Source: Deltaproteobacteria bacterium (GTDB taxonomy: Bacteria; Desulfobacterota; Deferrisomatia; Deferrisomatales; JACRMM01). From it: DNA of 64,000 nucleotides. The DNA lies in assembly GCA_016214985.1 (NCBI GenBank), contig JACRMM010000015.1, positions 62,001-126,000 of the forward strand, given 5' to 3'. This document shows positions 1-64,000 of the stretch, piece by piece. Numbering within the stretch: the stretch's first letter is position 1; the number at the start of each line of letters is the position of its first letter. Below the pieces are notes generated by a model. It was not told the origin of the DNA and ran no database searches. It worked only from the letters and a program-made list of their open reading frames with translations. The position numbers were made by a program, and so were the translations under genes.

Positions 1-2
1 CA

Positions 3-788
3 ACGATGGATCGCGAGCTGGCGGCCTTGTGCGAGCAGTACTTCGACGAGGCCCTGCTGAGGCAGGCTGCTTCGGTGGAGCCGTTCATGCGCACCGTACC
101 GGTCAACCGGTCTGTGGACATTTCACGCACCATCGCGACGTACGACGACTCCCGGGCGATCGTCCGGGGCCAGAGTTCGATCGCCTTGGCCAACTGTATC
201 TGCCGGGTGCAGCAGGGACTACTCGACAAGGGGTGCGAGAAACCGCTCGAGGTCTGTCTGCTCTTCGGGAAATGGGGGCAGCACTATATCGATTCGGGCA
301 TGGCGCGGCCCATCACGGTGGCCGAGGCGCTCGCTGTCTTGGACCGGGCCGAGGCGGCGGGGCTGGTGACGCAGCCCTCCAGCTCGCAGAACCCCGGGGG
401 GATGTGCAACTGCTGCGGGGAATGCTGCGCGGTCCTCCGCGGGCTGAACCGGCTGCCGCGTCCTGCGGAAGCCGTGACGTCCAGTTACTTCGGGGTCGTG
501 GACTCCGACGCGTGTTCCGGGTGCGGGACTTGTCTCGAGCGGTGCCAGATGGGCGCCATCGCCCTCAATGACGAACCGGTTGCGGAGATCAGCCTGGATC
601 GGTGCATCGGCTGCGGGCTCTGCGTAACCACCTGCCCCACCGAGGCCCTGCGCCTGGAGGTCAAGCCGGAGGACCGGCGCCCCGAGCCTGTGAAGACCGA
701 GGCGGAGGCCATGAGAATGATGGCTCAAAAGCGAGGCAAGTCCCTGACCCCGCTTGCCTTCTCCAAGACAGCGCGAAGCCCGCATTGA
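3..788 (+). CDS. 4Fe-4S ferredoxin domain protein (5' end outside window)
   Basis: This is the C-terminal 260 or so residues of an iron-sulphur protein. The first visible ATG is at position 6, but the frame is open to the window edge, and homologues as I know them carry about 100-130 more residues with a helix-turn-helix-like region, so the start lies upstream. A first cysteine group is CICRVQQG...C, followed by a cysteine-rich stretch CNCCGECC near residues 134-141. Two classical ferredoxin motifs follow: CSGCGTCLERCQ and CIGCGLCVTTCP, each able to hold a [4Fe-4S] cluster. A cytoplasmic redox or regulatory role is inferred; the partner is unknown. Confidence 0.85.
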   Translation, partial: TMDRELAALCEQYFDEALLRQAASVEPFMRTVPVNRSVDISRTIATYDDSRAIVRGQSSIALANCICRVQQGLLDKGCEKPLEVCLLFGKWGQHYIDSGMARPITVAEALAVLDRAEAAGLVTQPSSSQNPGGMCNCCGECCAVLRGLNRLPRPAEAVTSSYFGVVDSDACSGCGTCLERCQMGAIALNDEPVAEISLDRCIGCGLCVTTCPTEALRLEVKPEDRRPEPVKTEAEAMRMMAQKRGKSLTPLAFSKTARSPH

Positions 789-867
789 ACTTCTAACCCT
801 GGCTCGCAAGGGCGGGGGGAGGCGCGTCCGGAGTCCGGTCTTGTGCCCCGGGATCGGATATCTGAAC

Positions 868-1242
868 ATGGCGGAGACCGCCGGCAACGGTACCTACCAC
901 TTCCGCTTCGCGGACGGCGAGGAGAAGATCTTCGCCGTCCGCTTGGACCCTCGGACGCTCGCGGTGGTGGATCCGCCGCGAGCGTCTCCGCCCGAGTGGA
1001 TGCGCCTGGACTTCCACCAGGCCCGCAACTGCCCTCTCGATCCAGCGCTCCATCCCCGGTGCCCGATCGCGGTGCGGGTCGTAGACCTTGTCGGGGCGTT
1101 CCGGAATTCCGTGTCTTTTGAAGACGTGGAGGTCGAAGTCGAGGCGGACCGGCGGACCTACGCTCGCCCCACACCGCTCCAAAAGGGGCTGAGCTCGATC
1201 CTCGGCATCTACACCGTGTCGAAAGCGGGTGCCCGATCATGA
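868..1242 (+). CDS. Conserved hypothetical protein, first of a coupled set
   Basis: A 124-residue protein from ATG 868. The frame is open further upstream to 754, but that part overlaps the ferredoxin gene and is low in quality. Visible features are an N-terminal beta-rich stretch (TYHFRFADGEEKIFAV), a central CPLDPALHPRCP motif with two cysteines, and a C-terminal LQKGLSSILGIYTV segment. The cysteine and glycine motif pattern resembles an uncharacterised family I remember from Geobacter relatives, but no function is known to me. Its stop overlaps the next start (ATGA), so the two are probably translated together. Confidence 0.7.
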   Translation: MAETAGNGTYHFRFADGEEKIFAVRLDPRTLAVVDPPRASPPEWMRLDFHQARNCPLDPALHPRCPIAVRVVDLVGAFRNSVSFEDVEVEVEADRRTYARPTPLQKGLSSILGIYTVSKAGARS

Positions 1243-1574
1243 ACAAGCTCCGCCTCATGGTCGCCAACCACGTCCCCTTCGCCTCGGCCGCGGAGACGAC
1301 CTACCGGACGATTGCCACGTACCTCCTGACGCAGTACTTCCGGGAGCGCTGGGGTGCGGAGCCGGACTTCGAGCTTCGGGAACTCCCCGAGATCATCCGT
1401 GCCATTCGGGAGGTCGACGTGGGGCCGTGCGAGCGGCTGGCGGCGCGTGGGATCCAGGACGCGAGCTTGAACGCCTTCGCCATCCAAACGACCTTCGACA
1501 GAGACGTGACCTTCACGGTCCTGGACGAGCATCTGGAGCACTGGGAGGAGGTCATTCGGGAGCACTACCCTTGA
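1239..1574 (+). CDS. Hypothetical protein coupled to its upstream neighbour
   Basis: A 111-residue acidic protein starting at an ATG that overlaps the previous stop by four bases. It has no signal peptide or membrane segment and ends in a charged helix (TVLDEHLEHWEEVIREHYP). I do not recognise the family. Overlaps on both sides (ATGA upstream, TTGA downstream) indicate a three-gene translationally coupled unit with 868-1242 and 1571-1873, so the products probably act together. Confidence 0.65.
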   Translation: MNKLRLMVANHVPFASAAETTYRTIATYLLTQYFRERWGAEPDFELRELPEIIRAIREVDVGPCERLAARGIQDASLNAFAIQTTFDRDVTFTVLDEHLEHWEEVIREHYP

Positions 1575-1873
1575 ACGCAAATCCAGGTCCGGAGGCATGG
1601 GCCGTAGTCCCCTTGCGTCCGCGTCTGTCCAGCGACGATCCCGTGCGACTGATGGAAGAATCGGCTGGACACCTCCTGAGGCGCCAGAAGAGGGTCCTCG
1701 GCGAGCAGGCCATCCTCGCGGCGATGCGCCTCTTCGAGAACGTGGGATGCGCACCCCGCCCGCAAGTCAGTCCGCCGCGGCGACCGCGAACTGCTGCGGG
1801 AAGGGGATATCCCATGAGGGACCGCTGGTCTACGCCTCGCGCGGGGCTTGAATCCCGCGCGCTTCCCTTTTAG
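1571..1873 (+). CDS. Small hypothetical protein, TTG start
   Basis: A candidate 100-residue gene using TTG at 1571, which overlaps the preceding TGA (TTGA). Residues 1-55 look like a real protein, with an amphipathic helix containing LLRRQKRVLGEQAILAAMRL. The C-terminal 45 residues are arginine- and proline-rich and may be noise or a degraded end. The start rests on the coupling overlap and there is no strong ribosome binding site. No function can be assigned. Confidence 0.45.
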   Translation: MNANPGPEAWAVVPLRPRLSSDDPVRLMEESAGHLLRRQKRVLGEQAILAAMRLFENVGCAPRPQVSPPRRPRTAAGRGYPMRDRWSTPRAGLESRALPF

Positions 1874-1978
1874 GTTGGCAAGGGACGAGCTCCTGGCCTT
1901 CCGCGTCGGAGAACGGGACCGCGCGCCGAACCCCGGCTCGTTTCGGAGGCGGAGCGCCCTCGAGAGGATGAACCGTCG

Positions 1979-2779
1979 ATGTTCCACTGGCTCCGAGACA
2001 TGCGCCGCGAGGCGATCCGTTCGAAGACCTTCCCGAAGCCCTGGGAGGAGTTCCTGCGCCGCAATGTGGCGCTCTACTGCGTGCTGGAGCCCGAGGAGCA
2101 GGAGGAGCTCAAGAAGCTCGTGCTCGTCTTTGTCGAGGAGAAGAGCTGGGAGGGGTGCGGGGGGCTCGAGCTCGACGACGAGATCCGTGTGACCATCTCG
2201 GCCCAGGCGTGCTTGCTGCTCTTGGGGCTTCCCCATAACTACTACCGAAACGTCGAGTCGATCCTGGTCTATCCGTCCACCGTCGTTGCCCCACCGCGGG
2301 AGCCGGGTGTCTTCGAGCAGGTGCGGGGACCGCTGGAACCGGAGCAGCCCATCCTGGGCCAGGCGTTTGCGCAAGGCCCCGTGATCCTCGTGTGGGATGC
2401 CGTGCTGCGCGGCGGCCGGCATCCGAAATCGGGTCACAACGTGGTGTACCACGAGTTCGCCCACAAGCTCGACATGCTCGACGGGGCGGCCGACGGCACG
2501 CCGCCGCTCAAGGACCGGGAGGAGTATCGGGACTGGGTCGCGGTGTGCTCGCGGGAGTACCTGCGGCTTCGCGAGCTCGCCGACCGGGGCCAGAAGACCG
2601 TTGTCGACGCCTACGGTGCAACGAACGAGGCGGAGTTCTTCGCGGTAGCGACCGAGCAGTTCTTCGACGCCCCCGTGGCGCTCCACGAGCACGCCCCGGG
2701 GCTCTACCGCGTCCTTCGAGAGTATTACCGGCAGGACCCGGCGGCCCGCGTGGGGCGCCACCGCTGCTCCCTGGGCTAG
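1979..2779 (+). CDS. mtfA: MtfA-type zinc peptidase (M90 family)
   Basis: A 266-residue protein matching the Mlc-titration-factor A family in length and motifs. The zinc-binding HExxH is in VVYHEFAHKLDMLDG near residues 156-170, and a downstream TNEAEFFAVATEQFF segment supplies the third metal-ligand glutamate region. In E. coli, MtfA binds the repressor Mlc and has aminopeptidase activity; whether this host has an Mlc partner cannot be told here. The product should be cytoplasmic because no signal peptide is visible. A GAGAGG sequence lies about 15 bases before the chosen ATG. Confidence 0.9.
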   Translation: MFHWLRDMRREAIRSKTFPKPWEEFLRRNVALYCVLEPEEQEELKKLVLVFVEEKSWEGCGGLELDDEIRVTISAQACLLLLGLPHNYYRNVESILVYPSTVVAPPREPGVFEQVRGPLEPEQPILGQAFAQGPVILVWDAVLRGGRHPKSGHNVVYHEFAHKLDMLDGAADGTPPLKDREEYRDWVAVCSREYLRLRELADRGQKTVVDAYGATNEAEFFAVATEQFFDAPVALHEHAPGLYRVLREYYRQDPAARVGRHRCSLG

Positions 2780-2869
2780 GGGCCCGCAGCCGGGGCCGAT
2801 TCGTTCGCCTTCCGAACACCCGCCCGCAAGCTTCCCGCCGCGTCGGACAAGCCAGACGCGGCGTACGGC

Positions 2870-3601
2870 TCACCGCGTGAACTCGGGGTAGAGCCTGTGG
2901 CGGCATTCGGGACAGATACCGTGGGTGAATTCGGCCTGGGAGTGGTCCGCGATGTAGCCCTCGATGGGCTGCCACTGTCCCTGGCCGTCGCGGATCTTCT
3001 TGCAGCCAGCGCAGATCGGAAGAATACCGGTCAGCATCTTCACGGTGGACATCGCCTGCTGGAGCTCGGCGATCAAGCGTTCGCGCTCGGTCTCGGCTTC
3101 TTTCTGCGCCGAGATGTCACGAGCCACGTGGACCGAGCCGCTGAGGTTCCCCTCCTCGTCGAAGAACGGCGAGCACGTCACGAGCAGCGGCCGCCCGACC
3201 CTGGGGTCCTCGATCTCGACGGAGACCGTCTTTTGCACCTCCAGAGCCTTGACGTGCGGGCACTCGGGCCAGGGATCGTCCCGGCCGTGGAGGACCTCGT
3301 AACATCGCCGTCCAATGAGGTCTCGGGGGTGAAGTCCCAGGAATCGCGCGAGGGCCCGGTTGGCCCGCACGATGCGAAAGGTCCGGTCGTGAACCGAGAC
3401 GAAGTCGTCGATGGCATCGAAGGTTGCGGTCCACTCCCGCAGAGAGTGGCCGAGCCGCTCGTTCAGGGCGTCGTTCCCGGCGTCGTTCCCGGTCTTCCTG
3501 CGACAGGGCAAGGCCCCTCCCCCTTTGCTCGGGCCGCGGGCAGGGTACGAATCCGAACCGGTGTCCGCCGAACGGGTACCCGAGCCGACGAGCTTTGGCA
3601 T
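2870..3601 (-). CDS. PAS domain protein with C-terminal CAGCKKIRD zinc-ribbon-like tail
   Basis: A 243-residue cytoplasmic protein. After a low-complexity N-terminus there is one PAS domain (from about residue 50, FDAIDDFVSVHDRTFRIVRA) with its PAC segment (VHVARDISAQKEAE). A short coiled coil follows, then the conserved tail TGILPICAGCKKIRDGQGQW ... GICPECRHRLYP. That tail has a CxxC pair at each end, is widespread in deltaproteobacterial PAS/response regulator proteins, and may bind metal. There is no kinase or cyclase output domain. ATG 3601 was chosen because GGGAG lies five bases upstream; an in-frame GTG lies at 3616. Confidence 0.85.
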   Translation of the reverse strand: MPKLVGSGTRSADTGSDSYPARGPSKGGGALPCRRKTGNDAGNDALNERLGHSLREWTATFDAIDDFVSVHDRTFRIVRANRALARFLGLHPRDLIGRRCYEVLHGRDDPWPECPHVKALEVQKTVSVEIEDPRVGRPLLVTCSPFFDEEGNLSGSVHVARDISAQKEAETERERLIAELQQAMSTVKMLTGILPICAGCKKIRDGQGQWQPIEGYIADHSQAEFTHGICPECRHRLYPEFTR

Positions 3602-3807
3602 CTCACTCCCGGACACGCGGCTCTTGTCTGCGAGAAGAACGGCCCCGCCGTGACCTCTGCAATCGGGATGCCGCGGCGTCCGTCCTCCCCGAGGCGCGCA
3701 GACCGGTTCTGGTGCGCGCGAAAGGACGGGTGGCGGTATCCCTGCCGAGAGTCATACTGAGTCGTGCGGACGGGGTTCTTCGCCCGCAGGGCCGAAAGGA
3801 GGTCGCC

Positions 3808-4092
3808 ATGGTACGAGTGCTGATCGACCGGAAAGTGCTGGAGGACAGGATCTCGGACTACCAGCTCGCAGTGCGGGGGGTGCGGATCCGGGCGATGGAC
3901 TACCCCGGGTACGTCTCCGGCGAGACGCTGTGCGACGCCGACGACCCCCGCCGCTACGTGACCATCTCTACCTGGAGCAACCGGGCCGCCTGGCTGGCGT
4001 GGGCCGCCTCGGACACGCGCCGCGAGCTCATGGAGAAGCTCGCGCCCCTGCTCATGCAGACAGAGCGGGTCACCGTGCTCGAGCCGTCGTGA
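3808..4092 (+). CDS. Antibiotic-biosynthesis-monooxygenase (ABM) fold protein
   Basis: A 94-residue protein preceded by a near-consensus ribosome binding site (AAAGGAGG, five bases before ATG 3808). The pattern IRAMDYPGYVSGETL ... RYVTISTWSNRAAWLAW ... LMEKLAPLLMQTERVTVLEP is typical of the small dimeric ferredoxin-like ABM fold. Members include quinol monooxygenases and haem-degrading enzymes, but many have no known substrate, so only the fold is assigned. It is transcribed alone and faces the thiolase gene tail to tail. Confidence 0.8.
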   Translation: MVRVLIDRKVLEDRISDYQLAVRGVRIRAMDYPGYVSGETLCDADDPRRYVTISTWSNRAAWLAWAASDTRRELMEKLAPLLMQTERVTVLEPS

Positions 4093-4093
4093 G

Positions 4094-4119
4094 GGGGGCC
4101 CGGGCGCCGGCGGGCCTCC
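4094..4119. terminator. Hairpin between convergent genes
   Basis: A 9-bp G/C-rich stem with one G-T pair (4094-4102 with 4111-4119) and an 8-base loop sits just after the ABM gene and before the end of the convergent thiolase gene. There is no T-run, so a terminator role is likely but not certain. Confidence 0.45.
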
Positions 4120-4167
4120 ATTGGAGCGCTCCGACCCCCTCCCGGCGATCCCAGGACGAGCAGCCGA

Positions 4168-5649
4168 TCAGAGCAGCTCGGCCACGTTTCGGCCCGTCGC
4201 AGGGTCGGGGCGCACCCGGACCGAACGACCCACCTGGTTTCGGCCGGCCAGTTCGGTGAACACGTCGGGGTCAGGCGGCGTGCGGGCCACGAACCGTTCG
4301 CCGTGCGCGAGCCTTCCGTAGACGACCGCGTAGTCCGGCGCGCCGTCCCGGGCGTGGACGACCGTATAGGTTTCGATCGTCCCGCGGCCCCGGGCCTCTT
4401 CCACCCAGGGCACCGGCCCTTCCCCGGTGGGGGGCTCCGCATCGTCCTCCCGGTCGTGGGCGCTGAGGTCTGCGTCTCGGGGATCCGCCCCATAGACGCC
4501 TGCGGCGTGCTTGTGCAGGAACCAGCCCAGGGCGGTGACCATGCCGTTGGTCCGCTCGCCCCGGCCGATGGCTTCGCACAGCGTGGCGATGGCGTGAAGG
4601 CTGTAGTTGTTTCCGGGCCCCCCGAAGAAGCCGAGCCCCCCCGTCAGCGTCAGAGGGCGCGGGTCGGCGTCCGCGAGGCCGAGCATCTTCCTCCCGATGG
4701 CGACGGAGCACGGGAAACAGCTGTAGAGGTCGAAACACTCCAGGTCTTCGATCGCCAGGCGACAGCGTCGCAGCGCCTTGTGAGCCGCGGCCCGCAGCGC
4801 GGTGCTGCGGGTGAACGACGACCGCTCGATGAGAAAGCGCTGGCGCTCCACCGCGGCACCCCCTGCCAGAAAGTACACGGGGCCCCTCGCTCCGACGCGC
4901 CAGCGTGCCGCCTGCGGCTCGGAGGCGAGCAGAAGGGCAGCTCCCAGGTCGGCCGTGACCAGGGGATTCATGAACTTGGTGTAGGGGAAGGCGATCATCC
5001 GGTTCTGCGCCGAAGGGAAGACGATCTCGTCGGCGGTGAGCGGCGCACGGGTCCACGCGTTCGGGTGGGCGGCCGCGACGCGGCTGAACTCGGCCCAGAG
5101 GTTTCCCACGCGCCGGAGATAGGCCTCCCGATCGAGCCCCGACTCGGCCCAGAGCGCGGTCTCGAACAACGGAAAGCCGTGAATGGGCAGGCTCACCCCG
5201 TGTCTCGCTTCCACCCCCGTGGCCCCGACGCGGTCGTCCGCCTCGCGTTCGTCCGCGAGTCCCTGGAAGAGCGGGGTGTCGCCGCGGGCCGGCTCGCCGC
5301 CCCGCCGGTAGTAGACCTCCGCCCCGGCGATCAAGATGCTGTCCAGCTCTCCCCGCGCGATCATCCCGGCGGCCCGGTTGACCAGTGCTTGAGGGGAGTT
5401 GCCGCCGATCCTGGAAACCGACGTGTAGCGGGGCGAGGCCCCGAGCTCCTGCGCCAACTGCTCGGCTGCCGATGGATACGACCGGCTCATGGGCTTCACC
5501 ACCAGGACGCCGTCGACGTTCTTCAGCCCCTGGCGGGCCGCAACGCGAGACGCCTCGGCCATGAGGCCCAGGGGGTCCAGCAGTCGGTCCGTCTGCGCCT
5601 TGGCCTGGGTCACCTGCCCCCACCCCGCCACCACGACCCTTCGCTTCAT
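4168..5649 (-). CDS. Thiolase-superfamily protein (acetyl-CoA acetyltransferase-like)
   Basis: A 493-residue thiolase-fold protein. The N-terminal VVVAGWGQVTQ strand, the dimer-interface region with RIGGNSPQALVNRAAGMI, the CFDLYSCFPCSVAI motif and the glycine loop LTGGLGFFGGPGNNYSLHAI are typical of the thiolase/SCP-x-like branch. The C-terminal 90 residues (from about YTVVHARDGAPDYAVVYG) form an extra beta-rich domain found in long acetyltransferase-like members. Biosynthetic or degradative acyl-CoA cleavage is likely, but the substrate is unknown. ATG 5649 is preferred over an in-frame ATG 24 bases upstream because GAGG lies about 10 bases before it. Confidence 0.85.
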   Translation of the reverse strand: MKRRVVVAGWGQVTQAKAQTDRLLDPLGLMAEASRVAARQGLKNVDGVLVVKPMSRSYPSAAEQLAQELGASPRYTSVSRIGGNSPQALVNRAAGMIARGELDSILIAGAEVYYRRGGEPARGDTPLFQGLADEREADDRVGATGVEARHGVSLPIHGFPLFETALWAESGLDREAYLRRVGNLWAEFSRVAAAHPNAWTRAPLTADEIVFPSAQNRMIAFPYTKFMNPLVTADLGAALLLASEPQAARWRVGARGPVYFLAGGAAVERQRFLIERSSFTRSTALRAAAHKALRRCRLAIEDLECFDLYSCFPCSVAIGRKMLGLADADPRPLTLTGGLGFFGGPGNNYSLHAIATLCEAIGRGERTNGMVTALGWFLHKHAAGVYGADPRDADLSAHDREDDAEPPTGEGPVPWVEEARGRGTIETYTVVHARDGAPDYAVVYGRLAHGERFVARTPPDPDVFTELAGRNQVGRSVRVRPDPATGRNVAELL

Positions 5650-5725
5650 GTTCTGTTGCCTCGGCTTTCCCATCCCGTGTGGCCGGGGATGATCGTTCGG
5701 TCCTGCTCGACGTCAGAGGAGAGGC

Positions 5726-7018
5726 TCAGCGGGAGGGGCGTCGGGTGGGCTCTCCGACGTCCGCGGGAGGCAGAGCCGGCGACGGCCGGATCAGGGGCCG
5801 GTAGAGGGGGTCGCCGACGAGGACCATCTTCCACGACAGATATGGCAGGCTGAGCAGGTACGACTCCGCGAGGGTCAGGTGCCCGCCGGTGAGGAGCTCC
5901 AGGAAGAGGTGCGGCGGCGGAAACGCCTGCACGTAAGGCTCGCTCACGGGTCCGAGGGTGGCGGCGACGCCCTCCTCGAGCATCCGCTGGCACCACTCGG
6001 TGTTTCCCTTGCGCCGCAGGGTCGCGCACTCGCCGCTCGCGATGTGGTACCCCACGGAACCCTTCTGCCAGGCGAAGGCCCCCACGTAGCGGGTCAGGCT
6101 ATACCAGCCGCAGTAGAGGGCAGCCGGCAGGTGACCCCCCTCCGGAAAGAGCGCCTCGGTCTCCTCCAGGACCACGGGAATTCCTTCTGTTCTTAGGGTA
6201 GCGGCCGCCTCGTGGAGGGACTTGTCGTAGAACGCATAGCCCGACAGGGTCTTCCCGTCCCCCGGGTCCGCCCAGCGGGCGTCGAGGTAGGCGGCGCCGG
6301 TGAGGCCGGTCTGCTCGGCGGCGAGCGCGTCGTCGATGATCCGGCGGACCACGGCCTCGGAGGGGCCGTCGAGGCGGCTTACCAGGAGGACTTCGTCCCG
6401 ACGGAGGGGAAACTTCTGGTCTCGGACGCCCAGGAAGAGCGGGTTCCGGACCCACCCGTCGAGCTCGTACCCGGGACTGCGCACGAGGGCCAGCTCCGAG
6501 TCGACCGAGGCCTCTTGATCCCTCTTCCGGAGGCGTTCGATCCGTGATCGTGCTGCTGCGAGCCTCTCCCGGTCGTCCCCTGCCGCCCCCGGAGCCGAAT
6601 CCTGCTCGGAGAGGTCCCGTTCCTCCCGCTCCAAGAGGGCCAGGGTCGCCCTGTCTTCAGGGGTCGGGTCGGGGCCCAGGACCCGGAGCGGGACACCGTA
6701 GACGAGCGCCACGGCGCGAATTCCCTGCCCTGCCTTGCCCTGAAGCCGACGGCGGATCGGCTCGGCGATGCGCTCGTCATACTCCGGCCGGGAGCAGGTC
6801 TCGGCGTCAGTGACCCGAAGCGCGAGCAGGTTCTCGTTGGGGATGGCCCGAAGCTTCATGTAGTAGGAGGCCAGTTCGACGCTGCCTCGAGCGTTGCCGT
6901 TGGCGACGACCAGCACATCCCGGGGCTCCAACGCCTCGGCCGGGGCAGGGGAGCCCAGCAGACAGCAGGCGACGAAAAGGATCGCGATGCGCGGGAGCAG
7001 CGGGCGAGGGGGCAGCAT
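5726..7018 (-). CDS. TIGR03790 family secreted protein
   Basis: A 430-residue protein with an N-terminal signal peptide (hydrophobic ILFVACCLLGSPAPAEA, cleavage expected near residue 30). Family signatures are DVLVVANGNARGSVELASYY and MKLRAIPNENLLALRVT, followed by AVALVYGVPLRV. These are characteristic of the TIGR03790 proteins of Geobacter and Myxococcus relatives, whose function is unknown. The C-terminal half contains the conserved GAFAWQKGSVGYHIASGE and tandem LSLPYLSWKMVLVGDPLYRP segments. Export to the periplasm or cell surface is inferred from the signal. Confidence 0.85.
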   Translation of the reverse strand: MLPPRPLLPRIAILFVACCLLGSPAPAEALEPRDVLVVANGNARGSVELASYYMKLRAIPNENLLALRVTDAETCSRPEYDERIAEPIRRRLQGKAGQGIRAVALVYGVPLRVLGPDPTPEDRATLALLEREERDLSEQDSAPGAAGDDRERLAAARSRIERLRKRDQEASVDSELALVRSPGYELDGWVRNPLFLGVRDQKFPLRRDEVLLVSRLDGPSEAVVRRIIDDALAAEQTGLTGAAYLDARWADPGDGKTLSGYAFYDKSLHEAAATLRTEGIPVVLEETEALFPEGGHLPAALYCGWYSLTRYVGAFAWQKGSVGYHIASGECATLRRKGNTEWCQRMLEEGVAATLGPVSEPYVQAFPPPHLFLELLTGGHLTLAESYLLSLPYLSWKMVLVGDPLYRPLIRPSPALPPADVGEPTRRPSR

Positions 7019-7194
7019 GGGAACCTGAGCCTACCAGGAACTGCCGGTTCGTGCGAACGCGGCCGGCAGTGCGTCGGCTCGCCGAGGCCGGGTCCGAACG
7101 CGTTCCCGAACCGAGGCCTGCGCCTGAGGAGTATCGGCGCCAAAGGATGCGACGCTTTGAAGGAGAAGGGCGGGTACCCGCGCCTGGGCAGATC

Positions 7195-8298
7195 CTACGG
7201 GTTCCCGACGGCTCGGCGGGGGCCGGAGGCTTCGGGTTCGCGCACCTCCGCTCTCACCTTCGGGAGGCACTCCGGGTACTCGGCCTGGATGAAGCCGAGG
7301 AGCTTCTCTCGAACCTCGCATCGCAGGTCCCAGGCGGCGGAAGAGTCGGCGGCGCTCATCAGCGCACGCACCTCGATCGCCCGCTCTCGAGCGTCCGTGA
7401 CCTGAAGGCCCCACACCTTGCCGTCCCACCGCGCCGACGCCTTCAGGATCCGATGCAGTTCCTCCCGAACGGGCTCAACCGGCAGGGAGTAGTCCGCATA
7501 AAGGAACACGGTTCCGAGGAGGTCGGCGGACACGCGGGTCCAGTCTTGAAAGGATTTATCGATGAAGTAGGTGATGGGTACGATCAGGCGTCGCAAGTCC
7601 CAGATCTTGATGACGACGTAGGTGAGTGTGATCTCTTCGACGCGCCCCCACTCTTTCTCCACGATGACTACGTCGTCGATGCGAATCGGTTGAGTCAGTG
7701 CGATTTGTATCCCTGCGAAGAGAGTTCCTATGCTCTTCTGAGCGGCAAATCCAATGATGATGCCAACGATGCCGGCGGAAGCCAATATGCTGACGCCGAC
7801 CTGCCTTACTTTATCGAAAGTCATAAGCATGGATGACGCAGCAATGACTATAATCAGGAAGACCGCAATCCGTTCGATCACCTGTAATTGAGTGTAGATC
7901 GCTCTGGCTTTCAGGTTATCTTTTTGCGTTATATCGTATTTAGAAAGGACGACGTCCCTGAATACGTAGACGGAGCTTGCCGCAAACCACGCGAGGGCGC
8001 CGATGAGGACCAGGCCCAGGACCTGTTTCAACATGGAATCGGCTTCCGGCGGCAGCCGAACTCCCGGCATCGCCACCATGACCAGGAGGAGGGGGACGAT
8101 CAGTCGTGCGGGCCCCGCCCACCGCCCGAAGAGCAACGCCGCCGCATCAAAGGAACTTCGGCGCGCCCAACGGGAGAGATATCTCAGCAGGAAGCCGGCC
8201 ACGACGCGGCCGACGATCCCAACGAGCGCAAGGATGCCCGCCGCCTCGATGGGGGCCCACCAGCGGTTGATCTGGCTGAAGAGAAGGTCAAGTCTCAT
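7195..8298 (-). CDS. Small-conductance mechanosensitive channel (MscS family)
   Basis: A 367-residue inner-membrane protein. Three or four hydrophobic segments occupy residues 15-170. The pore helix region VRQVGVSILASAGIVGIIIG and the beta-domain stretch PIRIDDVVIVEKEWGRVEEI are classic MscS features, followed by the cytoplasmic alpha/beta vestibule. It would open under membrane tension to release solutes on hypo-osmotic shock. The 6 kb divergent-free minus-strand run includes a second, larger MscS-type gene immediately upstream, so the host carries at least two. Local A+T content in the centre of the gene is higher than in its neighbours. Confidence 0.92.
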   Translation of the reverse strand: MRLDLLFSQINRWWAPIEAAGILALVGIVGRVVAGFLLRYLSRWARRSSFDAAALLFGRWAGPARLIVPLLLVMVAMPGVRLPPEADSMLKQVLGLVLIGALAWFAASSVYVFRDVVLSKYDITQKDNLKARAIYTQLQVIERIAVFLIIVIAASSMLMTFDKVRQVGVSILASAGIVGIIIGFAAQKSIGTLFAGIQIALTQPIRIDDVVIVEKEWGRVEEITLTYVVIKIWDLRRLIVPITYFIDKSFQDWTRVSADLLGTVFLYADYSLPVEPVREELHRILKASARWDGKVWGLQVTDARERAIEVRALMSAADSSAAWDLRCEVREKLLGFIQAEYPECLPKVRAEVREPEASGPRRAVGNP

Positions 8299-8418
8299 GA
8301 GACGCTCGCACGTTGGGGTCTCCGAACAACGACCGGTAAGTCCAGGTAGGGAGCCTGCGGGCCGCGCTGAGGCGACCCCTCAAACCGCAGGTCTTCTGAT
8401 TCAACGACTCGTCGGGAG

Positions 8419-10869
8419 CTACGGTTCTTCCTCCGAAGAACCGGAACGTGTCGCTCGCCGCCCTAGGGCATCGGCGGCCGGGGTGTCGACGCTCCTGAGA
8501 TGGAGGTCCCTTTGCGGGAACGGGATCTCGATCCCTTCCTCCCGGAATCGCTGGTCAATCGCCTGGAGCAGGGCGCTTCGGATTACGAGGCGCTCGGCGA
8601 CTTCGCCCACCCAGGCGCGCAGCTCGAAGTCCAGAGAGCTTGCGCCGAAGCCGGTGAAGAGGACCTGTGGCGCCGGCTCCGGGAGCACCGAGGGGTGATT
8701 CGCGGCCACGCCGGTAAGGGTGCCCATGACCCGCGTCACGTCCGACCCGTAGGCGACACCCACTGGAACGACGATCCTGGACTGGCGGTCCGAGAGCGTC
8801 CAGTTGGTCACCGGGTTTGAGATGAGGTCGCTGTTGGGGACGATGAGCTCGGACTGGTCGAGGGTCTGGATGATGGTCGAGCGCAGACCGAGTCGCTTGA
8901 TCTGACCCCACTCCCCGGCGACCTGGACCACGTCACCCACCTTCACGGGCCGCTCGAAGAGCAGGATCAGGCCGCTCACGAAGTTGTTGACGACGTTCTG
9001 GAGGCCGAAGCCGATCCCGACTCCCAGCGCGCTCGCGACGATCGCAAGGTTTCGGAGCTCCACGCCCAGGGTGCCCAGGGCGAGCACCAGGCCGGCGAGC
9101 ACGAAGGCGTAGTGCACTAGGCGCTTGACCGACATTCGAACGCCGATGTCAATGTGGGCGGCGAGGGGCGTGCCCTCGTCGAGCAGGGCTTGGACGGTCC
9201 ACGAGCTGAGAACGGCCCCGTAGAGAACGGCCGCGGCCGCGAGCGCGAGCCCCACGGTGATCGACGTGCCGCCAAGGGTGACTCCCAGCGAAAGGAGGCC
9301 GCGGGCCGCGGCGAGGGGACCGTCGAAGACCCTCCAGACCCCCAGCAGGAACGAGAGGGTGAGTCCCCCGATCAGCAGGTCCGTGAGGACCCCAAACCGA
9401 TGGACGATCGAGCCGGTGTTTTCGCGCACCAGCCGGAGCCGTTGGAAGTGCGGGCCACCGCCGGCCAGTTCGGTGGCTCCTCGCACCAGGAGCGCGAGGA
9501 CCCAGGCGAGGAGGACGAGGAACGTGGTCTCGAGCGAGGCCTCCACGAGGTGCACCGCGAGCGCGCCGAAGCCCCCGAGCTGGGCCAGCAGGACGACGGC
9601 GAACACGGCGGCCCCGAGCCGGAGCGACCACGTATACTTGGGCGTATCGCCCCGGCGCGCACTTTCGCGGGCGCGCCACAGGCACAGGGGGAGCCCCGCG
9701 CCGGCCACGACCGTGACGTAGACTCGGAAGAGAGGCTCCGGAAGGCCCAACACACGCAGGAGCTGGGTCAGCCAGAGAAGACTTGCCAGCCCGTAGAGCA
9801 GGCGCCGCTTCCACGGGAGGGAGATCAGCCCGGCCACGAGCCGGGCGGCCGCGGGCGCGATGATGGTCCAGAGGAGCAGCGACCACGTGGACGGCATGGT
9901 GCCGTAGAGTGCGGAAGGGGCCGCGAATCCGACGAACAGGGCCGCGGCCAGGGGGCGTTTCTCCAGGAACGACCAGCGCAGTGACCGCTGCAGCAGTGCT
10001 CGCCGTCGACGGATGCTGCGCCACAGGAGGAAGGACAGGGCGAGCTGGAGAAGCGCGATCCAGGCGTTGGAGGCGAGGAACGGTTGGTCCGGCCATCCGA
10101 GCTCGGCGACGCGCGGCCAACGGGCGGGGGCGAGCGCGTGACGCACCGTGGTCCAGAACTCCGGGGAGAGGAGCGAGGGCCCGGTCTTGCGAAACAGGTT
10201 TCCTCGAAGCGACTCGAGCAGCCTGTCGGCCTCCGCCCCCACCGCCTGGGTGCGCGCCTGCGTCTCGCCGGCGCGGCCCTGCAGTTCCACAAGCGGCACG
10301 GCGGCGCTCGACAGGAGCTGTTGCGCGCTCTGGAGCGTGCGGTGGACCTCGGAGAAGGTGGCGCTCAGGGCGGCCCTCGGGGCGCCCCGGGGAAGCGCGG
10401 CCTCCCAGGTCTCCCATCGCGTCCGCTCGTCGGCCCAGGCCTTCTGCAGGGCGCCGAGCCGCGCGAGCTCGGCTGAAAGGGAGTCGCCGAGGGTCTGAAG
10501 GGAGTCGGTCAGGTCCTGCGCCGCGGCCCGGAGCTCGGTCAGCTGGTCGTAGCGCGCCTCGCCGGACGCCTTGAGGGTTTGGAGCCGGGCGGCCAGGCGG
10601 TCGGCCCTCTGCTGCCAGGCGGCGACGTTCTTCTGCTGCGCCGCCACGTCGATCTTTCCCGTGAGAGCGCTCTGAAGCAGAGAGAAGCGGCGGAACAGGT
10701 CCGTGGACCGGGGAACCAGATCGGCCAGGCCCGCGCCTGGCGACGCTTCCTGGCCTGCTGCCTTCGGGGCAGCGTCAAGCCGCTCCCCGGCTTCAGTGGC
10801 GGCTGCAGGCGAAGCTGCGGCCAGGAGAACGAGCAGCAGGAGGGACACGGCCGGGGAACGGGTCGCCAT
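8419..10869 (-). CDS. Large MscK/MscM-like mechanosensitive channel
   Basis: An 816-residue protein: signal peptide (hydrophobic VSLLLLVLLAAASPAAA), a periplasmic coiled-coil region to about residue 240, some eight to nine membrane helices, then the MscS core with pore helix NLAIVASALGVGIGFGLQNV and beta domain PVKVGDVVQVAGEWGQIKRL. The large periplasmic N-terminus places it with MscK/YjeP-type channels. ATG 10869 was chosen over longer in-frame starts because AGGAG lies eight bases upstream and the signal peptide then begins correctly. It probably works alongside the smaller MscS channel downstream in osmotic protection. Confidence 0.9.
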   Translation of the reverse strand: MATRSPAVSLLLLVLLAAASPAAATEAGERLDAAPKAAGQEASPGAGLADLVPRSTDLFRRFSLLQSALTGKIDVAAQQKNVAAWQQRADRLAARLQTLKASGEARYDQLTELRAAAQDLTDSLQTLGDSLSAELARLGALQKAWADERTRWETWEAALPRGAPRAALSATFSEVHRTLQSAQQLLSSAAVPLVELQGRAGETQARTQAVGAEADRLLESLRGNLFRKTGPSLLSPEFWTTVRHALAPARWPRVAELGWPDQPFLASNAWIALLQLALSFLLWRSIRRRRALLQRSLRWSFLEKRPLAAALFVGFAAPSALYGTMPSTWSLLLWTIIAPAAARLVAGLISLPWKRRLLYGLASLLWLTQLLRVLGLPEPLFRVYVTVVAGAGLPLCLWRARESARRGDTPKYTWSLRLGAAVFAVVLLAQLGGFGALAVHLVEASLETTFLVLLAWVLALLVRGATELAGGGPHFQRLRLVRENTGSIVHRFGVLTDLLIGGLTLSFLLGVWRVFDGPLAAARGLLSLGVTLGGTSITVGLALAAAAVLYGAVLSSWTVQALLDEGTPLAAHIDIGVRMSVKRLVHYAFVLAGLVLALGTLGVELRNLAIVASALGVGIGFGLQNVVNNFVSGLILLFERPVKVGDVVQVAGEWGQIKRLGLRSTIIQTLDQSELIVPNSDLISNPVTNWTLSDRQSRIVVPVGVAYGSDVTRVMGTLTGVAANHPSVLPEPAPQVLFTGFGASSLDFELRAWVGEVAERLVIRSALLQAIDQRFREEGIEIPFPQRDLHLRSVDTPAADALGRRATRSGSSEEEP

Positions 10870-11068
10870 CGATTCCATCTCCTGGCGAGGGCATGTGATG
10901 CGTACGAGTCGGGCGGCCGCCCATGATAGCACACTGCCGGAGACTTCCATCGGTCCGGGTCCGCCGCCGGGAACGTTTGGGGGGACTCACGCAACGTTCG
11001 GGTACCCGTCCGATACGCGCTCATCCCGCGCCGGGGTGAGCGGGGTGTGTCGCAGGCCGTGTCGGCCG

Positions 11069-11097
11069 TTGACACAGCCCCCGAGCACTGGTAGTGT
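11069..11097 (+). promoter_or_regulatory. Sigma-70-like promoter of the RRM gene
   Basis: A perfect -35 TTGACA (11069-11074), a 17-base spacer and a weak -10 TAGTGT (11092-11097). If used, it gives a leader of about 220 bases ahead of the RRM start. The rest of 10870-11322, between the divergent channel and RRM genes, holds no convincing gene. Confidence 0.5.
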
Positions 11098-11153
11098 GCC
11101 GTCCCGACCCGGAGCCCGTGCCGGCGCGCCGGCGGCTGAAGGGAACACGGCAG

Positions 11154-11190
11154 AGGGACCTGGCAGATGGCGGGGCCCTTTTTTGTTTTC
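11154..11190 (+). promoter_or_regulatory. Terminator-like hairpin in the RRM gene leader
   Basis: AGGGACC (11154-11160) can pair with GGGCCCT (11073-type right arm at 11073+100, i.e. 11173-11179) with one A-G mismatch, followed directly by TTTTTTGTTTT. This has the form of an intrinsic terminator, but it lies inside the predicted leader about 135 bases before the RRM start codon, so it could attenuate transcription. A perfect GCCGGCGCGCCGGC palindrome lies just upstream. Confidence 0.45.
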
Positions 11191-11322
11191 TCGTGCCTGC
11201 GTGGTGGTCGGGCGGTCCCTGGACGGCCCGACTCTTCCTGCAGGTGCTGAGCAACGCGCGGCACGGTCGACGCAGGATTCGTAGGGATTATTCACGCCGC
11301 AAGGGCACCAACAGGAGGAGCG

Positions 11323-11874
11323 ATGGCGGTCCGGCTTTTCGTGGGGAACCTGGCCTATGACGTGACGGAGTCGGAGCTCCGGGAGCTGTTCTCGGCGGTC
11401 GCGCCGCCGTCCTACGTGCGCCTTCCGACGGATCGGGAGACCGGCAAGCCGCGGGGGTTCGCCTTCGTCGAGTTCAACGACCCGTCGCAGGCGGAGGACG
11501 CGGTGCGCCGCTTCCACCAGCATGTGTTCAAGGGCCGGCCGCTCGCGGTCAACGAGGCGCGTGCGCGGGAGGACGGCCCTGCGGTCCGGGCGCCCTCGCC
11601 GTCTCTCTCGGCCTGGCCCGGAGAGGCCTCGGGACTCGAAGGTCCGGCGCGCGAGGGCACACCCCGGCGGACCTTCGGGCCGGATGCGCCGCCGCGCGGC
11701 AAGCGCAAGAACGAGTCTCGGGGCACCAAGGGCGAGCGGGCTCCCAAGGGGCCGCTGCGTGAACGAAGCGGAGGCCAGTTCTTCGGAGGGGACGTCGAGG
11801 ACGCCGATGCGGACACCGAAGCCGACGACTTCGCCCTGTGGGCACGCGACGAGAAGGCGACGGACGACGACTGA
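11323..11874 (+). CDS. RNA-recognition-motif (RRM) RNA-binding protein
   Basis: A 183-residue protein with one RRM at residues 3-80. RNP2 is LFVGNL and RNP1 is RGFAFVEF, with aromatic residues in the RNA-stacking positions. The C-terminal 100 residues are a disordered, charged tail rich in Arg, Lys, Gly and Pro ending in an acidic patch. Single-RRM bacterial proteins are often induced by cold and bind single-stranded RNA; this role is inferred. A strong AGGAGGAG site lies five to six bases before the ATG. The long leader with a terminator-like hairpin suggests RNA-level control. The next gene encodes another highly charged small protein. Confidence 0.92.
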   Translation: MAVRLFVGNLAYDVTESELRELFSAVAPPSYVRLPTDRETGKPRGFAFVEFNDPSQAEDAVRRFHQHVFKGRPLAVNEARAREDGPAVRAPSPSLSAWPGEASGLEGPAREGTPRRTFGPDAPPRGKRKNESRGTKGERAPKGPLRERSGGQFFGGDVEDADADTEADDFALWARDEKATDDD

Positions 11875-11958
11875 GGGGAGGACGTTCCGAACGCCGGGGG
11901 GAGCCGACCGCTTGAGCCCCGACCGGAAGCGCGCCGACCGAACCCCAGGAGCGAGACG

Positions 11959-12174
11959 ATGGGAAAGAACTCGAGACCGACCATTCAAAAGCGCGAGAAG
12001 GAGAAGGCTCGCCAACAGAAACGAGTGGAGAAGGACGCGCGTCGCGTCGAAGCGAAGGAGCGCCGGGCGGCCGCCTCCCCTCGGGGTGAAGGCGAAGACC
12101 CCGATATCGCCGGGATCGTTCCCGGTCCCCAGCCTCTGCCCCCGCAGTTCGACCCGGTCTCCGGGGACGAGTAG
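11959..12174 (+). CDS. Small charged protein
   Basis: A 71-residue protein whose first 45 residues are a lysine/arginine/glutamate helix (RPTIQKREKEKARQQKRVEK) followed by a proline-rich acidic tail. The composition suggests nucleic-acid or ribosome association, and it directly follows the RRM gene, so a shared role in RNA metabolism is plausible. I recall similar small proteins beside RRM genes in deltaproteobacteria but know no function. It has its own ATG at 11959 with GAGCGAGACG upstream, a moderate ribosome binding site. Confidence 0.75.
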   Translation: MGKNSRPTIQKREKEKARQQKRVEKDARRVEAKERRAAASPRGEGEDPDIAGIVPGPQPLPPQFDPVSGDE

Positions 12175-12366
12175 TCTTCCGAACGCCTCCGGTCCTGCCT
12201 CCGCGCCGAGAAACTCGAGCGGAATACGCGGGGAGTTGGCCCGGCTCCGCGGCTCTTTGTTCCGGTTGCCTGTCCTGATCCCTCGGCCGCAGGCGGTGCC
12301 CGACGCGGGCCCGCAGCGTGGTCGGATTCGGCCGCCGTTCCGCGTCCCTCGCGCCCAGGAGCACGG

Positions 12367-12528
12367 ATGGGAAAGCTACTCGCCATCGTTGGAACCACGG
12401 CCGGTGGCTGGCTCGGATGGTGGCTCGGCGCACACGTCGGGTGGATGACAGGCTACTTCTCGAGCGTCCTGGGATCGGCGGCCGGCTGGTACGCCGGCCG
12501 GTACCTCACGGCCCGCCTGCTGGAGTAG
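12367..12528 (+). CDS. Small glycine/tryptophan-rich membrane protein
   Basis: A 53-residue protein from ATG 12367 to TAG 12528. It is almost entirely hydrophobic, with two possible membrane segments (LLAIVGTTAGGWLGWWLGA and SVLGSAAGWYAGRYL) and GxxxG-type glycine spacing, the pattern of small glycine-zipper membrane proteins. The short length argues for caution, but the clean amphipathic composition and proper stop support a real gene. It lies alone before the chemosensory operon, and no role is known. Confidence 0.65.
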   Translation: MGKLLAIVGTTAGGWLGWWLGAHVGWMTGYFSSVLGSAAGWYAGRYLTARLLE

Positions 12529-12627
12529 TGGACGCCCGAGGCGCGACGCACCTAAAGACCTCTCCTTGTTTGGCCGATCCATACGCGGACGCCGTGGGTC
12601 CCCGCAACCACGTTTCCGAGGTCGGCC

Positions 12628-13560
12628 ATGCCTCTCGAAGGAACCCTCAACTACCTCGATGTCGCGCACCTGCTGCAGGTGGTCGGCGCCTCCCAAAAAT
12701 CCGGCGTGCTGGAGATCTCGTGGGAGGGCCGCTGGGCGCGCCTCGTGTTCGAGCGTGGCGACCTGCTCTGCGCGGAGGCCAGCGCCTGCCACGACGGGAT
12801 CGGCACGCTCCTGGTCAAGGCCGGGCTGCTCTCCGGCGACCAGCTCGAGGCTGCCCTGGCACGGCAGCGCGACGAGGGGCCCGGGCCGCGGCGCCTGGGC
12901 GCGATCCTGTGCGACGAGTTCGGCATCGAGCCCGAGGACATCGAGCGGCTGCTGCGTGAGCAGTTCGAACGGGTCGCGCTCGACGTCTTCTCGTGGCCCG
13001 GTGGGCGATTCGTGTTTCGGTTTCGGGAGCCGGGCAGCGCCGGCGACCGGTTCCGCCTCGACGCGGTGGAGTTCATCCTGGCGGTGGGCATCCGGGCAGG
13101 GCTCCTCGTCGAGAAGGCGCTCGAGCGCGACCGAAGCGCGACACTCCGGCCCCGGCTCATCTTTCTGGACCGGGACGAGGCGCTGCTCGGACGCTACCGC
13201 GAGCACTGGCAGCGCAAGGGGTACGCGGTGACCTGCTGCGCCGCGCCGAGCGAGGTCGTCGCAGCGCTGGACCTCGTCGACGAGCCGCTGACGAGGGTCG
13301 TCGTGGCGGGTTGGGACCGGGATGCTTCGGGCGGGGTCCAGGATCTCTTGGGCCTGCAGTCGCGGTACTCGGACGTGGCGATCGTCGAAGTGGGCGGCGG
13401 AGCCTCGGGGGGATCCGTGGGCGGCGGTGCGATTGTGTGCAAACCGTCGCCGGAGGAGCTCGGTGGGCCCCACGGGGACATGTGCTTCGCGGTGTTCATG
13501 GTGTCACTGGAACGAGCGCTGACCCAGGTTCTCGGCGGGTCCGGGGATGCGCCTTCATGA
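12628..13560 (+). CDS. DUF4388 protein with degenerate receiver-like domain
   Basis: A 310-residue protein opening the chemosensory operon. Residues 1-100 match the DUF4388 pattern (EGTLNYLDVAHLLQVVGASQ, GVLEISWEG, FERGDLLCAE), a domain common in gliding and social-motility signalling proteins. The C-terminal 140 residues look like a receiver fold (RPRLIFLDRDEALLGRYREH, TRVVVAGWDRD, CKPSPEEL) without a clear phosphoacceptor triad. Its stop overlaps the cheA start (ATGA), so it is translated with CheA and may be its output or scaffold. Confidence 0.82.
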   Translation: MPLEGTLNYLDVAHLLQVVGASQKSGVLEISWEGRWARLVFERGDLLCAEASACHDGIGTLLVKAGLLSGDQLEAALARQRDEGPGPRRLGAILCDEFGIEPEDIERLLREQFERVALDVFSWPGGRFVFRFREPGSAGDRFRLDAVEFILAVGIRAGLLVEKALERDRSATLRPRLIFLDRDEALLGRYREHWQRKGYAVTCCAAPSEVVAALDLVDEPLTRVVVAGWDRDASGGVQDLLGLQSRYSDVAIVEVGGGASGGSVGGGAIVCKPSPEELGGPHGDMCFAVFMVSLERALTQVLGGSGDAPS

Positions 13561-15632
13561 CCGAAGGCCCAGGGCGCAACGTCGAGGAATTCCTTCCCGA
13601 AGCCGACGAGATCCTGGAGGCCGTGGCCGAGGACCTGCTGCGGCTCGAGGCCACGGCTCGCGAGGGGGAGGCCGACCCGGAGGTGATCAACAGCATCTTC
13701 CGGGGTGCTCACAGCCTCAAGGGTCTGTCGGGCATGTTCGGCTTCACGCAGGTCACGGAGGTCTCCCACAAGATGGAGACCCTGCTCGACAGCCTGCGCA
13801 TGGGCAAGGTGGCCTGTGAGGGCCGGGTCGTGGATCTCCTCTTCGAGGGGGTGGACCTCGTCAAGGCTCTGTGCGGCCGGCTCGTCGAGGGGCAAGCACC
13901 CGACGACCCGCGGGTCGTGCCGTTCGTGGAGCGCCTCCTGACAGCCTCGCAGGGCGGGGGACCGCCCGGCCCTCCGGGTGTCGCCTCGCTCGGCCTCGCC
14001 GAAGAGGCGCTGCGGGTCCTCACGGACTACGAGGTGCACCGACTCGAGGAGACGCTCAAGAACCCCAAACGCACCCTGGTGCGCGTACGCGCCCGGTTTC
14101 CCATCGAGACCTTCGACACGGATCTGGAGGCCCTCAATCAGGTGCTCGCGGGCTTGGGAGAGATCATCTCTACCCTCCCGTCGGCTGATCCCGGTAGCGA
14201 GGAGTTCCTGGAGTTTGATCTGCTGGTGGGTGCGAAGGCGGCCCTGCCGGACGTTCATGCGGCCCTGGAGCCCTTTCCGGCGTCGGCGACGGTCCTGGGA
14301 GGAGCGTCCTCAACCGCTGCGGCACCGCCCACCCCGCGTCCGGCGCCGGAGGTGCACGAGCCGCCGCCCCGGCCGTCCGTTCCGGAGCCAGCGGCACCGC
14401 GGCCCGAGGCCGAGGGCGGAAGAGGCGAGGGTGACCTTCGCAGTCTCACCAAGACGATCCGGGTCGACCTGCCGAAGCTCGACGCCCTGATGAACCTCGT
14501 CGGCGAGCTCGTGCTCACCAAGGGCCGTATCCAAATCCTCTCCGAGAGGCTGCGCGAGCAGATGGGCTTCACCGGGGAGGCGCTGGAGCTCAGCAAGGCG
14601 CAGAAAGAGCTGGAACGGAAGCTCTCGGAGCTCCAGCAGTCGGTGATGGACGTGCGAATGGTCCCCCTGGGGCAGATCTTCTCGAAGCTCCACCGGGTCA
14701 TCCGCAAGATCCTCCAGGGCTCGTCGAAGGAAGCGGAGCTCGAGATCTACGGGGCCGAGACCGAGCTGGACAAGCTCATCGTGGAGGATCTCAGCGATCC
14801 GCTCATCCACGTCATCCGCAACGCCGTGGACCACGGCATCGAGGAGCCCTCGGTGCGCCTGGGCCGCGGGAAGCCGGCCAAGGGGGTCGTCAAGATCTCC
14901 GCACGCCAGCGCGGCAACCACGTCGTGCTCGAAGTCTCCGACGACGGAGCGGGGCTGTCCCGGGAGAGGATCCGCAAGAAGGCGGTTGAGCGGGGGCTCA
15001 TCGAAGAGGGAGCCGTCCTCGGCGACCGCGAGCTGTTCGACCTGGTGTTCCTCCCCGGCTTCTCGACCAAGGACCAGGTCACCGAGATCTCCGGACGCGG
15101 CGTGGGCATGGACGTCCTGCGCAGGAACATCGGGAACCTCTCCGGCATGATCGAGCTGACGAGCGCAGAAGGAAAGGGCACGACGGTTGCGATCACCCTG
15201 CCCATCACCCTGGCGATCATCCAGGCGCTGCTCGTGGGGGCCGGCGGTCAGACGTACGCTGTGCCGCTCAACAGCGTACTCGAGACACTGGTGGTGGAGG
15301 CCGATCAGGTGAAGACGCTCGAGGGCCGGCCCGTGCTGCATCTGCGGGAGCAGACCTTGCCTCTCGTCCGCGTGGATCGGCTCTTCGGGGCCGACGGGCC
15401 CCAGGTCCTTCCCCCGTACGCGGTCGTGATCGGTGTCGCCGAGAAGAGGGCGGCGTTCGCCGTCGACAGCCTGATCTCTCAGCGCGACGTGGTGATCAAG
15501 AGCCTGGGGCGAAGGCTTCGGACTCTGCACGGGATTGCAGGTGCCACGGACCTCGGCGACCAGCGCACGATCCTTGTGCTGGACGTCGCGGCGCTGGTCG
15601 ACCAGGTCTTCGAAGGCGACGGAGGGCGATGA
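13557..15632 (+). CDS. cheA: Chemotaxis histidine kinase CheA
   Basis: A 691-residue CheA from an ATG overlapping the preceding stop. Domains in order: P1 HPt with phosphorylated His52 (IFRGAHSLKGLSGMFGF); a linker and a proline-rich region near 250-290; the P3 dimerisation helix (LPKLDALMNLVGELVLTKGR); the P4 ATPase with N box HVIRNAVDHGIE and G boxes VSDDGAGLSRE and GRGVGMDVLRRNI; and a C-terminal CheW-like P5. It phosphorylates CheY/CheB-type receivers. Only CheB is encoded alongside, so the response regulator for output must lie elsewhere or be the DUF4388 protein. Confidence 0.96.
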   Translation: MTEGPGRNVEEFLPEADEILEAVAEDLLRLEATAREGEADPEVINSIFRGAHSLKGLSGMFGFTQVTEVSHKMETLLDSLRMGKVACEGRVVDLLFEGVDLVKALCGRLVEGQAPDDPRVVPFVERLLTASQGGGPPGPPGVASLGLAEEALRVLTDYEVHRLEETLKNPKRTLVRVRARFPIETFDTDLEALNQVLAGLGEIISTLPSADPGSEEFLEFDLLVGAKAALPDVHAALEPFPASATVLGGASSTAAAPPTPRPAPEVHEPPPRPSVPEPAAPRPEAEGGRGEGDLRSLTKTIRVDLPKLDALMNLVGELVLTKGRIQILSERLREQMGFTGEALELSKAQKELERKLSELQQSVMDVRMVPLGQIFSKLHRVIRKILQGSSKEAELEIYGAETELDKLIVEDLSDPLIHVIRNAVDHGIEEPSVRLGRGKPAKGVVKISARQRGNHVVLEVSDDGAGLSRERIRKKAVERGLIEEGAVLGDRELFDLVFLPGFSTKDQVTEISGRGVGMDVLRRNIGNLSGMIELTSAEGKGTTVAITLPITLAIIQALLVGAGGQTYAVPLNSVLETLVVEADQVKTLEGRPVLHLREQTLPLVRVDRLFGADGPQVLPPYAVVIGVAEKRAAFAVDSLISQRDVVIKSLGRRLRTLHGIAGATDLGDQRTILVLDVAALVDQVFEGDGGR

Positions 15633-15639
15633 GGCGGTG

Positions 15640-16182
15640 ATGAATCCAGCGACGGACCTTGAGGCGTGGCAGCGCCGACTCCTGGACGTCCTGCAAGGCG
15701 ATCTGGCGGCGGGGGGTGCCCCGACCGACGCGCCGGCGCGGCCGGTGGTGCGACGAGAGGTGCTCGTCTTCGACCTGGGAGGCGAAAGCTTCGGGATCGA
15801 CATCGAGGCGATCGCGGAGATCCTGCTGCCGCGTCCCGTCACGCCCCTGCCGCGCGTCCCACGCTTCGTCCTCGGCGTCGTAAGCCTTCGGGGCACGGTG
15901 CTCCCGGTGCTGGATCTCTGCCGCCGACTCGGTGTGACGGCCGCCGACACCGCGCGCTCCTCCCGCATCCTGGTGCTGCGGGACGGCGACGAGAGCGTGG
16001 GGTTCTGGGTCGAGAGGGTTCGGGGCGTCGTGCGGTTCGCTGCGGGTGAGTTGGAACCGACGGAGTTCTCCTCGGCGGTCGACCCCCGATTCCTGGAAGG
16101 GATCGGGTACGATCGCCGCGGGGCGCTCGTGGCCGTACTCCGGGCCGAGGCGCTGGTGGACTTTCGGTTGGAGGAGACATGA
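15640..16182 (+). CDS. cheW: CheW-like adaptor (first copy)
   Basis: A 180-residue CheW domain protein linking receptors to CheA. The N-terminal 40 residues are an extra extension; the CheW fold runs from VLVFDLGGESFGIDIEAIAEI through the conserved GVVSLRGTVLPVLDL loop. ATG 15640 is seven bases after the cheA stop, and an in-frame GTG lies directly before it. It overlaps the next cheW by four bases. Confidence 0.92.
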   Translation: MNPATDLEAWQRRLLDVLQGDLAAGGAPTDAPARPVVRREVLVFDLGGESFGIDIEAIAEILLPRPVTPLPRVPRFVLGVVSLRGTVLPVLDLCRRLGVTAADTARSSRILVLRDGDESVGFWVERVRGVVRFAAGELEPTEFSSAVDPRFLEGIGYDRRGALVAVLRAEALVDFRLEET

Positions 16183-16655
16183 GCCGCCTCCAGGGGCTCC
16201 AGGTCCTGTGCTTTCGCGTCGGGGGCCGCACGTTCGCCCTCGACATCATGGGCATCCGGGAGATCCTGCGAAACCAGACCGTGACCCCTTTGCCCCACAC
16301 CCCGCCCCACATCGCGGGCGTCGTGAATCTTCGGGGCGCATTGATCCCCGTCGTGGACCTGCGGCCGGCTCTCCTCGGGCCGGACGCCTCGCCTGCCGCT
16401 GAGGATCTCAAGCTCGTGGTCGTCCAGGCGCGAGGGAAGGTGGCCGGCCTGCTGGTCGACCAGGTGCTCGACGTCGCAGGGATCCCCTCGGCTGCGCTGA
16501 CCCCGATTCCCGGAGCGGGCGTCGACGCGGGCCACGCCGTCGTCGCGACGTTCCATCGAGCCGGGGAGGGGGGCGACGAGGTGGTCGTGCTGATGCGTGT
16601 CGCTCCCCTGCTGGAGGATGACGTACTCGTGCCTCCAGAGATCCTCGTCGCGTGA
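16179..16655 (+). CDS. cheW: CheW-like adaptor (second copy)
   Basis: A 158-residue CheW protein of usual length, with VLCFRVGGRTFALDIMGIRE at the N-terminus and GVVNLRGALIPVVDLRPALL in the receptor/CheA-binding loop. It overlaps its neighbours by four bases at both ends. Two different CheW proteins in one operon suggest two receptor sets or an array with a specialised geometry. Confidence 0.92.
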   Translation: MSRLQGLQVLCFRVGGRTFALDIMGIREILRNQTVTPLPHTPPHIAGVVNLRGALIPVVDLRPALLGPDASPAAEDLKLVVVQARGKVAGLLVDQVLDVAGIPSAALTPIPGAGVDAGHAVVATFHRAGEGGDEVVVLMRVAPLLEDDVLVPPEILVA

Positions 16656-17770
16656 GGACGCCGAGCCGTGAGAGGTCGGGTGCGCCCCCGTGCGGCGCCC
16701 GGCGCGCGGGGGCCCGGGTTCTCGTGGTCGACGACAGCCCCTACACCCGGCAGACGCTGAAGGCAATGGCCGAGGACGTGCCCGGAGTCGGTAGCGTGGA
16801 CCTCGCCGGCAACGGCCGGATCGCCCTGGCCAAGGCCCTTCGGCGCCCTCCAGATCTGGTGATCCTGGATCTGGCGATGCCGGTCATGGACGGCTTTACC
16901 TTCCTTCGGATCTTCCGGGGCCACAGCGACGCCCCGGTCTTGGTGGTGAGCTCCCACGCGGACCTCGGCAACTTGGAGAAGGCGCTGGAGCTCGGGGCCT
17001 CCGGCTTCGTTTCCAAGCCGGAGGATCCGTACCGCAACCTCTCCGTGATCGCCGAGGAGCTGACCCTGAAGATCAGCCGCTGGGTCGGCGAGACGCCGGC
17101 CGGAGGCGCCAGCGCGCCTCGCGTGGTCGCGGCTGCGAAGACTTCGTCGTTTCCCGTCATCGCGATCGGTTCCTCTTCGGGCGGGCCGTCGACCGTCCAG
17201 TACCTCCTCTCCAGCCTGCCCGCCGAGATGGGGGCCGCGGTCCTCATCGCTCAGCACATGCCGCCGGGCTTCACGGAAAGCTTCGCGAAGCGCCTCGGGA
17301 GCCTGCTCCCCATCGCTGTGCGAGAGGCCCGCCACGGCGAGCCGGTGCGGGCGGGTGAAGTGCTCGTGAGCCCGGGAGGGCACCACATGCGGGTCCGGCG
17401 CGGCGACGAGGGGGTGCAGGTCGAGCTCGAGCCCGGCGGCGACGCCCTCTGGGTTCCGAGCGTGGATCGGCTGTTCCAGAGTTGCGCGGAGGTCTTCGGA
17501 CACCTCCTAACGGCGGTGGTCCTGACCGGTATGGGGCGCGACGGCGCGGACGGGGTGCGGGACGTCAAGGCCCGAGGCGGGCGGACGTTGGCGGAGTCGG
17601 AAGAGACGGCCGCGATCTATGGGATGCCCCGGGAAGCGGCGGCGACCGGGTGCGTCGACGAGGTTCTGGCGCTTCCGGAGATCGCCGTGCGCCTGATCCG
17701 AACCGCCGCAGCGCCGCGGCCCGGCCGCCCCAGCCCCCGTTCCGCGGACGATCCGTCGCCCGGCGACTGA
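16652..17770 (+). CDS. cheB: Chemoreceptor glutamate methylesterase CheB
   Basis: A 372-residue CheB. The receiver domain (residues about 22-140) has the acidic pair VVDDS and phosphoacceptor Asp73 in ILDLAMPVMDG. The C-terminal methylesterase domain contains the catalytic serine loop GSSSGGPSTVQ, histidine AQHMPPGF and aspartate TGMGRDGADG. It removes methyl groups from receptors for adaptation after phosphorylation by CheA. The start is a GTG overlapping the cheW stop (GTGA). The matching methyltransferase CheR is not in the window. Confidence 0.95.
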   Translation: MRTPSRERSGAPPCGARRAGARVLVVDDSPYTRQTLKAMAEDVPGVGSVDLAGNGRIALAKALRRPPDLVILDLAMPVMDGFTFLRIFRGHSDAPVLVVSSHADLGNLEKALELGASGFVSKPEDPYRNLSVIAEELTLKISRWVGETPAGGASAPRVVAAAKTSSFPVIAIGSSSGGPSTVQYLLSSLPAEMGAAVLIAQHMPPGFTESFAKRLGSLLPIAVREARHGEPVRAGEVLVSPGGHHMRVRRGDEGVQVELEPGGDALWVPSVDRLFQSCAEVFGHLLTAVVLTGMGRDGADGVRDVKARGGRTLAESEETAAIYGMPREAAATGCVDEVLALPEIAVRLIRTAAAPRPGRPSPRSADDPSPGD

Positions 17771-17872
17771 TCGTCCTGCCCGCTCCCAGGGGCGCCCGTC
17801 CTGGGGGCGGCCCGTTCACCCCTGGATCAGCGGCCCCCTCCCCGATCGTCCCGACGCGCTCCCCGATTCGCC

Positions 17873-17902
17873 TTGAAAGATGGCCCCTCGCTTGACTATG
17901 AT
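17873..17902 (+). promoter_or_regulatory. Promoter of the lipoprotein/alr/mla run
   Basis: -35 TTGAAA (17873-17878), an 18-base spacer and -10 TATGAT (17897-17902) precede the lipoprotein gene by about 70 bases. The match is good for a sigma-70 type promoter and it may drive the whole run to mlaD. Confidence 0.55.
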
Positions 17903-17970
17903 CGGAACCCCGCGCTTTGGGACGGGGGGGCCCTTGCCCGTTTCTCGGTTACCGAGGAGGAGAGTCTCAG

Positions 17971-18486
17971 ATGGTTCAATCTCGCTGCAGCCGTGCCGGT
18001 CTTGTGGTGCTGCTTGCGTCGCTCGGTCTGGCCTGGACGGCCGGATGCCTCGGGCCCCTGGCCCTCAAGGAGGTACCGCCGCCGGCGCCCGTGAGGCCCG
18101 CCGCTCCGGAGGTGAAGGCAGCCCCGGCTTCGACCCTCGATCCCCGCGAGGAGCGCCAACTCGGCAAGGATCTCGTCCGGGACGTGGAACAGTACTTCCG
18201 CCTCCTCAAGGAGAAGAACGTCGAAGACGCGGCCGCGTTCGTGGATCCCCAGTACCGCGCGGCCTATCAAGACGACCTCTGGACCTTCGTGGCCAACTAC
18301 GCCATCGAGAGTGCGCAGGTGGAGAGCCAGCAGCTCTTTCCCCAGGTCGATGGTCTGATGGCCAAGGTGAAGGTGGGGCGAACCCTGTTCGAGAAGGGAT
18401 CGGTGGTGCCCAAGAAGTCCGAGGTTTGGATGACCTGGACGCGCAAGGACGGGCGGTGGGTGATCCGGCCCCAGGAACAGAAGTGA
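17971..18486 (+). CDS. Predicted lipoprotein
   Basis: A 171-residue protein. The start at ATG 17971 follows GAGGAGGAG and gives a lipoprotein signal: basic SRCSR, a hydrophobic core and a lipobox-like TAGC with Cys26. After a proline/alanine-rich linker the mature part is an NTF2-like or DUF-type alpha+beta domain (DVEQYFRLLKEKNVEDAAAF ... WVIRPQEQ). It is probably anchored in the outer or inner membrane. It lies in front of alr and the mla genes, consistent with an envelope role, but the family is not recognised. Confidence 0.75.
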   Translation: MVQSRCSRAGLVVLLASLGLAWTAGCLGPLALKEVPPPAPVRPAAPEVKAAPASTLDPREERQLGKDLVRDVEQYFRLLKEKNVEDAAAFVDPQYRAAYQDDLWTFVANYAIESAQVESQQLFPQVDGLMAKVKVGRTLFEKGSVVPKKSEVWMTWTRKDGRWVIRPQEQK

Positions 18487-18513
18487 CGTCCTGCCCCTTT
18501 CGGCAGGGGACCG

Positions 18514-19716
18514 ATGGCTCCGGGGCCTCGACCGTCGGTCGAGGAGGCGGCGGCGAGCGGGAACCCTCCTGAGCCTACCGTGATCGAAGCCTCCCCGAGG
18601 CCCTTCCGTCCCACGGTCGCCCGCGTGGACCTCGCGGCCGTGGCGACCAACTTTCACCTTCTTCGAACGGTTGCCGCGCCCTCCGAGATCTGCGCGGTGG
18701 TCAAGGCCAATGCCTATGGTCACGGTGTCGGGCCGGTGGCGCGTCGGCTCGAGGCCGAAGGGTGTCGCCGATTTGCCGTGGGCACCGTGGACGAGGGGCA
18801 GGAGCTCCGGGCGGCGGGGGTCGGCGGCGAGGTGTGGCTCCTCCAGGGGGCTCCGACCGGGGGTGTCCCGCTCCTGCGGGATCTGCGTCTGACGCCCGTG
18901 ATCTCCGGCCTCGACGCCTTGGAGGCCCTGGGAGAGCGGGTCGGCCGGGACGGCGGCTCCCTTGCCGTGCATCTGAAGTTCGACACCGGGATGGGGCGCC
19001 TCGGACTGGCGGTCGGGGAGGTCGGCGAAGCGGCCGAGTCCCTGCGGCGGCACCCGGGGCTTCGGCTCGAGGGGGTCGCGACGCACTTCGCGCGGGCCGG
19101 GGAGTCCGCCGCGGTGACGCGGGAGCAGATTCGCCTCTTCGACAACGTGCGCAGTGCCCTTCGGTCCCTCGGGCTGGAGCCACCGGTGGTTCACGCGGCG
19201 AACTCGGCCGCGTGCTTGACCGAGCCCTCGGCCCGATACACCTGCGTGCGGCTGGGGATCGCACTCTACGGGGTCACCCCGGAGCCGAGCCTCGAGAACG
19301 CGGTCGCCCTCCGGCCGGCGCTCTCCTGGGTGACGGAGGTCGAGCATGTGCGCGAGGTCAGCGCCGGGACCCCGGTCTCCTACGGGGGTACCTTCGTCAC
19401 GGGGCGGCCGACCCGGCTCGCGGTGATCCCGGTGGGGTACGCCGACGGATATCGCCGGGCCCTGGGCAACCGGGGCATGGTCCTGGTTCAGGGCCAGCCG
19501 GCGCCGGTCGTGGGGCGCGTGTGCATGGACCTGGCCGTCGTCGACGTGACCGACGTCGATGCGGTGTCCGAGGGTGACGAGGTCGTGCTCCTGGGGGCCC
19601 AGGGGTCGAACGAAATCTCCGCCGGCCGGATGGCCGCGTGGCTCGATACGATCCCGTACGAAGTACTCTGCGCCATCGGCCCGCGCGTGCCGCGGGTCTG
19701 CGAGGATGGCCGATGA
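18514..19716 (+). CDS. alr: Alanine racemase
   Basis: A 400-residue PLP enzyme converting L- to D-alanine for peptidoglycan. The PLP lysine is Lys64 in AVVKANAYGHG; the second catalytic tyrosine is in the TPVSYGGTF motif; RLGIALYGVTP and CMDLAVVDVTDVD are further family signatures. The N-terminal 30 residues before RPTVARVDL are an extension, so a start further in, such as GTG near VIEASPRP, is possible. The gene overlaps mlaE (ATGA). Confidence 0.95.
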   Translation: MAPGPRPSVEEAAASGNPPEPTVIEASPRPFRPTVARVDLAAVATNFHLLRTVAAPSEICAVVKANAYGHGVGPVARRLEAEGCRRFAVGTVDEGQELRAAGVGGEVWLLQGAPTGGVPLLRDLRLTPVISGLDALEALGERVGRDGGSLAVHLKFDTGMGRLGLAVGEVGEAAESLRRHPGLRLEGVATHFARAGESAAVTREQIRLFDNVRSALRSLGLEPPVVHAANSAACLTEPSARYTCVRLGIALYGVTPEPSLENAVALRPALSWVTEVEHVREVSAGTPVSYGGTFVTGRPTRLAVIPVGYADGYRRALGNRGMVLVQGQPAPVVGRVCMDLAVVDVTDVDAVSEGDEVVLLGAQGSNEISAGRMAAWLDTIPYEVLCAIGPRVPRVCEDGR

Positions 19717-20483
19717 CCGTGCTTCTGGAGCTGTTCGGCCGGCTGGTGATCGAGAGGATCGAGGAGGTCGGGCGCCTGAGCCTCTTCCTCTTGGACACCG
19801 TGCGCCAGGCGTTCGTCCTCCCGGTGCGCTGGCGGTTGCTGGTGCGCCAGATGGAGTTCGTCGGGGTCCGCTCGGTGTCGGTGGTGGTCCTGACCGGCAC
19901 GTTCACGGGCATGGTCCTTGCTTTGCAGAGCTCCTACGGCTTCCGCAAGTTCGGGGCCGAGGGGCTGGTGGGGACGACGGTCGCCCTCTCCATGACCCGC
20001 GAGCTCGGCCCGGTGCTCACGAGCCTCATGGTCACGGCGCGCGCGGGCTCGGCCATGGCGGCTGAGCTCGGCACCATGCGGGTGACCGAGCAGATCGACG
20101 CCCTCGTGGTGATGGCGGTCGAGCCGGTGCGCTACCTCGTGGTTCCCAGGATCCTCGCCGCGCTTGCGATGCTGCCGGTCTTATGCGTGGTCTCCGACTT
20201 CGTCGGCATCATCGGGGGGTACTTCGTGGGCGTGAAGCTCCTGGGGATCAACTCCGGAGTGTACGTCTCCAACACGGTGAAGTACCTGGAGATCCCCGAC
20301 GTCTTCAACGGCCTCATCAAGGCTGCCTGCTTCGGTCTCATCCTGGCGGCCGTGGGATGTTACAAAGGGTTCAACGCCCGGGGTGGAGCCCAGGGCGTCG
20401 GGCGGGCGACCACGGAGGCCGTGGTGCTCGCATCGGTGCTCATCCTGGTCAACGACTACTTCCTCACCGCCATCATGTTCTAG
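19713..20483 (+). CDS. mlaE: Mla lipid-transport ABC permease MlaE
   Basis: A 256-residue inner-membrane permease with five to six hydrophobic segments. The family signatures TGTFTGMVLALQSSYGFRKF and MTRELGPVLTSLMVTARAGS (cytoplasmic coupling region) are clear. With MlaF and MlaD it forms the complex that moves phospholipids between the inner membrane and the periplasm. The start overlaps the alr stop, giving the ATP-binding and substrate-binding genes a common transcript. Confidence 0.95.
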   Translation: MTVLLELFGRLVIERIEEVGRLSLFLLDTVRQAFVLPVRWRLLVRQMEFVGVRSVSVVVLTGTFTGMVLALQSSYGFRKFGAEGLVGTTVALSMTRELGPVLTSLMVTARAGSAMAAELGTMRVTEQIDALVVMAVEPVRYLVVPRILAALAMLPVLCVVSDFVGIIGGYFVGVKLLGINSGVYVSNTVKYLEIPDVFNGLIKAACFGLILAAVGCYKGFNARGGAQGVGRATTEAVVLASVLILVNDYFLTAIMF

Positions 20484-20492
20484 GAGGCGGCG

Positions 20493-21251
20493 ATGGATGA
20501 GGCGGCGATCGAGTTCGTGGGGGTTCACAAGGCATTCCGGGGCCAGAAGGTCCTCGACGGGGTCGACCTGAAGATCGTCAAGGGGTGCACCACGGTCATC
20601 ATCGGCCGAAGCGGAGGCGGCAAGAGCGTCGCCATCAAGCACATGATCGGCCTGCTGCGACCCGACCGGGGGAGGATCCTCGTGGGAGGGCAGGACGTCC
20701 TGCCCCTGAGCCCGAAGGAGATGAACACCGTCCGCCGCCGCTTCGGCATGCTCTTCCAGGAAGGCGCCTTGTTCGACTCCATGACCGTCGGTGAAAACGT
20801 GGCGTTTCCGCTGATCGAGCACACGCGGCTCTCCCGCGCCGAGATCGACGCCCGAGTGTCGGAGCTCTTGCGCGTGGTGGGCCTGCCGGGGACCGAAGAG
20901 AAGATGCCCTCCGAGCTCTCCGGGGGCATGCGAAAGCGCGTGGGCCTCGCACGGGCCCTCATCCTCGAGCCGGAGATCGTGCTCTTCGACGAGCCCACCT
21001 CGGGCCTGGATCCCATCATGGCGGACGCCATCGACGAGCTCATTCGGGCGACCCAGGAGAGCTCCGGGCGCACGTACGTGGTAATCAGCCACGACATCCG
21101 CGCGACCTTCAAGATCGCCCACTACATTGCCATGCTGTACGAAGGCAGGATCATCGCCTACGGCACTCCGGACGAGATCCGTTCCAACCCCAACCCCTTC
21201 CTTCGGCAGTTCCTCAAGGGGAGCACCGAGGGACCGATCGCGATCCACTGA
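20493..21251 (+). CDS. mlaF: Mla lipid-transport ABC ATPase MlaF
   Basis: A 252-residue ABC ATPase. Walker A is GRSGGGKS, the ABC signature LSGGMRKRV, Walker B EIVLFDEPTSGLDP and the switch histidine is in VISHDI. It powers the MlaE permease. An AGGAGGCGG site lies before ATG 20493. Confidence 0.96.
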   Translation: MDEAAIEFVGVHKAFRGQKVLDGVDLKIVKGCTTVIIGRSGGGKSVAIKHMIGLLRPDRGRILVGGQDVLPLSPKEMNTVRRRFGMLFQEGALFDSMTVGENVAFPLIEHTRLSRAEIDARVSELLRVVGLPGTEEKMPSELSGGMRKRVGLARALILEPEIVLFDEPTSGLDPIMADAIDELIRATQESSGRTYVVISHDIRATFKIAHYIAMLYEGRIIAYGTPDEIRSNPNPFLRQFLKGSTEGPIAIH

Positions 21252-21261
21252 GGAGCCCGGC

Positions 21262-22989
21262 ATGAAACGCATGTCGCCGGAGGCGAAGGTGGGGCTGCTA
21301 GTCCTCGCAGGGCTGCTCATCCTGGTCTACATGGCCCTGCGGGTCGGCAAGCTCGGGTTCGGGCCCCAGGGCGGCTACACCCTGTATCTGCGCCTCGACA
21401 ACGCCTCGGGTCTCAACAAGGACGGCGAGGTGCTGGTCGCGGGCATCCCGGTGGGCCAAATCGACGAGATCCGCCTCGAGGGGAAGAGGGCGCTGCTCGT
21501 GCTGCACATCCGCGACGGGGTCCAGTTGCCGCGCGACAGCACGGCGAGCGTGAGGACCCACGGGGTCCTCGGCGAGAGGTTCGTGGAAGTGGTTCCGGGC
21601 GCGAGCCCCGAGTTCCTCCGAGACGGGGACGTCCTCAACGCCGGTCCGCCGCCGGGCGACCTGGATCGCCTGGTCGCCCGCCTGACGGACATCTCGAAGG
21701 ACGTAAAGCAGGTGACCGAGCGCCTCGCCAACGTGTTCGGCACGCCCCAGGGCGAGCAGAATCTGCGCGACATCGTGGCCGGGCTGCGCGACACCGCCAC
21801 AGGGCTGCGCGACGTGGTCGCCGCCAACCGCCAGGCGCTCAAGGAGACGATCGCAAACTTGAGGGCGCTCACCGCGGAGTTTCGCGAGATGCTCGCCGCC
21901 AATCGCCAGAACATTGACGACACGCTCGCCAGCGCACGCAGCTTCTCTCAGACGCTCGCCGAGCGCACGCCCCGCATCGCGGACAGCCTGGAGAAGCTCA
22001 CCGGCGACCTGGACCAGGTGGTCACCGAGAACCGCGACGACCTGCGGCAGACGCTGACCAACCTGAGGGAGTCGACCGCAAAGCTCTCGGGAACGATCGA
22101 CGCTGCCCAGGAGTTGTTGATCGCTGCTCGGAGTCCCCAGGGGACGCTGGGCAGGCTCATGACCGACGACTCGCTCTACCGCGATCTGCGCAGCGCCGCG
22201 GGCGAGCTCAACGCCGTCCTGGGGCGCATGGACAAAGGAGAGGGGACGCTCGGCAAGCTCCTGTCCGACGACTCCCTGTACACCGAGCTGGAGGGGAGCG
22301 CCGCGAACCTGAAGAGCATCGCCGAGAAGATCGACAAGGGGGAGGGGACGCTCGGCAAGCTCGTCAACGATAAGAGCGTGCACGACAATCTCAACTCCAC
22401 GCTCACCGGGATCACCGAGTTCGTCTCCGGGGGCAACCGCCTGCAGTTCGAGGTCGGCTTCGAGAGCGACTACCTCGCGGCCCTGGGGAAGAGCAAGAGT
22501 TCCTTCAACGTCGACGTTCGGCCTCGTCAGGACCGCTTCTACCGGTTCTCCCTCGTCAATGACCCCCGCGGCAAGGAGTCGACGGAGACGCTGGAGATCA
22601 AGAACGAGATCACCGGGCAGATGGAGAAGGTCAAGAAGACGAAGACCGAGGACAAGTTCAAGGTATCGGCCCAAGTCGCGAAGCGGTTCTCCTTCCTGAC
22701 CCTGCGGGGCGGGCTCATCGAGTCGTCCGGCGGGGCCGGCGCGGATCTGAGCTTCTGGGACGACCGACTCAAGTTGACGCTCGACGCCTTCGACTTTGCG
22801 CGCAACGACGGGGGTCCCCACGTTACCCTTGGCGCGCGCTGGGACTTTCTCCAGCACTTCTACGTGACCGGAGGCCTGGACGACTTCCTCTACTCCAAGC
22901 GCTCCGACGTATTCGTGGGCGCCGGCGTTCGATTCCTGGACGACGATCTCAAGTACATCCTCTCGCCGGCGGCGAGTTTCATCAAGTGA
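21262..22989 (+). CDS. mlaD: MlaD/MCE-domain protein with repeated C-terminal motifs
   Basis: A 575-residue membrane-anchored MCE protein, far longer than E. coli MlaD (about 180). One N-terminal membrane helix (VGLLVLAGLLILVYMAL) and one MCE domain (about 30-130) are followed by a long helical region. Near residues 290-395 three copies of a GTLGKL.xDxSLY-type motif occur (GTLGRLMTDDSLY, GTLGKLLSDDSLY, GTLGKLVNDKSVH). The C-terminal 200 residues are beta-rich, resembling an outer-membrane-like barrel segment ending in KYILSPAASF. Such a chain could bridge the periplasm; that is inference. Confidence 0.92.
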   Translation: MKRMSPEAKVGLLVLAGLLILVYMALRVGKLGFGPQGGYTLYLRLDNASGLNKDGEVLVAGIPVGQIDEIRLEGKRALLVLHIRDGVQLPRDSTASVRTHGVLGERFVEVVPGASPEFLRDGDVLNAGPPPGDLDRLVARLTDISKDVKQVTERLANVFGTPQGEQNLRDIVAGLRDTATGLRDVVAANRQALKETIANLRALTAEFREMLAANRQNIDDTLASARSFSQTLAERTPRIADSLEKLTGDLDQVVTENRDDLRQTLTNLRESTAKLSGTIDAAQELLIAARSPQGTLGRLMTDDSLYRDLRSAAGELNAVLGRMDKGEGTLGKLLSDDSLYTELEGSAANLKSIAEKIDKGEGTLGKLVNDKSVHDNLNSTLTGITEFVSGGNRLQFEVGFESDYLAALGKSKSSFNVDVRPRQDRFYRFSLVNDPRGKESTETLEIKNEITGQMEKVKKTKTEDKFKVSAQVAKRFSFLTLRGGLIESSGGAGADLSFWDDRLKLTLDAFDFARNDGGPHVTLGARWDFLQHFYVTGGLDDFLYSKRSDVFVGAGVRFLDDDLKYILSPAASFIK

Positions 22990-23068
22990 GCGGCGCGGCG
23001 GCTCCCAAGCGGAGTCCCGGCAATTGGCGATCCAGAACTGATTCCCGACCGTGACCGAGAGGGTTCCC

Positions 23069-23668
23069 ATGGCAAAGATCCAGAGGGCCGTCGTGAGTGT
23101 GTCCGACAAGACCGGAGTGGTGGAGTTCGCGCGCCAGCTGCGCGAGCGCGGCGTCGAGATCCTCTCGACCGGGGGCACGGCGCGTTCCCTTCAAGAGGCG
23201 GGGCTCGACGTGACGGAGGTGAGTGCGTACACGGGCTTTCCGGAGATGCTCGACGGCCGCGTGAAGACGCTGCACCCGAAGATCTACGGGGGGATCCTGG
23301 GCCTGCGCGACCGCCCGGATCACGCGGCCACGATGCAGGAGCACGGGATCGAGCCCATCGATCTCGTGGCCGTGAATCTCTACCCCTTCGAGAGGACCGT
23401 GGCCGGCGCCGGGTGCACGGTGGAGGAGGCGGTGGAGCAGATCGACATCGGCGGGCCGTGCATGATCCGGGCGTCGGCCAAGAACCATCGGTTCGTGACG
23501 GTCGTCGTGGACCCGACCGACTACCCCCGAGTGATCGCCGACATGGATCGGCAGGGCGGCGCCGTGAGCCGTGAGCTCAACTTCGAGCTCGCGGTCAAGG
23601 CGTACCGCCGCACCTCGGAGTACGATGCGGCCATCGCCGGCTGGCTCACGGGGCGAGGGCCCGCATGA
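23069..23668 (+). CDS. purH: Stand-alone IMP cyclohydrolase (PurH N-terminal domain)
   Basis: A 199-residue protein equal to the MGS-like N-terminal domain of bifunctional Pur[34 protein letters not shown], and [15 protein letters not shown]. It closes the IMP ring from FAICAR. The C-terminal AICAR transformylase domain, normally another 300 residues, is absent; the frame stops cleanly at an ATGA overlap with purD. This is therefore a natural single-domain gene, as I recall from some sulphate- and metal-reducing bacteria, rather than a truncation. ATG 23069 was preferred, with GAGAGGG upstream. Confidence 0.92.
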
Positions 23669-24960
23669 AGGTCCTCGTGGTCGGCGGCGGCGGCCGGGAG
23701 CACGCGCTGGTCTGGAAGCTCGCCCAGAGTCCTGTCGTCTCCGAGGTGTACGCGGCGCCCGGCAACGCGGGCACCGCGTCCATCGGCACGAACGTCGCGA
23801 TCGAGGTCGACGACGTGGAGGGGCTGCTCGCTTTCGCGGTTTCCAACGGGATTGGACTGACCGTCGTTGGCCCCGAGGCGCCGCTCGTGCTTGGCCTCGT
23901 CGATCGGTTCCAGGAGCGGAGCCTGCGCGTCTTCGGCCCCACGGCGGCGAGCGCCCGGCTCGAGGGGTCCAAGGCCTTCGCCAAGGCCACGATGCGACGG
24001 TTCGGCGTGCCAACCGCTGACTACGGCGAGTTCGACGACCCGGAGGCGGCCCGGGCGTTCATTCGCCGGCTCGGGGCTCCTCTCGTCGTCAAGGCCGACG
24101 GGCTCGCGGCCGGCAAGGGCGTCGTGATCGCCCGCCGCGTCGAAGACGCGCTGGCGGCCGTGGACGACATGATGGTCGCGGGCGCCTTCGGGGAGGCCGG
24201 CCGACGGGTCGTGGTCGAGGAGTTTCTCGAAGGCGAGGAGGCGAGCTTTCTCGCCTTCTGCGATGGGAAGACCGTGGTACCGATGGCCTCGAGCCAGGAC
24301 CACAAAGCAGTCTTCGACGCAGACCAGGGGCCGAACACCGGCGGCATGGGCGCCTACAGCCCGGCACCGGTCGTCACGGCCGAGATCCATCGCGAGGCCA
24401 TGGAGCGGGTCATGATCCCCATGGTCGACGGGATGGCCCGTGCGGGGACTCCGTACGTCGGCGTACTGTACGCGGGGCTCATGATCCGGGACGGCGCGCT
24501 CAAGGTGCTCGAGTTCAACTGCCGCTTCGGTGACCCGGAGTGCCAGCCCATTGTGATGCGTATGAAGGGCGATCTCGTCCCCGTGCTGGAGGCATGCCTC
24601 GACGGCCGCCTCGACGAGGTTCGGCTGGAGTGGGACCCCCGGGCCGCGGTGTGCGTGGTGCTCGCGTCGGAGGGGTATCCCGGTGCGTACCCCAAGGGGC
24701 TGGAGATCCAGGGGCTCGAAGCGGCGTCGTCCCTGCCCGAGGTGGCGGTCTTCCACGCCGGAACCCGCCGGGGAGAAGGAGGGCGGGTGTTGACGTCCGG
24801 CGGCCGCGTCCTGGGGGTCACCGCGCTCGGGGCCGGCGTGGCAGAAGCGATCGACCGGGCCTACGAGGCCGTGGCGAAGATCCGGTGGCCCGGGATGCAC
24901 TGCCGGAGCGACATCGGCCGAAAAGCCCTGGGCCGCGCAGTGGAGGCCACCGATGGCTGA
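23665..24960 (+). CDS. purD: Phosphoribosylamine-glycine ligase
   Basis: A 431-residue ATP-grasp enzyme forming GAR in purine synthesis. N-terminal [17 protein letters not shown], the ATP-grasp core [14 protein letters not shown], and metal-binding [12 protein letters not shown] are diagnostic. It overlaps purH (4 bases) and purE (8 bases), showing one purine operon. Confidence 0.96.
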
Positions 24961-25462
24961 GGCGCCGAAGGTCCTGATCCTGATGGGAAGCGACTCGGAC
25001 CTCCCGGTGCTCCGGGAGGCGTCGGAGTTCTTTACCTCCGTCGGGGTGCCGTGGGGCATGCGAGTCAGCTCCGCCCACCGCACGCCCGAGCGCACGCGCG
25101 AGCTGGTGGCCGAGGCCGAGGCGCAGGGGGTTCAGGTGTTCCTCTGCGCCGCGGGCATGGCCGCGCACCTGGCCGGGGTGGTGGCGGCCGAGACCACGCG
25201 GCCCGTCATCGGCATCCCCGTGGACGCCTCGCCCCTGGGGGGGCTCGATGCGCTGCTTTCCACGGTCCAGATGCCCCCGGGCGTGCCGGTGGCGACCATG
25301 GCCATCGGCAAGGCCGGGGCGCGAAACGCAGCCATCCTCGCCACCCAGATCCTGGCGCTCTCCGACCCCTCCCTGGCGGCTCGCCTGAAGGGGCTGAAAC
25401 GGGAGCTGGCCGCTGCCGTGGAAGCCAAGGACGCCGCGCTCCAGTCTTTGCTGGGGACGTGA
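24953..25462 (+). CDS. purE: N5-carboxyaminoimidazole ribonucleotide mutase
   Basis: A 169-residue class I Pur[10 protein letters not shown] at the N-terminus, SAHRTPER and [17 protein letters not shown] are the active-site motifs that bind the CAIR substrate. It overlaps purD by eight bases. Confidence 0.96.
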
Positions 25463-25489
25463 CGACAGCCGTTCTGTTGGCAGCCTTTC

Positions 25490-25518
25490 TTGACCCCCGT
25501 TTGGCTCTGTGCTATATC
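25490..25518 (+). promoter_or_regulatory. Promoter of the cytochrome c gene
   Basis: -35 TTGACC (25490-25495), a 17-base spacer and -10 TATATC (25513-25518). It starts a separate transcript about 70 bases ahead of the cytochrome gene. Confidence 0.6.
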
Positions 25519-25588
25519 ATCGCCGCTCGATTCACGAAGCCCTCCGCCGGAGGGCGTCTCTGCAACCAACCAAGGAGGTACCACGAAC

Positions 25589-25957
25589 ATGAAGAAGATC
25601 ATCCTCGTCGCATCGTCCGCCCTGTTCGCCCTCGGCCTCTGCCTCGGCTCCGCCCAGGCGGTCGATGCCCCGAAGGCCCCCGTGAAGGTCACCAACTACG
25701 GCAAGAAGGATGTGGTGACGTTCGACCACGCCAAGCACGCGAAGGACACGAAGTGCGAGGAGTGCCACCACAAGAAGGGCAATGAGAAGGGCGAGCACAA
25801 GTGCGGCAAGTGCCACGGCAAGGAAGACGACGCGAAGACGAAGGCCCCCAAGATGGAGTCCGCGGCCCACAAGAAGGACCTGGGCGTGTGCTACAAGTGC
25901 CATAAGGCCGAGGACGCGAAGAACAAGCTGAAGTGCGCCGACTGCCACAAGAAGTAA
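25589..25957 (+). CDS. Tetrahaem class III-type cytochrome c
   Basis: A 122-residue periplasmic cytochrome. A signal peptide ([20 protein letters not shown]) is followed by about 98 mature residues with four CxxCH haem sites: CEECH, CGKCH, CYKCH and CADCH. Spare histidines ([20 protein letters not shown]) can act as sixth ligands, giving bis-His low-potential haems of the c3/c7 kind. The mature protein is extremely lysine-rich, fitting docking to acidic partners. A strong AAGGAGG site lies 11-12 bases before the ATG. It is monocistronic, bounded by its own promoter and two hairpins, and probably carries electrons in anaerobic respiration. Confidence 0.95.
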
Positions 25958-25981
25958 ACGGCGAAGCGCTCTGAGATTCAA

Positions 25982-26011
25982 CGAGAGGGCGGCCCCAGGG
26001 CCGCCCTCTCG
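25982..26011 (+). terminator. Cytochrome gene terminator hairpin
   Basis: A perfect 13-bp stem (25982-25994 with 25999-26011) and a CCAG loop, 25 bases after the cytochrome stop. No T-run follows. Confidence 0.6.
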
Positions 26012-26042
26012 ACGTCGCCCCCCGGCGGTTTCCGCTCTACCC

Positions 26043-26078
26043 ATGCAAACGGCCCTCCCGAAGGAGGGCCGTTTGCAT
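26043..26078. terminator. Bidirectional terminator between convergent genes
   Basis: A perfect 16-bp stem (26043-26058 with 26063-26078) with a CGAA tetraloop. Its outer base pairs are A/T-rich (ATGCAAAC/GTTTGCAT), so it can work in both directions, serving the cytochrome gene and the minus-strand gene ending at 26101. Confidence 0.75.
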
Positions 26079-26100
26079 TAGGCTGCGTCTGAGCCGGCGC

Positions 26101-26451
26101 CTACTGCTTGGGCTGCGCCGGGGGCGGCGGCTGCGGCTTCTTCTGCCCGAAGCCCCACATGTTGCCGATCAGGATCGTCTGCTCCTTGCCGTACTGGGCC
26201 GGCTGGTCCTTCCCCCGGTAGATCCAGCTGACCGTGGCCAGCCCGTCGTCGTTGAACCCGATGCGGACCTGCGTGTTGCCGCTCGGGTCGAGGAGTCGAT
26301 ACTCCTGTGCCGTGACGCTCTTCGGTGCTGCCGGGGCCTTGGCGGCATCGGCCTCCCGGGCGGAGAAGGTGCGGCTCGACACCGCGCCTCCGAGAAAGCC
26401 TGCCACGGCTGTGGTCACGAGGAGCGCAGAGAACTGCCGGTTGCTCATCAT
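26101..26451 (-). CDS. Membrane-anchored hypothetical protein
   Basis: A 116-residue protein with an N-terminal hydrophobic anchor (FSALLVTTAVAGFLGGAVS) and a small beta-rich domain (EYRLLDPSGNTQVRIGFNDD ... GLATVSWIYRG), then a proline-rich tail. The domain resembles the short 'lipid/glycine-asn' beta repeats seen in exported proteins, but I cannot name the family. AGGAGA lies 11 bases before the first of two tandem ATG codons. Confidence 0.65.
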   Translation of the reverse strand: MMSNRQFSALLVTTAVAGFLGGAVSSRTFSAREADAAKAPAAPKSVTAQEYRLLDPSGNTQVRIGFNDDGLATVSWIYRGKDQPAQYGKEQTILIGNMWGFGQKKPQPPPPAQPKQ

Positions 26452-26581
26452 CGTTGTCGTTTCTCCTGTCGCTGGGGTGAGAGGGCCGCCGGATCGGTTG
26501 GCGCAGTGGGCCTCCGGTCGCGCCCGAGGGGGGCTATCTGAGCAGAGAACCGCTGGGAATGCAAGGCCGTTGCCCGCCGAA

Positions 26582-27121
26582 TCACCCCTCCCCCTTCTCC
26601 TCCACGTGCCGGGCCAGGAAGAGCCCTTGAGCGAGGGCGAAGGCCAGCAGAAGACCGGTGGTCCCGAACGCCTTGAAGTTGACCCAGGTGCTCTCCGCGT
26701 AGTGAAAGGCGACGTAGAGATTGGCCGCGCCGAGGGCTGCGAAGAACGTCGCCCAGGCGAGGTTGAGGGTGCGCCAGACGCCGGCGGGCAGTCCGATCTG
26801 GCCCTTCATCATCGCTTCGAGAAGGTTCCGCTTGAACACGGTGGCGCTGGTGAACAGGACGACGGCGAAGAGCCAGTAGAGAACGGTCGGCTTCCACTTG
26901 ATGAACGTGGGATCTCGGAGGACGAGGGTCGCCCCGCCGAACACGCCGATGATGGCGAGGGTCACCCACTGCATCGGGTCCGCCCGCCTCCGGCGCAGAA
27001 GCGCCCAGCCGAGTTGGGCGCCGCTCGCGGCGATCGCCGCTGCGGTCGCCGCGTAGATCCCGCCGACCTTGTAGACGACGAAGAACAGGAGCACGGGGAG
27101 GAGGTCGAAGAAGAACTTCAT
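26582..27121 (-). CDS. yciB: YciB/IspZ inner membrane protein
   Basis: A 179-residue protein with five hydrophobic segments. The start MKFFFDLLPVLLFFVVYK, the central DPTFIKWKPTVLYWLFAVV and WRTLNLAWATFFAALGAANL are signature stretches of the IspZ/YciB family, which affects cell envelope synthesis and intracellular septation. The length is normal. It lies 130 bases upstream-adjacent to ogt on the same strand. Confidence 0.93.
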   Translation of the reverse strand: MKFFFDLLPVLLFFVVYKVGGIYAATAAAIAASGAQLGWALLRRRRADPMQWVTLAIIGVFGGATLVLRDPTFIKWKPTVLYWLFAVVLFTSATVFKRNLLEAMMKGQIGLPAGVWRTLNLAWATFFAALGAANLYVAFHYAESTWVNFKAFGTTGLLLAFALAQGLFLARHVEEKGEG

Positions 27122-27208
27122 GGGAGGTCCATCCGTTGTTCGTTGCGGGGGGGAGGGCGGGGCACCGATCCGGCTCCGGGTCCAGCCATGGTACCAGCGT
27201 CGCGCGGC

Positions 27209-27694
27209 TCACGTCGAGCCGCACGCACACGCTTCGTGCTCCAGCAGAACCCGCTTGACGTCGAGAGCCAGGCCGCTCTCCCAGTCTCCGCTGAACCCTC
27301 CCAGACCGGCCTTGGCCACAACGCGGTGACAGGGGATGAAGAGCGGCAGCGCATTGCGACCGCAGGCCCCGCCCACGGCCCGGGCCGCGGTGCCGAGCGC
27401 TCGGGCGAGCTCGCCGTAGGTGCGCGTCTCTCCGAAGGGGATGCGCAGGAGCTCGTCCCACACGAGGTGCTGGAAGGCGGTCGCGGACGGGGGCCGGCGC
27501 AGCGGAACGGAGAAGGTCCGGCGCCGCCCGGCGAAGTACTCCTCGAGCTCGCGCGCCGCCCGCTGGAGCACCGGCCCCGACGGCTCGCGGGGCGGGCCCG
27601 AGACCCTGAGGTGCACGGCGGTCAGGGCGCTCCCGTCGCAGTCGAGCGCGAGGAGGCCCACGGGGGAGGGGAGGACGGCGGTCTGGAGAGGCAT
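27209..27694 (-). CDS. ogt: Methylated-DNA-protein-cysteine methyltransferase
   Basis: A 161-residue suicide DNA-repair protein removing alkyl groups from O6-guanine. The acceptor cysteine is in FIPCHRVVAKAGLGGFSG, preceded by the helix-turn-helix FGETRTYGELARALG. The C-terminus has an unusual CACGST ending. It is divergent from the cupin gene. Confidence 0.93.
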   Translation of the reverse strand: MPLQTAVLPSPVGLLALDCDGSALTAVHLRVSGPPREPSGPVLQRAARELEEYFAGRRRTFSVPLRRPPSATAFQHLVWDELLRIPFGETRTYGELARALGTAARAVGGACGRNALPLFIPCHRVVAKAGLGGFSGDWESGLALDVKRVLLEHEACACGST

Positions 27695-27855
27695 GGGCGG
27701 TCCTCGGGGCGCCTTCCCGGCGGAGGACTTGCCGGGGACGGTGGTGTCGGCCAGAATGAGTCCCTCACTACCACAACGCCCCCGCCCCCGGGAAGACCTC
27801 CGAAGGACCGGTCTTCGAACGCCGAGGCGCCGGCGGGGCAGGAGAGGAGGCGGAC

Positions 27856-28170
27856 GTGACCGAGACTGCCGTGATCCCGCTGGCGGCCCACGTGGACTAC
27901 GCGGCCGGCTCGATCGTGAGCCGGACGCTGGTGGACAAGAAGGCCGGGACCCTCACCCTCTTCTCCTTCGACGCCGGCCAGGGGCTGAGCGAGCACACGG
28001 CGCCCTTCGACGCCGTGGTTCAGGTGCTCGAGGGCGAAGCCCAAGTGGTCGTCGGAGGGCGCGAGCTCACGGTTCCGGCGGGCCACCTCACGATCCTGCC
28101 CGCGAACGTTCCCCACGCGGTCCGGGCCCTCCAGCGGTTCAAGATGTTGCTGACCCTCATCCGTTCCTGA
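27856..28170 (+). CDS. Cupin domain protein
   Basis: A 104-residue single cupin beta-barrel. Motif 1 is GQGLSEHTAPFDAVVQVLEGEA, in which only one histidine of the usual pair is present, and motif 2 is AGHLTILPANVPHAV, with His supplying another metal ligand. The substrate is unknown; it may be a small sensor or isomerase. GAGGAGGCGG lies before the GTG start. Confidence 0.85.
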   Translation: MTETAVIPLAAHVDYAAGSIVSRTLVDKKAGTLTLFSFDAGQGLSEHTAPFDAVVQVLEGEAQVVVGGRELTVPAGHLTILPANVPHAVRALQRFKMLLTLIRS

Positions 28171-28340
28171 CACCGGTTGCCGCCGGCGAGCTCTCGGTCT
28201 CGCGGCACCCCCCCCGCCCGGGCGCGTCCTCTGCGCCGGGCCGCCGCTGCGGTCGGCGAGATTCTTTCGACCGGCCCCTGGGAGCGCTCGCCAAACAGCC
28301 GTTTCAAAATCCATTCCAAATGAACATCGTGTATTTTCGC

Positions 28341-28368
28341 TTGACGGAGCGCTCAGCCCTCCTGTAAT
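28341..28368 (+). promoter_or_regulatory. Promoter of the polytopic membrane protein gene
   Basis: -35 TTGACG (28341-28346), a 16-base spacer and -10 TGTAAT (28363-28368). The area is locally A+T-rich. It implies a leader of about 225 bases. Nothing else that looks like a gene lies in 28171-28599. Confidence 0.5.
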
Positions 28369-28510
28369 AAGTCCACGCTCTGTGAACAACGGGACGGCTG
28401 GGCATTCTGAAATCCCTTTCTGACGACTGCCTCCTTGACGCTGTGTCCGACGGCAGCAGAGCGGCACGGGGCATCGCCTCCGCGCCCGGGACAAACGCGG
28501 TTCCGCCGGA

Positions 28511-28547
28511 CGTGCACGCCACACCCCAACGGGGACCGGGGTGCACG
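28511..28547 (+). promoter_or_regulatory. Leader hairpin before the polytopic membrane protein
   Basis: CGTGCAC (28511-28517) is the exact reverse complement of GTGCACG (28541-28547), and the interior C-run and G-run (CACCCC/GGGG) can extend the stem. It ends about 50 bases before the start codon. A regulatory role is possible; I cannot match it to a known riboswitch. Confidence 0.35.
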
Positions 28548-28599
28548 ACCCTTGTTTCGCTACCGTCTCGCGAGGCCAAACAACGACAAGGAGGAGCCC

Positions 28600-29874
28600 A
28601 TGGCAGGAGAGTCACTTCGTCCCCGGTGGGGACAACCCCTCACGGGAATCGTCTCGTTCGTCGTCTTCTTCCTGGTCGCCTGGGGTACGTGGTACGTCTT
28701 CAGCGACCCGCGGGGTCCGGTCGGCTGGTTCCCCTACCCCTTCGTGCTCTACCTTGCCATGATGATCCTGGTCGGCCTCTGGCAGCACATGTTGCTGGGC
28801 GACTGGCCGTTCCAGAACCTGCCCCAGCCGGCTCGCGGCGTCGTGGAGACCGGGGTCAACCTGGTGCTCGTCTGGTTCGTCATCCACGTGATCTTCGACA
28901 AGGTGCTCGGGCTGGGGTTCAACTTCCTCAGCCAGGAGAACCTCAACCATCTCGCGGCGGCCGGCAGGGCGATCCAGGCGGACGGTACGCCGATGGCGCT
29001 CGATGCGATGAAGCAGAAGCACTTCGCCGAGAGCGCGGTGGTGGCGTTCGTCCTGATCGGATTCTACAGCTACCCCTTCGTCACGATTCTCTTCGGCAAG
29101 TGGCCCATCCGCCCGAGCGATCTGACCCAGCCCCGGGCCGGCCTGGCGGAGCTCGGTTGGTGCAGCTTCCTCACGGTCTTCTTCTACACGACGCTCATCG
29201 TTCCCTTCTGGGGAGCGACCTTCAACAAGGTCTTCCTGTCGTCGATCGCCCTGAACAACCCCTGGTGGAGCACGATCGTCGGCTTCGGCCACCTGCACTG
29301 GGTGTTCGGGTTCTGGGAGTGGATGATCATCGTCTTGTTCATGACCGCCAACGTCTGGCGCGGCAAGCCCTGGTCGGCGATTCCCCTGCCGCAACCCTGG
29401 AAGGGATCGGTGTCCTTCGCGCTCAACGTCGTCCTGGGCTACGCAGCGGCGCTCGCCTGCGTGAGTCTCGCCGGTCGCTGGCTGCCGGCGCAGACCCTCG
29501 CCGAGCTCACCGAGAAGAATGACCTCACCCGTTTCCTCTGGTATCACGCCGCGGAGATCGCCGGCTTCACGCTGATGCCCTTCCTGATCTGGCACCATTA
29601 CTTCGACGACATGGTGCCGATGAAGGACAAGGACGCCTGGTCGGCGTTCGCGTTCCGCACGCTCGGCGTGCTCGTGCTGTGCGCGGCCAACTACTACGTC
29701 TTCTACTACGCCAACTGGGGCTTCTGGGGCCTCGGCAACGCCCACATGGCCGAGCTGGCCGAGCGCTTCCCGAAAGGGGAGTCCCTGGTGTGGAACTTCT
29801 GGTGGATCATCCCCCTCCTGTGGAATGAGTGGTTCTTCCACAAGTGGCCCTTCTACGTGCACGAACACCACTGA
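28600..29874 (+). CDS. Unknown polytopic membrane protein, Trp- and His-rich
   Basis: A 424-residue protein with about ten membrane segments and no signal peptide. Histidines lie in or beside membrane helices (LWQHMLLGDW, FVIHVIFDK, FGHLHWVFGFWEW, LWYHAAEI, IWHHYFDD), and tryptophan is very frequent, a pattern seen in haem- or metal-binding electron-transfer membrane proteins. The family is not recognised. AAGGAGG lies eight bases before ATG 28600. The gene stands alone between its promoter and a strong terminator. A respiratory or gas-related membrane function is only a guess. Confidence 0.8.
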   Translation: MAGESLRPRWGQPLTGIVSFVVFFLVAWGTWYVFSDPRGPVGWFPYPFVLYLAMMILVGLWQHMLLGDWPFQNLPQPARGVVETGVNLVLVWFVIHVIFDKVLGLGFNFLSQENLNHLAAAGRAIQADGTPMALDAMKQKHFAESAVVAFVLIGFYSYPFVTILFGKWPIRPSDLTQPRAGLAELGWCSFLTVFFYTTLIVPFWGATFNKVFLSSIALNNPWWSTIVGFGHLHWVFGFWEWMIIVLFMTANVWRGKPWSAIPLPQPWKGSVSFALNVVLGYAAALACVSLAGRWLPAQTLAELTEKNDLTRFLWYHAAEIAGFTLMPFLIWHHYFDDMVPMKDKDAWSAFAFRTLGVLVLCAANYYVFYYANWGFWGLGNAHMAELAERFPKGESLVWNFWWIIPLLWNEWFFHKWPFYVHEHH

Positions 29875-29883
29875 GCCGGTCGG

Positions 29884-29917
29884 ACGAGAAGGGGGCCCCG
29901 AGGGGCCCCCTTCTCGT
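29884..29917 (+). terminator. Strong hairpin terminator
   Basis: A 16-bp perfect stem (29884-29899 with 29902-29917), ten bases after the membrane protein stop. The remaining sequence to 30196, before the end of the convergent malQ, holds no gene I can support. Confidence 0.7.
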
Positions 29918-30196
29918 TCGGACGCAGCCTTTCCCCCCTATTTTTCCGCCAATCCCAACGGCCTACCAGGGATGCTGAGAAACCCCTCCATGGGGTTTTC
30001 CAGCCACGGGTTCTCGGGGACGGCCCCTGCGAACCCTCACGAATCGCAATGCTTTTCAAGCTCCGCGATTCGGCGCCCCTTCCCCGGGGCGCGCGCAGGC
30101 AGCGTTTTCAGCAGCCTGCTTTAGGGCGCCAAGGGATCCCGCGCCGCCGGAAGGGAGGTCCCGGGCCCCGCGGCGATGGTCGGGAACGCGAGTGCC

Positions 30197-32371
30197 TTAC
30201 TGCGTCCCGGGCCGCTCGCCCCCTCGTCCCTCGCGCCGGATGGCCGCCGCAATCCGGTTTGACCGGCCGAAGGCCTTCCACTCCTCCAGGGGCACCGGTG
30301 CCTTCCGCCTCCAGTTGGGGTGCTCGTCGAGGGTGCCGGGCAGGTTCTGCATGTCGCGGCATCCCAGCAGGTCGTCGAGGTTCGCGAGCAACAGGGCCGA
30401 GGGCGTGCGGGCCACGAAGGCGTGCACGGCTTCGGCCAGGACGTCGAGGTTCGCTTCCTCCACCTCGTGCGCGGGCTCGACCCCGACCGGGAGCAGGTGC
30501 TCGGCCTGGAGCGCCTCGAGGAGCCGCAGGCGGTCCCATCGGCGACCCTCCGTGTCGCTGCGAGCGGCGTTGTCGTCCGGGTAGCGGCCAAGGCACCGCT
30601 TGACCTCGAGGTCCTGGCCGAGCCAGAAGCCGTCGAGGGTGGGCAGGTCGTGCGTCGCCACGGAGACCAGCGCCTGCCTCGGGTAGGTGCCCGGGCTCCG
30701 GTAGGGCCCCTCCCACTCCTTCTCGAAGATCGCGAGTCGGTACGAGTAGAAGCCCGAGGTCATGAGCCCCTCGCGCACTTCCGGCGGGATCGTGCCGAGA
30801 TCCTCTCCCACCACGAGGCACTGCTCCTCCCGGCTGAGCAGGCGAAGAAGGGGTAGGAGCTCCTCGGGCCGCTCCGCCACGTAGGCTCCCTCGGCAGCCG
30901 GTAGCCCCTCGGGAATCCAGAAGAGACGCCACAGGGAGAGGGCATGGTCGATCCGCACCGCTCCGGACCGTCGGGCGTTTCGGCGGAGCGTCTCCCGGAA
31001 GAGGGCGTAGCCGGCCTGGCGGTGCCGCTCGGGGATCACCGGCGGCAGACCCCACCGCTGCCCCAGCAGGCTGAAGGGATCGGGGGGACAGCCCGCAGAG
31101 GCTTCGAGGGCCAGGAGATCCTGCCACATCCAGGCGTCCGCGCCGCTGGGGTCCGACCCCAGGGCCAGATCCAGGTAGAGGCCGATGTGCATCCGGCGGC
31201 GCGCGAGCTCGGCCGCGGCGCCGAGCTGGTCGCTCGCGATCCACTGGAGGTAGGCGTGGAAGCTGACGTCGCGCGCGTGTTCCTCGGCGAACGCGGCGAC
31301 TCCCGGGCCGTCGGGAACGTGGTAGGCAGGGGGCCACTCCTGCCAGCGCCCGGCCGCCCGGTCTGGGCCCGTCAGGTGCTCCCGCAGGGCGCAGAAGGCG
31401 GCGAAGCGCTCCAGCGGGAGCCCCTGTTCGCGCCGCCAGGTGTCGAAGGCCCCGCCGCGCTCGGTCGGGCCCGCCGCCTGCTTCCGGAGAAACGCCTCAT
31501 GGCAGAGGCGAAGGACCTCCCTCTTGAGCGCCCACACTCCCGGGTAGTCCACCAGCTCCGACGAGCGCAACGCGTCGATCCGGCTGCGGAGGCGCGCGCT
31601 CGCGAGCCGTCGGCGAATCTGCGGCGACCGCGCCTCCGGGACGTCGTCCACCGCGATGTACACCGGATTGAGGAACAGCCGGCTCGCGGGGTAGTAGGGG
31701 CTCAGCCCGTAGGGTGCCTCGTCGAAGAGGGCGTGGAGGGGAAGAAGCCCCACGAAATCGGCGCCCAGGTCGGCCGCCCAGTCGACGGCGGCGCGCAGGT
31801 CGGCGAAGTCGCCGACGCCCCAATTGGTCGAGGAGCGCACGCCGTACAGCGGCACGTTGATTCCCCAGAGCCGTCCCCCTTGGGCGACGATCGACGGCTC
31901 GTAGCCGCGATCGGGGCAGACGGCCACCAGAACGCGGCGCGACCACACGGTGTCCTCCGCGCCCGCCCGCACTTCGGCGTGGTACAGCCCCAAGGGGAGA
32001 GGCCCCGGGAGGCGCGCTCGCGGGGTGCCGTCCGTGGAGGCGACGACCGTGAGGGGGACGTCGTGACCCGCGAGGCTCAGTGTGATCTGCGTGCCGGAAG
32101 GAAGGGGCCGATCGAGCGCGAACTCCTGGCCTTCGCCCTCCGGCAGGAGGAGAACCGGCGCGCACAGGAACTCTCGGCACGACGTCTCCCACTCGCGAAC
32201 CTCGCGCTCGAGCTCCTCGGCCGACCCGGTCGAGAGCCCCATGGCCGCGAGGACGGCCTGCTGGGTCTTCGGCGTCGCCGGGTGGTAGTTCCCCCAGAGG
32301 TCGTGGTATCCGTCGAACACCCCGCACAGCCGGGCGAGGCGCGCCAGGAGGTCTCGATAGCAGTCGTCCAC
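30197..32371 (-). CDS. malQ: 4-alpha-glucanotransferase (amylomaltase)
   Basis: A 724-residue GH77 enzyme that transfers alpha-1,4-glucan chains in maltodextrin and glycogen metabolism. The nucleophile aspartate is in VRIDHALSLWRLFWIPEG, the acid/base glutamate in VVGEDLGTIPPEV and the transition-state aspartate in THDLPTLDGFW; SSTNWGVGDFADL is another marker. The N-terminal 170 residues are an extra beta domain as in E. coli MalQ. A GTG at 32371 preceded by GAGGGG seven bases away was chosen; the frame stays open 74 codons further but that part is not protein-like. Confidence 0.93.
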   Translation of the reverse strand: MDDCYRDLLARLARLCGVFDGYHDLWGNYHPATPKTQQAVLAAMGLSTGSAEELEREVREWETSCREFLCAPVLLLPEGEGQEFALDRPLPSGTQITLSLAGHDVPLTVVASTDGTPRARLPGPLPLGLYHAEVRAGAEDTVWSRRVLVAVCPDRGYEPSIVAQGGRLWGINVPLYGVRSSTNWGVGDFADLRAAVDWAADLGADFVGLLPLHALFDEAPYGLSPYYPASRLFLNPVYIAVDDVPEARSPQIRRRLASARLRSRIDALRSSELVDYPGVWALKREVLRLCHEAFLRKQAAGPTERGGAFDTWRREQGLPLERFAAFCALREHLTGPDRAAGRWQEWPPAYHVPDGPGVAAFAEEHARDVSFHAYLQWIASDQLGAAAELARRRMHIGLYLDLALGSDPSGADAWMWQDLLALEASAGCPPDPFSLLGQRWGLPPVIPERHRQAGYALFRETLRRNARRSGAVRIDHALSLWRLFWIPEGLPAAEGAYVAERPEELLPLLRLLSREEQCLVVGEDLGTIPPEVREGLMTSGFYSYRLAIFEKEWEGPYRSPGTYPRQALVSVATHDLPTLDGFWLGQDLEVKRCLGRYPDDNAARSDTEGRRWDRLRLLEALQAEHLLPVGVEPAHEVEEANLDVLAEAVHAFVARTPSALLLANLDDLLGCRDMQNLPGTLDEHPNWRRKAPVPLEEWKAFGRSNRIAAAIRREGRGGERPGTQ

Positions 32372-32580
32372 GGGTAGGCCCCTCGCAGGAAGTGTGGGTC
32401 GCGCTTGGCTCCCGGCGTTCCGGCTGTTGCTGCCTGGCTCGGGCGGGACGTTATGGAAAGGTACCTGGATCCTCGGGGAGGAACAAGGGCGCTGGCCGCC
32501 GGGCGGTGACAGGGCGGTACCAGGTGTGGCACTCTCACGCCCTACCCCCAAGGATCTCGAGTGGCCCGGGAGCGCGCGCG

Positions 32581-33921
32581 ATGGAAGAAGCATCGGAAGC
32601 AGGCTTTGGTGAAGGGCCGATCCTCGTCCTCGGAGGGGGGCTGGCCGGGTGCGAGGCGGCGTGGCAACTCGCCTCGGCCGGGATCGACGTTCGGCTCGTC
32701 GAGATGAAGCCGGTTCGTTTCAGTCCCGCCCACGTGAGCCCACTCCTCGGGGAGCTCGTCTGCTCCAACTCACTGAAGAGCGAAGGCCCGGGACAGGCCT
32801 CGGGGCTTCTGCAGGAGGAGATGCGGCGGCTCGGCTCCCTCGTGCTCGAGGCGGCCGCGGCCCACCGAGTTCCCGCCGGCCACGCCCTGGCCGTGGACCG
32901 GGAGGCCTTCGCCCGGTACCTGACCGATGTCCTGGAGAGCCACCCTCGGGTGACCCTCGTCCGCGCCGAGGCGTGCGAGGTCCCGCGCCGCGCCCCCTCG
33001 ATCGTGGCAACCGGGCCGCTCAGCTCCGATGCTCTCGCGGCCGACCTGGCCCGGCTCACCGGCTCCGACGCCCTGTACTTCTACGATGCCGTGGCGCCGA
33101 TCGTCGAGGGCGACTCCCTCGACCTCTCGTCGGCTTTCGGGGCGTCCCGGTACGGCAAGGGGGGTGAGGGCGACTACCTCAACTGCCCGCTGAGCCGCGA
33201 GGAGTTCGACGTCTTCTGCGCCGCGCTCCTCGCGGGCGAGAAGGTCCCCACCCGCGCGTTCGAGGAGGAGCGGGTCTTCCAGGCGTGCCAGCCGATCGAG
33301 GTTCTTGCGGCGAGGGGTCCGAAGACCCTGCTCTTCGGCCCGATGAAGCCGGTGGGCCTCGAGGACCCGCGCACCGGCCGGCGGCCGTACGCCGTGGTCC
33401 AACTTCGACGGGAGGACGCGGCCGGGGAGCGGTGGAACCTCGTGGGCTTTCAGACCAAGCTCACCTACCCGGAACAGGAGCGGGTCTTCCGGCTCATTCC
33501 GGCGCTGCGCGAGGCGCGCTTCTGCCGCCTCGGAAGCCTCCATCGAAACACCTACGTCGACGGCCCGAGGCTCCTGGATCGCTATCTTCGCCTGCGCCGC
33601 TCACCCTGGACGCAACTCGCCGGCCAGATCACCGGAGTGGAGGGCTACCTGGAGAGCGCCGCCACGGGGCTCTGGGCCGGGTTGAACCTGGCGCGGCGGC
33701 TGGCCGGCTGCACGCCCGACCCTCTGCCCCCGGAGACGGCCGTCGGCGCGCTCGTGAGCCACGTCACGGCGTCGCCGACCCGGCCCTTCGAGCCGATGAA
33801 CATGAACTTCGGCCTCCTTCCCCCCCTCGGGGTCAACATCCGCGACAAGGCCAAGGTCAAGGAGGAGAAGGCCGCGCGGGCGCTCCGGGCCCTCGAGGGG
33901 TGGAAGGAGGCGTGGAGCTAA
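32581..33921 (+). CDS. trmFO: Folate-dependent tRNA uracil-54 methyltransferase TrmFO
   Basis: A 446-residue flavoprotein making m5U54 in tRNA from methylenetetrahydrofolate. The FAD-binding VLGGGLAGCEAAWQLA, CSNSLKSE, the YYDAVAP-like FYDAVAPIVEGDSLD and EERVFQACQPIEVLAARG motifs are diagnostic. ATG 32581 was chosen because the protein family begins a few residues before the FAD motif. Its stop overlaps the stop of the next gene on the other strand by three bases. Confidence 0.95.
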   Translation: MEEASEAGFGEGPILVLGGGLAGCEAAWQLASAGIDVRLVEMKPVRFSPAHVSPLLGELVCSNSLKSEGPGQASGLLQEEMRRLGSLVLEAAAAHRVPAGHALAVDREAFARYLTDVLESHPRVTLVRAEACEVPRRAPSIVATGPLSSDALAADLARLTGSDALYFYDAVAPIVEGDSLDLSSAFGASRYGKGGEGDYLNCPLSREEFDVFCAALLAGEKVPTRAFEEERVFQACQPIEVLAARGPKTLLFGPMKPVGLEDPRTGRRPYAVVQLRREDAAGERWNLVGFQTKLTYPEQERVFRLIPALREARFCRLGSLHRNTYVDGPRLLDRYLRLRRSPWTQLAGQITGVEGYLESAATGLWAGLNLARRLAGCTPDPLPPETAVGALVSHVTASPTRPFEPMNMNFGLLPPLGVNIRDKAKVKEEKAARALRALEGWKEAWS

Positions 33922-34697
33922 GCGTCCTTCGGCGGCGTTCGGCCCACGGGGCAGGAACTCTGGCACTTGAAGCAGAAGTACTGAAACCCGATGAAGGCCG
34001 CCTGGTAGAGCCGCCAGTACTCCGGGTCCTTGAGGAGCGCCTTGCGCTCCTCCGGGGTGGCGTCCGCGTAGCGGGACCAGAAGCGGATGCTCCCGCCGAT
34101 TCCGTACGGCTGCGAGTTCCTCAGGCACTTGCCGAGGTCGGTCTTGCCCGGCTCGGCCAGGGCCCCGCCCGGACACCCGTCTACGCATACGTCGCAGTGG
34201 ATGCACAGATCCTCCGGAGCCGGCGGGTCGGAGGGGAGGTCGAGGCTCGTGAGGACCGCGCTGAAGACGACCCGCGTCCCGAGCGTCGGGTGGATCACCA
34301 GGTTGTGGCGGCCTAAGCTGCCGAGACCCGCGGCCACGGCCGCGTGGCGCAGGGAGACTTCAGCCACTGCCCCCTTGGTTGCCTCGCTCATCTCCATGGG
34401 GTACGAGACCGGAACGGTCACGGCTTTCTCCCCCTCCCGTTCCAGGAAGCGCGCCATTCGGTAGTTGGCGGAGCGCGAGAACTCCATCAGGTCAAGCCTG
34501 CCGTTCATCGCCACCTGGGGGCTCGGGCTCTCGCAGGTGGAGAGCTCGCGGTACGCGAGCACCACCAGGGATCGAGCCCCCGGCAGTAGGGCCTCGAGCC
34601 GCGGGGAACGAGGGCTCACGTAATCTGCGGCCGACGCGATCCCCACGTCGTCCACCCCGAGCGTCAGGGCGTAGTCTCGAATCGTCTGCTTGTCCAC
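33918..34697 (-). CDS. QueG-related 4Fe-4S double-cluster protein
   Basis: A 259-residue protein of the epoxyqueuosine reductase/reductive-dehalogenase-like group. Clusters are bound by CIHCDVCVDGCPGGAL with a distant Cys (LGKCLR), and by FCFKCQSSCPVG at the C-terminus. The upstream half contains AAGLGSLGRHNLVIHPTLG, the conserved glycine-rich cobalamin-proximal motif. It is shorter than true QueG (about 350), and the genome also encodes QueH at 55991, so another substrate is likely. The start is GTG with AAGGAGAGG close upstream. Confidence 0.85.
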   Translation of the reverse strand: MDKQTIRDYALTLGVDDVGIASAADYVSPRSPRLEALLPGARSLVVLAYRELSTCESPSPQVAMNGRLDLMEFSRSANYRMARFLEREGEKAVTVPVSYPMEMSEATKGAVAEVSLRHAAVAAGLGSLGRHNLVIHPTLGTRVVFSAVLTSLDLPSDPPAPEDLCIHCDVCVDGCPGGALAEPGKTDLGKCLRNSQPYGIGGSIRFWSRYADATPEERKALLKDPEYWRLYQAAFIGFQYFCFKCQSSCPVGRTPPKDA

Positions 34698-34756
34698 GGT
34701 CCTCTCCTTGGGTTGACGGTCCCTCTGCGGCGGTTCAAACGGGAGCGAGTGCTCCC

Positions 34757-34786
34757 CTTATCCCAGGCAAGGCGCCCCGGCGTCAA
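34757..34786 (-). promoter_or_regulatory. Promoter of the QueG-related gene
   Basis: On the minus strand, -35 TTGACG (34781-34786) and -10 GATAAG (34757-34762) are separated by 18 bases, about 60 bases ahead of the GTG start. Confidence 0.5.
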
Positions 34787-34792
34787 TACAAA

Positions 34793-34806
34793 ACCGACCG
34801 TTCGGT
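34793..34806. promoter_or_regulatory. TetR-type operator-like inverted repeat
   Basis: ACCGA-CCGT-TCGGT is an inverted repeat with a four-base centre, placed seven bases upstream of the predicted -35 on the minus strand. ACCGACCGTTCGGT is the kind of site bound by many TetR/AcrR repressors. No intact TetR gene is visible nearby. Confidence 0.45.
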
Positions 34807-34886
34807 ATACTTCAGTGGGCCCGCGGCCCCGCTGTCGGCGTGAATCGAGCGTCGAGAGAGCGGGAAGCCGCTCTCAGGAAGGTGCT

Positions 34887-35570
34887 TCAGGACCGGGGTT
34901 CCACCCTGGAGGAAGGCCGGGCCTTGTCCCGGACGAGCCGTGCGAGCCGCCCTGCGGCGCGGGCGCTCTTGGGGAGCCACACCTCCAGGAGCGCGTCACG
35001 CTCCCTTTCGGTCAGCAGGCCGCCGTCCGGCCGCTCGGTGCGCACCCGGCGAGTGAGGTCGTAGAGGCTGATCGCCGCGGCCACCGAGATGTTGAGGCTC
35101 TGGGAGAACCCTGCCATGGGGATGGTGTAGGCGCCGTCGCACAGGATACGGGCCTCGGGGCTGACCCCGGCCTTCTCGTTGCCGAGCACGAGGGCCACGG
35201 GCCGGTCGATGGGGATCTCGTGGAGCGATACGGCACCGGGATCGAGCAGGGCCGCGTAGATCCGAAAGCCCTGGTCCCGGAGCTCGGCGGCGCACTCCGC
35301 AAACGTCTCGTGTCGCCGCAGCGTCAGCCACTTGTGGGCGCCCAGCGTGATGCGGCGGCTGTGGGTGAACGCCTCCGCCGCCTCCACGGCGTGGACGTGC
35401 TGGACGCCGAAGGCCTCGCAGCTGCGCAGCACGGCGCTCGCGTTGTGGGGGTCGTGCAGATTCTCGACGACCAGTCGCACGGCGCCCAGGCGCTGGGCCA
35501 GGACCCTCAGGAGCTTCTCCCGGCGCTCGGGGCGAAGGGTGGAGAGGGCGAGTTCTCGCACGGTCGGCAT
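34887..35570 (-). CDS. trmH: TrmH-family tRNA/rRNA 2'-O-methyltransferase
   Basis: A 227-residue SPOUT methylase. Motif 1 is VVENLHDPHNASAVLRSCEA, motif 2 LVLGNEKAGVS and motif 3 IPMAGFSQSLNISVAAAI, forming the knotted SAM site. The closest match is tRNA Gm18 methyltransferase TrmH, whose extra N- and C-terminal helices it has. ATG 35570 matches the family start; an in-frame codon 63 bases upstream is less likely. Confidence 0.92.
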   Translation of the reverse strand: MPTVRELALSTLRPERREKLLRVLAQRLGAVRLVVENLHDPHNASAVLRSCEAFGVQHVHAVEAAEAFTHSRRITLGAHKWLTLRRHETFAECAAELRDQGFRIYAALLDPGAVSLHEIPIDRPVALVLGNEKAGVSPEARILCDGAYTIPMAGFSQSLNISVAAAISLYDLTRRVRTERPDGGLLTERERDALLEVWLPKSARAAGRLARLVRDKARPSSRVEPRS

Positions 35571-35718
35571 GGGTTGGAGGATACCACACGGGCGCCGCCG
35601 GATTGAACGGCCGGCCCGCCCGGCGTGGGTCACGGCTCGCGGCCGACCGGCGCCGTCTCGGGTGTCCTCCGGTCCTGCCTACGAGCCCCTATGCCGGGAC
35701 TTCCGGGCTCTCCGGGGG

Positions 35719-35760
35719 TTGAGGGGTCAGGACGCGCCGGGTATGATGGCTGGCAATACC
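35719..35760 (+). promoter_or_regulatory. Promoter and operator of the mazE antitoxin gene
   Basis: -35 TTGAGG (35719-35724), a 17-base spacer and -10 TATGAT (35742-35747). An inverted repeat GGTAT (35740-35744) and ATACC (35756-35760) overlaps the -10, fitting autorepression by the antitoxin. Confidence 0.55.
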
Positions 35761-35782
35761 TGTCCTGCGATCGGAGGGACCC

Positions 35783-36025
35783 ATGGGCATGGCGAAGGTC
35801 GCGATCACTCTTGACGAGCAGTTGCTCGGGAGGCTGGACCGCTTGGTGAAGGACCATGTCTTTCCGAGCCGCAGCAAGGCCATCCAGGAGGCGGTGGCGG
35901 ACCGGCTGGACCGTCTGGAACGGACGCGGCTCGCCCGGGAGTGCGCCAAGTTGGATCCGGCGGAGGAGAACGACCTGGCCGAGGAGAGTCTGGTGGCCGA
36001 AGCGGACTCATGGCCGGAATACTGA
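35783..36025 (+). CDS. MazE/CopG-like ribbon-helix-helix antitoxin
   Basis: An 80-residue protein. Residues 4-45 form a ribbon-helix-helix domain ([20 protein letters not shown], then [12 protein letters not shown]), and the acidic C-terminal tail ([21 protein letters not shown]) is the type that wraps its toxin. GGAGGG lies five bases before ATG 35783. It would repress its own promoter and neutralise a MazF toxin, but the adjacent toxin gene is broken. Confidence 0.88.
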
Positions 36026-36129
36026 GGGGCGACATCCACTGGGCCGAGCTCAACCCGGTTCGAGGCAGAGAGCAGGCCGGGATGCGGCCTGTGCTTGTCC
36101 TCAGCGCGGACGTGTTCAACGAGAGGTCT
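36010..36129 (+). pseudogene. Truncated mazF-like toxin
   Basis: Starting at ATG 36010, overlapping the antitoxin gene by 16 bases as in intact mazEF pairs, the first 40 codons read like MazF/PemK ([34 protein letters not shown]). After NERS the similarity ends abruptly and the frame continues with unrelated sequence to 36276. MazF proteins are normally about 110 residues, so the catalytic core is missing. The break lies 210 bases from intI, suggesting that arrival or rearrangement of the integron destroyed it. Confidence 0.8.
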
Positions 36130-36339
36130 GAGTTTCCGAAAGAGCCTGCGAAACAGCCGGGCGTGGCGCTCGGCTCGCACGGGGGACCTCCGTCGAGAAG
36201 AATTGCCCTGCCTCGGCATGGGTTCCCTCCCCTGCGAGCCGCGGGCAACGGCGTGGAGGCCGCGGCTTCCGCTTGACCCTGGCTCGGGTCTTCGATTACA
36301 AGGCGTGAGCAAGGGAGGGGAGCCGTGGGGGAATCCGCG

Positions 36340-37860
36340 TCAGTTCTCAGCCACCTTCGCGAGGCCGCCGGGCCGGACGACACCGTCCGCGTCGGCGGCC
36401 TCGTCGTGCTCTGCGGGGGGAGCCTTCGCCGGCCGAGCCGCGCGTTCGGGCGCCGGGGCGGGCCGGCTGCGCAGGTCGGCAGGGCTTCGCACCGCGAGGC
36501 CGGGCCGGTTCATGACGTGCGTGTAGATCATCGTGGTCTTCACGTCCTTGTGCCCCAAGAGTTCCTGGACCGTGCGGATGTCCTGGCCGGCGTTGAGGAG
36601 GTGGGTGGCGAACGAGTGGCGCAGGGTGTGGGCGCTCGCGTGCTTGAAGATGCTGGCGCCTCCGACCGCTGCCGCGATCGCTTTGTGCACGGTGGATCGG
36701 TGCAGGTGGTGACGCCGAATCACCCCGGTTCGGGGGTCCTTCGACAGGTCGGCAGACGGGAAGACGTACTGCCACTGCCATTTCTTGCCGGCAGCCGGGT
36801 ATTTGCGCTCCAGCGCCTCCCCGATGTAGACCCCGGCCACGCCCGCCTTTCGGTCCGCCTCGAAGAGCTCCCGCACTCGTGCCAGGTGTTCTTGGAGTGG
36901 CTCTCGGGCGCAATCGGGGAGCACCGTGACGCGGTCCTTGTCCCCCTTGCCTCGGCGGACGACGATCTGGCCGTAGTCGAAGTCGATGTCTTGAACGCGC
37001 AGGCGCAGGCAGTCGGAGATCCGAAGGCCGCTTCCGTAGAGAAGCATGGCGACCAGCAGGGACGTGCCGTCGAGCTGGCCGAGCAACCGATCCATCTCCG
37101 GGCAAGAGAGCACCGTCGGCAGGCGCTGGGGGCGTTTGGCCTTTCCGAACTCGCCGATCATCCCGAGGGGTTGACCGAGCACCTCCCGGTAGACGAACAC
37201 CAGGGCGCACAGGGCCTGGTGCTGGGTGCTCGCCGAAACCCCGCGCGTCTGCGCGAGGTAGCTGAGGTAGGTTCGGACGGCGCCTTCTGCCTGCTCTCGG
37301 GGCGGCAGCCCCTTGTGAAAGGCGAGGAACCGCCGGAGCCAGTCCTCGTAAGCGCGCTCCGTCGCGAGGGCCTTGTGGCGCGTGCGCATTTCTCGGCGAA
37401 ACCGGTCCAAGAGGTCCGCGTGGGCGCTGTCTGCGTCGGCCCCCCGGACGGCGTCGGGGGCGGGCCGCGCCGAGACCTCGACCGGCGAAGGCGACGGTGC
37501 GGCCCGGTGGCTCGCGAGCCTGTCGGCAAAGTGAAGATGGGGCTCCCTCCACGCCGTCCAAGGGAACTCCGCGGCCCAGGAAACCTTGACGAAATCTGCG
37601 TACAAGATCTGAACCGCGTCGATGACTTGGGCGATCTGCCAGTCCTTCAGGTCCCACCGGCTCAGGAGTCGGGCGAAGTAGGCGTGGACGTCTTGCGGGG
37701 TCCGGTCGGCGAGGCGGACAGCAGGCAAGGCCTCGGCAAAGTGTTTGGCGCGTTTCAGCGTCCACTCCGCGGCCTTCCCGAGGATGCCCCGGCGCGTCAG
37801 GGCATCCTGGTAGCGTTTCCAAAAGGCCTCGACTTGCTGGGTATCCAGCTGGGGATTCAT
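36340..37860 (-). CDS. intI: Integron integrase IntI
   Basis: A 506-residue tyrosine recombinase. The catalytic residues are visible: Arg in [14 protein letters not shown], HxxR in [13 protein letters not shown], and Tyr in TTMIYTHV. The insertion specific to integron integrases is present ([39 protein letters not shown]). An N-terminal extension of about 190 residues before the core SAM-like domain is longer than in class 1 IntI (337 residues). It points away from the cassettes, as in all integrons. ATG 37860 has AGGAGG about ten bases upstream. Confidence 0.96.
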
Positions 37861-37897
37861 GGCGGCAGCCCTCCTGGGTGAAGGGAGTGGGTCGTGC

Positions 37898-37919
37898 GTA
37901 TATTGTGCGTAACATATAC
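37898..37919. promoter_or_regulatory. Palindrome over the intI -10
   Basis: GTATAT-N10-ATATAC is a perfect 6-bp inverted repeat that covers the predicted intI -10 box. It is a likely repressor site, but it does not match the E. coli LexA box. Confidence 0.45.
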
Positions 37920-37941
37920 TCTGCGACAGGTTGACTGTCAA
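37913..37941 (-). promoter_or_regulatory. intI: Promoter of intI
   Basis: On the minus strand a perfect -35 TTGACA (37936-37941), a 17-base spacer and -10 TATATG (37913-37918), 50 bases ahead of the integrase start. Confidence 0.7.
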
Positions 37942-38099
37942 GGATGACGCCAAGAAAATGAGGCCGGCCCACCGCCTACCGCCGAGGGGCGGCAAGATCG
38001 GCTGTCGAGACTCTGCTGGAGAAGGGGATGAGGGGCCGCGGGTCCGGGGGCGGCTCAAACCGCATCAGTAGCGCGCTACAGACAGGCGGTTACGTTGCG

Positions 38100-38128
38100 T
38101 TCAACATAACTCCCCCTTTTGTCATAAT
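38100..38128 (+). promoter_or_regulatory. Candidate cassette promoter (Pc) beside attI
   Basis: -10 CATAAT (38123-38128) has a weak -35 TTCAAC (38100-38105) at 17 bases. It reads into the cassette array. The attI site should lie around 38085-38158, ending at GTTGCGT where the first cassette begins. Confidence 0.4.
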
Positions 38129-38154
38129 ATGTTGCCTTCAACATATACTGCTGT

Positions 38155-38295
38155 TGCGTCACTGCATCCAGTGAACACAGCCGTCGAATGCTACGTCTTT
38201 CAGGTGGTCGTCATCGTCTCCGAGGCCACACTTCACGCAATCAGCGAACTCGGTATTGCGCAAGGTCGCATTCTGCCGGAAGCACTCATGGCAAC
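38155..38295 (+). repeat. 141-bp perfect direct repeat, copy 1
   Basis: Identical by eye over 141 bases to 39523-39663. It begins at the 5' junction of the first cassette and ends within CATGGCAAC. An open frame from GTG 38173 runs through it and stops at 38323 (50 residues), but there is no ribosome binding site, so coding is doubtful. Confidence 0.9.
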
Positions 38296-38339
38296 CGGCA
38301 CGTCCAACACGTTCGGGGCATAGTCATACCTCCAAGGCC

Positions 38340-38402
38340 GCAGAACAACGGCCTGCATGCGGAACTCCGCTACGCTCCGTCCCATGAGGCCGGGCGTTAC
38401 GT
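38340..38402 (+). repeat. attC site of cassette 1
   Basis: R'' GCAGAAC (38340-38346), inner CGGCCT and AGGCCG arms, and R' GTTACGT (38396-38402). The R'' box is the exact complement of the GTTCTGC junction that precedes the second copy of the 141-bp repeat, which links the two copies to one ancestral cassette. Confidence 0.8.
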
Positions 38403-38416
38403 GAAAGGAAAGGAAC

Positions 38417-39037
38417 ATGATTTCTCAACCGATGGCCACGTGCAAGTCAGCCGGCGAACGCTTCTTTCGGTATTACCATCGGTATTGTGTCGCGCCCGAC
38501 ATCGATGTCCTATTTGAACTCCTTAACGCCATTCATAGCCTTAACGACAAATTACAGAAGGCTACTTCAGAGAATTTCTTCGCCTGCCCCGAATTCACTG
38601 CGTTGAAGGCCTTACGCAATCTCCTGCACCATGAGGCAGAACTAATTCATGAAGTTCGTCCGCTATCCGTCGCCGATCTGCCGATCATGAGCGACGTCCT
38701 GTCTCTGTGTTTGGTGCCCAGAAGCCTAGTCGAAAGAGCAATAGAGCAACTCGACAAAAAGCGCAGAAGCCAAGACGAAGAGGCGATCCGCTCGACGCTA
38801 AAGTGGTATGCGGAAGTGGTGAATATAAATCCTTGCATATTCAATTTCGCTGTCCACGCTTTCGAAAAGCTTAGGGGACTCGAAATCGACCTCGACGGAG
38901 AAGAATACGCTGAGTTCGAGCGGAGCTACCAATTCGAAGAAGATACTGGGCACTCCCACTACATATCCGGCGACATCCGTTGTCATGCAGGGGACGTCGA
39001 CGCCGTTCTCAATTCTGCGTTCAGGAAGATCACGTAA
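38417..39037 (+). CDS. Integron cassette protein of unknown function
   Basis: A 206-residue protein in a cassette bounded by GTTACGT and its own attC. GAAAGGAAAGG precedes the ATG. The A+T content is much higher than in the surrounding chromosome. It is largely helical (LLNAIHSLNDKLQKATSENF, FTALKALRNLLHHEAELIHE) with an acidic C-terminus and no signal peptide or membrane segment. The ALRNLLHHEAE stretch resembles helical HEPN-like or immunity-type proteins only in a general way. No family recognised. Confidence 0.85.
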   Translation: MISQPMATCKSAGERFFRYYHRYCVAPDIDVLFELLNAIHSLNDKLQKATSENFFACPEFTALKALRNLLHHEAELIHEVRPLSVADLPIMSDVLSLCLVPRSLVERAIEQLDKKRRSQDEEAIRSTLKWYAEVVNINPCIFNFAVHAFEKLRGLEIDLDGEEYAEFERSYQFEEDTGHSHYISGDIRCHAGDVDAVLNSAFRKIT

Positions 39038-39103
39038 CAATCGGCTCAACGCGGAAGCTCCGCACACTCCGCGTGCTCCGCTCCGGTTAGCCGTACGTTA
39101 CCC
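39032..39103 (+). repeat. attC site of cassette 2
   Basis: R'' ACGTAAC (39032-39038) contains the stop of the cassette gene and is the exact complement of the cassette's own 5' junction GTTACGT. Inner arms CGGCT and AGCCG; R' GTTACCC (39097-39103). Confidence 0.9.
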
Positions 39104-39389
39104 GCGAGAGAAGAAAGCCATCGGGGCTTTGGCTGTAGCCGGTTCGAGCCGAACACCCGCCGGCCCCCATCGTGCGAGCGAACGGTGGTGTTGGAAGCTG
39201 GATCGCGGTATCCGTGTTGGCAGCGCTGTTGCCGCCACGTATGGTCCGAGGCGTTCTCCGGCCGGGTCGGCAGGCCGCGTTCCCGAGCGTCAATTGGGGC
39301 CGGCGCCCCGTGGTGGTGAGCGGTGGCGGTTGAGCAAGCGGCGGCGAGATCCAGGCGGTTCAAGCACGGTGGCGGACGGGAAGCAGGGC
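39104..39389 (+). other. Integron cassette body without a convincing gene
   Basis: About 290 bases of G+C-rich sequence between two attC sites. One frame runs through it and ends exactly at the TAA in the next R'' box, as cassette genes often do, but I see no start codon with a ribosome binding site and the translation is low complexity. It may carry a promoter, a non-coding RNA or a degraded gene. Confidence 0.6.
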
Positions 39390-39525
39390 GGGTAACCAGC
39401 GCCTCCAGGCGGACTTGCGGCCCCACGGGGTTTCCAGGGTCCCCTGGCCGAAGTGGTGAGCCGAGCATCGTGGTTCTCGTCAACCTGTTCCCAGGCCGCA
39501 AGCACGCTGAGGCGCGCCGTTCTGC
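39390..39525 (+). repeat. Long attC site of cassette 3
   Basis: R'' GGGTAAC (39390-39396) is the exact complement of the cassette 3 junction GTTACCC. Inner arms GCGCCTC (39400-39406) and GAGGCGC (39509-39515); R' GTTCTGC (39519-39525). At 136 bp it is near the upper end of attC lengths. Confidence 0.8.
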
Positions 39526-39663
39526 GTCACTGCATCCAGTGAACACAGCCGTCGAATGCTACGTCTTTCAGGTGGTCGTCATCGTCTCCGAGGCCACACT
39601 TCACGCAATCAGCGAACTCGGTATTGCGCAAGGTCGCATTCTGCCGGAAGCACTCATGGCAAC
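39523..39663 (+). repeat. 141-bp perfect direct repeat, copy 2
   Basis: Second copy of the 38155-38295 segment, again starting at a cassette 5' junction. The downstream sequences of the two copies are unrelated, so this copy is a cassette front end joined to a different body. Confidence 0.9.
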
Positions 39664-39714
39664 TGAAGGCGTAGAAGGTAGAATCTTGCTGCTACGGGCG
39701 TCAGAGGAGCCATT

Positions 39715-40047
39715 GTGAACAGTCGGAAGGAATGGGTGCCAGTAGTCGGCGCGCTTCTTGGTATCGGATTCATTGTAGCTCTGGTTGCCGGTCGTTCTCC
39801 TGCGCCGCCTTATGGGGGTGCCGTTGGCGCGCTGATCGGTATCGGAGTCGCAGTGTATCAAACCATGAATACACCTAAGAGCATGAGAAAACGACAGTTC
39901 ACGATATGGCTGCGAAGCGGGGTCCCGGGCGGATACAGGAGAGATGATAGTCGTACATTCTTTGTGTTTATGATGGCGCTTGCGTGCGGCGTATCTGCGG
40001 GCATATGCCAGTTGATCATTCTCGGCATTCAGAAGGCGTTAAGATAA
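39715..40047 (+). CDS. Cassette-encoded small membrane protein
   Basis: A 110-residue protein from GTG 39715 with three hydrophobic segments (VVGALLGIGFIVALVAG; GGAVGALIGIGVAVYQTM; TFFVFMMALACGVSAGIC). No family recognised. It lies in the cassette that begins with the second 141-bp repeat. The ribosome binding site (GAGGAG) is close to the start. Such small membrane proteins are frequent in integron cassettes. Confidence 0.75.
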   Translation: MNSRKEWVPVVGALLGIGFIVALVAGRSPAPPYGGAVGALIGIGVAVYQTMNTPKSMRKRQFTIWLRSGVPGGYRRDDSRTFFVFMMALACGVSAGICQLIILGIQKALR

Positions 40048-40073
40048 GCTACAAGATATAGCATTCTATTGCA

Positions 40074-40101
40074 ATCGGGCACTCACTGCGTTCGTGCCGA
40101 T
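40074..40101 (+). repeat. Degenerate attC-like inverted repeat
   Basis: ATCGGGCAC (40074-40082) pairs with GTGCCGAT (40094-40101) with one bulged G, at the expected place between two cassette genes. Neither R'' nor R' matches consensus, so the site may be decayed. Confidence 0.4.
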
Positions 40102-40119
40102 GAAGCGGTAGCAACGAAC

Positions 40120-40992
40120 ATGAAGACCATAGCGACGTTTAACAAGATCTACATCATCGAGTCCCTGAGAGAGATGCACTCGGGGAAGAGGCTCGAAGAC
40201 GCGATCTTCTGGAAAGGCTTGGCGATCGGCGGCCCAACGTGCCAGTTGTTCCAGCCACGAGGATCGGCCGAGTTTCTATTTGTATTGGAGGACATCCGGC
40301 GCGATGCCGAAGCGGGTATCTACCCGATTATCCATATTGAGGCGCACGGCTCGAAGGATGGATTGGAAGTAGCTTCGGGCGCGTTCATCGCTTGGGACGC
40401 GCTCAGAGAACGTTTGACCGCCGTAAACGTTGCCTGCCGCAACAACCTTCTGGTGACCATGGCAGCCTGCGAAGGCGCCCACCTCTTCCAGGTGGTCAAG
40501 CCGACGGAGCGCGCGCCATTCTGCGGTTTGATCGGTCCAAAGAAGGAGATCGCAGCGGGGGAGCTTGAGTCCGACTATTCTGCCTTCTACTCCGAGCTGC
40601 TTCAATCCTTCGATGGCAATAGGGCCATTGAAAAACTAAATAACAATTCACAAGAGAAAAACAGATATCTGTTCTTTGGGTGTAACTATTTGTTCGTATT
40701 GGCTTATGGGCGATACCACACAACGTTGTGTGCCGGCTCAGCTTTGCGGCAGAGAATTGAGAAGGTAGTATCTGATGCAAGGGCCAGGGGCCTGATGGAG
40801 AACATGCCTCTCAAGGAGGTCCGGAGGCTCGTAAAGCAGCACTTGGTGGATATGCAAGAGCCGTACTTCGAAAAGTACAAAGCGCACTTCATGATGATTG
40901 ACCTATATCCATACCTTAGAGAACGCTGGGACCCGACTTTGGACGCTGTTCGGGAGATGTACGAATCCATTGAGAGACAAAGACGGTTCTAA
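40120..40992 (+). CDS. Cassette-encoded putative CHAT/caspase-like protein
   Basis: A 290-residue protein. ATG 40120 was chosen because the frame upstream runs through the attC-like repeat. The core IYPIIHIEAHGSKDGLEVAS followed by NNLLVTMAACEGAHLF places a histidine after a beta strand (AHG) and a cysteine after the next (AAC.G). This is the His-Cys dyad layout of CHAT and caspase-fold proteases. The remainder is helical. The stop lies in the R'' box of its attC. Caspase-like proteases often act as effectors in phage defence, which is an inference here; the match is by motif only. Confidence 0.7.
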   Translation: MKTIATFNKIYIIESLREMHSGKRLEDAIFWKGLAIGGPTCQLFQPRGSAEFLFVLEDIRRDAEAGIYPIIHIEAHGSKDGLEVASGAFIAWDALRERLTAVNVACRNNLLVTMAACEGAHLFQVVKPTERAPFCGLIGPKKEIAAGELESDYSAFYSELLQSFDGNRAIEKLNNNSQEKNRYLFFGCNYLFVLAYGRYHTTLCAGSALRQRIEKVVSDARARGLMENMPLKEVRRLVKQHLVDMQEPYFEKYKAHFMMIDLYPYLRERWDPTLDAVREMYESIERQRRF

Positions 40993-41049
40993 CAAGGGGC
41001 TGGTGCGGATTGTCGCTGCGCTCCAACACGCACAGCCCCGCCGTTCGCA
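40987..41049 (+). repeat. attC site after the CHAT-like gene
   Basis: R'' TTCTAAC (40987-40993), inner arms GGGGCTG (40996-41002) and CAGCCCC (41033-41039), and R' GTTCGCA (41043-41049). Confidence 0.8.
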
Positions 41050-41074
41050 ACAACAACCCAAAAGGAGAAGAAAC

Positions 41075-41290
41075 ATGGATACCAACCACACCACCAAAAT
41101 TGAAACGCTAGAAAAACAGCGAAAAGTCCTTTTCGATTTTATCCAACTGCTTCCGGATCACCTGCAAGCCATTCAACGCCAATGGAAGGCAGGCAACACC
41201 ACCGAAGCGGACAAAATCATATCCGACACCATCCTAGAGAGCTTCAAGGTCAGCTCGGAGGCGAACGGTCTCAGCCCCAAGGTTTTCTAA
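41075..41290 (+). CDS. Small cassette protein
   Basis: A 71-residue helical protein with AAAAGGAGAAG before the ATG. It begins with MDTNHTTKIETLEKQ and is rich in Gln, Lys and Asp. No family recognised. Its 3' end overlaps the opposite-strand frame 41234-41485 by 57 bases. Confidence 0.65.
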   Translation: MDTNHTTKIETLEKQRKVLFDFIQLLPDHLQAIQRQWKAGNTTEADKIISDTILESFKVSSEANGLSPKVF

Positions 41291-41485
41291 TTCAGCACGC
41301 AGTTCCTCCCTCTCTTCCTGTATGAGAGAGTCCCAACGGTTACAGGAAACCTCAAAGGCATCTGTGTCTGCGTTCTTGTTGACAGTTGGGCATCCTTTGT
41401 ATCTATGGATTTGGGCACGCCAGGCAGACAAACTTTTGATACGGCGTTCAATCGCTTCCAGCGGGGTGGGAATGTCAATCAACAT
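41234..41485 (-). CDS. Possible antisense-orientation cassette gene
   Basis: An 83-residue frame on the minus strand with a protein-like composition: PTPLEAIERRIKSLSAWRA and a coiled-coil C-terminus (EEREELRAELENLGAETV). It is convergent with the gene at 41075 and overlaps its end. No attC of its own lies downstream on this strand. Either gene could be real; coding potential of this one rests on composition alone. Confidence 0.4.
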   Translation of the reverse strand: MLIDIPTPLEAIERRIKSLSAWRAQIHRYKGCPTVNKNADTDAFEVSCNRWDSLIQEEREELRAELENLGAETVRLRADLEAL

Positions 41486-41527
41486 TGTTACTGCTCTTAC
41501 GTCAATGGGGTTGCGAGGGAATCCGAG

Positions 41528-41625
41528 ATGAACAAGAAACAGAGATGGGTCCTTTCGTGTGGTTTGGTTTTTGTTGGCTTCATGCTATTAGTGCCTCCGG
41601 TTCAATGGGATAGATCGAATAAAGG
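41528..41625 (+). pseudogene. N-terminal remnant of a small membrane protein gene
   Basis: From ATG 41528 the first 30 codons read NKKQRWVLSCGLVFVGFMLL and so on, the typical beginning of a small membrane protein with one hydrophobic segment. The frame then runs without stop into the transposase at 41711, through sequence (AGGGGACAGG) resembling REP flanks. The gene was evidently cut by insertion of the transposase unit. Confidence 0.55.
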
Positions 41626-41710
41626 CATAGGGGACAGGCCGATAAAGTTGACACGGCGATCCGATGAGCTAGATATCCTGGCAACTATCTACCCGCGCTG
41701 GAGGTGTGCC

Positions 41711-42637
41711 ATGCCCAGGATCGCTCGGCTCGTGATGAAGGGGGAACCGGCCGTCTACCACGTGATCTCTCGGACGGCGCTGGACGGCTTTGTCCTCGGA
41801 GACGTCGAGAAGGACCACCTGCTCCACCTCATGCGCCACCTGGCCGCGGTCTACTTTGTCGAGGTCTTGGGGTTCTGCATCATGGGCAACCACTGGCACC
41901 TGCTGGTGCGCATGCACACGGGGGAGGGGGTCTCGGACGAGGAGGTTCGGGAGAGGTTCCGGCGCTGCCACGGGGCGACGAGCAAGCGGGCTTTCACGGA
42001 GGGGCAGATCCCGCTTCTGCGGGAGAAGTGGGCGAGCCTCTCGGAGTTCGTGAAGGACCTCAAGCAGACCTTTTCGCGTTGGTACAACAAGACCCGCGGG
42101 CGGCGCGGGTTCTTCTGGGGGGAGCGGTTCAAGAGCGTGCTGGTGGACACGGGCGACACGCTGGTGAACTGCCTGGCGTACATCGACCTGAACCCGGTGC
42201 GGGCGGGGATGGTGGGGAGGCCCGAGGAGTACCGGTGGTGCTCGCTCGCCTACCACGTGCAGACAGGAAACGGGGGAGGTTTCCTGTCGCTCGACCTGGG
42301 GCTACGGGCGTTCGGGAGTTGGGACGACCGGAAGCGACTGCGGTACTACCGGGAGTATGTGTACGGGATCGGCTCGCAGCGCTCGACCAAGGGGGCGAAG
42401 ATCGACGACCGGACGATGGCCAGGGAGGAGAAGAAGGGCTACGAGCTCACGGCGGCGGACCGGCTGCTCTTCCGGACGCGGTATTTCACGGACAGCGGGG
42501 TGATCGGGTCGAAGGAGTTCGTGTCGCGCTGCTACCGGCTGTTCGAGAGCCACTTCACTTGCCGACACGAGAAGCGGCCGCGAGGAGTGGCGGGGCTCGA
42601 GGGCGTGTTCTCGTTGAAGCGGCTCGCCGGGGGGTAG
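41711..42637 (+). mobile_element. REP-associated tyrosine transposase (RAYT) 1
   Basis: A 308-residue Y1/IS200-like transposase of the RAYT group. The HUH metal site is in MGNHWHLLVRMH, the catalytic tyrosine probably in SRWYNKTRGRRGFFWGERFK, and AYIDLNPVRAGMV is a family marker. Such enzymes cut single-stranded REP hairpins. The true start is ATG 41711 although the frame continues upstream into the truncated membrane gene. It sits within an integron cassette. Confidence 0.9.
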
Positions 42638-42639
42638 AC

Positions 42640-42657
42640 GGTGCGTTGTGTGCCCGT
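42640..42657 (+). repeat. REP-like 18-bp repeat, copy 1
   Basis: GGTGCGTTGTGTGCCCGT directly after the RAYT 1 stop; the same 18 bases recur at 43374-43391, and both are followed by a pyrimidine-rich CCTGACC. Confidence 0.75.
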
Positions 42658-42670
42658 TCCCTCCTGACCG

Positions 42671-42703
42671 CTCCAGGCCAACCCCTGAAACGTCCCGTTC
42701 GCG
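42671..42703 (+). repeat. Half attC site left after RAYT 1 insertion
   Basis: CTCCAGGCCAACCCCTGAAA then GTCCCGTTCGCG closely matches the 3' half of the attC at 43232-43304, ending in R' GTTCGCG (42697-42703). The 5' half is replaced by the transposase unit. Confidence 0.75.
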
Positions 42704-42721
42704 CAATAGAATGGAGCATAC

Positions 42722-42982
42722 ATGCCCAGGATCTCTGCTTTCTTCGGTATCATCATCTGGATGTATTACGACGAGCACAACCCGCCCCACCTTCACGCCG
42801 AATTCCAAGGGAATTGGGTTGTGTTAGACTTCCAGGGTAGCATCATCAAGGGCGATCTTCGTTCGCGCACCGCGCTGCGCTTGGTCCGCGATTGGATCGA
42901 TTTGCATGTCCAGGAGCTGCAAGAGGACTGGGAGCTTGCAAGAGCTGGCCGTGATCTTAGAGAGATAGAACCCCTGAAATGA
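42722..42982 (+). CDS. DUF4160 protein
   Basis: An 86-residue protein with the family pattern MPRISAFFGIIIWMYYDEHN followed by PPHLHAEFQG and a C-terminal helix with RDWIDLHVQELQEDW. DUF4160 genes usually sit next to DUF2442 genes, as here, and the pair has been discussed as toxin-antitoxin-like; the mechanism is not established to my knowledge. It is the first gene of a two-gene cassette beginning TTCGCGCAA. Confidence 0.9.
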   Translation: MPRISAFFGIIIWMYYDEHNPPHLHAEFQGNWVVLDFQGSIIKGDLRSRTALRLVRDWIDLHVQELQEDWELARAGRDLREIEPLK

Positions 42983-42992
42983 GAGGAAGATC

Positions 42993-43289
42993 ATGTGGGA
43001 TATGAATGAAGTTAAGCGAATCGAATACAAGCATGAATACATCTACGAAGTTCATTTTGACAACGGCCTATGTGCCGAGGTTGATTTTGAACCCTACTTG
43101 ACGCGTGGTCCCGTCTTTGAGCCCCTCCGAGATATTGAATATTTCAAAAGAGCTACCGTGGAGGGGGGGACGATCTCCTGGCCGAACGGTGCCGACATCT
43201 CTCCCGAGAGTCTTTACGAGAAGGTGGAGAGCGCGAACCAGCGGTTGCAGTCGGATTGGCCTTCCGCTTCGCTTCAGGCCAACCGCTGA
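42993..43289 (+). CDS. DUF2442 protein
   Basis: A 98-residue protein. The beta-rich core (YEVHFDNGLCAEVDFEPYL, GPVFEPLRD, FKRATVEGGTISWPNGADIS) is typical of DUF2442. It starts ten bases after its DUF4160 partner. The reading frame runs past the R'' box and ends inside the attC stem, so its last 17 residues are encoded by the recombination site. Confidence 0.9.
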   Translation: MWDMNEVKRIEYKHEYIYEVHFDNGLCAEVDFEPYLTRGPVFEPLRDIEYFKRATVEGGTISWPNGADISPESLYEKVESANQRLQSDWPSASLQANR

Positions 43290-43304
43290 AACGCGCCGTT
43301 ACGT
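43232..43304 (+). repeat. attC site of the DUF4160-DUF2442 cassette
   Basis: R'' CGCGAAC (43232-43238) is the exact complement of this cassette's 5' junction GTTCGCG at 42697. Inner arms AGCGGTTG and CAACCGCT; R' GTTACGT (43298-43304). Confidence 0.9.
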
Positions 43305-43373
43305 GGTCCTAAATAGAAGCTATTAACGATGGACGTCGATAAGCATCGCGGTGGCCTTGAACAGTATGGTCAA

Positions 43374-43391
43374 GGTGCGTTGTGTGCCCGT
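43374..43391 (+). repeat. REP-like 18-bp repeat, copy 2
   Basis: Second copy of the 42640 repeat, 70 bases into the following truncated cassette, followed by tandem CCTGACCTCC units. Between here and 43473 no gene is seen. Confidence 0.75.
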
Positions 43392-43450
43392 CCCCCCCTG
43401 ACCTCCTCCTGACCTCCGCAGAGCGTGAAAGGTTGTCAAGGGCGCGGTCT

Positions 43451-43484
43451 TATCGTCACCCGCGGGTCCAGAGTTATTCGTCAC
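43451..43484. repeat. IS21-type terminal repeats
   Basis: TATCGTCAC (43451-43459) and TATTCGTCAC (43475-43484) are spaced repeats of the kind found at IS21-family ends, next to the istB stop. Confidence 0.5.
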
Positions 43485-44265
43485 TTTGGACGTCGGTAGG
43501 CTCGGTGAATGAGCAGAGGGGGACGTAGGTCTGAGGCCGTTGTCGTTTGCGGTAGGAGTCTCCTTTCAGCACGAGGTGGTGGGCGTTGTGGGGCAGACGG
43601 TCGAGCGCCGAGTTGGCCATGACGGGGTCAGGGAAGAGTGGCAACCAGTCGGCGGGCGGGCGGTTCGAGGTGACGATGATCGAACCTCGCAGATGGCGTT
43701 CGGCGACGATCTCGTAGAAGTCCTCGGCCTGCCCCATGCTCATGGGCTTGAGGCCGAAGTCGTCGAGGATCAGGAGGTCCGGGGCGAGGAAGCGCCGGAT
43801 GTCAGCCTCCCAGGAGTTGTCGGCGCGGGAGGCCTGGAGCGTTCGAAAAAACTTCGCCGCCTTGACGAAGAGCACCGAGCGGCCCATGCGGCAGGCTTGG
43901 TGACCAAAGGCTTGGGCGAGATGGGTCTTGCCGACGCCGGCGGGGCCATAGAGCAGCACGTGCTCTCGCTTTTCGATAAAGAGCCCGGTGGCGAGGTCGC
44001 GCACGGCGGCGGGTTGGATACCGGGCATACAGGAGAAGTCGAACTCCTCGAGGGTCTTGGGCTCCTCGAAGCTGGCTCGCTGCAAGCGAAGGCGCAGGCC
44101 CAGGGCGTGGCGGCGCTCGATCTCGTCCTGGAGGATGAGTTGGAGGAACTCGAGGTAGCCGAGTTGGCCCTGGCGGGCCTGATCGAGGCGCACGTCGAGG
44201 GTGTCGAGCATGCGACCGAGTTTGAGGGCTTTGAACTGACCGACGAAGGCGGGGGAAAGACTCAT
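43474..44265 (-). mobile_element. istB: IstB helper ATPase of an IS21-family remnant
   Basis: A 263-residue AAA+ ATPase: Walker A YGPAGVGKTHLAQAFG, Walker B DLLILDDFGLKPM and the C-terminal ATSNRPPADWLPLF-like segment (IIVTSNRPPADWLPLF). It starts at ATG 44265 with AGGAGG eight bases upstream; the frame remains open further because of the repeats there. The transposase istA, normally directly upstream, is missing, and the REP array of RAYT 2 begins 35 bases away. The element is therefore not self-mobile. Confidence 0.92.
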
Positions 44266-44298
44266 CAGGGCACCTCCTTGCCGGGGGCGGCGAAGGAA

Positions 44299-44378
44299 GG
44301 GCAAGGGGACGGGGAAAGGCAAGGGGACGGGAAAGGCAAGGGGACGTAAGGGGAAAGGCAAGGGGACGTAAGTGAAAT
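44299..44378 (+). repeat. REP-like array left of RAYT 2
   Basis: Four to five tandem units of GGCAAGGGGACG, the last ending in AGGGGACGTAAGTGAAAT (44361-44378). This 18-mer is a perfect inverted repeat of 45434-45451 on the other side of the transposase. Confidence 0.85.
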
Positions 44379-44420
44379 CGTGCATTGCCCGGCGGCGGGA
44401 CGGGGTGTAGGGTTGAGTCC

Positions 44421-45434
44421 ATGCCGCGACAAGCCCGACTCGACGCTCCGGGAACTCTCCATCACGTGATCGCCCGCGGGATCGAGCGCAAGGCGATCTT
44501 CGTGGGGAAGAGGGACTACGAGGACTTCCTCCAACGCCTCGAAGCGGCCGTCGTGTGGGGGGGGGCACAGGTGTATGCGTGGGCGCTCATACCCAACCAT
44601 TTCCACTTGCTGCTGCGCACGGGCGAGGCGGGGCTGCCTTCGGTCATGCGGCGGATCCTGACGGGGTACGCGGTAGGCTTCAATCTGCGCCATCACCGGC
44701 ACGGGCACCTCTTTCAGAACCGCTACCGGTCGATCGTGTGCGAGGAGGAGACGTACCTGCTCGAGTTGGTGCGCTACATCCACCTCAATCCGCTGCGGGC
44801 AGGGCGGGTGGACAGCGTCGATGCGCTCGCACGCTATGCGTACGCCGGTCACTCCGCGGTGCTCGGGGCAGTTGAGCGGCCGTGGCAGGAGGTGGGGGAG
44901 GTGCTGGGGCGGTTCGGGGGATCGGTGTCGGAAGCGCGGCGTCGCTACGAGCAGTTCGTGGGCGACGCCGTAGGCGACGGGCGTCGGCCGGAGTTGGTGG
45001 GAGGAGGGTTGCGCCGCAGTTGTTGGGCGTGGCGGGAAGGAAGGGGTCGCGGGCGCGAGGACGAACCGCTCGCCTACGACGAGCGGGTGTTGGGCAGCCC
45101 CGAGTTCGTGCTCGATACGCTGGCGGGGGCGGATTGGGAGAGACGACAAGCGTTGGAGAACGCGCGCGTCGGGATCGGGGAGGTGGCGGGACAGGTCATG
45201 GCGTTGGCGGGGGTGGGCGAGGAGGAGCTACGCAGTGCCAGCAAGCGGCCTCGCGCAGTCGCGGCCCGCAAGGCACTGATCGAGGTGGCCGTCCGGGAGT
45301 TGGGCCATTCCGGAGCCGCCGTGGCCCGGTACCTGCGGGTAGTGCCCTCGACGGTGAACCGGCGGGCGGCACATTCGGAAGCGAGCGACCTGGCCAAGCG
45401 GCTCTGGAAGGAAGTGGCGAAGGGAATTTCTTGA
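44421..45434 (+). mobile_element. REP-associated tyrosine transposase (RAYT) 2
   Basis: A 337-residue RAYT. HUH motif ALIPNHFHLLLRTG, catalytic-tyrosine region GYAVGFNLRHHRHGHLFQNR, and RYIHLNPLRAGRV. The C-terminal 100 residues contain a DnaA/MerR-like helix-turn-helix (GHSGAAVARYLRVVPSTVNR) absent from RAYT 1, marking a second subgroup. ATG 44421. Flanked by inverted REP arrays. Confidence 0.93.
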
Positions 45435-45524
45435 TTTCACTTACGTCCCCTTGGCCGACGTCCCCTTGGCCGACTTACGTCCCCCTTGGCCGATTACGTC
45501 CCCTTGGCCGACTTACGTCCCCGC
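45434..45524 (+). repeat. REP-like array right of RAYT 2
   Basis: Begins with ATTTCACTTACGTCCCCT, overlapping the transposase stop, then four further (CTTA)CGTCCCCTTGGCCGA units. It ends at CCCCGCGTTGCCC, where the next cassette starts. Confidence 0.85.
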
Positions 45525-45551
45525 GTTGCCCCTATCAGAAAGGACCTCACC

Positions 45552-46262
45552 GTGAATACTTCACTCAGGTACGACCTCGAGGGTAATGTCGCTACTATCA
45601 CCATCGACGACGGCAAGGCCAACGTCATGAGCGTTTCGATGTTGGGGGCCATAGACGCGGCGCTGAGCCGAGCTGAAACTGACAAGGCAGTTGTCGTCAT
45701 TCAGGGCCGACCTGGCATGTTTTCCGGAGGGTTCGATCTCGCCGTATTCCAACGCGACAAAGAGGAACTCTTTGCCATGTTGAAGGCAGGAGCGGAGCTC
45801 ACCGAACGCATGCTGAAATTTCCGTACCCAGTGCTTGCAATCTGCACCGGGCACGCAATTGCTATGGGCGCATTTCTACTTTTGTGCGCGGACGTTCGAA
45901 TTGGAACAATGCCCGACGCGAAGATTCAGGTCAACGAAGTTCAAATTGGTCTGACGCTCCCTCACTTCGCCGTCGAGGTGTGCAGGCAGCGCTTGTCCCC
46001 GGCGCACTTGAATTTGGCGGCCATCACGGCAACTCCGTACAATCAGCACCAAGCTGTATTGGCGGGGTTTCTCGACGAATTGGTCCCTCCAGAGTTAGTC
46101 GCGGAGGTCCTGAGAAGCCGGACAGCACATTTGTGCAAACTGCACATGGAGTCATTCAGCGCGTCCAAGATGCGACTACGAGGCCCGAGCTTGCATTTGC
46201 TCCGCACTGCAATTGCACAAGACATCGATAGCTGGTCAAAGAGATTTCAAGGCGTGGCCTAA
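45552..46262 (+). CDS. Cassette-encoded crotonase (enoyl-CoA hydratase/isomerase family)
   Basis: A 236-residue crotonase-fold enzyme. The oxyanion-hole segments are RPGMFSGGFDLAVF and GHAIAMGAFLLLCADVRIG, and a candidate catalytic glutamate is in QVNEVQIGLTLP. The substrate acyl-CoA is unknown. The start is GTG 45552 with AAAGGA upstream. Its stop lies in the R'' box of a canonical attC, so this metabolic enzyme travels as an integron cassette. A+T content is above the chromosomal background. Confidence 0.88.
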   Translation: MNTSLRYDLEGNVATITIDDGKANVMSVSMLGAIDAALSRAETDKAVVVIQGRPGMFSGGFDLAVFQRDKEELFAMLKAGAELTERMLKFPYPVLAICTGHAIAMGAFLLLCADVRIGTMPDAKIQVNEVQIGLTLPHFAVEVCRQRLSPAHLNLAAITATPYNQHQAVLAGFLDELVPPELVAEVLRSRTAHLCKLHMESFSASKMRLRGPSLHLLRTAIAQDIDSWSKRFQGVA

Positions 46263-46316
46263 CCCGCTGGTCAACCGGATCTGCCTTCGGCAGGCTGGTT
46301 ACCAGAAACGTTAGGA
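46257..46316 (+). repeat. Canonical 60-bp attC site of the crotonase cassette
   Basis: R'' GCCTAAC (46257-46263), arms CTGGTCAACC and GGTTACCAG, a central CTGCCTTCGGCAG hairpin and R' GTTAGGA (46310-46316). Confidence 0.92.
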
Positions 46317-46319
46317 ACT

Positions 46320-46916
46320 ATGAAGAGGAATAACCAAGAGATGCTATCGCACCAGCAATCTATGCGGATCTTAGCCGAGTACAGTCAGGAGGCGGGATGG
46401 AACAAGCACTGTTTTGCCGTCGCGCATGCGGCGGCAAAAGTTGGCCATGTTCTGTCAAAGAACCGTCCAATTGACTGCTCATTTCTCTGGTCTGCAGCTC
46501 TGCTGCATGACATCGGGAGATACATAACACACGACCCACTACTTCATGGCGTGGAGGGCTACAAACTGCTGTCGATGTTGGGACATGAAAAGGAAGCCCA
46601 CGTCTGCGCGTCGCACATTCTTTTCGGCCTCAATGCGGCAGAGGCCACCCAGCTGGGCTTGCCCGATCGCGACTTCGTGCCACGCACTGTTGAGGATAAG
46701 CTCGTACCGCTCGTCGATTACTTGATTGAGTATGACCAGCCCACCACGCTAAACCGTAGATTTTCGTCGTTGCGGAAGCGCAATGGCGGCAACTCGTTTT
46801 TCTTGAACAGGCTTGAGCGCGCCTACGAGATTGCAAGACTATTCATGACACAGATTGAAGGGGAGATCGACGAATCTATTGAGAGAATTGTCGCGTCGCA
46901 AGAGAACTGTTCCTAG
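46320..46916 (+). CDS. Cassette-encoded HD-domain phosphohydrolase
   Basis: A 198-residue HD-superfamily protein. Metal ligands are visible as His in NKHCFAVAHAAAKVGHVL, the HD pair in AALLHDIGRYIT, and a downstream Asp in PLVDYLIEYD. Likely a nucleotide or metal-dependent phosphohydrolase; the substrate is unknown. It follows the crotonase attC by four bases and ends in its own R'' box. Confidence 0.88.
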   Translation: MKRNNQEMLSHQQSMRILAEYSQEAGWNKHCFAVAHAAAKVGHVLSKNRPIDCSFLWSAALLHDIGRYITHDPLLHGVEGYKLLSMLGHEKEAHVCASHILFGLNAAEATQLGLPDRDFVPRTVEDKLVPLVDYLIEYDQPTTLNRRFSSLRKRNGGNSFFLNRLERAYEIARLFMTQIEGEIDESIERIVASQENCS

Positions 46917-46985
46917 AACATGCGTCAACGCGGATTGCCAACTCCGCTGCGCTCCGCTGGCAACCGGTTACGCATCGCGTTGTAC
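46913..46985 (+). repeat. attC site of the HD cassette
   Basis: R'' CTAGAAC (46913-46919), arms ATGCGTCAAC and GGTTACGCAT, R' GTTGTAC (46979-46985). The R'' differs from the complement of its 5' junction (GTTAGGA) by an inserted G. Confidence 0.8.
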
Positions 46986-47014
46986 CCCGGGAAAATCATG
47001 GATGACGGCAGGGT

Positions 47015-47867
47015 TATGCCTGGGCCCTTCTCCCCAACCACTTCCACCTCCTGCTGCGTGCGACGGAGGGTTCTCTTTTTTCTTTCATGCGCCGCCTGCA
47101 ATCCGGCTACGCCGTCACGTTCAACCGGCGCCACAGGCGATCCGGCCACCTCTTCCAGAACCGCCAAGTCGATCGTATGCGAGCGGGAGGTGTACCTTCT
47201 GGAACTTGTCCGCCACATCCACCTCAACCCCCTTCGGGCGAGAGTGGTCAGAAGCCTGGAGGTGCTGACGAGCTATGCATACGCGGGGCACGCGACGTTG
47301 TTGGGGAAGGCCGATCGGGCCTGGCAAACGACGGTAGAAGTGCGCAACCGGTGTGGGGACACGGTGGGCCAAGCCCGTTCGGGGTACGAGGAGTTCGTGC
47401 AGGTGGGGGCGGAGCAAGGGCGTCGGCAGGAGCTTGTGGGAGGCGGATTGCACCGGAGTTCGGGGGCGTGGCTCGACCTGCCAACTCGCAAAGGCCAGCG
47501 GGAAGCAATGGTCCACGATGAGCGGGTGCTCGGTGACTCAGCGTCTGTGGCGGATCTTCTGGCGGATGCGGATTGGGAGCGACGGCAACTCCTGAAGGCG
47601 AGAACGCGAGCGGGCATCGCGGAGCTTGGCGAGCATGTGGCGAGGTTGGGCGAGATCTCCGTCGAAGAACTTCTGGGGGGCGGCAGGCGACGAAGAGTTG
47701 TGCAAGCGAGGACAGCGTTGGCCCAGGTGGCGGTCGGCGAGTTTGGGCACACGGGAGCGGCATTGGCGAGGTACCTGGGGGTTGCTCCTTCGACGGTCAA
47801 CCGGAAGGCCGTTGACGGTGAACTCTCTTCGCTCGCCAAGAGAGTCTTGGAAGCCGTGCAGAGTTGA
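47015..47867 (+). pseudogene. Broken RAYT 3
   Basis: A decayed copy of the RAYT 2 subgroup. It begins at YAWALLPNHFHLLLRATEG without the normal N-terminal 50 residues. The frame reads HLFQNRQ near 47165, where two bases appear lost, and the rest continues in another frame (SIVCEREVYLLELVRHIHLN to the HTH-containing end at 47867). It directly follows the HD cassette attC and is not functional. Confidence 0.85.
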
Positions 47868-47921
47868 TATGCGCTTTTGCCCATACGTCCCCATCGGTTC
47901 ACCGTCCCCGTGAGGTGCAGC

Positions 47922-49259
47922 GTGAACGAACCGACACCAGCGTCCTCTGCGACACCCCCGGTCGGGATCACTCGGTATGAGCCGGGCAGGAATTCGCTGC
48001 GCGCCGCGATCGAGTGGGCCGACGGGTTTCGCGACCTCGATCCGAGCACGAGCGTGCTCATCAAGCCCAATATCATCTGGGGCGGCGGCGGATCGAAGAA
48101 GATCCCGCGGTACGGGATGATTACGACGGCTCGGATCGTGGAAGATCTTGTGGTGCTGCTCCGGGAGCACGGTTGCACGGACATCTCGATCGGCGAGGGC
48201 ACGGTGGCCGATCCGCAGATGGGCTCCACCACCAGTCGGGGCTTTACGTGGTCCGGTATACGGCGCGTCGCGCAGCAGCATCGGGTGCGCCTGGTCGACT
48301 TCAACGCTGGGCCGCACGAACCGGTGGACCTGGGCGGCATCCAGGCGCGGATCTCGACCCACGCGCTGCGGGCGGGGTTCCTGATCAGCGTTCCGGTTCT
48401 CAAGACGCATGCGATGACCAAGGTATCGCTCGGCCTCAAGAACCTGAAGGGCTGCCTCTCGATGGGTTCGAAGAAGCGGTTCCACCAGCACGGCCTCGAT
48501 GAGCTGATCGCACGAAACGCGCTGGTTCTCCAGCCGAAACTCACGGTCATCGACGGCATCTATGCGCTGGCAGAGGGCCCTACCTCCCTTGGCGCTGCCT
48601 ACCGGTTCGACCTGATCGCGGTCAGCCGGGACGCCCTCACCTGCGACGCGGCGGGGTCGGCTCTCCTGGGAATCGACCCCACGTCCGTGGAACACCTCGT
48701 TGCGTATGCGGACCTCGTCGGGCGGAGCCCACGCCTCGAAGCCGTCCCGGTCCGAGGGGTCCCTCTCGACGAGGTGTCCCGGAGCCTTTCGTGGGAGGCG
48801 AACACGTACGAGGACGTGCTTCGCCGGGCGCAGATCTCGGGCGTCACGGTTCCCTGGCCGGGCAAGCGCTGCTGCACCCTGTGCGCCACAGGGCTCGGGT
48901 GTGCCCTGGTCGCCCTGGCCAAGGATGTGGCCGGCAGGACCTTCGATGGCGTCGAGATCTGTGCCGGAGCCGACGTCCGTGCTCAGCCCCGCTCGAAGAA
49001 GGTCATCCTGGTCGGGGACTGCGCCGCGCGCAGCAACGCGGACCGGCGGGACGCCGTGGCCGTTCGCGGCTGTCCGGTCGGGGTGACCGGGCTCCTCTCC
49101 ACCCTGGCGATCCACACCCTGGGCTTGAGCGAGGGGCTGCGCGTTCTCGCCCCGAGGGCCCTCAAGACGCTCGCCCATCGGCTCGGGCTCTGCGACGAAC
49201 TCTTCCCTGCCTATCGGACGTACTCGCCTCCGGAGTTCGATCCGTTGCACTTCTCCTGA
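47922..49259 (+). CDS. DUF362 protein
   Basis: A 445-residue protein. DUF362 features are LIKPNIIWGGGG near the N-terminus, the acidic loop GEGTVADPQMGS, LKTHAMTKVSLGLKNLKGCL and YALAEGPTS. The C-terminal part has a CCTLCATGLGCAL cysteine group and further cysteines that could hold a cluster. DUF362 proteins are often fused to ferredoxins, and their reaction is unknown. GTG 47922 follows GAGGTG. It begins the chromosomal DNA beyond the integron, with REP-like CATACGTCCCC just upstream. Confidence 0.88.
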   Translation: MNEPTPASSATPPVGITRYEPGRNSLRAAIEWADGFRDLDPSTSVLIKPNIIWGGGGSKKIPRYGMITTARIVEDLVVLLREHGCTDISIGEGTVADPQMGSTTSRGFTWSGIRRVAQQHRVRLVDFNAGPHEPVDLGGIQARISTHALRAGFLISVPVLKTHAMTKVSLGLKNLKGCLSMGSKKRFHQHGLDELIARNALVLQPKLTVIDGIYALAEGPTSLGAAYRFDLIAVSRDALTCDAAGSALLGIDPTSVEHLVAYADLVGRSPRLEAVPVRGVPLDEVSRSLSWEANTYEDVLRRAQISGVTVPWPGKRCCTLCATGLGCALVALAKDVAGRTFDGVEICAGADVRAQPRSKKVILVGDCAARSNADRRDAVAVRGCPVGVTGLLSTLAIHTLGLSEGLRVLAPRALKTLAHRLGLCDELFPAYRTYSPPEFDPLHFS

Positions 49260-49284
49260 GGAACGGCGGCCTCGCGCCGGAGTC

Positions 49285-49307
49285 GGGCACGCCGTCCCGG
49301 CGTGCCC
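49285..49307 (+). terminator. Hairpin after the DUF362 gene
   Basis: A perfect 10-bp stem GGGCACGCCG/CGGCGTGCCC with a TCC loop, 25 bases after the stop. No T-run. Confidence 0.5.
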
Positions 49308-49566
49308 GCGCTTGACCGGAACCTCGGCTTCGGGTGTTCGCCGTGCCCCACGCTTCGGCCCGAACCCCTCCTCCTCGAAGGAGACCGAGGGGGCGGTCGC
49401 CCGCCCCTGAGGGACGCGAGTTTTTTCGCCGGGTCGTGAAGGGTCAGGTGTGCCAGAGGTTTTGACGCTGCCGCGGTCCGGCACTAGGATGGGGCCGGCA
49501 GCTGGCGAGAGGGGAGGGAGCAGGAGTGGGGAAGACCGCCGGGAGACCAAGGCGCGAGAGATGACC

Positions 49567-49607
49567 GACGGCCGCATTCGCCGGTGTTCACCGGTGGTGC
49601 GGCCGTC
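49567..49607 (+). promoter_or_regulatory. Nested hairpin in a structured leader
   Basis: GACGGCCGCA (49567-49576) pairs perfectly with TGCGGCCGTC (49598-49607), enclosing a second stem CCGGTG/CACCGG. It lies about 130 bases before the start of the glycine-rich protein gene. The intergenic sequence from 49483 to 49730 has many short complementary G+C stretches and no gene; it may be a structured RNA leader. It does not match a riboswitch class that I can identify with confidence. Confidence 0.45.
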
Positions 49608-49735
49608 TTCGTGCATCGGCAGGGCAGCCGCAGCCGGAGGGTGCGAAGCCGGGAACCGACGCATCGAACGATCGGTCTGACGGCGCAGGGCCCTCTTGAA
49701 TCTGTTCGAGAACACACGGTCAAAAGGAGCGAGCG

Positions 49736-50305
49736 ATGAGCAAGTCTTGGAGTGTCATGCCCGGTATTGGAGTTGGTGGCGGCGGAGGCCCCCTGGAGGG
49801 AACGGTCACAAATTTTCAGATCACGAAACCAGACGGCTCCTCGTTCTCGGCCGTCTTTTGTGGAGCCGGAGGCTCTCTGGGTGGGCCCGCATCCTTCACG
49901 TATTCGGATCGTGCCACCCCGGGATATGCCGGGAATATCATATGGGCGTGGGGGCTGCAGCCGGATGAGTTGTGGCTGAAGAATCCAAATGATGGTCTGA
50001 TCCTATCGGTAGGAACTGCGCCGCGTCAATTTCTGCAGTATTTCGGTATGCCCCAAGACCCGACGGCAATTTCCGGTTATTACCTGATGATCCTCGGCTT
50101 TGGTGTCACCAGCGCCCCAGCGGTTAGTATTGTCGGATTGGTTCAGGACTCGGTGGCAGCCGCCAGCATCTTAGCCGACATCAAATTCCAGACTCAGGGG
50201 AAATTGCTGGGTGGTGTCCGTGCATATGCGGCCGTCGCTAGCGCTGCAAAGGGAGTGGACGTGGGGGGAGTAGCGGCAATGACGGGTAAATGGCTCTTCC
50301 TCTAG
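49736..50305 (+). CDS. Glycine-rich protein of unknown function
   Basis: A 189-residue protein after a strong AAAAGGAG site. It opens with SVMPGIGVGGGGGPLEGTVT, continues with beta-rich segments containing FGMPQDPTAISGYYLMIL, and has no signal peptide. The high Gly and Ala content with regularly spaced Val/Ile suggests a compact beta structure or a self-assembling protein. G+C content is lower than in the flanks, hinting at transfer. Not recognised. Confidence 0.75.
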   Translation: MSKSWSVMPGIGVGGGGGPLEGTVTNFQITKPDGSSFSAVFCGAGGSLGGPASFTYSDRATPGYAGNIIWAWGLQPDELWLKNPNDGLILSVGTAPRQFLQYFGMPQDPTAISGYYLMILGFGVTSAPAVSIVGLVQDSVAAASILADIKFQTQGKLLGGVRAYAAVASAAKGVDVGGVAAMTGKWLFL

Positions 50306-50427
50306 GATGCCAAACAGTACGTAGGTGGGCACGGTTCATTCAGCGCTGGCAGCCCCTCGCTTCTTTGGGAAGGTGGAGTCGTCGGGCCCTCTTCAAGAAC
50401 GATCACACCTCTCCCGGAGCTACGCCC

Positions 50428-50565
50428 TTCGCGGTGAACGCCGCCGGCGTCCTGATGTCCTTCATGCTGTCGGACGTCGGCGTGGCTCTTCCCTCCGCCG
50501 GGCGGGAGTTCGGCGCGAGCGCGATCCAACCGGGCCTGGCGGAGACCTTCATGGGCGGCCTCCTC
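50428..50565 (+). pseudogene. Fragment of an MFS transporter gene
   Basis: In one frame the sequence reads NAAGVLMSFMLSDVGVALPS and AGREFGASAIQPGLAETFMG, which matches the first membrane helix and loop of drug-type major facilitator transporters. The expected further helices are absent. The flanks (50306-50748) hold no other gene. Confidence 0.55.
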
Positions 50566-50748
50566 TCGCGAGCCCGGTCCATAGAGGCCGTGATCACCGG
50601 TGGGTTTCTCCAGAGGCAAGCGGCAGGGACACGCGAGCTCTCGACCGGTGGTCTGGAGCCCCGTCGCAGGCAGATTGTTCGACGGCGGACGGGGTCAGAG
50701 AAGGACGAGGTGGCCCGTCCCTTCATCAACTCCTGGGAAGGGATGACG

Positions 50749-51843
50749 ATGAATCATTCCAGATGGCTCTCCCCCCTGGCGGCCACGGTCCTGATCCTGA
50801 TCGGCCTGTTCCTTCTGGGACTGGGGTGCCGGAATCTTTGGCGCGCCTTCGCCAGCCCCAGCTCCGGCTGGCCCGTCGCTGCCGGCACCATCCGAAGTTC
50901 GGCGGTCGAGGAGTATCGCACCGGCAGTTCGACCTCGCGCAACCGGACCCTCACGTTCTGGGCCTCCATCGTCTTCGAGTACAGCGTGAACGGCCAGAAG
51001 TACACCTCCGGTACGGTCTCTCAGGGGCAGTCCGGCGGCTCCGCGGACTCATCCGAAGCCGAGCTGCTGCACCTGCGCTATCCGAAGGGCGCGGCCGTCG
51101 CCGTTCACTACGATCCCGCCGACCCGTCCATCGCTGTGCTGGAGCCCGGCAGCTCGTCCGACCTGTTCTGGCCCCCAGGGCTTGGGCTGATGTTCCTGGC
51201 GCCCGGGATCGCCTTCTGGATGGTGCGCGGGTCGCACGCCGCCGAGAATGGCTGGGTGTACCTGTGCGGCGATCTGATCGCGGCCGGTGTCGGTATCGCC
51301 GGCGCGGCCATGCTGGCCACCGGAGTGGGAGACCTCAGGCGCGCCTGGGACAGCCGGCGCTGGCCGGTCACCCCCGGAGTCATGGTGTGCTCGCCACAGG
51401 GTCCGGAGAATTCCACCGTGCAAGAGGAGGAGGAGAGAGACGCGCAGAGAACGGCAACCGGTGGGGCGAGCCGCAGCACCGGCCTGGTGTACGAATATGA
51501 GGTCAACGGCCGGACGCACTATGGCAGAGTGTGGCGGTGGGGGGGGCTGTCGCCGTCCAACCTCCAGAGCGACCCGGAACGTGCCCGGCGTTACGCCGTC
51601 GGCCAACCGGTTCAGGTCGCCTATCCCCCGGACCACCCCGACCTCGCGGTGCTGGAGCCCGGTGTCTCTTCCGACGCCTATTGGATTCCGGCGCTGGGAG
51701 CGTTTCTGCTGTTGGCGGGGCTCGCGATGGGCCTGTTCGCCATCCCGGCCCTGGCACGTATTCGCGTCTCGGTCGCACCGGAGGCTGAGGGGTGGCTGCG
51801 CAGGATGCAGGAGCGCGAAAACAGAAGCGGACGCCCAAGGTGA
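50749..51843 (+). CDS. Membrane protein with two DUF3592 domains
   Basis: A 364-residue protein: N-terminal membrane helix (LAATVLILIGLFLLGLGCRN), a DUF3592 domain (GWPVAAGTIRSS ... FEYSVNGQKYTSG ... VHYDPADPSIAVLEPG), two central helices, a second DUF3592 domain (RRWPVTPGVMVCS ... YEYEVNGRTHYGRV ... VAYPPDHPDLAVLEPG) and a final helix. The tandem duplication is evident from the repeated motifs. Function unknown. ATG 50749 has AAGGG six bases upstream; an in-frame ATG lies six bases earlier. Confidence 0.85.
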   Translation: MNHSRWLSPLAATVLILIGLFLLGLGCRNLWRAFASPSSGWPVAAGTIRSSAVEEYRTGSSTSRNRTLTFWASIVFEYSVNGQKYTSGTVSQGQSGGSADSSEAELLHLRYPKGAAVAVHYDPADPSIAVLEPGSSSDLFWPPGLGLMFLAPGIAFWMVRGSHAAENGWVYLCGDLIAAGVGIAGAAMLATGVGDLRRAWDSRRWPVTPGVMVCSPQGPENSTVQEEEERDAQRTATGGASRSTGLVYEYEVNGRTHYGRVWRWGGLSPSNLQSDPERARRYAVGQPVQVAYPPDHPDLAVLEPGVSSDAYWIPALGAFLLLAGLAMGLFAIPALARIRVSVAPEAEGWLRRMQERENRSGRPR

Positions 51844-52163
51844 CGTCCCTCTCGCATTGAGTATTCTCGCGCCGGCTGTGATCGCGAAGCTTCCCGTCGT
51901 CTGTTCCAGGAACGATTCCCCCGCGAAACGTGCGCCCGGGGGCACGCTCCCTCTCGCCGCACGTCACGCCGGTCGGGGACGTACTCGAAGCTTCGCGAGT
52001 CGGCCGGAATCGGACTGGCTCCACAAGCTCGACGAGGGCCCGGACCATCGTCCTCGTGGTCTCCCGAGGGTCGTGCCGGGTGTCGTCCCGGGTTGCCGGC
52101 GGGCGGCGGCTGTGCTATCCAGGTCCCACGCGCGCGAACCTGCGGTGCGGGAGGAGAGGGACC
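51844..52163. other. Intergenic region without a gene
   Basis: About 320 bases. A 10-bp inverted repeat GCGAAGCTTC (51884-51893) and GAAGCTTCGC (51987-51996) is present, and a short C/G hairpin near 51929-51946. I see no promoter or gene that I would support. Confidence 0.5.
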
Positions 52164-52547
52164 GTGGCGATGGTGGAGGCGATTCGCCTCAAACGGGTGC
52201 AGTTCGAGGTCCTGGCCGGGAACCCTCCGGAGAGCCAGATCGCGTGCGAGATCCGCGCCCACGCCCGCGATGAGGGGGAGGGCCGGGCCTCGGTGCTCCT
52301 GGTGGCCCGGTTCTTCGAGAGTCACCCCAACCCGCCGTTTCGTCTGGACCTGTCCGTCGAGGGGATCTTCCGGCTCGAGCCGGGGGAGACCACGGAGGCG
52401 CTGGCCAAGGGGCCCGGGCCCTCCGTGCTGTTCCCCTATCTGAAGAACGAGGCGGCGCTTCTCACGGTGAGGGCTGGCCTCCCGCCCATGGTCCTCCCAC
52501 CGCTCGCCGTGGCGCCGCCGGTCTCTCTCCGGGAGGGCCTCAATTGA
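52164..52547 (+). CDS. SecB-like chaperone domain protein
   Basis: A 127-residue protein whose strands match the SecB fold: PPFRLDLSVEGIFRLEPGE in the middle and LFPYLKNEAALLTVRAGLPP then MVLPPLAV at the C-terminus, the region that defines SecB proteins. It starts at GTG 52164, seven bases after GAGGAG. SecB normally keeps preproteins unfolded for SecA; here the gene is followed at a TTGA overlap by a hybrid histidine kinase, so it may instead hold a signalling partner. It is shorter than E. coli SecB (155). Confidence 0.75.
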   Translation: MAMVEAIRLKRVQFEVLAGNPPESQIACEIRAHARDEGEGRASVLLVARFFESHPNPPFRLDLSVEGIFRLEPGETTEALAKGPGPSVLFPYLKNEAALLTVRAGLPPMVLPPLAVAPPVSLREGLN

Positions 52548-54157
52548 GTGGTGACGTGACGCACGCCTGCGTTGCCTCGGGGGTCTGCGCCCTGCTCCAG
52601 TCCAAGCGGCAGGAGATCCAGGAGGAGTACGTCCGGGTGCTCCGGGACGAGATCGGGCCGCACTACTCCCTTCGCCCCGTCGAAGAGCTGCGCGACACCA
52701 CCCGGAGCTCGGTGGCCGCGTACTTTGCGATCCTCTGCGCCGACGACTGGGGCCCCATGGAGTCCTTCGTCGAGGAGATCGCCGAACGCCGCTTCCCCCT
52801 TCGGTTCCCGCTGTCCGAGGTCCAGAAGGCGTTCGCGGCCTTTCGCGACATCTGCGTCCCGTGCCTGACCGAGCAGTTCCGGGGCGAGAAGCTCGACACC
52901 GCCCTCGCGATCCTGGATCGGACCGTGGACCGCGCCATCAACCTCTTCAGCGATACCTACCAGCGGCTACACCTGGAGGAGATCCGGAAGACCGCGGACG
53001 AGCTCGCCGAGGCCCACCGCCGGCTCCAGGCCCAGTACGAGGAGGTCGCCGAGGCGGCACGGATCAAGTCCCAGTTCTTCGCCAACATGAGCCACGAGCT
53101 GCGCAGTCCGATGAACTCGATCATCGGGTACACGGAACTCCTGCTCGACGGCATCGACGGCCCGGTGGCCCCCGAGCAACGTCAGAGCCTCCTGAAGATC
53201 CTCGCCAACTCCCGCTACCTCCTGAAGCTGATCAACGACGTGCTCGACCTGTCGAAGATCGAGGCCGGCAAGGTGGAGCTGCAGCCTCGGCCATTCGATG
53301 TCTCTGAGCTCGTCCGAGAGGCCTTCGACGCCGTCGAGCCTCTGGCCTTCCGCAAGAGGCTCGCCCTTCGTTCGCGGGTCGCCGAGGACGTCGGCGTCGT
53401 CACGGCCGACACGGACAAGCTCAAGCAAGTGCTGATCAACCTGTTCTCCAACGCTGTAAAGTTCACCGCCGAGGGGGAGGTCGTCTGTTCGGTGCGCCGC
53501 GACGGGGATCAGCTCACCGTGGACGTCACGGACACCGGCATCGGGATCCGGCCCGAGGACCAGGAGCGGATCTTTCACAAGTTCTTCCAGGTCGAATCCG
53601 CGCTCGGCCGGGACCACAAGGGAAGCGGCCTCGGGCTCCCGCTCTCCCGCATGCTGGTGGAGCTGATGGGAGGCCGCCTGGAGGTCGAGAGCGAGCCCGG
53701 GAAGGGGAGTCGCTTCACCTTTACGGTGCCCGAACTGCGCGTCGCACCAGGGCCCGGGGAAGCGCCCTCCCGCGAGGGGGGCCGGCCGCGCGTGCTCGTC
53801 ATCGAGGACGATCCCTCCGCCCTCGAGCTCCTCCGCAAGCTCATCGAGGCCGCCGGCATGGAGGTCCTGGTGGCGAGCGGGGGGACCGAGGGGCTTCAGG
53901 CGGCGAGGCGCGAGCGACCCTCTGTGGTGACGCTGGACCTCCTCATGCCCCACGTCGACGGGTGGCAGGTCCTCGCCGAGCTGAAGGCGGATCCGGAGAC
54001 GCGCAGCATTCCGGTCGTCATCGTGTCGTGCCTGGATCGCCGAGAGGAGGGGCTTCGGCGGGGCGCCGCTGCCTTCGTCGTGAAGCCGATCGTCCGGGAG
54101 GACTTCATCCGCACCTTGCGGCTTGTGACCGGCGCAGGGTCAGGAGCCGCGCCGTGA
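52544..54157 (+). CDS. Hybrid sensor histidine kinase with RsbRD-like N-terminus
   Basis: A 537-residue cytoplasmic kinase. Residues 1-145 are a helical globin-like region resembling RsbRD N-terminal sensors (SLRPVEELRDTTRSSVAAYF, FPLSEVQKAFAAFRDICVP). A short coiled coil leads to HisKA with His184 (NMSHELRSPMNSIIGYTELL), HATPase (N box INLFSNAVKFTAEG, G boxes DTGIGIRPED and GSGLGLPLS) and a C-terminal receiver with phosphoacceptor Asp near 465 (VVTLDLLMPHVDGW). The start is TTG overlapping the upstream stop, six bases after GGAGGG. No membrane segment, so it senses a cytoplasmic signal. Confidence 0.93.
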   Translation: MSGDVTHACVASGVCALLQSKRQEIQEEYVRVLRDEIGPHYSLRPVEELRDTTRSSVAAYFAILCADDWGPMESFVEEIAERRFPLRFPLSEVQKAFAAFRDICVPCLTEQFRGEKLDTALAILDRTVDRAINLFSDTYQRLHLEEIRKTADELAEAHRRLQAQYEEVAEAARIKSQFFANMSHELRSPMNSIIGYTELLLDGIDGPVAPEQRQSLLKILANSRYLLKLINDVLDLSKIEAGKVELQPRPFDVSELVREAFDAVEPLAFRKRLALRSRVAEDVGVVTADTDKLKQVLINLFSNAVKFTAEGEVVCSVRRDGDQLTVDVTDTGIGIRPEDQERIFHKFFQVESALGRDHKGSGLGLPLSRMLVELMGGRLEVESEPGKGSRFTFTVPELRVAPGPGEAPSREGGRPRVLVIEDDPSALELLRKLIEAAGMEVLVASGGTEGLQAARRERPSVVTLDLLMPHVDGWQVLAELKADPETRSIPVVIVSCLDRREEGLRRGAAAFVVKPIVREDFIRTLRLVTGAGSGAAP

Positions 54158-54687
54158 GGGCTGCGGTACCGACCGCCTTCGGTGCCGGCGAGCTCGAGGC
54201 CCTGGCACAGGCCACGGAGCGGGCCCGGGAGATGATCGGGCAATACTTCGCCCTGCCGGACCGTTGGTTCGAGTGGACGAGCCACGAGGTGTGCACGCTC
54301 CGGGATCTGCGGCAGGCGGAGATCCTCGGCGAGGGGCGACTCGCCCAGATTCGCCGGCTCCACCGCGTGCTCGAGGAGGGCGCCGGCCGCATCCTTCGCT
54401 GCGAGGTCGTCTGCCCCCACTACCGGATCTGCCTGCAGGACCACAACATCCTGGGGCGGCTGCGGTGCCGGGCGGATCTTTCCTCCGTGGACCTCCTGAC
54501 CTGGGTGCTCTCTCACGAGTACGTGCACCTGGTCAGGTTCCAGCGCCTCGATACCCCGTACCACGCGGCCGGCGAGGCGGCGGCCGTCGAGGAGGCGCGG
54601 GTGAGCGACATCGTGAGGGGGATCCTCTCCCGCCTCGGGCCCCCCTCGCTGCGCCGCGCCTCTGGCGACGCTCCCGTCGCCTGCTGA
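54154..54687 (+). CDS. Putative HExxH protein coupled to the histidine kinase
   Basis: A 177-residue protein from GTG 54154, which overlaps the kinase stop (GTGA). A zinc-protease-like HEYVH lies in TWVLSHEYVHLVRFQRL, with a downstream Glu-rich AAAVEEARVSDIVRGI that could supply the third ligand. A CEVVCPHYRICLQDHNILG segment has a pair of cysteines. The family is not recognised. Coupled expression suggests it acts in the kinase's pathway, possibly as a protease or metal-dependent sensor. Confidence 0.75.
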   Translation: MRAAVPTAFGAGELEALAQATERAREMIGQYFALPDRWFEWTSHEVCTLRDLRQAEILGEGRLAQIRRLHRVLEEGAGRILRCEVVCPHYRICLQDHNILGRLRCRADLSSVDLLTWVLSHEYVHLVRFQRLDTPYHAAGEAAAVEEARVSDIVRGILSRLGPPSLRRASGDAPVAC

Positions 54688-54706
54688 AAGGCGTTCGGCG
54701 CGCCGG

Positions 54707-55924
54707 TCACGGCCAGGGCTGGATCTCGGCGTGGATGCGCTGGAACTCGGCGTGAATCCGACGAAAGAGTTCCAGGTACTGGGGGTCGAAGTGGCGGCCG
54801 GGGTCGATGCGCGCATCCCCGTTGAACAGCACCTCGCAGGCCTTTTCGTGGCTGAAGGACGGCTTGTAGGGCCGCTCGGACCGCAGTGCCTCATAGACGT
54901 CGACGATCTTGACCAGGCGCGCCTCCCGGGGGATGTCGTGCCCGGCCAGGCCCCTGGGGTAGCCGGAGCCGTCCCAGTTTTCGTGGTGGCCCGAGGCGAT
55001 GCGGCGGGCCACCGCGAGGCGCGGGGAGGTGCCGATGATCTTCTCCCCCTGCAGGGTGTGCTCCCGCATGAGGGCCTCCTCCTGTGGCGAGAGGGGGCAG
55101 GGCTTCTGGAGCAGCTCGCGAGGGGTGTGGATCTTTCCCACGTCGTGGAGCTGCGCCGAGTAGGCGATGACTCGCGCTTCGTCGTCGCCGAGGCCCGCGG
55201 CGCGGGCGAGGGCCTCGGCGTGCCGGCTCACGCGGAGGATGTGGCCCCCCGTGACCTCGTCGTTGACTTCGCTGGCGCGGGCGAGGGCGCCCACGAGGTT
55301 CAGGAAGGCCTCCTCCACCTGGCCGACTCGGGAGGCCAGGGTCCACAGGGCGCCCAGGGTGACCGACAGGGCGGCGAGTACCTGCGCTTCGTAGCGGCTG
55401 GCCCGGCTCGGATAGTTGAGGGCGACGATGGCTCCGGGGCGATCCCCGGTGATCCGGTACGCGATGAAGTTGCGGACCGCGCCGCCGACGGCCCCGCGAA
55501 CCTCGGGGTGGAAGAGGGCCTGGTAGGCCGCCTCGTCGGGTTCGTCCTCGGCGTTCGACACCTCGAGCGATGCGGCGCCCCGCGTGATGGCCGGGAACTC
55601 CGCCGCGGAGAACCGAAACGGCCCGGCGGCCGGCTCGTAGCCCTCGGGCGAGAGCGCGTAGACGGTCGCGGTGGAGTCGATGGCCGCATTGTGGGCGAGG
55701 ACGACGTGGGACGGCGCCCAGGTGCCCAGACCCCGTTCGCCGAGCGTCATCTCGTCCATCGCCTGCAGGACGAGGGCGTCCTGGTCCGGCAGCGAAGGGC
55801 ACTCCCGGCACAGCTCCTCCAGGGCACGGTCGGTCACGGTGAGCAGGTCGAGAGTCTGACGAAAGGCGAGGTGGCAGAGGTCCTGCCCCCTCTGGGAGCG
55901 GACCCGCACCTTGTGGTGCCTCAT
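54707..55924 (-). CDS. HD-GYP cyclic-di-GMP phosphodiesterase
   Basis: A 405-residue protein with a GAF-like N-terminal domain (about 30-190) and a C-terminal HD-GYP domain: VSRHAEALARAAG, YSAQLHDVGKI, SGHHENWDGSGYPRGLAG and VDVYEALRSERPYK. All metal ligands and the GYP motif are present, so cleavage of c-di-GMP is expected. It is convergent with the HExxH gene. Confidence 0.93.
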   Translation of the reverse strand: MRHHKVRVRSQRGQDLCHLAFRQTLDLLTVTDRALEELCRECPSLPDQDALVLQAMDEMTLGERGLGTWAPSHVVLAHNAAIDSTATVYALSPEGYEPAAGPFRFSAAEFPAITRGAASLEVSNAEDEPDEAAYQALFHPEVRGAVGGAVRNFIAYRITGDRPGAIVALNYPSRASRYEAQVLAALSVTLGALWTLASRVGQVEEAFLNLVGALARASEVNDEVTGGHILRVSRHAEALARAAGLGDDEARVIAYSAQLHDVGKIHTPRELLQKPCPLSPQEEALMREHTLQGEKIIGTSPRLAVARRIASGHHENWDGSGYPRGLAGHDIPREARLVKIVDVYEALRSERPYKPSFSHEKACEVLFNGDARIDPGRHFDPQYLELFRRIHAEFQRIHAEIQPWP

Positions 55925-55990
55925 GGGCGGCCTCGGCGGAACTCCGTGTGCATCGGCGTGCAGTCTACGGGCTCAGCCGAAAGGTTCAAC

Positions 55991-56539
55991 ATGAAACTCC
56001 TCCTCCATACCTGTTGCGGGCCGTGTGCGATCGTACCCCTCCGCGGGTTCCGGGCCGAGGGCGCGGAGGTGTTCGGTTTCTTCGGAAATCCGAACATCCA
56101 CCCCTTCACCGAGTGGGAACGCCGCCGTGACGCCCTGGGCGCGCTGGCCGAGGCGGAGGGCCTTCGCCTTCTCCCCGATGCGGCCTACGACCCGCTGGAG
56201 TGGTTGCGGGCCGTGGCGTTTCGCGAAGGGGAGCGGTGCCGGATCTGCTACCACGTGAGGCTTCGCCACACGGCACACCTCGCGCGGCGGGGGCGCTTCG
56301 GCGCCTTCTCCACGACGCTCCTCTACAGCAAGTTCCAACGCCACGAGCTCATCCGGGAGATCGGGGAGGCGGTGGCGAGCGAGATCGGGGTGCGGTTCCT
56401 GTACCGCGACTGGCGGGTAGGCTGGGACGAGGGCGTCCAGGCCTCTCGGGCGTTAGGGCTGTATCGACAGCAGTACTGCGGCTGCCTGCTGAGCGAGCAG
56501 GAGCGGTTTGCCCCTCCCGCGAAACGGCGGAGCCCGTGA
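55991..56539 (+). CDS. queH: Epoxyqueuosine reductase QueH
   Basis: A 182-residue QueH carrying out the last step of queuosine tRNA modification. Cluster-binding cysteines are LLLHTCCGPCAIVPL and QQYCGCLLSEQ with CRICYHVRL between, as expected for the cobalamin-independent enzyme. The next gene overlaps it by four bases. Confidence 0.93.
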   Translation: MKLLLHTCCGPCAIVPLRGFRAEGAEVFGFFGNPNIHPFTEWERRRDALGALAEAEGLRLLPDAAYDPLEWLRAVAFREGERCRICYHVRLRHTAHLARRGRFGAFSTTLLYSKFQRHELIREIGEAVASEIGVRFLYRDWRVGWDEGVQASRALGLYRQQYCGCLLSEQERFAPPAKRRSP

Positions 56540-56748
56540 CCGGGCTCGGCAGGGCGTTGGTGCTCCTGGGGCTGTGCCTCGTCGCTGCCGGGGTCCTGGT
56601 GACCGTGCTCGGGAAGATCCCCTTCCTCGGGCGCCTGCCCGGCGATCTCGTGGTGCGAAGGCCCGGGTTCACGTTCTACTTTCCCCTGGGGACGTCCATC
56701 GTGGTGTCGCTCCTGCTCTCGCTGCTCCTCTGGCTCCTGCGGCGTTAG
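56536..56748 (+). CDS. DUF2905 small membrane protein
   Basis: A 70-residue protein with two membrane segments (ALVLLGLCLVAAGVLVTVLG and TSIVVSLLLSLLLWLLRR) around the family motif GKIPFLGRLPGDLVV. GTG start overlaps the queH stop. Function unknown. Confidence 0.9.
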   Translation: MTGLGRALVLLGLCLVAAGVLVTVLGKIPFLGRLPGDLVVRRPGFTFYFPLGTSIVVSLLLSLLLWLLRR

Positions 56749-56751
56749 TCC

Positions 56752-57558
56752 GTGGCCGGCCCGACCTCTCGCCGAAACCCCCGCATCCGATGGCTCCGCA
56801 GGCTCGCGGAGGATTCGCGCGCGCGGCGGGCCGAGGGGCTCTGGGTCGTGGAGGGCGTGCGGATGGCCGAGGAGGTGCTGCGCGAAGGACTCGCGGCGCG
56901 CCTCTGGGTGCTCGCCGAGGGCTGGGGCGAGGGCGACGCCCGGGCCGCGGCCGTGCGGCAGGCGCTGAGCGGCCGGGGCGACGAGGTGCTCGAGGTGGGG
57001 CCCGGACTGCTGCGGGAGGTCTCGGACACCGAGGCGCCGCAAGGCGTGCTCGTTGTCGTGGAGGCTCCGCGGTGGACCCCGGGCGACGCGCTCCGGGGAG
57101 CGGGCCCTGCCGTCCTCCTGGATCGGCTGCAGGACCCCGGAAACCTCGGGACCCTCGCGCGGTCTGCCGAGGCGGCCGGGGCGTCGGGCATTCTTCTCGG
57201 GCCGGGATGCGTGGATCCGGGGAACCCCAAGGCCCTGCGGGCCTCGGCGGGTTCCCTCCTTCGGCTTCCGGTGGCCTTCTGCGCCGACCCGGCGTTGGCT
57301 GTGCGCCAGGCAGGGCGCCTTGTGGCGGCGACCTCCGGCCGGGGTGGGGTTTCCTACGCGAGCGTGGACCTCACAGGGCCCCTGGCGCTGCTCGTCGGCC
57401 AGGAAGGCTCGGGCCTCGCGCCCGAGCTCGAGCGGGCCGCCGATCTCGTCCTGACGATCCCCATGGCGGGTGCGGCCGAGTCGCTCAACGCGGCCACGGC
57501 CGCCGCGGTCATCTTGTTCGAGTCGGCCCGCCAGCGGGGCCCCCGCTCGACGGGCTAG
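56752..57558 (+). CDS. SpoU/TrmH-family rRNA methyltransferase
   Basis: A 268-residue protein with an N-terminal substrate-binding domain (ARRAEGLWVVEGVRMAEEVL) and a SPOUT domain: LLDRLQDPGNLGTLARSAEA, LLVGQEGSGLAPE and IPMAGAAESLNAATAAAVIL. It methylates ribose 2'-O in 23S rRNA or tRNA. Starts with GTG three bases after DUF2905. Confidence 0.92.
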   Translation: MAGPTSRRNPRIRWLRRLAEDSRARRAEGLWVVEGVRMAEEVLREGLAARLWVLAEGWGEGDARAAAVRQALSGRGDEVLEVGPGLLREVSDTEAPQGVLVVVEAPRWTPGDALRGAGPAVLLDRLQDPGNLGTLARSAEAAGASGILLGPGCVDPGNPKALRASAGSLLRLPVAFCADPALAVRQAGRLVAATSGRGGVSYASVDLTGPLALLVGQEGSGLAPELERAADLVLTIPMAGAAESLNAATAAAVILFESARQRGPRSTG

Positions 57559-57699
57559 CCAGCCCGCCTCCCCCCTCCGTTCGGCCCCCCGGCACTCCCC
57601 TCCACGTCGCGTCGCAGGTGAACGTCCGGCCGCAGTCGCCCCAATCCTCTGGGGAGAGGGAAAAAATCTTCCGCTGCCGGAAAGCCCTGTGGCGTGTTT

Positions 57700-57727
57700 T
57701 TGACACATCTCCGCCATCGGCTACAGT
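57700..57727 (+). promoter_or_regulatory. Promoter of the BTAD regulator gene
   Basis: A perfect -35 TTGACA (57700-57705), a 16-base spacer and -10 TACAGT (57722-57727), about 45 bases ahead of the start codon. Confidence 0.6.
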
Positions 57728-57769
57728 GCCTCCGACGCGACCGCTTCGGAGAGGCACGAGGAACTGCCC

Positions 57770-58699
57770 ATGGGCCTTCACATCCGCTTGTTCGGGAGCA
57801 TGTGTGTGAGCCTCGCCGCCGGGGAGCCCCCGGTGCCCCTGGGGCGCACGGCGCGCTCGTTGCTCGCCTTCCTCCTCGTGCACCGCCACCGTCTCCACGC
57901 GAGGGAGAGCTTGTCGGGCGTGTTCTGGGGCGACGCGTCCGAGGAGCGAGCGCGCAGTTGCCTGAGCACGGCACTGTGGCGACTGCGGCAGGTGCTGGAG
58001 CCTCCGGGCGTCGCCCGGGGTTCGTGCCTGGTGACGACCCCGACCGGCGATGTCGGCTTCCGCCGGTCCCCGGACCACTGGCTCGACGTGGCGACCTTTG
58101 AGGAGCAGGTGACGCGGGTCACCTCTCGCCCGTTTCACGCCGCCGAGCCGGACCATGCGCGGGGACTGGAGGAGGCGCTCGCCCTGTACGTGGGCGACCT
58201 TCTCGAAGGCCTGTACGACGACTGGGCCCTGCAGGAGCGCGAACGCCTGCGCTCGATGCACGTGGAGAGCCTCGTGTGGCTCCTGCGCTACCACGGGTAC
58301 TTCGGTGCGTATGAGCGGGCGATCGGCTTCGGGCAGGAAGCGCTGCGTTGCGAGCCGACCCGCGAGGAGGTGCACCGGGAGTTGATGCGCCTGCACCTGG
58401 AGGCCGGGCATCGGACCCTGGCGGCCCGTCAGTACGAGGCCTGCCGGCGGGCACTGGACCGGTACCTGGGAGCCGAACCCGCGGACGCGACACGGGCCCT
58501 CTACGAAAGCGCGGTGCGTCCGGCGTGGTCGCCCGTGGCCGGCGGACCTCCGGCAACGGCGGGGGCGGGTGAGCTCGTCGATCACCTCTCTGCAGCGGTC
58601 CGCCGGTTCGAGGAGGCCCGGGGCGAGCTCCAGCGGGTGCTGGAGTTGGTCTCGTCTGCCGCGGCCAACGCGTCGCCGGTACCCAAACGGGTAAATTGA
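57770..58699 (+). CDS. SARP-type transcriptional activator with BTAD domain
   Basis: A 309-residue regulator. Residues 1-95 form an OmpR-type winged helix (IRLFGSMCVSLAAGEPPVPL, SLLAFLLVHRHRLHARESL, ALWRLRQVLEPPG). Residues about 100-250 are the all-helical BTAD domain (LYVGDLLEGLYDDWALQERE, YGAYERAIGFGQEAL-like repeats, AARQYEACRRALDRYLG). A short coiled coil ends the protein. SARPs bind heptameric direct repeats about 11 bp apart; exactly such an array lies just after this gene and before the tail genes, so it likely activates them. Confidence 0.9.
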   Translation: MGLHIRLFGSMCVSLAAGEPPVPLGRTARSLLAFLLVHRHRLHARESLSGVFWGDASEERARSCLSTALWRLRQVLEPPGVARGSCLVTTPTGDVGFRRSPDHWLDVATFEEQVTRVTSRPFHAAEPDHARGLEEALALYVGDLLEGLYDDWALQERERLRSMHVESLVWLLRYHGYFGAYERAIGFGQEALRCEPTREEVHRELMRLHLEAGHRTLAARQYEACRRALDRYLGAEPADATRALYESAVRPAWSPVAGGPPATAGAGELVDHLSAAVRRFEEARGELQRVLELVSSAAANASPVPKRVN

Positions 58700-58721
58700 A
58701 TGACCGATCGGTTCTAATCGC

Positions 58722-58776
58722 GATCGGTGACGGATCGGTGACGCGGCGGTGACGCCGCAGTGACGGGAGCGTGAGA
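58722..58776 (+). promoter_or_regulatory. Five direct repeats at 11-bp spacing (SARP-type operator)
   Basis: GGTGAC at 58726, GGTGAC at 58737, GGTGAC at 58748, AGTGAC at 58759 and CGTGAG at 58770: five six-base boxes exactly 11 bases apart, one DNA turn each. They lie 78 bases before the first tail gene and directly after the BTAD regulator. No clear -10 is visible downstream, as is common for SARP-dependent promoters. Confidence 0.8.
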
Positions 58777-58853
58777 CGCTCGCAGAGGTACCCGCGGCTC
58801 CTTCCGGGGCTCACGGGGTTCGCAACGGGGCAGTCGCTCGGCAGGAGGGGTTC

Positions 58854-59933
58854 GTGGCCAGCATCGAGGAAGACGCCCTGGCAGGGTTGACGTCAAACGT
58901 GCAGGCGCTGCTGCCGGTGGTCGCTGACCCCGAGCTCCGGCCGACCGTGACGCTCGGCGCGGCGCGCGTGACCCCCACCGGCCTCGGCGGGTTCGTCGCC
59001 CCCAGCGACGATCCGCCGGGCGACGTGGATGGGCGCCGGATCGAGGCCTCGGTGCTCGTGACCGTGAAGTCGTCCAGCGCCGGCGCCCTGGGGCCCTCTC
59101 TCGCCGGTGTGACCCGCGCGCTCCTCGGCGCAGACCGTCCGACGCTGCTTGGTCGCGGCATCCACCGCGTGGCGCTCTCCGAGACCGGCACGCTCGTCGC
59201 CGGGCCCGGCCAGCGAGTGCAGCAGGATCTCTCCTTCCGCTTGCTCTATGAGCACCTTCGAATCCCCACGGCGGCCGGAGGGGTCATCGAGACGATCCCC
59301 CTGGACCTGGAGGTCAGCCGCAGCGGGGCGCGCCCGCGGGGTTGGAGCCTGGAGGAGTTCGGGGCCGGGGCCCTCGACCTCTTCGACGTGGTCGACGACC
59401 CCTCGGCGACCACCGCCCGGCCCTCCCAGTGGATCGTGAACCCCGCGGAACGGCGCATCGAGCAGCGCTCCCGGATTCGGGGCGGCACGAACGCCGCGAC
59501 GCCCGCGAAGCCGGGCACGGCCCTGGTCGTCCGCGAGGCCCCCGGGCGGCCGCTCTCCCGCGACTTCTCGCTCCACGCCTGCGTGGCCTCCGACGACGCC
59601 GGCGGAGTCGGGGTCGTGTTCCGCTGGGTGGACGCGGCCAACTACTACTTCTTCCTCATGGATCGCTCCGGGGGGTACCGGCTGCTCGCGAAGAAGGCCG
59701 GAGGCGCGTTCCTGCCCCTCGAGGCGCCGGCGGTCGACGGGACGCGCGCCTACGAGCTGGGCCGAAGCTACGACGTCAAGGTGTCGGCGGTGGGGCCGGA
59801 GCTGCGGGTGTACCTCGACGGCGCGCTCGCGCTGTCGGGTCGAGACGCCTCTCACGGAGCCGGCAGGGTCGGGTTTCTGAGCCGCAACGACAATCGCGCC
59901 TACTTCTACCGCATCGCCGCGGTGGAGCTCTAA
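58854..59933 (+). CDS. Tail terminator-like domain fused to a LamG/lectin-like domain
   Basis: A 359-residue protein. The first 150 residues (LTSNVQALLPVVADPELRPT, ASVLVTVKSSSAGAL, QRVQQDLSFRLLYEH) look like a small tail-completion or terminator protein. The C-terminal 190 residues form a concanavalin-like jelly roll (SLHACVASDDAGGVGVVFRW, ANYYFFLMDRSGGYRLLAKK, VDGTRAYELGRSYDVKV, AGRVGFLSRNDNRAYFYRIA), a fold common in carbohydrate binding. GGAGGGG precedes the GTG start. The fusion could decorate or anchor the tail end; the assignments are by fold only. Confidence 0.6.
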   Translation: MASIEEDALAGLTSNVQALLPVVADPELRPTVTLGAARVTPTGLGGFVAPSDDPPGDVDGRRIEASVLVTVKSSSAGALGPSLAGVTRALLGADRPTLLGRGIHRVALSETGTLVAGPGQRVQQDLSFRLLYEHLRIPTAAGGVIETIPLDLEVSRSGARPRGWSLEEFGAGALDLFDVVDDPSATTARPSQWIVNPAERRIEQRSRIRGGTNAATPAKPGTALVVREAPGRPLSRDFSLHACVASDDAGGVGVVFRWVDAANYYFFLMDRSGGYRLLAKKAGGAFLPLEAPAVDGTRAYELGRSYDVKVSAVGPELRVYLDGALALSGRDASHGAGRVGFLSRNDNRAYFYRIAAVEL

Positions 59934-60002
59934 CACCGGTCGCCTGGACCGGCGCTGCGCGGAGCGGTTCCGGCGAGAGAGCGACGAAAGGAGGCATCCT
60001 CG

Positions 60003-61115
60003 ATGGCTGAGACCTACTCCACGGCAGAGTTCGTCATCCCCGGAACCTACGTGCGCGTGCGCGCGGAAGGACTCATCAGCGCCGGGGGCATCTCGACCGG
60101 AAATCTCGGGGTCGTGGGCACCGCGCAGAAGGTCGTCGACGCAGTGAACGTCGTCGACTACGCCCACACGTACAACCTCTCGGACTACGAGAGCGCGGTG
60201 GCCCAGCTCGGCGCCTACGACGCCTTCGGCTCGGGCGCGAAGCTCCACCTCACCCGGGTGCTGGAGCTGCTCTACCAGAACGGGGCCCGCACGGTGTACG
60301 CACGGCCCCTGAACCTCGGCGCGAGCGACTCCCAGCCGGGCCGGGACGCCTACACCGCAGCCTTCAACGAGCTCGTGAAGGACGACGTGAACCTCCTCGT
60401 CGCGCCCCAGCTCTCCACGGCCGACGCGCTGGCCGTGCTCGGCCCGGTGCTGGAGACCGCGGAGAACAACGGCAAGGACGTGATCGCCGTCGTGGGCGCG
60501 GACGCGGCCAACGTGGCCGCCATTGCGGCGCAGGTGCCCACCAACGACCGGATCATCTTCTGCACGCCCGGTGTTCGCGCCTACGACGCCGCGTTGAAGC
60601 AGGAGGTCGCGCTGCCGGGCCCCTTCGCCGCGGCCGCCGTGGCCGGTCTGATCTCGACCCTGACCCCCGAGGCGAGCCCGACGAACAAGGTGCTCCCCGG
60701 GGTCGTGAAGCTCGCGAGCCGCTACTCCTACGGCGAGACCAAGCAGCTCGTGAACGCCCGGGCCCTGGTGCTGGAGGAGCGCGGCGGTGTGAGGGTGGTG
60801 CGGGGGCTCACCAGCGACGACGCGGCCTTCCGGCAGATCACCACGCGCCGAATCGTCGACTTCGCCAAGGCGGGCATCCGCAAGTCCTCCGACCCTTTCA
60901 TCGGGCGCCTGAACAACCAACGGGTCCGTAAGGCCCTCTATGGCGCCATCGACGGGTTCCTGACGACCATGGTCGTCGATGAGCAGCTCGTGAGCTACAC
61001 CCTGCAGGTGACCGCGAGCCGGCAGGACGAGATCGCGGGGCGCGCGCTCGTCAACGCCGTGCTCCTGCCCACCTTCAGCATCGACTTCATCGCCGTCACG
61101 CTGGTCCTTCAGTAA
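60003..61115 (+). CDS. Contractile tail sheath protein
   Basis: A 370-residue sheath. The N-terminus VIPGTYVRVRAEGLISAGGI and GNLGVVGTAQKV match sheath domain starts, the middle shows a subtilisin-like fold, and the C-terminal RKALYGAIDGFLTTMVV and ...DEIAGRALVNAV segment is the usual sheath tail. It is short compared with many phage sheaths (400-500). AAAGGAGG lies before the ATG. Confidence 0.85.
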   Translation: MAETYSTAEFVIPGTYVRVRAEGLISAGGISTGNLGVVGTAQKVVDAVNVVDYAHTYNLSDYESAVAQLGAYDAFGSGAKLHLTRVLELLYQNGARTVYARPLNLGASDSQPGRDAYTAAFNELVKDDVNLLVAPQLSTADALAVLGPVLETAENNGKDVIAVVGADAANVAAIAAQVPTNDRIIFCTPGVRAYDAALKQEVALPGPFAAAAVAGLISTLTPEASPTNKVLPGVVKLASRYSYGETKQLVNARALVLEERGGVRVVRGLTSDDAAFRQITTRRIVDFAKAGIRKSSDPFIGRLNNQRVRKALYGAIDGFLTTMVVDEQLVSYTLQVTASRQDEIAGRALVNAVLLPTFSIDFIAVTLVLQ

Positions 61116-61133
61116 ACCCCGAGGAGGCAGACC

Positions 61134-61628
61134 ATGGCAAACGCGAGCGTGTTCACCGGAGCCGACGGCTCCCTTTCCCTTTCCGTCTCCCCGGGCCTCG
61201 AGGGCGAGAAGGCCCAGGCGGTCGTCGAGGGCTTCAACCTGATGAGTGTGGGCCGCGTGCAGAACGTGCGGGTCGAGGTCCACTCGGAGGTGCGCGCCTA
61301 CCACGAGGTCGGCCAGCGCTACGCCACAGAGCTACGTCCCGGCAACGTCACGATCCGGGGCACGATCGGTCGCGCCTACCTCAACGGCGCCATGCTGCGG
61401 CTCCTGCTCGGGGACGCGGCGGACGGCCGGCCGGCGGCGAGCTGGGCGCAGCCGGCGTTCAACGTCACCCTGCTCCTGCAGAACGCGGCGGCCCCGGACG
61501 TGCGAAACACCGTGACGCTGCACGACGTGAAGATCGACAACTGGGTGTACGCGCTGCCCGAGGACGATTTCGTCATGGAGTCCGTGGGCTTCCAGGCCCT
61601 CTACCTCACCGTCCAAGACGAGCCGTGA
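61134..61628 (+). CDS. Tail tube protein
   Basis: A 164-residue all-beta protein directly after the sheath, the standard position of the inner tube. Beta strands such as VRVEVHSEVRAYHEVGQ, LRPGNVTIRGTIGRAYLNGA and VTLHDVKIDNWVYALPEDDF fit tube proteins. GAGGAGG precedes the ATG. It overlaps the next gene by four bases. Confidence 0.8.
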   Translation: MANASVFTGADGSLSLSVSPGLEGEKAQAVVEGFNLMSVGRVQNVRVEVHSEVRAYHEVGQRYATELRPGNVTIRGTIGRAYLNGAMLRLLLGDAADGRPAASWAQPAFNVTLLLQNAAAPDVRNTVTLHDVKIDNWVYALPEDDFVMESVGFQALYLTVQDEP

Positions 61629-62131
61629 CGCTCGCGGCCGAGGAGCTCCTGGCGGGGAGCTCGCTCACGTATGTGGTGGAGGTTCCGGCCTCGGTGCTTC
61701 GGCCCGCTGGCGGAGACGGGAGCGGGGATGGGGGAGGGGAGCCGGGGGTCTCGGGCCTCACGGTGCGCCTGCGGCCCCTGACCGTGCGCGACCTCCAACT
61801 CGTGTGCCGGGCGGCGAAGGAGAGCGACACCCTGCTCGCCACGCTGATGGTACACAGGGCCCTCGTGGAGCCGATCCTCGAGGTCGGCCAGGTGGCGGCG
61901 CTCCACGTGGGCCTCGTCCAGTACCTCCTTCACGAGGTCAACCGCGTGAGCGGCATCGCCGCGACGGCTGAGGAACTCTCGGCCGCGGCCGACGACCCCC
62001 TGGCCAAGGCCGCCTTCGTGCTCGCGCGCGAGTTCGGGTGGACGCCCCACGAGGTGAGCGAGCTCACCCTCGGGCAGGTGCTCCTGCACCTGAAGATGCT
62101 CCGGGAGCGGAGGGCCAGCGATGGTCGGTGA
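61625..62131 (+). CDS. Tail assembly chaperone-like protein
   Basis: A 168-residue protein: a beta-rich N-terminal part (LTVRLRPLTVRDLQLVCRA) and a helical C-terminal part (EFGWTPHEVSELTLGQVLLHL). The composition and its position between tube and tape measure fit the chaperone that coats the tape measure protein. GTG start overlaps the tube stop. Its end overlaps the next gene by 11 bases. Confidence 0.6.
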   Translation: MTLAAEELLAGSSLTYVVEVPASVLRPAGGDGSGDGGGEPGVSGLTVRLRPLTVRDLQLVCRAAKESDTLLATLMVHRALVEPILEVGQVAALHVGLVQYLLHEVNRVSGIAATAEELSAAADDPLAKAAFVLAREFGWTPHEVSELTLGQVLLHLKMLRERRASDGR

Positions 62132-63281
62132 GCCCCGCGCTGCTTCCCCGCCGCGGGGTACCGCCCTGGCGCGGCTCGCCCTCGGGGACCTGCAGGGCCT
62201 GCAGGCCCTGGCCCTGGAGATTCTGGCCCGGGCCGAGGGGGTGAGTCTCCTCGCCAGAGAGGACCCCGCGTCCCTCCCACTCGCCGGCGAAGACCCCTTC
62301 GGCGCCCTGTTCGGGTCGGAGCCGGGTGGCGGCGGGGGGCGGCCGGCGGCGGACTCCCGGGGCGGCCGGTCTCCGGCCCTGGGTGACCTGGGCGCAGGGA
62401 GAGCGGCCGCCCCGGAGGGGATGGCGCGGGAACTGCGGCCGGGCCGGGGCGTCGAGGCTACTCCGAGCCCCGGCCGCACGCTGGGCGTGTTCGGCGCCGG
62501 TTACGGCACGGCCTCTTCCGGCGCCCTGCCGGGGGACATCGCATCGTCGGGTGCCAGCATTCTGGGCGCGAGCCTGGGGCAGCTCGTACAGGTGCTCGCC
62601 GGACCCCGGCCCGCCGCTGCGCTGGAGGCGGCTCGGCGGGAAGGCAGGGCGCATCCCCCCTCCGCGGCGCCCGACGCGCTGCCCACCCGCGGACCTGTCG
62701 CCCTCTCCGCCGCCTCAGAGACGCCGCCTCAGAGGCCCGGGAGCTCCTTCTTGCTCTCGGAGCGCCTTCCCGCTTCTCTCTCGGTGCCGGCTCCGGCCGG
62801 GCCGGCGGGCAGGGGGGAGGGGCTTGGGGCTTCCGGAGCGTCGAGCTCGCGCGCGGGCGGCCGAGGGTCCGAGACGTCCCTGGTGGCGTCGAGGGGGCCG
62901 GCCCTCCCGGCGACCCTCTGGGAGCGCCTCGGAGACCTCGCCGACGAGGCCCTCGTTGCCGGGGACGCGGACCGGAGCCCCGGTGCTCCGGAGGATTCCT
63001 CGGGCGTGGCTCCGGACCGGGTCGGCGCGGACGGCGCGCCGCGGGGGGGACGGCAGGAGCTACGCCGAGGGGCCCCCTCGGACGCGTGGCCCGCACCCGG
63101 CGCCGCCCGCGCCGCGGCGGACCTCTTGGACCGTCGGCCGCCGGCCGTGGCTCCCGGGCCCCGGGGCGGGTTCCTCCCGGAGGGGAGGCCCGCGACGACC
63201 CTCGACCGCGACGAGCTCGCCGAGCTCGTGAACGACGCCCTGGTGCGCCAGGCCCGGCGCCACGGAGTGGACCTCTCATGA
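62121..63281 (+). CDS. Unusual low-complexity protein at the tape-measure position
   Basis: A 386-residue protein very rich in Gly, Ala, Pro, Arg and Ser, with little predicted secondary structure except short ends: LARLALGDLQGLQALALEIL near the start and ATTLDRDELAELVNDALVRQ at the end. Tape measure proteins are normally long helices, so this is either a degenerate/short tape measure, a linker or a secreted-type effector. ATG 62121. Confidence 0.55.
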   Translation: MVGEPRAASPPRGTALARLALGDLQGLQALALEILARAEGVSLLAREDPASLPLAGEDPFGALFGSEPGGGGGRPAADSRGGRSPALGDLGAGRAAAPEGMARELRPGRGVEATPSPGRTLGVFGAGYGTASSGALPGDIASSGASILGASLGQLVQVLAGPRPAAALEAARREGRAHPPSAAPDALPTRGPVALSAASETPPQRPGSSFLLSERLPASLSVPAPAGPAGRGEGLGASGASSSRAGGRGSETSLVASRGPALPATLWERLGDLADEALVAGDADRSPGAPEDSSGVAPDRVGADGAPRGGRQELRRGAPSDAWPAPGAARAAADLLDRRPPAVAPGPRGGFLPEGRPATTLDRDELAELVNDALVRQARRHGVDLS

Positions 63282-63877
63282 AGGTCAAGCCCGTCCTCGG
63301 CGACTGGGAGATCCCGAACATCGCCTACATCGGCTCGCTGGAGCGGCGCGACTTCGCCGAGATGCCGGTACCCGGCAAGGTGGGGAGCGTCTTCCAGGAC
63401 CTCTCGAGCGCTCCCACCCGGGTCGTCATCGCCGGCAGCCTCTTCGGCGACGACAAGCGCGACGAGGTGCTCGAGGCCGTGCGGACGAAGTTCCGGGCCG
63501 GCGAACCTGTGACCTTCGTGGCCGACATCGTCACCGCCACGGAGGTGCAGTACGTGGTGATCGAGGAGCTCCGGTTCGAGGAGAGCGCCGAGGTGCCGGA
63601 TCAGACGGCCTATCAGATCGTCGTGCGCGAGAGCCCGCCGCCCCCGCCGCCCCCGAACCCTCTGGCCGGCCTCGACGCGGGCTTGCTGGACCAGGCCGGG
63701 AGCTTCCTCGACTCGGTGGCCGGCGCGCTCGCCGCCATCGACGGGCTGGGAAGCATCCCCGATTTCGGCAACCCGGTGCCGCCGCTCACGAGCTCGCTCG
63801 ACCAGGTCGAGGGCGCGGCCTCCGGCCTCACCAGCGCCGTGCAGACCCTGCGCGGGCTCTTCGGGATCGGGGAGTAG
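63278..63877 (+). CDS. gpN-like (DNA-circularisation-type) tail protein
   Basis: A 199-residue protein. Residues 1-115 (GDWEIPNIAYIGSLERRDFA, SSAPTRVVIAGSLFGDDKRD, VLEAVRTKFRAGEPVTFVAD) show the pattern of the N-terminal domain of Mu gp43/gpN-type tail proteins. A polyproline linker precedes a helical C-terminus. ATG 63278 overlaps the preceding stop. Its position after the tape-measure slot agrees with Mu order. Confidence 0.6.
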   Translation: MKVKPVLGDWEIPNIAYIGSLERRDFAEMPVPGKVGSVFQDLSSAPTRVVIAGSLFGDDKRDEVLEAVRTKFRAGEPVTFVADIVTATEVQYVVIEELRFEESAEVPDQTAYQIVVRESPPPPPPPNPLAGLDAGLLDQAGSFLDSVAGALAAIDGLGSIPDFGNPVPPLTSSLDQVEGAASGLTSAVQTLRGLFGIGE

Positions 63878-63881
63878 CGCC

Positions 63882-64000
63882 ATGCCGAGCCTCGTCGAGA
63901 CCCTCACGAGCCTCGCCCTCGACCCTTCGGTCGTCGAGGCCCTGGTCGGCGGCTTCTCCGGCCTCTCGGGCCGGGCCTCGGGGCTGCCCACCGAGGGACT
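63882..64000 (+). CDS. Start of the next tail gene (cut by window end)
   Basis: From ATG 63882, 39 codons (PSLVETLTSLALDPSVVEAL, then a glycine-rich stretch) before the window ends. By position it could be the baseplate hub or a gpP-like protein; too little is visible to decide. Confidence 0.5.
   Translation, partial: MPSLVETLTSLALDPSVVEALVGGFSGLSGRASGLPTEG

Follow-up and report, generated by a model that had tools for sequence, protein, structure and literature searches.

Two cassettes of one integron array begin with the same 141 nt, possibly as eroded copies of a duplicated cassette

Copy-and-paste duplication of gene cassettes has been documented in other integrons (in the portion of PMC8024014 on which we rely), and so has the fusion of cassettes through loss of an attC site (in the portion of PMC4670013 used here). 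The locus described here, part of a stretch of 64,000 nt that we call the window, compares with both. The likeness to copy-and-paste by IntI as treated in that part of PMC8024014 lies in two copies of one cassette per array, one of them beside attI; the difference is that both copies are partial here. A duplicated cassette would be recognised by two whole copies, attC included, and here only 141 nt are common to the two. The likeness to the fused cassettes of that part of PMC4670013 lies in the cassette at 39520-41043, where an attC fitting the front is missing and the genes seem to stem from two cassettes. It differs in that the lost attC may survive here, in cassette 1. The features of the locus are collected in Table 1.

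Table 1. Features of the integron and its first cassettes (positions in the window).
Feature	Position	Strand	Remarks
Integron integrase IntI, 506 aa	36340..37860	-	NCBIfam TIGR02249; Pfam PF13495, PF00589
Probable attI	38089..38153	+	Inferred from reading the sequence
Cassette 1: R, then a cut frame of 50 aa from GTG 38171, then attC1	38154..38396	+	No complete gene
Copy 1 of R	38155..38295	+	Identical to 39523-39663
attC1, R'' GCAGAAC	38340..38402	+	Member of the attC model training set
Cassette 2, intact, front complements R'' 7/7	38397..39097	+	206-aa ORF 38417-39037
Cassette 3, 422 nt, intact, ends 7/7	39098..39519	+	attC3 39390-39525
Copy 2 of R, intact front GTTCTGC at 39519-39525	39523..39663	+
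59-aa ORF, starts in R, ends in unique sequence	39539..39718	+	Codon score 0.244 per codon
110-aa ORF, judged by eye to encode a likely membrane protein	39715..40047	+
290-aa ORF, a probable part of a second cassette that fused with the first	40120..40992	+
attC closing the probably fused cassette 39520-41043, R'' TTCTAAC	40987..41049	+	attC scan/model

The integrase is an IntI-type tyrosine recombinase, as expected of an integron: it scores 418.9 bits against TIGR02249 (integrase_gron; cut-off 265) over residues 150-462. About 148 aa precede its core-binding domain. In a scan of GTDB, 24 of the 80 loci kept match from query residue 30 or earlier, showing that an N-terminally extended form of IntI is widespread; the literature searched yielded no function for this extension of about 148 aa. 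Beside intI, the window holds seven attC sites, all on the + strand and spread from 38340 to 46985, that is, a tandem array in a single orientation. Six of these seven sites were used to train our attC model, and attC3 was recovered untrained with an E-value of 0.0089. The attI site is a probable one, placed by resemblance: it is composed of the units GTTGCGTTCAACA (38094) and GTTGCCTTCAACA (38131), with G|TTGCGT as the end site, and similar repeated units occupy the corresponding position both in genome G002 and in the other integron of the present genome (contig 48).

The two copies of the repeat, R, are identical over exactly 141 nt (100% identity by sequence comparison), as the first-pass annotation had stated. 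Their neighbouring bases differ on both sides (5', T for copy 1 vs C for copy 2; 3', C vs T), and chance is excluded as the origin of the match. On the left, R is flanked by attI or by attC3; on the right, by the rear of cassette 1 or by the copy-2 genes. A search of the whole genome (5.6 Mb, 72 contigs) found R at these two places and none further, and attC1 with the rear of cassette 1 has a single occurrence in the genome, as do the genes after copy 2. Both copies end in GGCAAC. Copy 2 is preceded by GTTC, giving the junction GTTCTGC, and R starts there 3 nt past the G|TT point (39519|39520); in copy 1 it starts 1 nt past it (38153|38154), the shift being due to GTTGCG in copy 1 against GTTCTGCG in copy 2. 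The copies were said to begin at a cassette 5' junction: they begin near one, offset by these few bases. A search for partial front repeats in seven stretches of other arrays met only a pair of attC-like repeats (67 nt, 94%) and a 182-nt pair (86%).

What links the two copies is the pairing between cassette fronts and attC sites. As a test of whether a cassette is intact, its first seven bases (the G plus the first six) were compared with the complement of its attC R'' box. Over 13 consecutive attC pairs from the window, contig 19 and genomes G001 and G002, the pairing was 7/7 in eight, and the first cassettes at the attI of G002 and of the contig 48 integron also gave 7/7. Cassette 1 departs from this: its R'' needs a GTTCTGC front, to which its own front, GTTGCGT, fits 4/7 and that of copy 2 fits 7/7. 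Common descent of both copies, already proposed in the first-pass annotation from the same complementarity of GCAGAAC and GTTCTGC, stands on this comparison. In the cassette at 39520-41043, the R'' fits a front GTTAGAA and matches the actual GTTCTGC at 3/7; a foreign R'' of this kind is expected of a fused cassette. Imperfect too are 41044-43298 (6/7), 43299-46310 (5/7) and, in G001, a stretch of 2252 nt (3/7); all are long and likely hide a missed attC or an insertion. In 46311-46979 (3/7), the R'' seems by eye to hold one inserted base. Matching the first seven bases to R'' can hence serve to assign cassette fronts to bodies.

R itself has the character of coding sequence. With a codon model built from seven ORFs of the array, the frame opened by a GTG inside R (38171/39539) scores 0.23 per codon, and none of 5000 shuffles of R reached the observed score. 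In the controls, 26 true-frame chunks had a mean of 0.126 and 130 wrong-frame chunks a mean of -0.356 with a maximum of 0.241; with one wrong-frame chunk at that value, the codon score alone is not conclusive. Past copy 2, the frame continues for 17 codons with coding character (score 0.157) to a total of 59 aa, and its TGA overlaps the GTG of the 110-aa ORF (GTGA), behind an AGGAG. Past copy 1, it ends after a few codons of non-coding character (score -0.396), at 50 aa in total. The codon score and the continuation of the frame together point to R being the start of a gene, which, as the sequence reads, appears complete behind copy 2 and truncated behind copy 1. The 1524 nt of cassette 39520-41043 contain three ORFs: in Pfam, the 59-aa ORF had no match, the 110-aa ORF retrieved DUF1427 alone and the 290-aa ORF Peptidase_C13 alone, both sub-threshold. 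The 206-aa ORF of cassette 2 had no Pfam or PADLOC match, and Rfam gave no hit at E 0.1 over 36000-48000.

The explanation we favour, and to which we give about an even chance of being right, is that R represents the opening 141 nt of a single gene cassette, of which two partial copies exist because the cassette was duplicated and the copies were then eroded differently. The ancestral cassette would have had the front GTTCTGC, a short GTG-start gene coupled to the 110-aa gene, and an attC whose R'' reads GCAGAAC. The integrase, in a 'copy and paste' event, would have set a second copy at attI, the first one staying behind cassette 3. The attI-proximal copy would then have lost the stretch from about codon 42 of the first gene to the attC region, and also 2 nt at its front, leaving a 243-nt remnant with an attC and without a complete gene. 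The downstream copy would have kept its genes, lost its own attC and fused to the cassette of the 290-aa gene behind it. Directly observed are the identity of the fronts, the differing neighbours of R (two on either side), the pairing of attC and front, and the reading frame; the order of events, the role of the integrase and the correctness of the linear order of the contig are what we infer. If that order is right, the array offers a snapshot of a cassette after duplication, its two copies degraded in complementary fashion, and a possible route to the origin of gene-less remnants and of fused cassettes. The first-pass suggestion that recombination builds hybrid cassettes would thereby reduce to duplication plus deletion, and we do not retain it as a separate process. 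Several points speak against our reading: the repeat is as long as the assembly k, as discussed below; the front of copy 1, GTTGCGT, requires the extra loss of 2 nt; by eye, no remnant of attC1 follows the 110-aa ORF, which counts against the direction that we prefer; and the collections searched contained no relative of the ancestral cassette. A search of the literature for truncated, duplicated, partial or remnant cassettes found none, and such cases may exist in print.

The same duplication could have run in the other direction. The cassette of copy 1 would then be the original, duplicated behind cassette 3, where a deletion would have joined its front, in frame, to genes from a different cassette. 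The front GTTCTGC and the R'' GCAGAAC do belong together, and the attC of cassette 39520-41043 is foreign to its front, as this direction would have it. Yet the frame of R runs on as coding sequence, coupled to the next gene, solely after copy 2, and cassette 1 itself lacks a complete gene. A random fusion would continue in frame one time in three, so that copy 2 is only mildly favoured as the original; on balance we think this direction less likely than the one we prefer, and unlikely overall. The first-pass annotation had also proposed a mobile cassette front, a promoter or leader, captured twice; the two different right neighbours would fit repeated capture by different cassettes. Against this, R is coding and contains no promoter-like match, the sole such match near copy 2 (39656-39684) starting in the last bases of R and lying mostly beyond it. 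R was also absent from 197 other related genomes (DNA search with the 141 nt), from plasmids (blastn with 38140-38420), from viral contigs (exact 27-mer) and from GTDB contigs (exact 20-mer), and without a match outside its own genome nothing points to a travelling module: we find this proposal barely credible. Searches with its coding frame and with other parts of the array were also run: the 59-aa frame was found in none of 296 other genomes and in no plasmid, the 110-aa ORF, searched in 395 genomes, met its own genome and one weak match (E 8.5e-4), and 3 kb of the array had no relatives in E. coli genomes. Very improbable, too, is an exchange of cassette fronts as units, in which the integrase would cut both at the cassette junction and where R ends, at a cryptic AA|C site, joining one 5' coding front to different bodies.

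A more serious rival to duplication and erosion comes from the assembly. Exact repeats of at least 60 nt were listed for both ends of each of the 72 contigs (20 kb at the start and 1 kb at the end, with shorter contigs taken whole), for the window and for further stretches, 1.77 Mb in all. The longest exact repeat in this sample measured 141 nt. Contig-terminal sequences recur elsewhere in 62 of 144 cases at 141 nt and in 0 of 144 at 142 nt; this drop marks a de Bruijn assembly with k = 141. The length of R thus equals the k-mer length, and among the 38 exact 141-nt pairs (34 end-end, three end-interior) the R pair is the only one with both members inside contigs. The default largest k of MEGAHIT is 141, and k141_ appears in the record titles of 10 of the 80 loci from the GTDB scan for the integrase. 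In a de Bruijn graph, a 141-mer that has two neighbours on each side is expected to end a contig; the unbroken contig at R suggests that a later step picked a path. End overlaps tied to the largest k are stated for two other assemblers, and curation is said to make tentative joins on them, in the portion of PMC7111523 on which we draw; R resembles these overlaps in having the length of the end overlap of the present assembly, and differs in lying inside a contig, not at contig ends. The path through this node may therefore be wrong: attI-R-genes and a closed or tandem unit of R and cassettes 1, 2 and 3, or pieces from different strains, would have been joined later. A closed loop would give all three cassettes fronts that fit their attC 7/7. 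Such a node exists, however, only with a repeat of exactly k, and the doubt is limited to how the flanks pair; moreover, the contig is a single piece, with no N run in the stretches examined. We regard a wrong path as somewhat unlikely, if a possibility to be reckoned with.

With a repeat exactly k long, the arrangement attI-R-cassettes-R-genes is indistinguishable, on contig evidence, from attI-R-genes plus a loop, and the physical order of the pieces at the R pair is provisional for this reason. R has two left and two right neighbours on either path, so that the sharing of R itself is certain. Of the artefact that the first-pass annotation had named as a refuter, the caveat on assembly remains and the identity of the copies is untouched. 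We reject the idea that contigs were simply concatenated with their overlap left untrimmed, since the copy-2 junction fits attC1 7/7. As a rule, where a draft genome contains an exact repeat of the same length as the assembly k, it is best regarded as an unresolved branch pending reads.

Other elements were noticed along the array and elsewhere in the genome. Genes for IS200-like (Y1) transposases lie within the array at 41707-42637, at 44422-45434 and, by eye, at about 46980-47866. The one at 44422-45434 is flanked by inverted repeats (44359-44390 / 45422-45453) and surrounded, as judged by eye, by many GGGGACGTAAG motifs, and with these repeats and motifs it presumably resembles a REP-associated transposase. 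One cassette of the array carries adjacent DUF4160 and DUF2442 genes (42722-43286). A dispersed element of about 240-340 bp occurs elsewhere in near-identical copies (G000:C19:4723-4959, C47:41247-41583, C68:11180-11440, C1:42264 and 79138), some of them at contig ends. The integrase of the second integron (G000:C48:149328-150359, locus L150) is 51% identical and is encoded close to one end of contig 48, accompanied by a separate attI in which GTTTCTA..TATGGAAAC units are repeated; a cassette array forms the end of contig 19, which has sequence in common with the contig 48 end. By eye, the attI regions of this clade are made of repeated near-palindromic units that differ between integrons (GTTGC.TTCAAC, GTTTCTA..TATGGAAAC and TAGGCCGAAT..), as seen at 38089-38153, at about 5790-5930 of L150 and at about 11090-11180 of L153.

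Follow-up and report, generated by a model that had tools for sequence, protein, structure and literature searches.

SARP-family activators switch on antibiotic genes in Streptomyces. Promoters of this type carry direct repeats spaced by 11 or 22 bp, with the last repeat 8 bp from the -10 element, and in AfsR the residues T88 and R92 hydrogen-bond specific bases of the afs box (PMC10936776). A second point of reference is the eCIS loci described by Geller et al. 2021, in which BTAD (PF03704) was among the recurring domains and was proposed as an eCIS regulator; the passages of that paper on regulators describe the signals acting on them as unknown (PMC8213781). The locus studied here likewise has a BTAD regulator beside a contractile injection operon, and the sequence-only reading, which had called a SARP/BTAD regulator with a tail-like injection system a new pairing, was thus anticipated by that report.

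The locus lies in a window of 64,000 nucleotides (the whole stretch of DNA that was analysed), from a host read earlier as a probable deltaproteobacterium, an assignment borne out by GTDB (Desulfobacterota) through kinship with Desulfacinum infernum. The regulator gene and the repeats that follow it are:

57770-58699, + strand: small SARP-type activator, 309 aa, with OmpR-like winged helix, BTAD domain and C-terminal helix
58726-58731, + strand: putative operator box 1, GGTGAC (repeat finding and pattern searches)
58737-58742, + strand: putative operator box 2, GGTGAC, 11 bp after box 1 (repeat finding and pattern searches)
58748-58753, + strand: putative operator box 3, GGTGAC, 11 bp after box 2 (repeat finding and pattern searches)
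58759-58764, + strand: putative operator box 4, AGTGAC, 11 bp after box 3 (repeat finding)
58770-58775, + strand: possible fifth box, CGTGAG, the weakest, which may be spacer before the -10

The BTAD domain of the regulator was matched by Pfam above the cut-off (E=2e-22), and an N-terminal Trans_reg_C match of 23.3 bits fell just below the cut-off of 26.2. For the AlphaFold2 model (mean pLDDT 91), the best PDB fold matches were the SARP domain of AfsR (8k60/8hvr, transcription initiation complexes; TM 0.81 on the target) and then EmbR, over ~250 columns, and these two were also the closest solved sequences. An OmpR-type winged helix followed by a BTAD domain is therefore present, the former recognized through the fold match to AfsR and EmbR. 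By its modelled fold the regulator is a small SARP with an extra C-terminal helix (residues 266-300); it differs from AfsR in lacking the NOD/TPR part and in having this long helix. In pairwise alignment, T67 and R71 of its recognition helix (RARSCLSTALWRLR, residues 60-73) aligned with AfsR T88 and R92, and both were invariant in an alignment of 19 related regulators.

The five boxes were re-found at the positions first proposed, with an exact 11-bp period. The array begins 27 bp past the regulator stop codon and ends, as had been described, 78 bp short of the next gene. CGTGAG may not be a true box, since most relatives have 3 to 4 boxes and the -10 position counted from four boxes overlaps it. 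The pattern GGTGACN5GGTGAC with at most one mismatch had three matches in the window, all at this array, with 0.44 expected from shuffling, and three GTGAC units at 11 bp, with at most one mismatch, were unique to the array across all 5.6 Mb of the genome, with no match for the reversed control. Four exact GTGA boxes at an 11-bp period occurred at one further intergenic site in the same genome (G000 C23:38346-38382, L217), where no BTAD gene adjoined and the position expected for the -10 had no -10-like hexamer. This site sits upstream of a possible thioesterase gene.

Conservation of the repeats in relatives with the same gene order had been set beforehand as the test on which the operator claim could fail, and it held, in sheath-bearing loci as well. 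Orthologs of the regulator were gathered by protein sequence only, drawing on 395 genomes from the host's own phylum, on 84,980 scanned species, and on ~900 further genomes of the phyla to which L055, L053 and L058 belong; 21 non-redundant small BTAD regulators with the recognition helix CL[SNA]TA[LI]WRL made up the helix-positive set. GTGA boxes 11 bp apart were found directly downstream of the regulator's own gene, on the same strand, in 16 of the 21, and a motif-free search of the downstream regions returned GTGA at 11 bp in 16/21 and at 22 bp in 17/21 loci. Downstream on the + strand, GTGA pairs at 11, 22 and 33 bp numbered 44, 30 and 13, compared to a mean of 0.58 at other distances, while upstream or on the - strand pairs at 11 or 22 bp were absent from all 21 loci. 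The direct repeats at 11 or 22 bp expected of a SARP target promoter are thus present at the own locus and conserved in relatives. Operator-bearing loci mostly had 3 to 4 boxes, placed on the same strand as the regulator gene and 3' of it, at -24 to +170 bp relative to the stop codon; the 6 to 7 bases between boxes varied from unit to unit while GTGA was kept, and the array is therefore not a plain tandem repeat. Four helix-positive loci (L061, L064, L167 and L057) had no 11-bp boxes downstream.

Some related arrangements were also seen. Just past the BTAD stop, L153 and L167 carry GGTGATCCTTGTGAC, with GTGA boxes 9 bp apart, not 11, followed by CCGTGTC, an odd-spaced operator variant. On a Pararhizobium plasmid (L232), a related BTAD gene has three GTGA boxes, 11 bp apart, upstream and not downstream of it, which may reflect autoregulation; downstream of five plasmid BTAD genes no comparable three-box operator was found. 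The bare pattern of four GTGA boxes was non-specific, most of its matches in 311 Chloroflexota genomes being perfect tandem repeats without a BTAD gene. A sheath search in 59 relatives returned the own copy only, and scans of viral contigs for sheath and regulator gave no match.

In 17 operators anchored on their final exact GTGA, a TANNNT-like hexamer started exactly 11 nt further on, with a summed score of 35 compared to ≤20 at any other offset, and 0 of 20,000 shuffles reached this score at any offset. The hexamers included TACAAT in L054, L055 and L056, and TATAAA, TATATA, TATCGT, TAGGAT and TAGACT in other loci. At the own locus there were two candidates:

58775-58780, + strand: predicted -10-like hexamer GACGCT, weak, 11 nt past the box 4 GTGA, position inferred from relatives
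58786-58791, + strand: alternative predicted -10-like hexamer AGGTAC, applying if box 5 counts

The own site, ambiguous between these two, is among the poorest matches of the set. When the heptamer is taken as GTGANNN, a register that is a choice, 11 nt after the last GTGA equals the 8-bp SARP distance, so that the group has the expected spacing, with a weak site at the own locus. We also considered the boxes as TCACC on the - strand, i.e., in a PhoB/AfsR-like orientation with antisense drive, and rejected this since the -10 lies on the + strand in relatives. The module thus resembles AfsR and the small SARPs of Streptomyces (AfsR, PimR, DnrI and ActII-ORF4) in its winged helix and BTAD domain, its 11-bp direct repeats and its matching -10 distance (PMC10936776, PMC5930380). 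It differs in its 3 to 5 GTGA-centred boxes (CGTT(T/C)ATCG or CGGCAAG in Streptomyces), in the place of its operator between the regulator and the tail or protease operon, and in its hosts, which are Desulfobacterota, Chloroflexota, Gemmatimonadota, Acidobacteriota and Pseudomonadota.

Our main reading, to which we give a probability of about 0.87, is that the small SARP-type activator encoded next to the 11-bp repeats uses them as its operator and would recruit RNA polymerase to the tail-operon promoter. The repeats are very likely a SARP operator, and we infer that the regulator binds them and activates, rather than represses, transcription of the tail operon. Regulator monomers would line up on one DNA face, each on its own box, beside a poor promoter with a -10 that would lie at the fixed 11 nt from the last GTGA; the bound monomers would replace the -35 contact and recruit RNA polymerase, and the downstream tail operon would be switched on. 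A regulator that used the same operator to repress the tail operon or to control its own gene would fit the location of the sites between regulator and operon. We regard this as improbable, since the -10 signal lies 3' of the boxes, on the operon strand and at a fixed distance, which is the geometry of SARP activation, and since all operator-bearing loci have the boxes 3' of the regulator gene and none has them ahead of it.

The operator motif and the recognition helix encoded beside it co-occurred. In a sister clade with the helix LRQ[AT]LW, GACG/AGACG pairs at 11 bp were found in 5 of 11 members, with AGACG-type repeats downstream of the BTAD gene in L159, L161, L172, L180 and L183; in this clade T67 is replaced by Q, and R71 is mostly replaced (Q, H, L, sometimes R). 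Two CGTGA boxes at 11 bp were seen in another clade (L076, L078, L093 and L096). On the tree, the helix/operator labels were grouped, requiring 15 changes compared to 27.6 with shuffled labels. One AGACG clade member, L161, has a sheath downstream. L163 also precedes a sheath and may bear yet another motif (CCTNAGGATC).

PhoB-type regulators bind 11-bp direct repeats as well, and the boxes might be bound by another regulator of this PhoB/OmpR type instead of the adjacent BTAD protein. PhoB shares the winged-helix fold, though it was a weaker match to the regulator than AfsR and EmbR in both sequence and fold comparison, and the tracking of the motif with the neighbouring helix (GTGA with CLxTALWRL, AGACG with LRQxLW) makes this less probable still than repression or autocontrol. 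The least credible alternative, a neutral 11-bp minisatellite with a BTAD neighbour by coincidence, has parallels in perfect 11-bp GTGA tandem arrays elsewhere (e.g., in G503 and G302) and is set aside given the varying bases between conserved GTGA boxes, the same placement in 16/21 orthologs and the -10 signal at a fixed distance.

Downstream of the boxes, the window contains the start of a long co-directional operon:

58854-59933, + strand: first operon gene, 359 aa, an ORF with no Pfam or PHROG match
60003-61115, + strand: contractile tail sheath (PF04984, PF17482; phrog_279 tail sheath, E=2.9e-28)
61134-61628, + strand: probable tail tube, assigned from its position and size only, with no Pfam or PHROG match
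61625-62131, + strand: operon gene (ORF), 168 aa, no assigned function
62121-63281, + strand: operon gene (ORF), 386 aa, no assigned function
63278-63877, + strand: operon gene, 199 aa, with a weak baseplate-hub match (phrog_184, E=0.004)

The gene at 58854, previously called the first tail gene, carries no tail annotation, and the first recognizable tail gene is the sheath at 60003. From 58854 the operon extends beyond the window to ~C42:148607 (window-equivalent ~86607) and there encodes a 1125-aa coiled-coil-like protein, likely the tape measure, a 1869-aa subtilase (S8 protease), a GPD hub, an OB spike, PAAR, gp25, baseplate J, a Reg_prop-repeat protein, genes of no assigned function and a terminal caspase-like protease. 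Like an eCIS, it thus combines sheath, hub, spike, PAAR, gp25 and baseplate J in one operon, with no capsid or terminase domain among its Pfam matches. It differs from an eCIS in that AAA ATPase (Pvc15), Pvc16_N and eCIS_core were absent from the Pfam matches of the proteins scanned, some operon genes being matchless; among relatives, Pvc16_N was found in L054 and L055, and AAA and eCIS_core in L055. For these reasons we call the operon contractile tail-like: its gene content identifies it as a contractile injection-type tail, and canonical eCIS status does not follow from the genes scanned. The caspase-like Peptidase_C14 gene that closes it (L012:11766-12608 = C42:147765-148607) has a close homolog (E=6e-126) in a Syntrophus MAG (L081:1256-2092), the first gene after a GTGA operator on a 3-kb contig with no tail gene on it.

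A sheath followed the operator at the own locus and at six other distinct loci, from a Gemmatimonadetes MAG (L053; Gemmatimonadota), Chloroflexota (L054, L055, L056 and L062) and a Desulfacinum MAG (the near-identical pair L059/L060, counted once). In Desulfacinum infernum, L057 is 99% identical to L059 up to 40 bp past the stop; beyond that point it has neither the operator nor the tail genes. In ~10 other operator-bearing loci, protease or caspase cassettes or genes of no assigned function came next: a subtilase and radical SAM cassette (L065/L066), a papain-like protease (G004/L071), genes including a subtilase (L075 and L097), the L081 caspase, a transglutaminase-like protein (L058), and genes of no assigned function (L084, L143 and L174). 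The sequence-only reading of a SARP-type regulator with an 11-bp repeat operator ahead of contractile tail genes is well supported, and the idea of a tail-specific switch was rejected, since the same regulator-operator pair precedes these non-tail cassettes and the module is therefore not dedicated to tails.

On balance, we think it probable that the module is a portable cassette, present in at least five phyla, in which a small SARP with a GTGA/11-bp operator and promoter drives contractile injection systems in some loci and protease/caspase cassettes in others, and that recognition follows a readable code in which CLxTALWRL (T67, R71) would read GTGA and LRQxLW would read AGACG. In Geller et al. 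2021, the passages on BTAD, SARP, regulators and transcription contain no description of an operator, of promoter geometry, or of a subgroup or specificity rule (PMC8213781). The literature searched on BTAD/SARP regulators with contractile injection systems, which covered few subscription papers, yielded that study and one review that cites it, and no operator was described. The operator, the promoter geometry and the helix-operator correspondence appear to be new. They would extend SARP-style promoter activation outside actinobacteria, and the correspondence predicts which regulator binds which box. Because activator and boxes recur in several phyla, with a predicted promoter at a fixed distance, a switch for some injection machines is now directly testable: the operator is concrete, the promoter predicted, and expression of the neighbouring activator could turn on such operons experimentally.

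Finally, a small ORF of ~95 to 120 aa (F.VR.W.E...WRG) with no Pfam match was a recurrent first gene downstream of these BTAD regulators (L058:1063-1347 and L174:2433-2732; also after the operator in L075, L084, L153, L163 and L167). In Aquabacterium terrae, a 1631-aa protein combining subtilase, peptidoglycan-binding, OmpA-like and tyrosinase parts is encoded downstream of a GTGA operator (L097:13819-18714).
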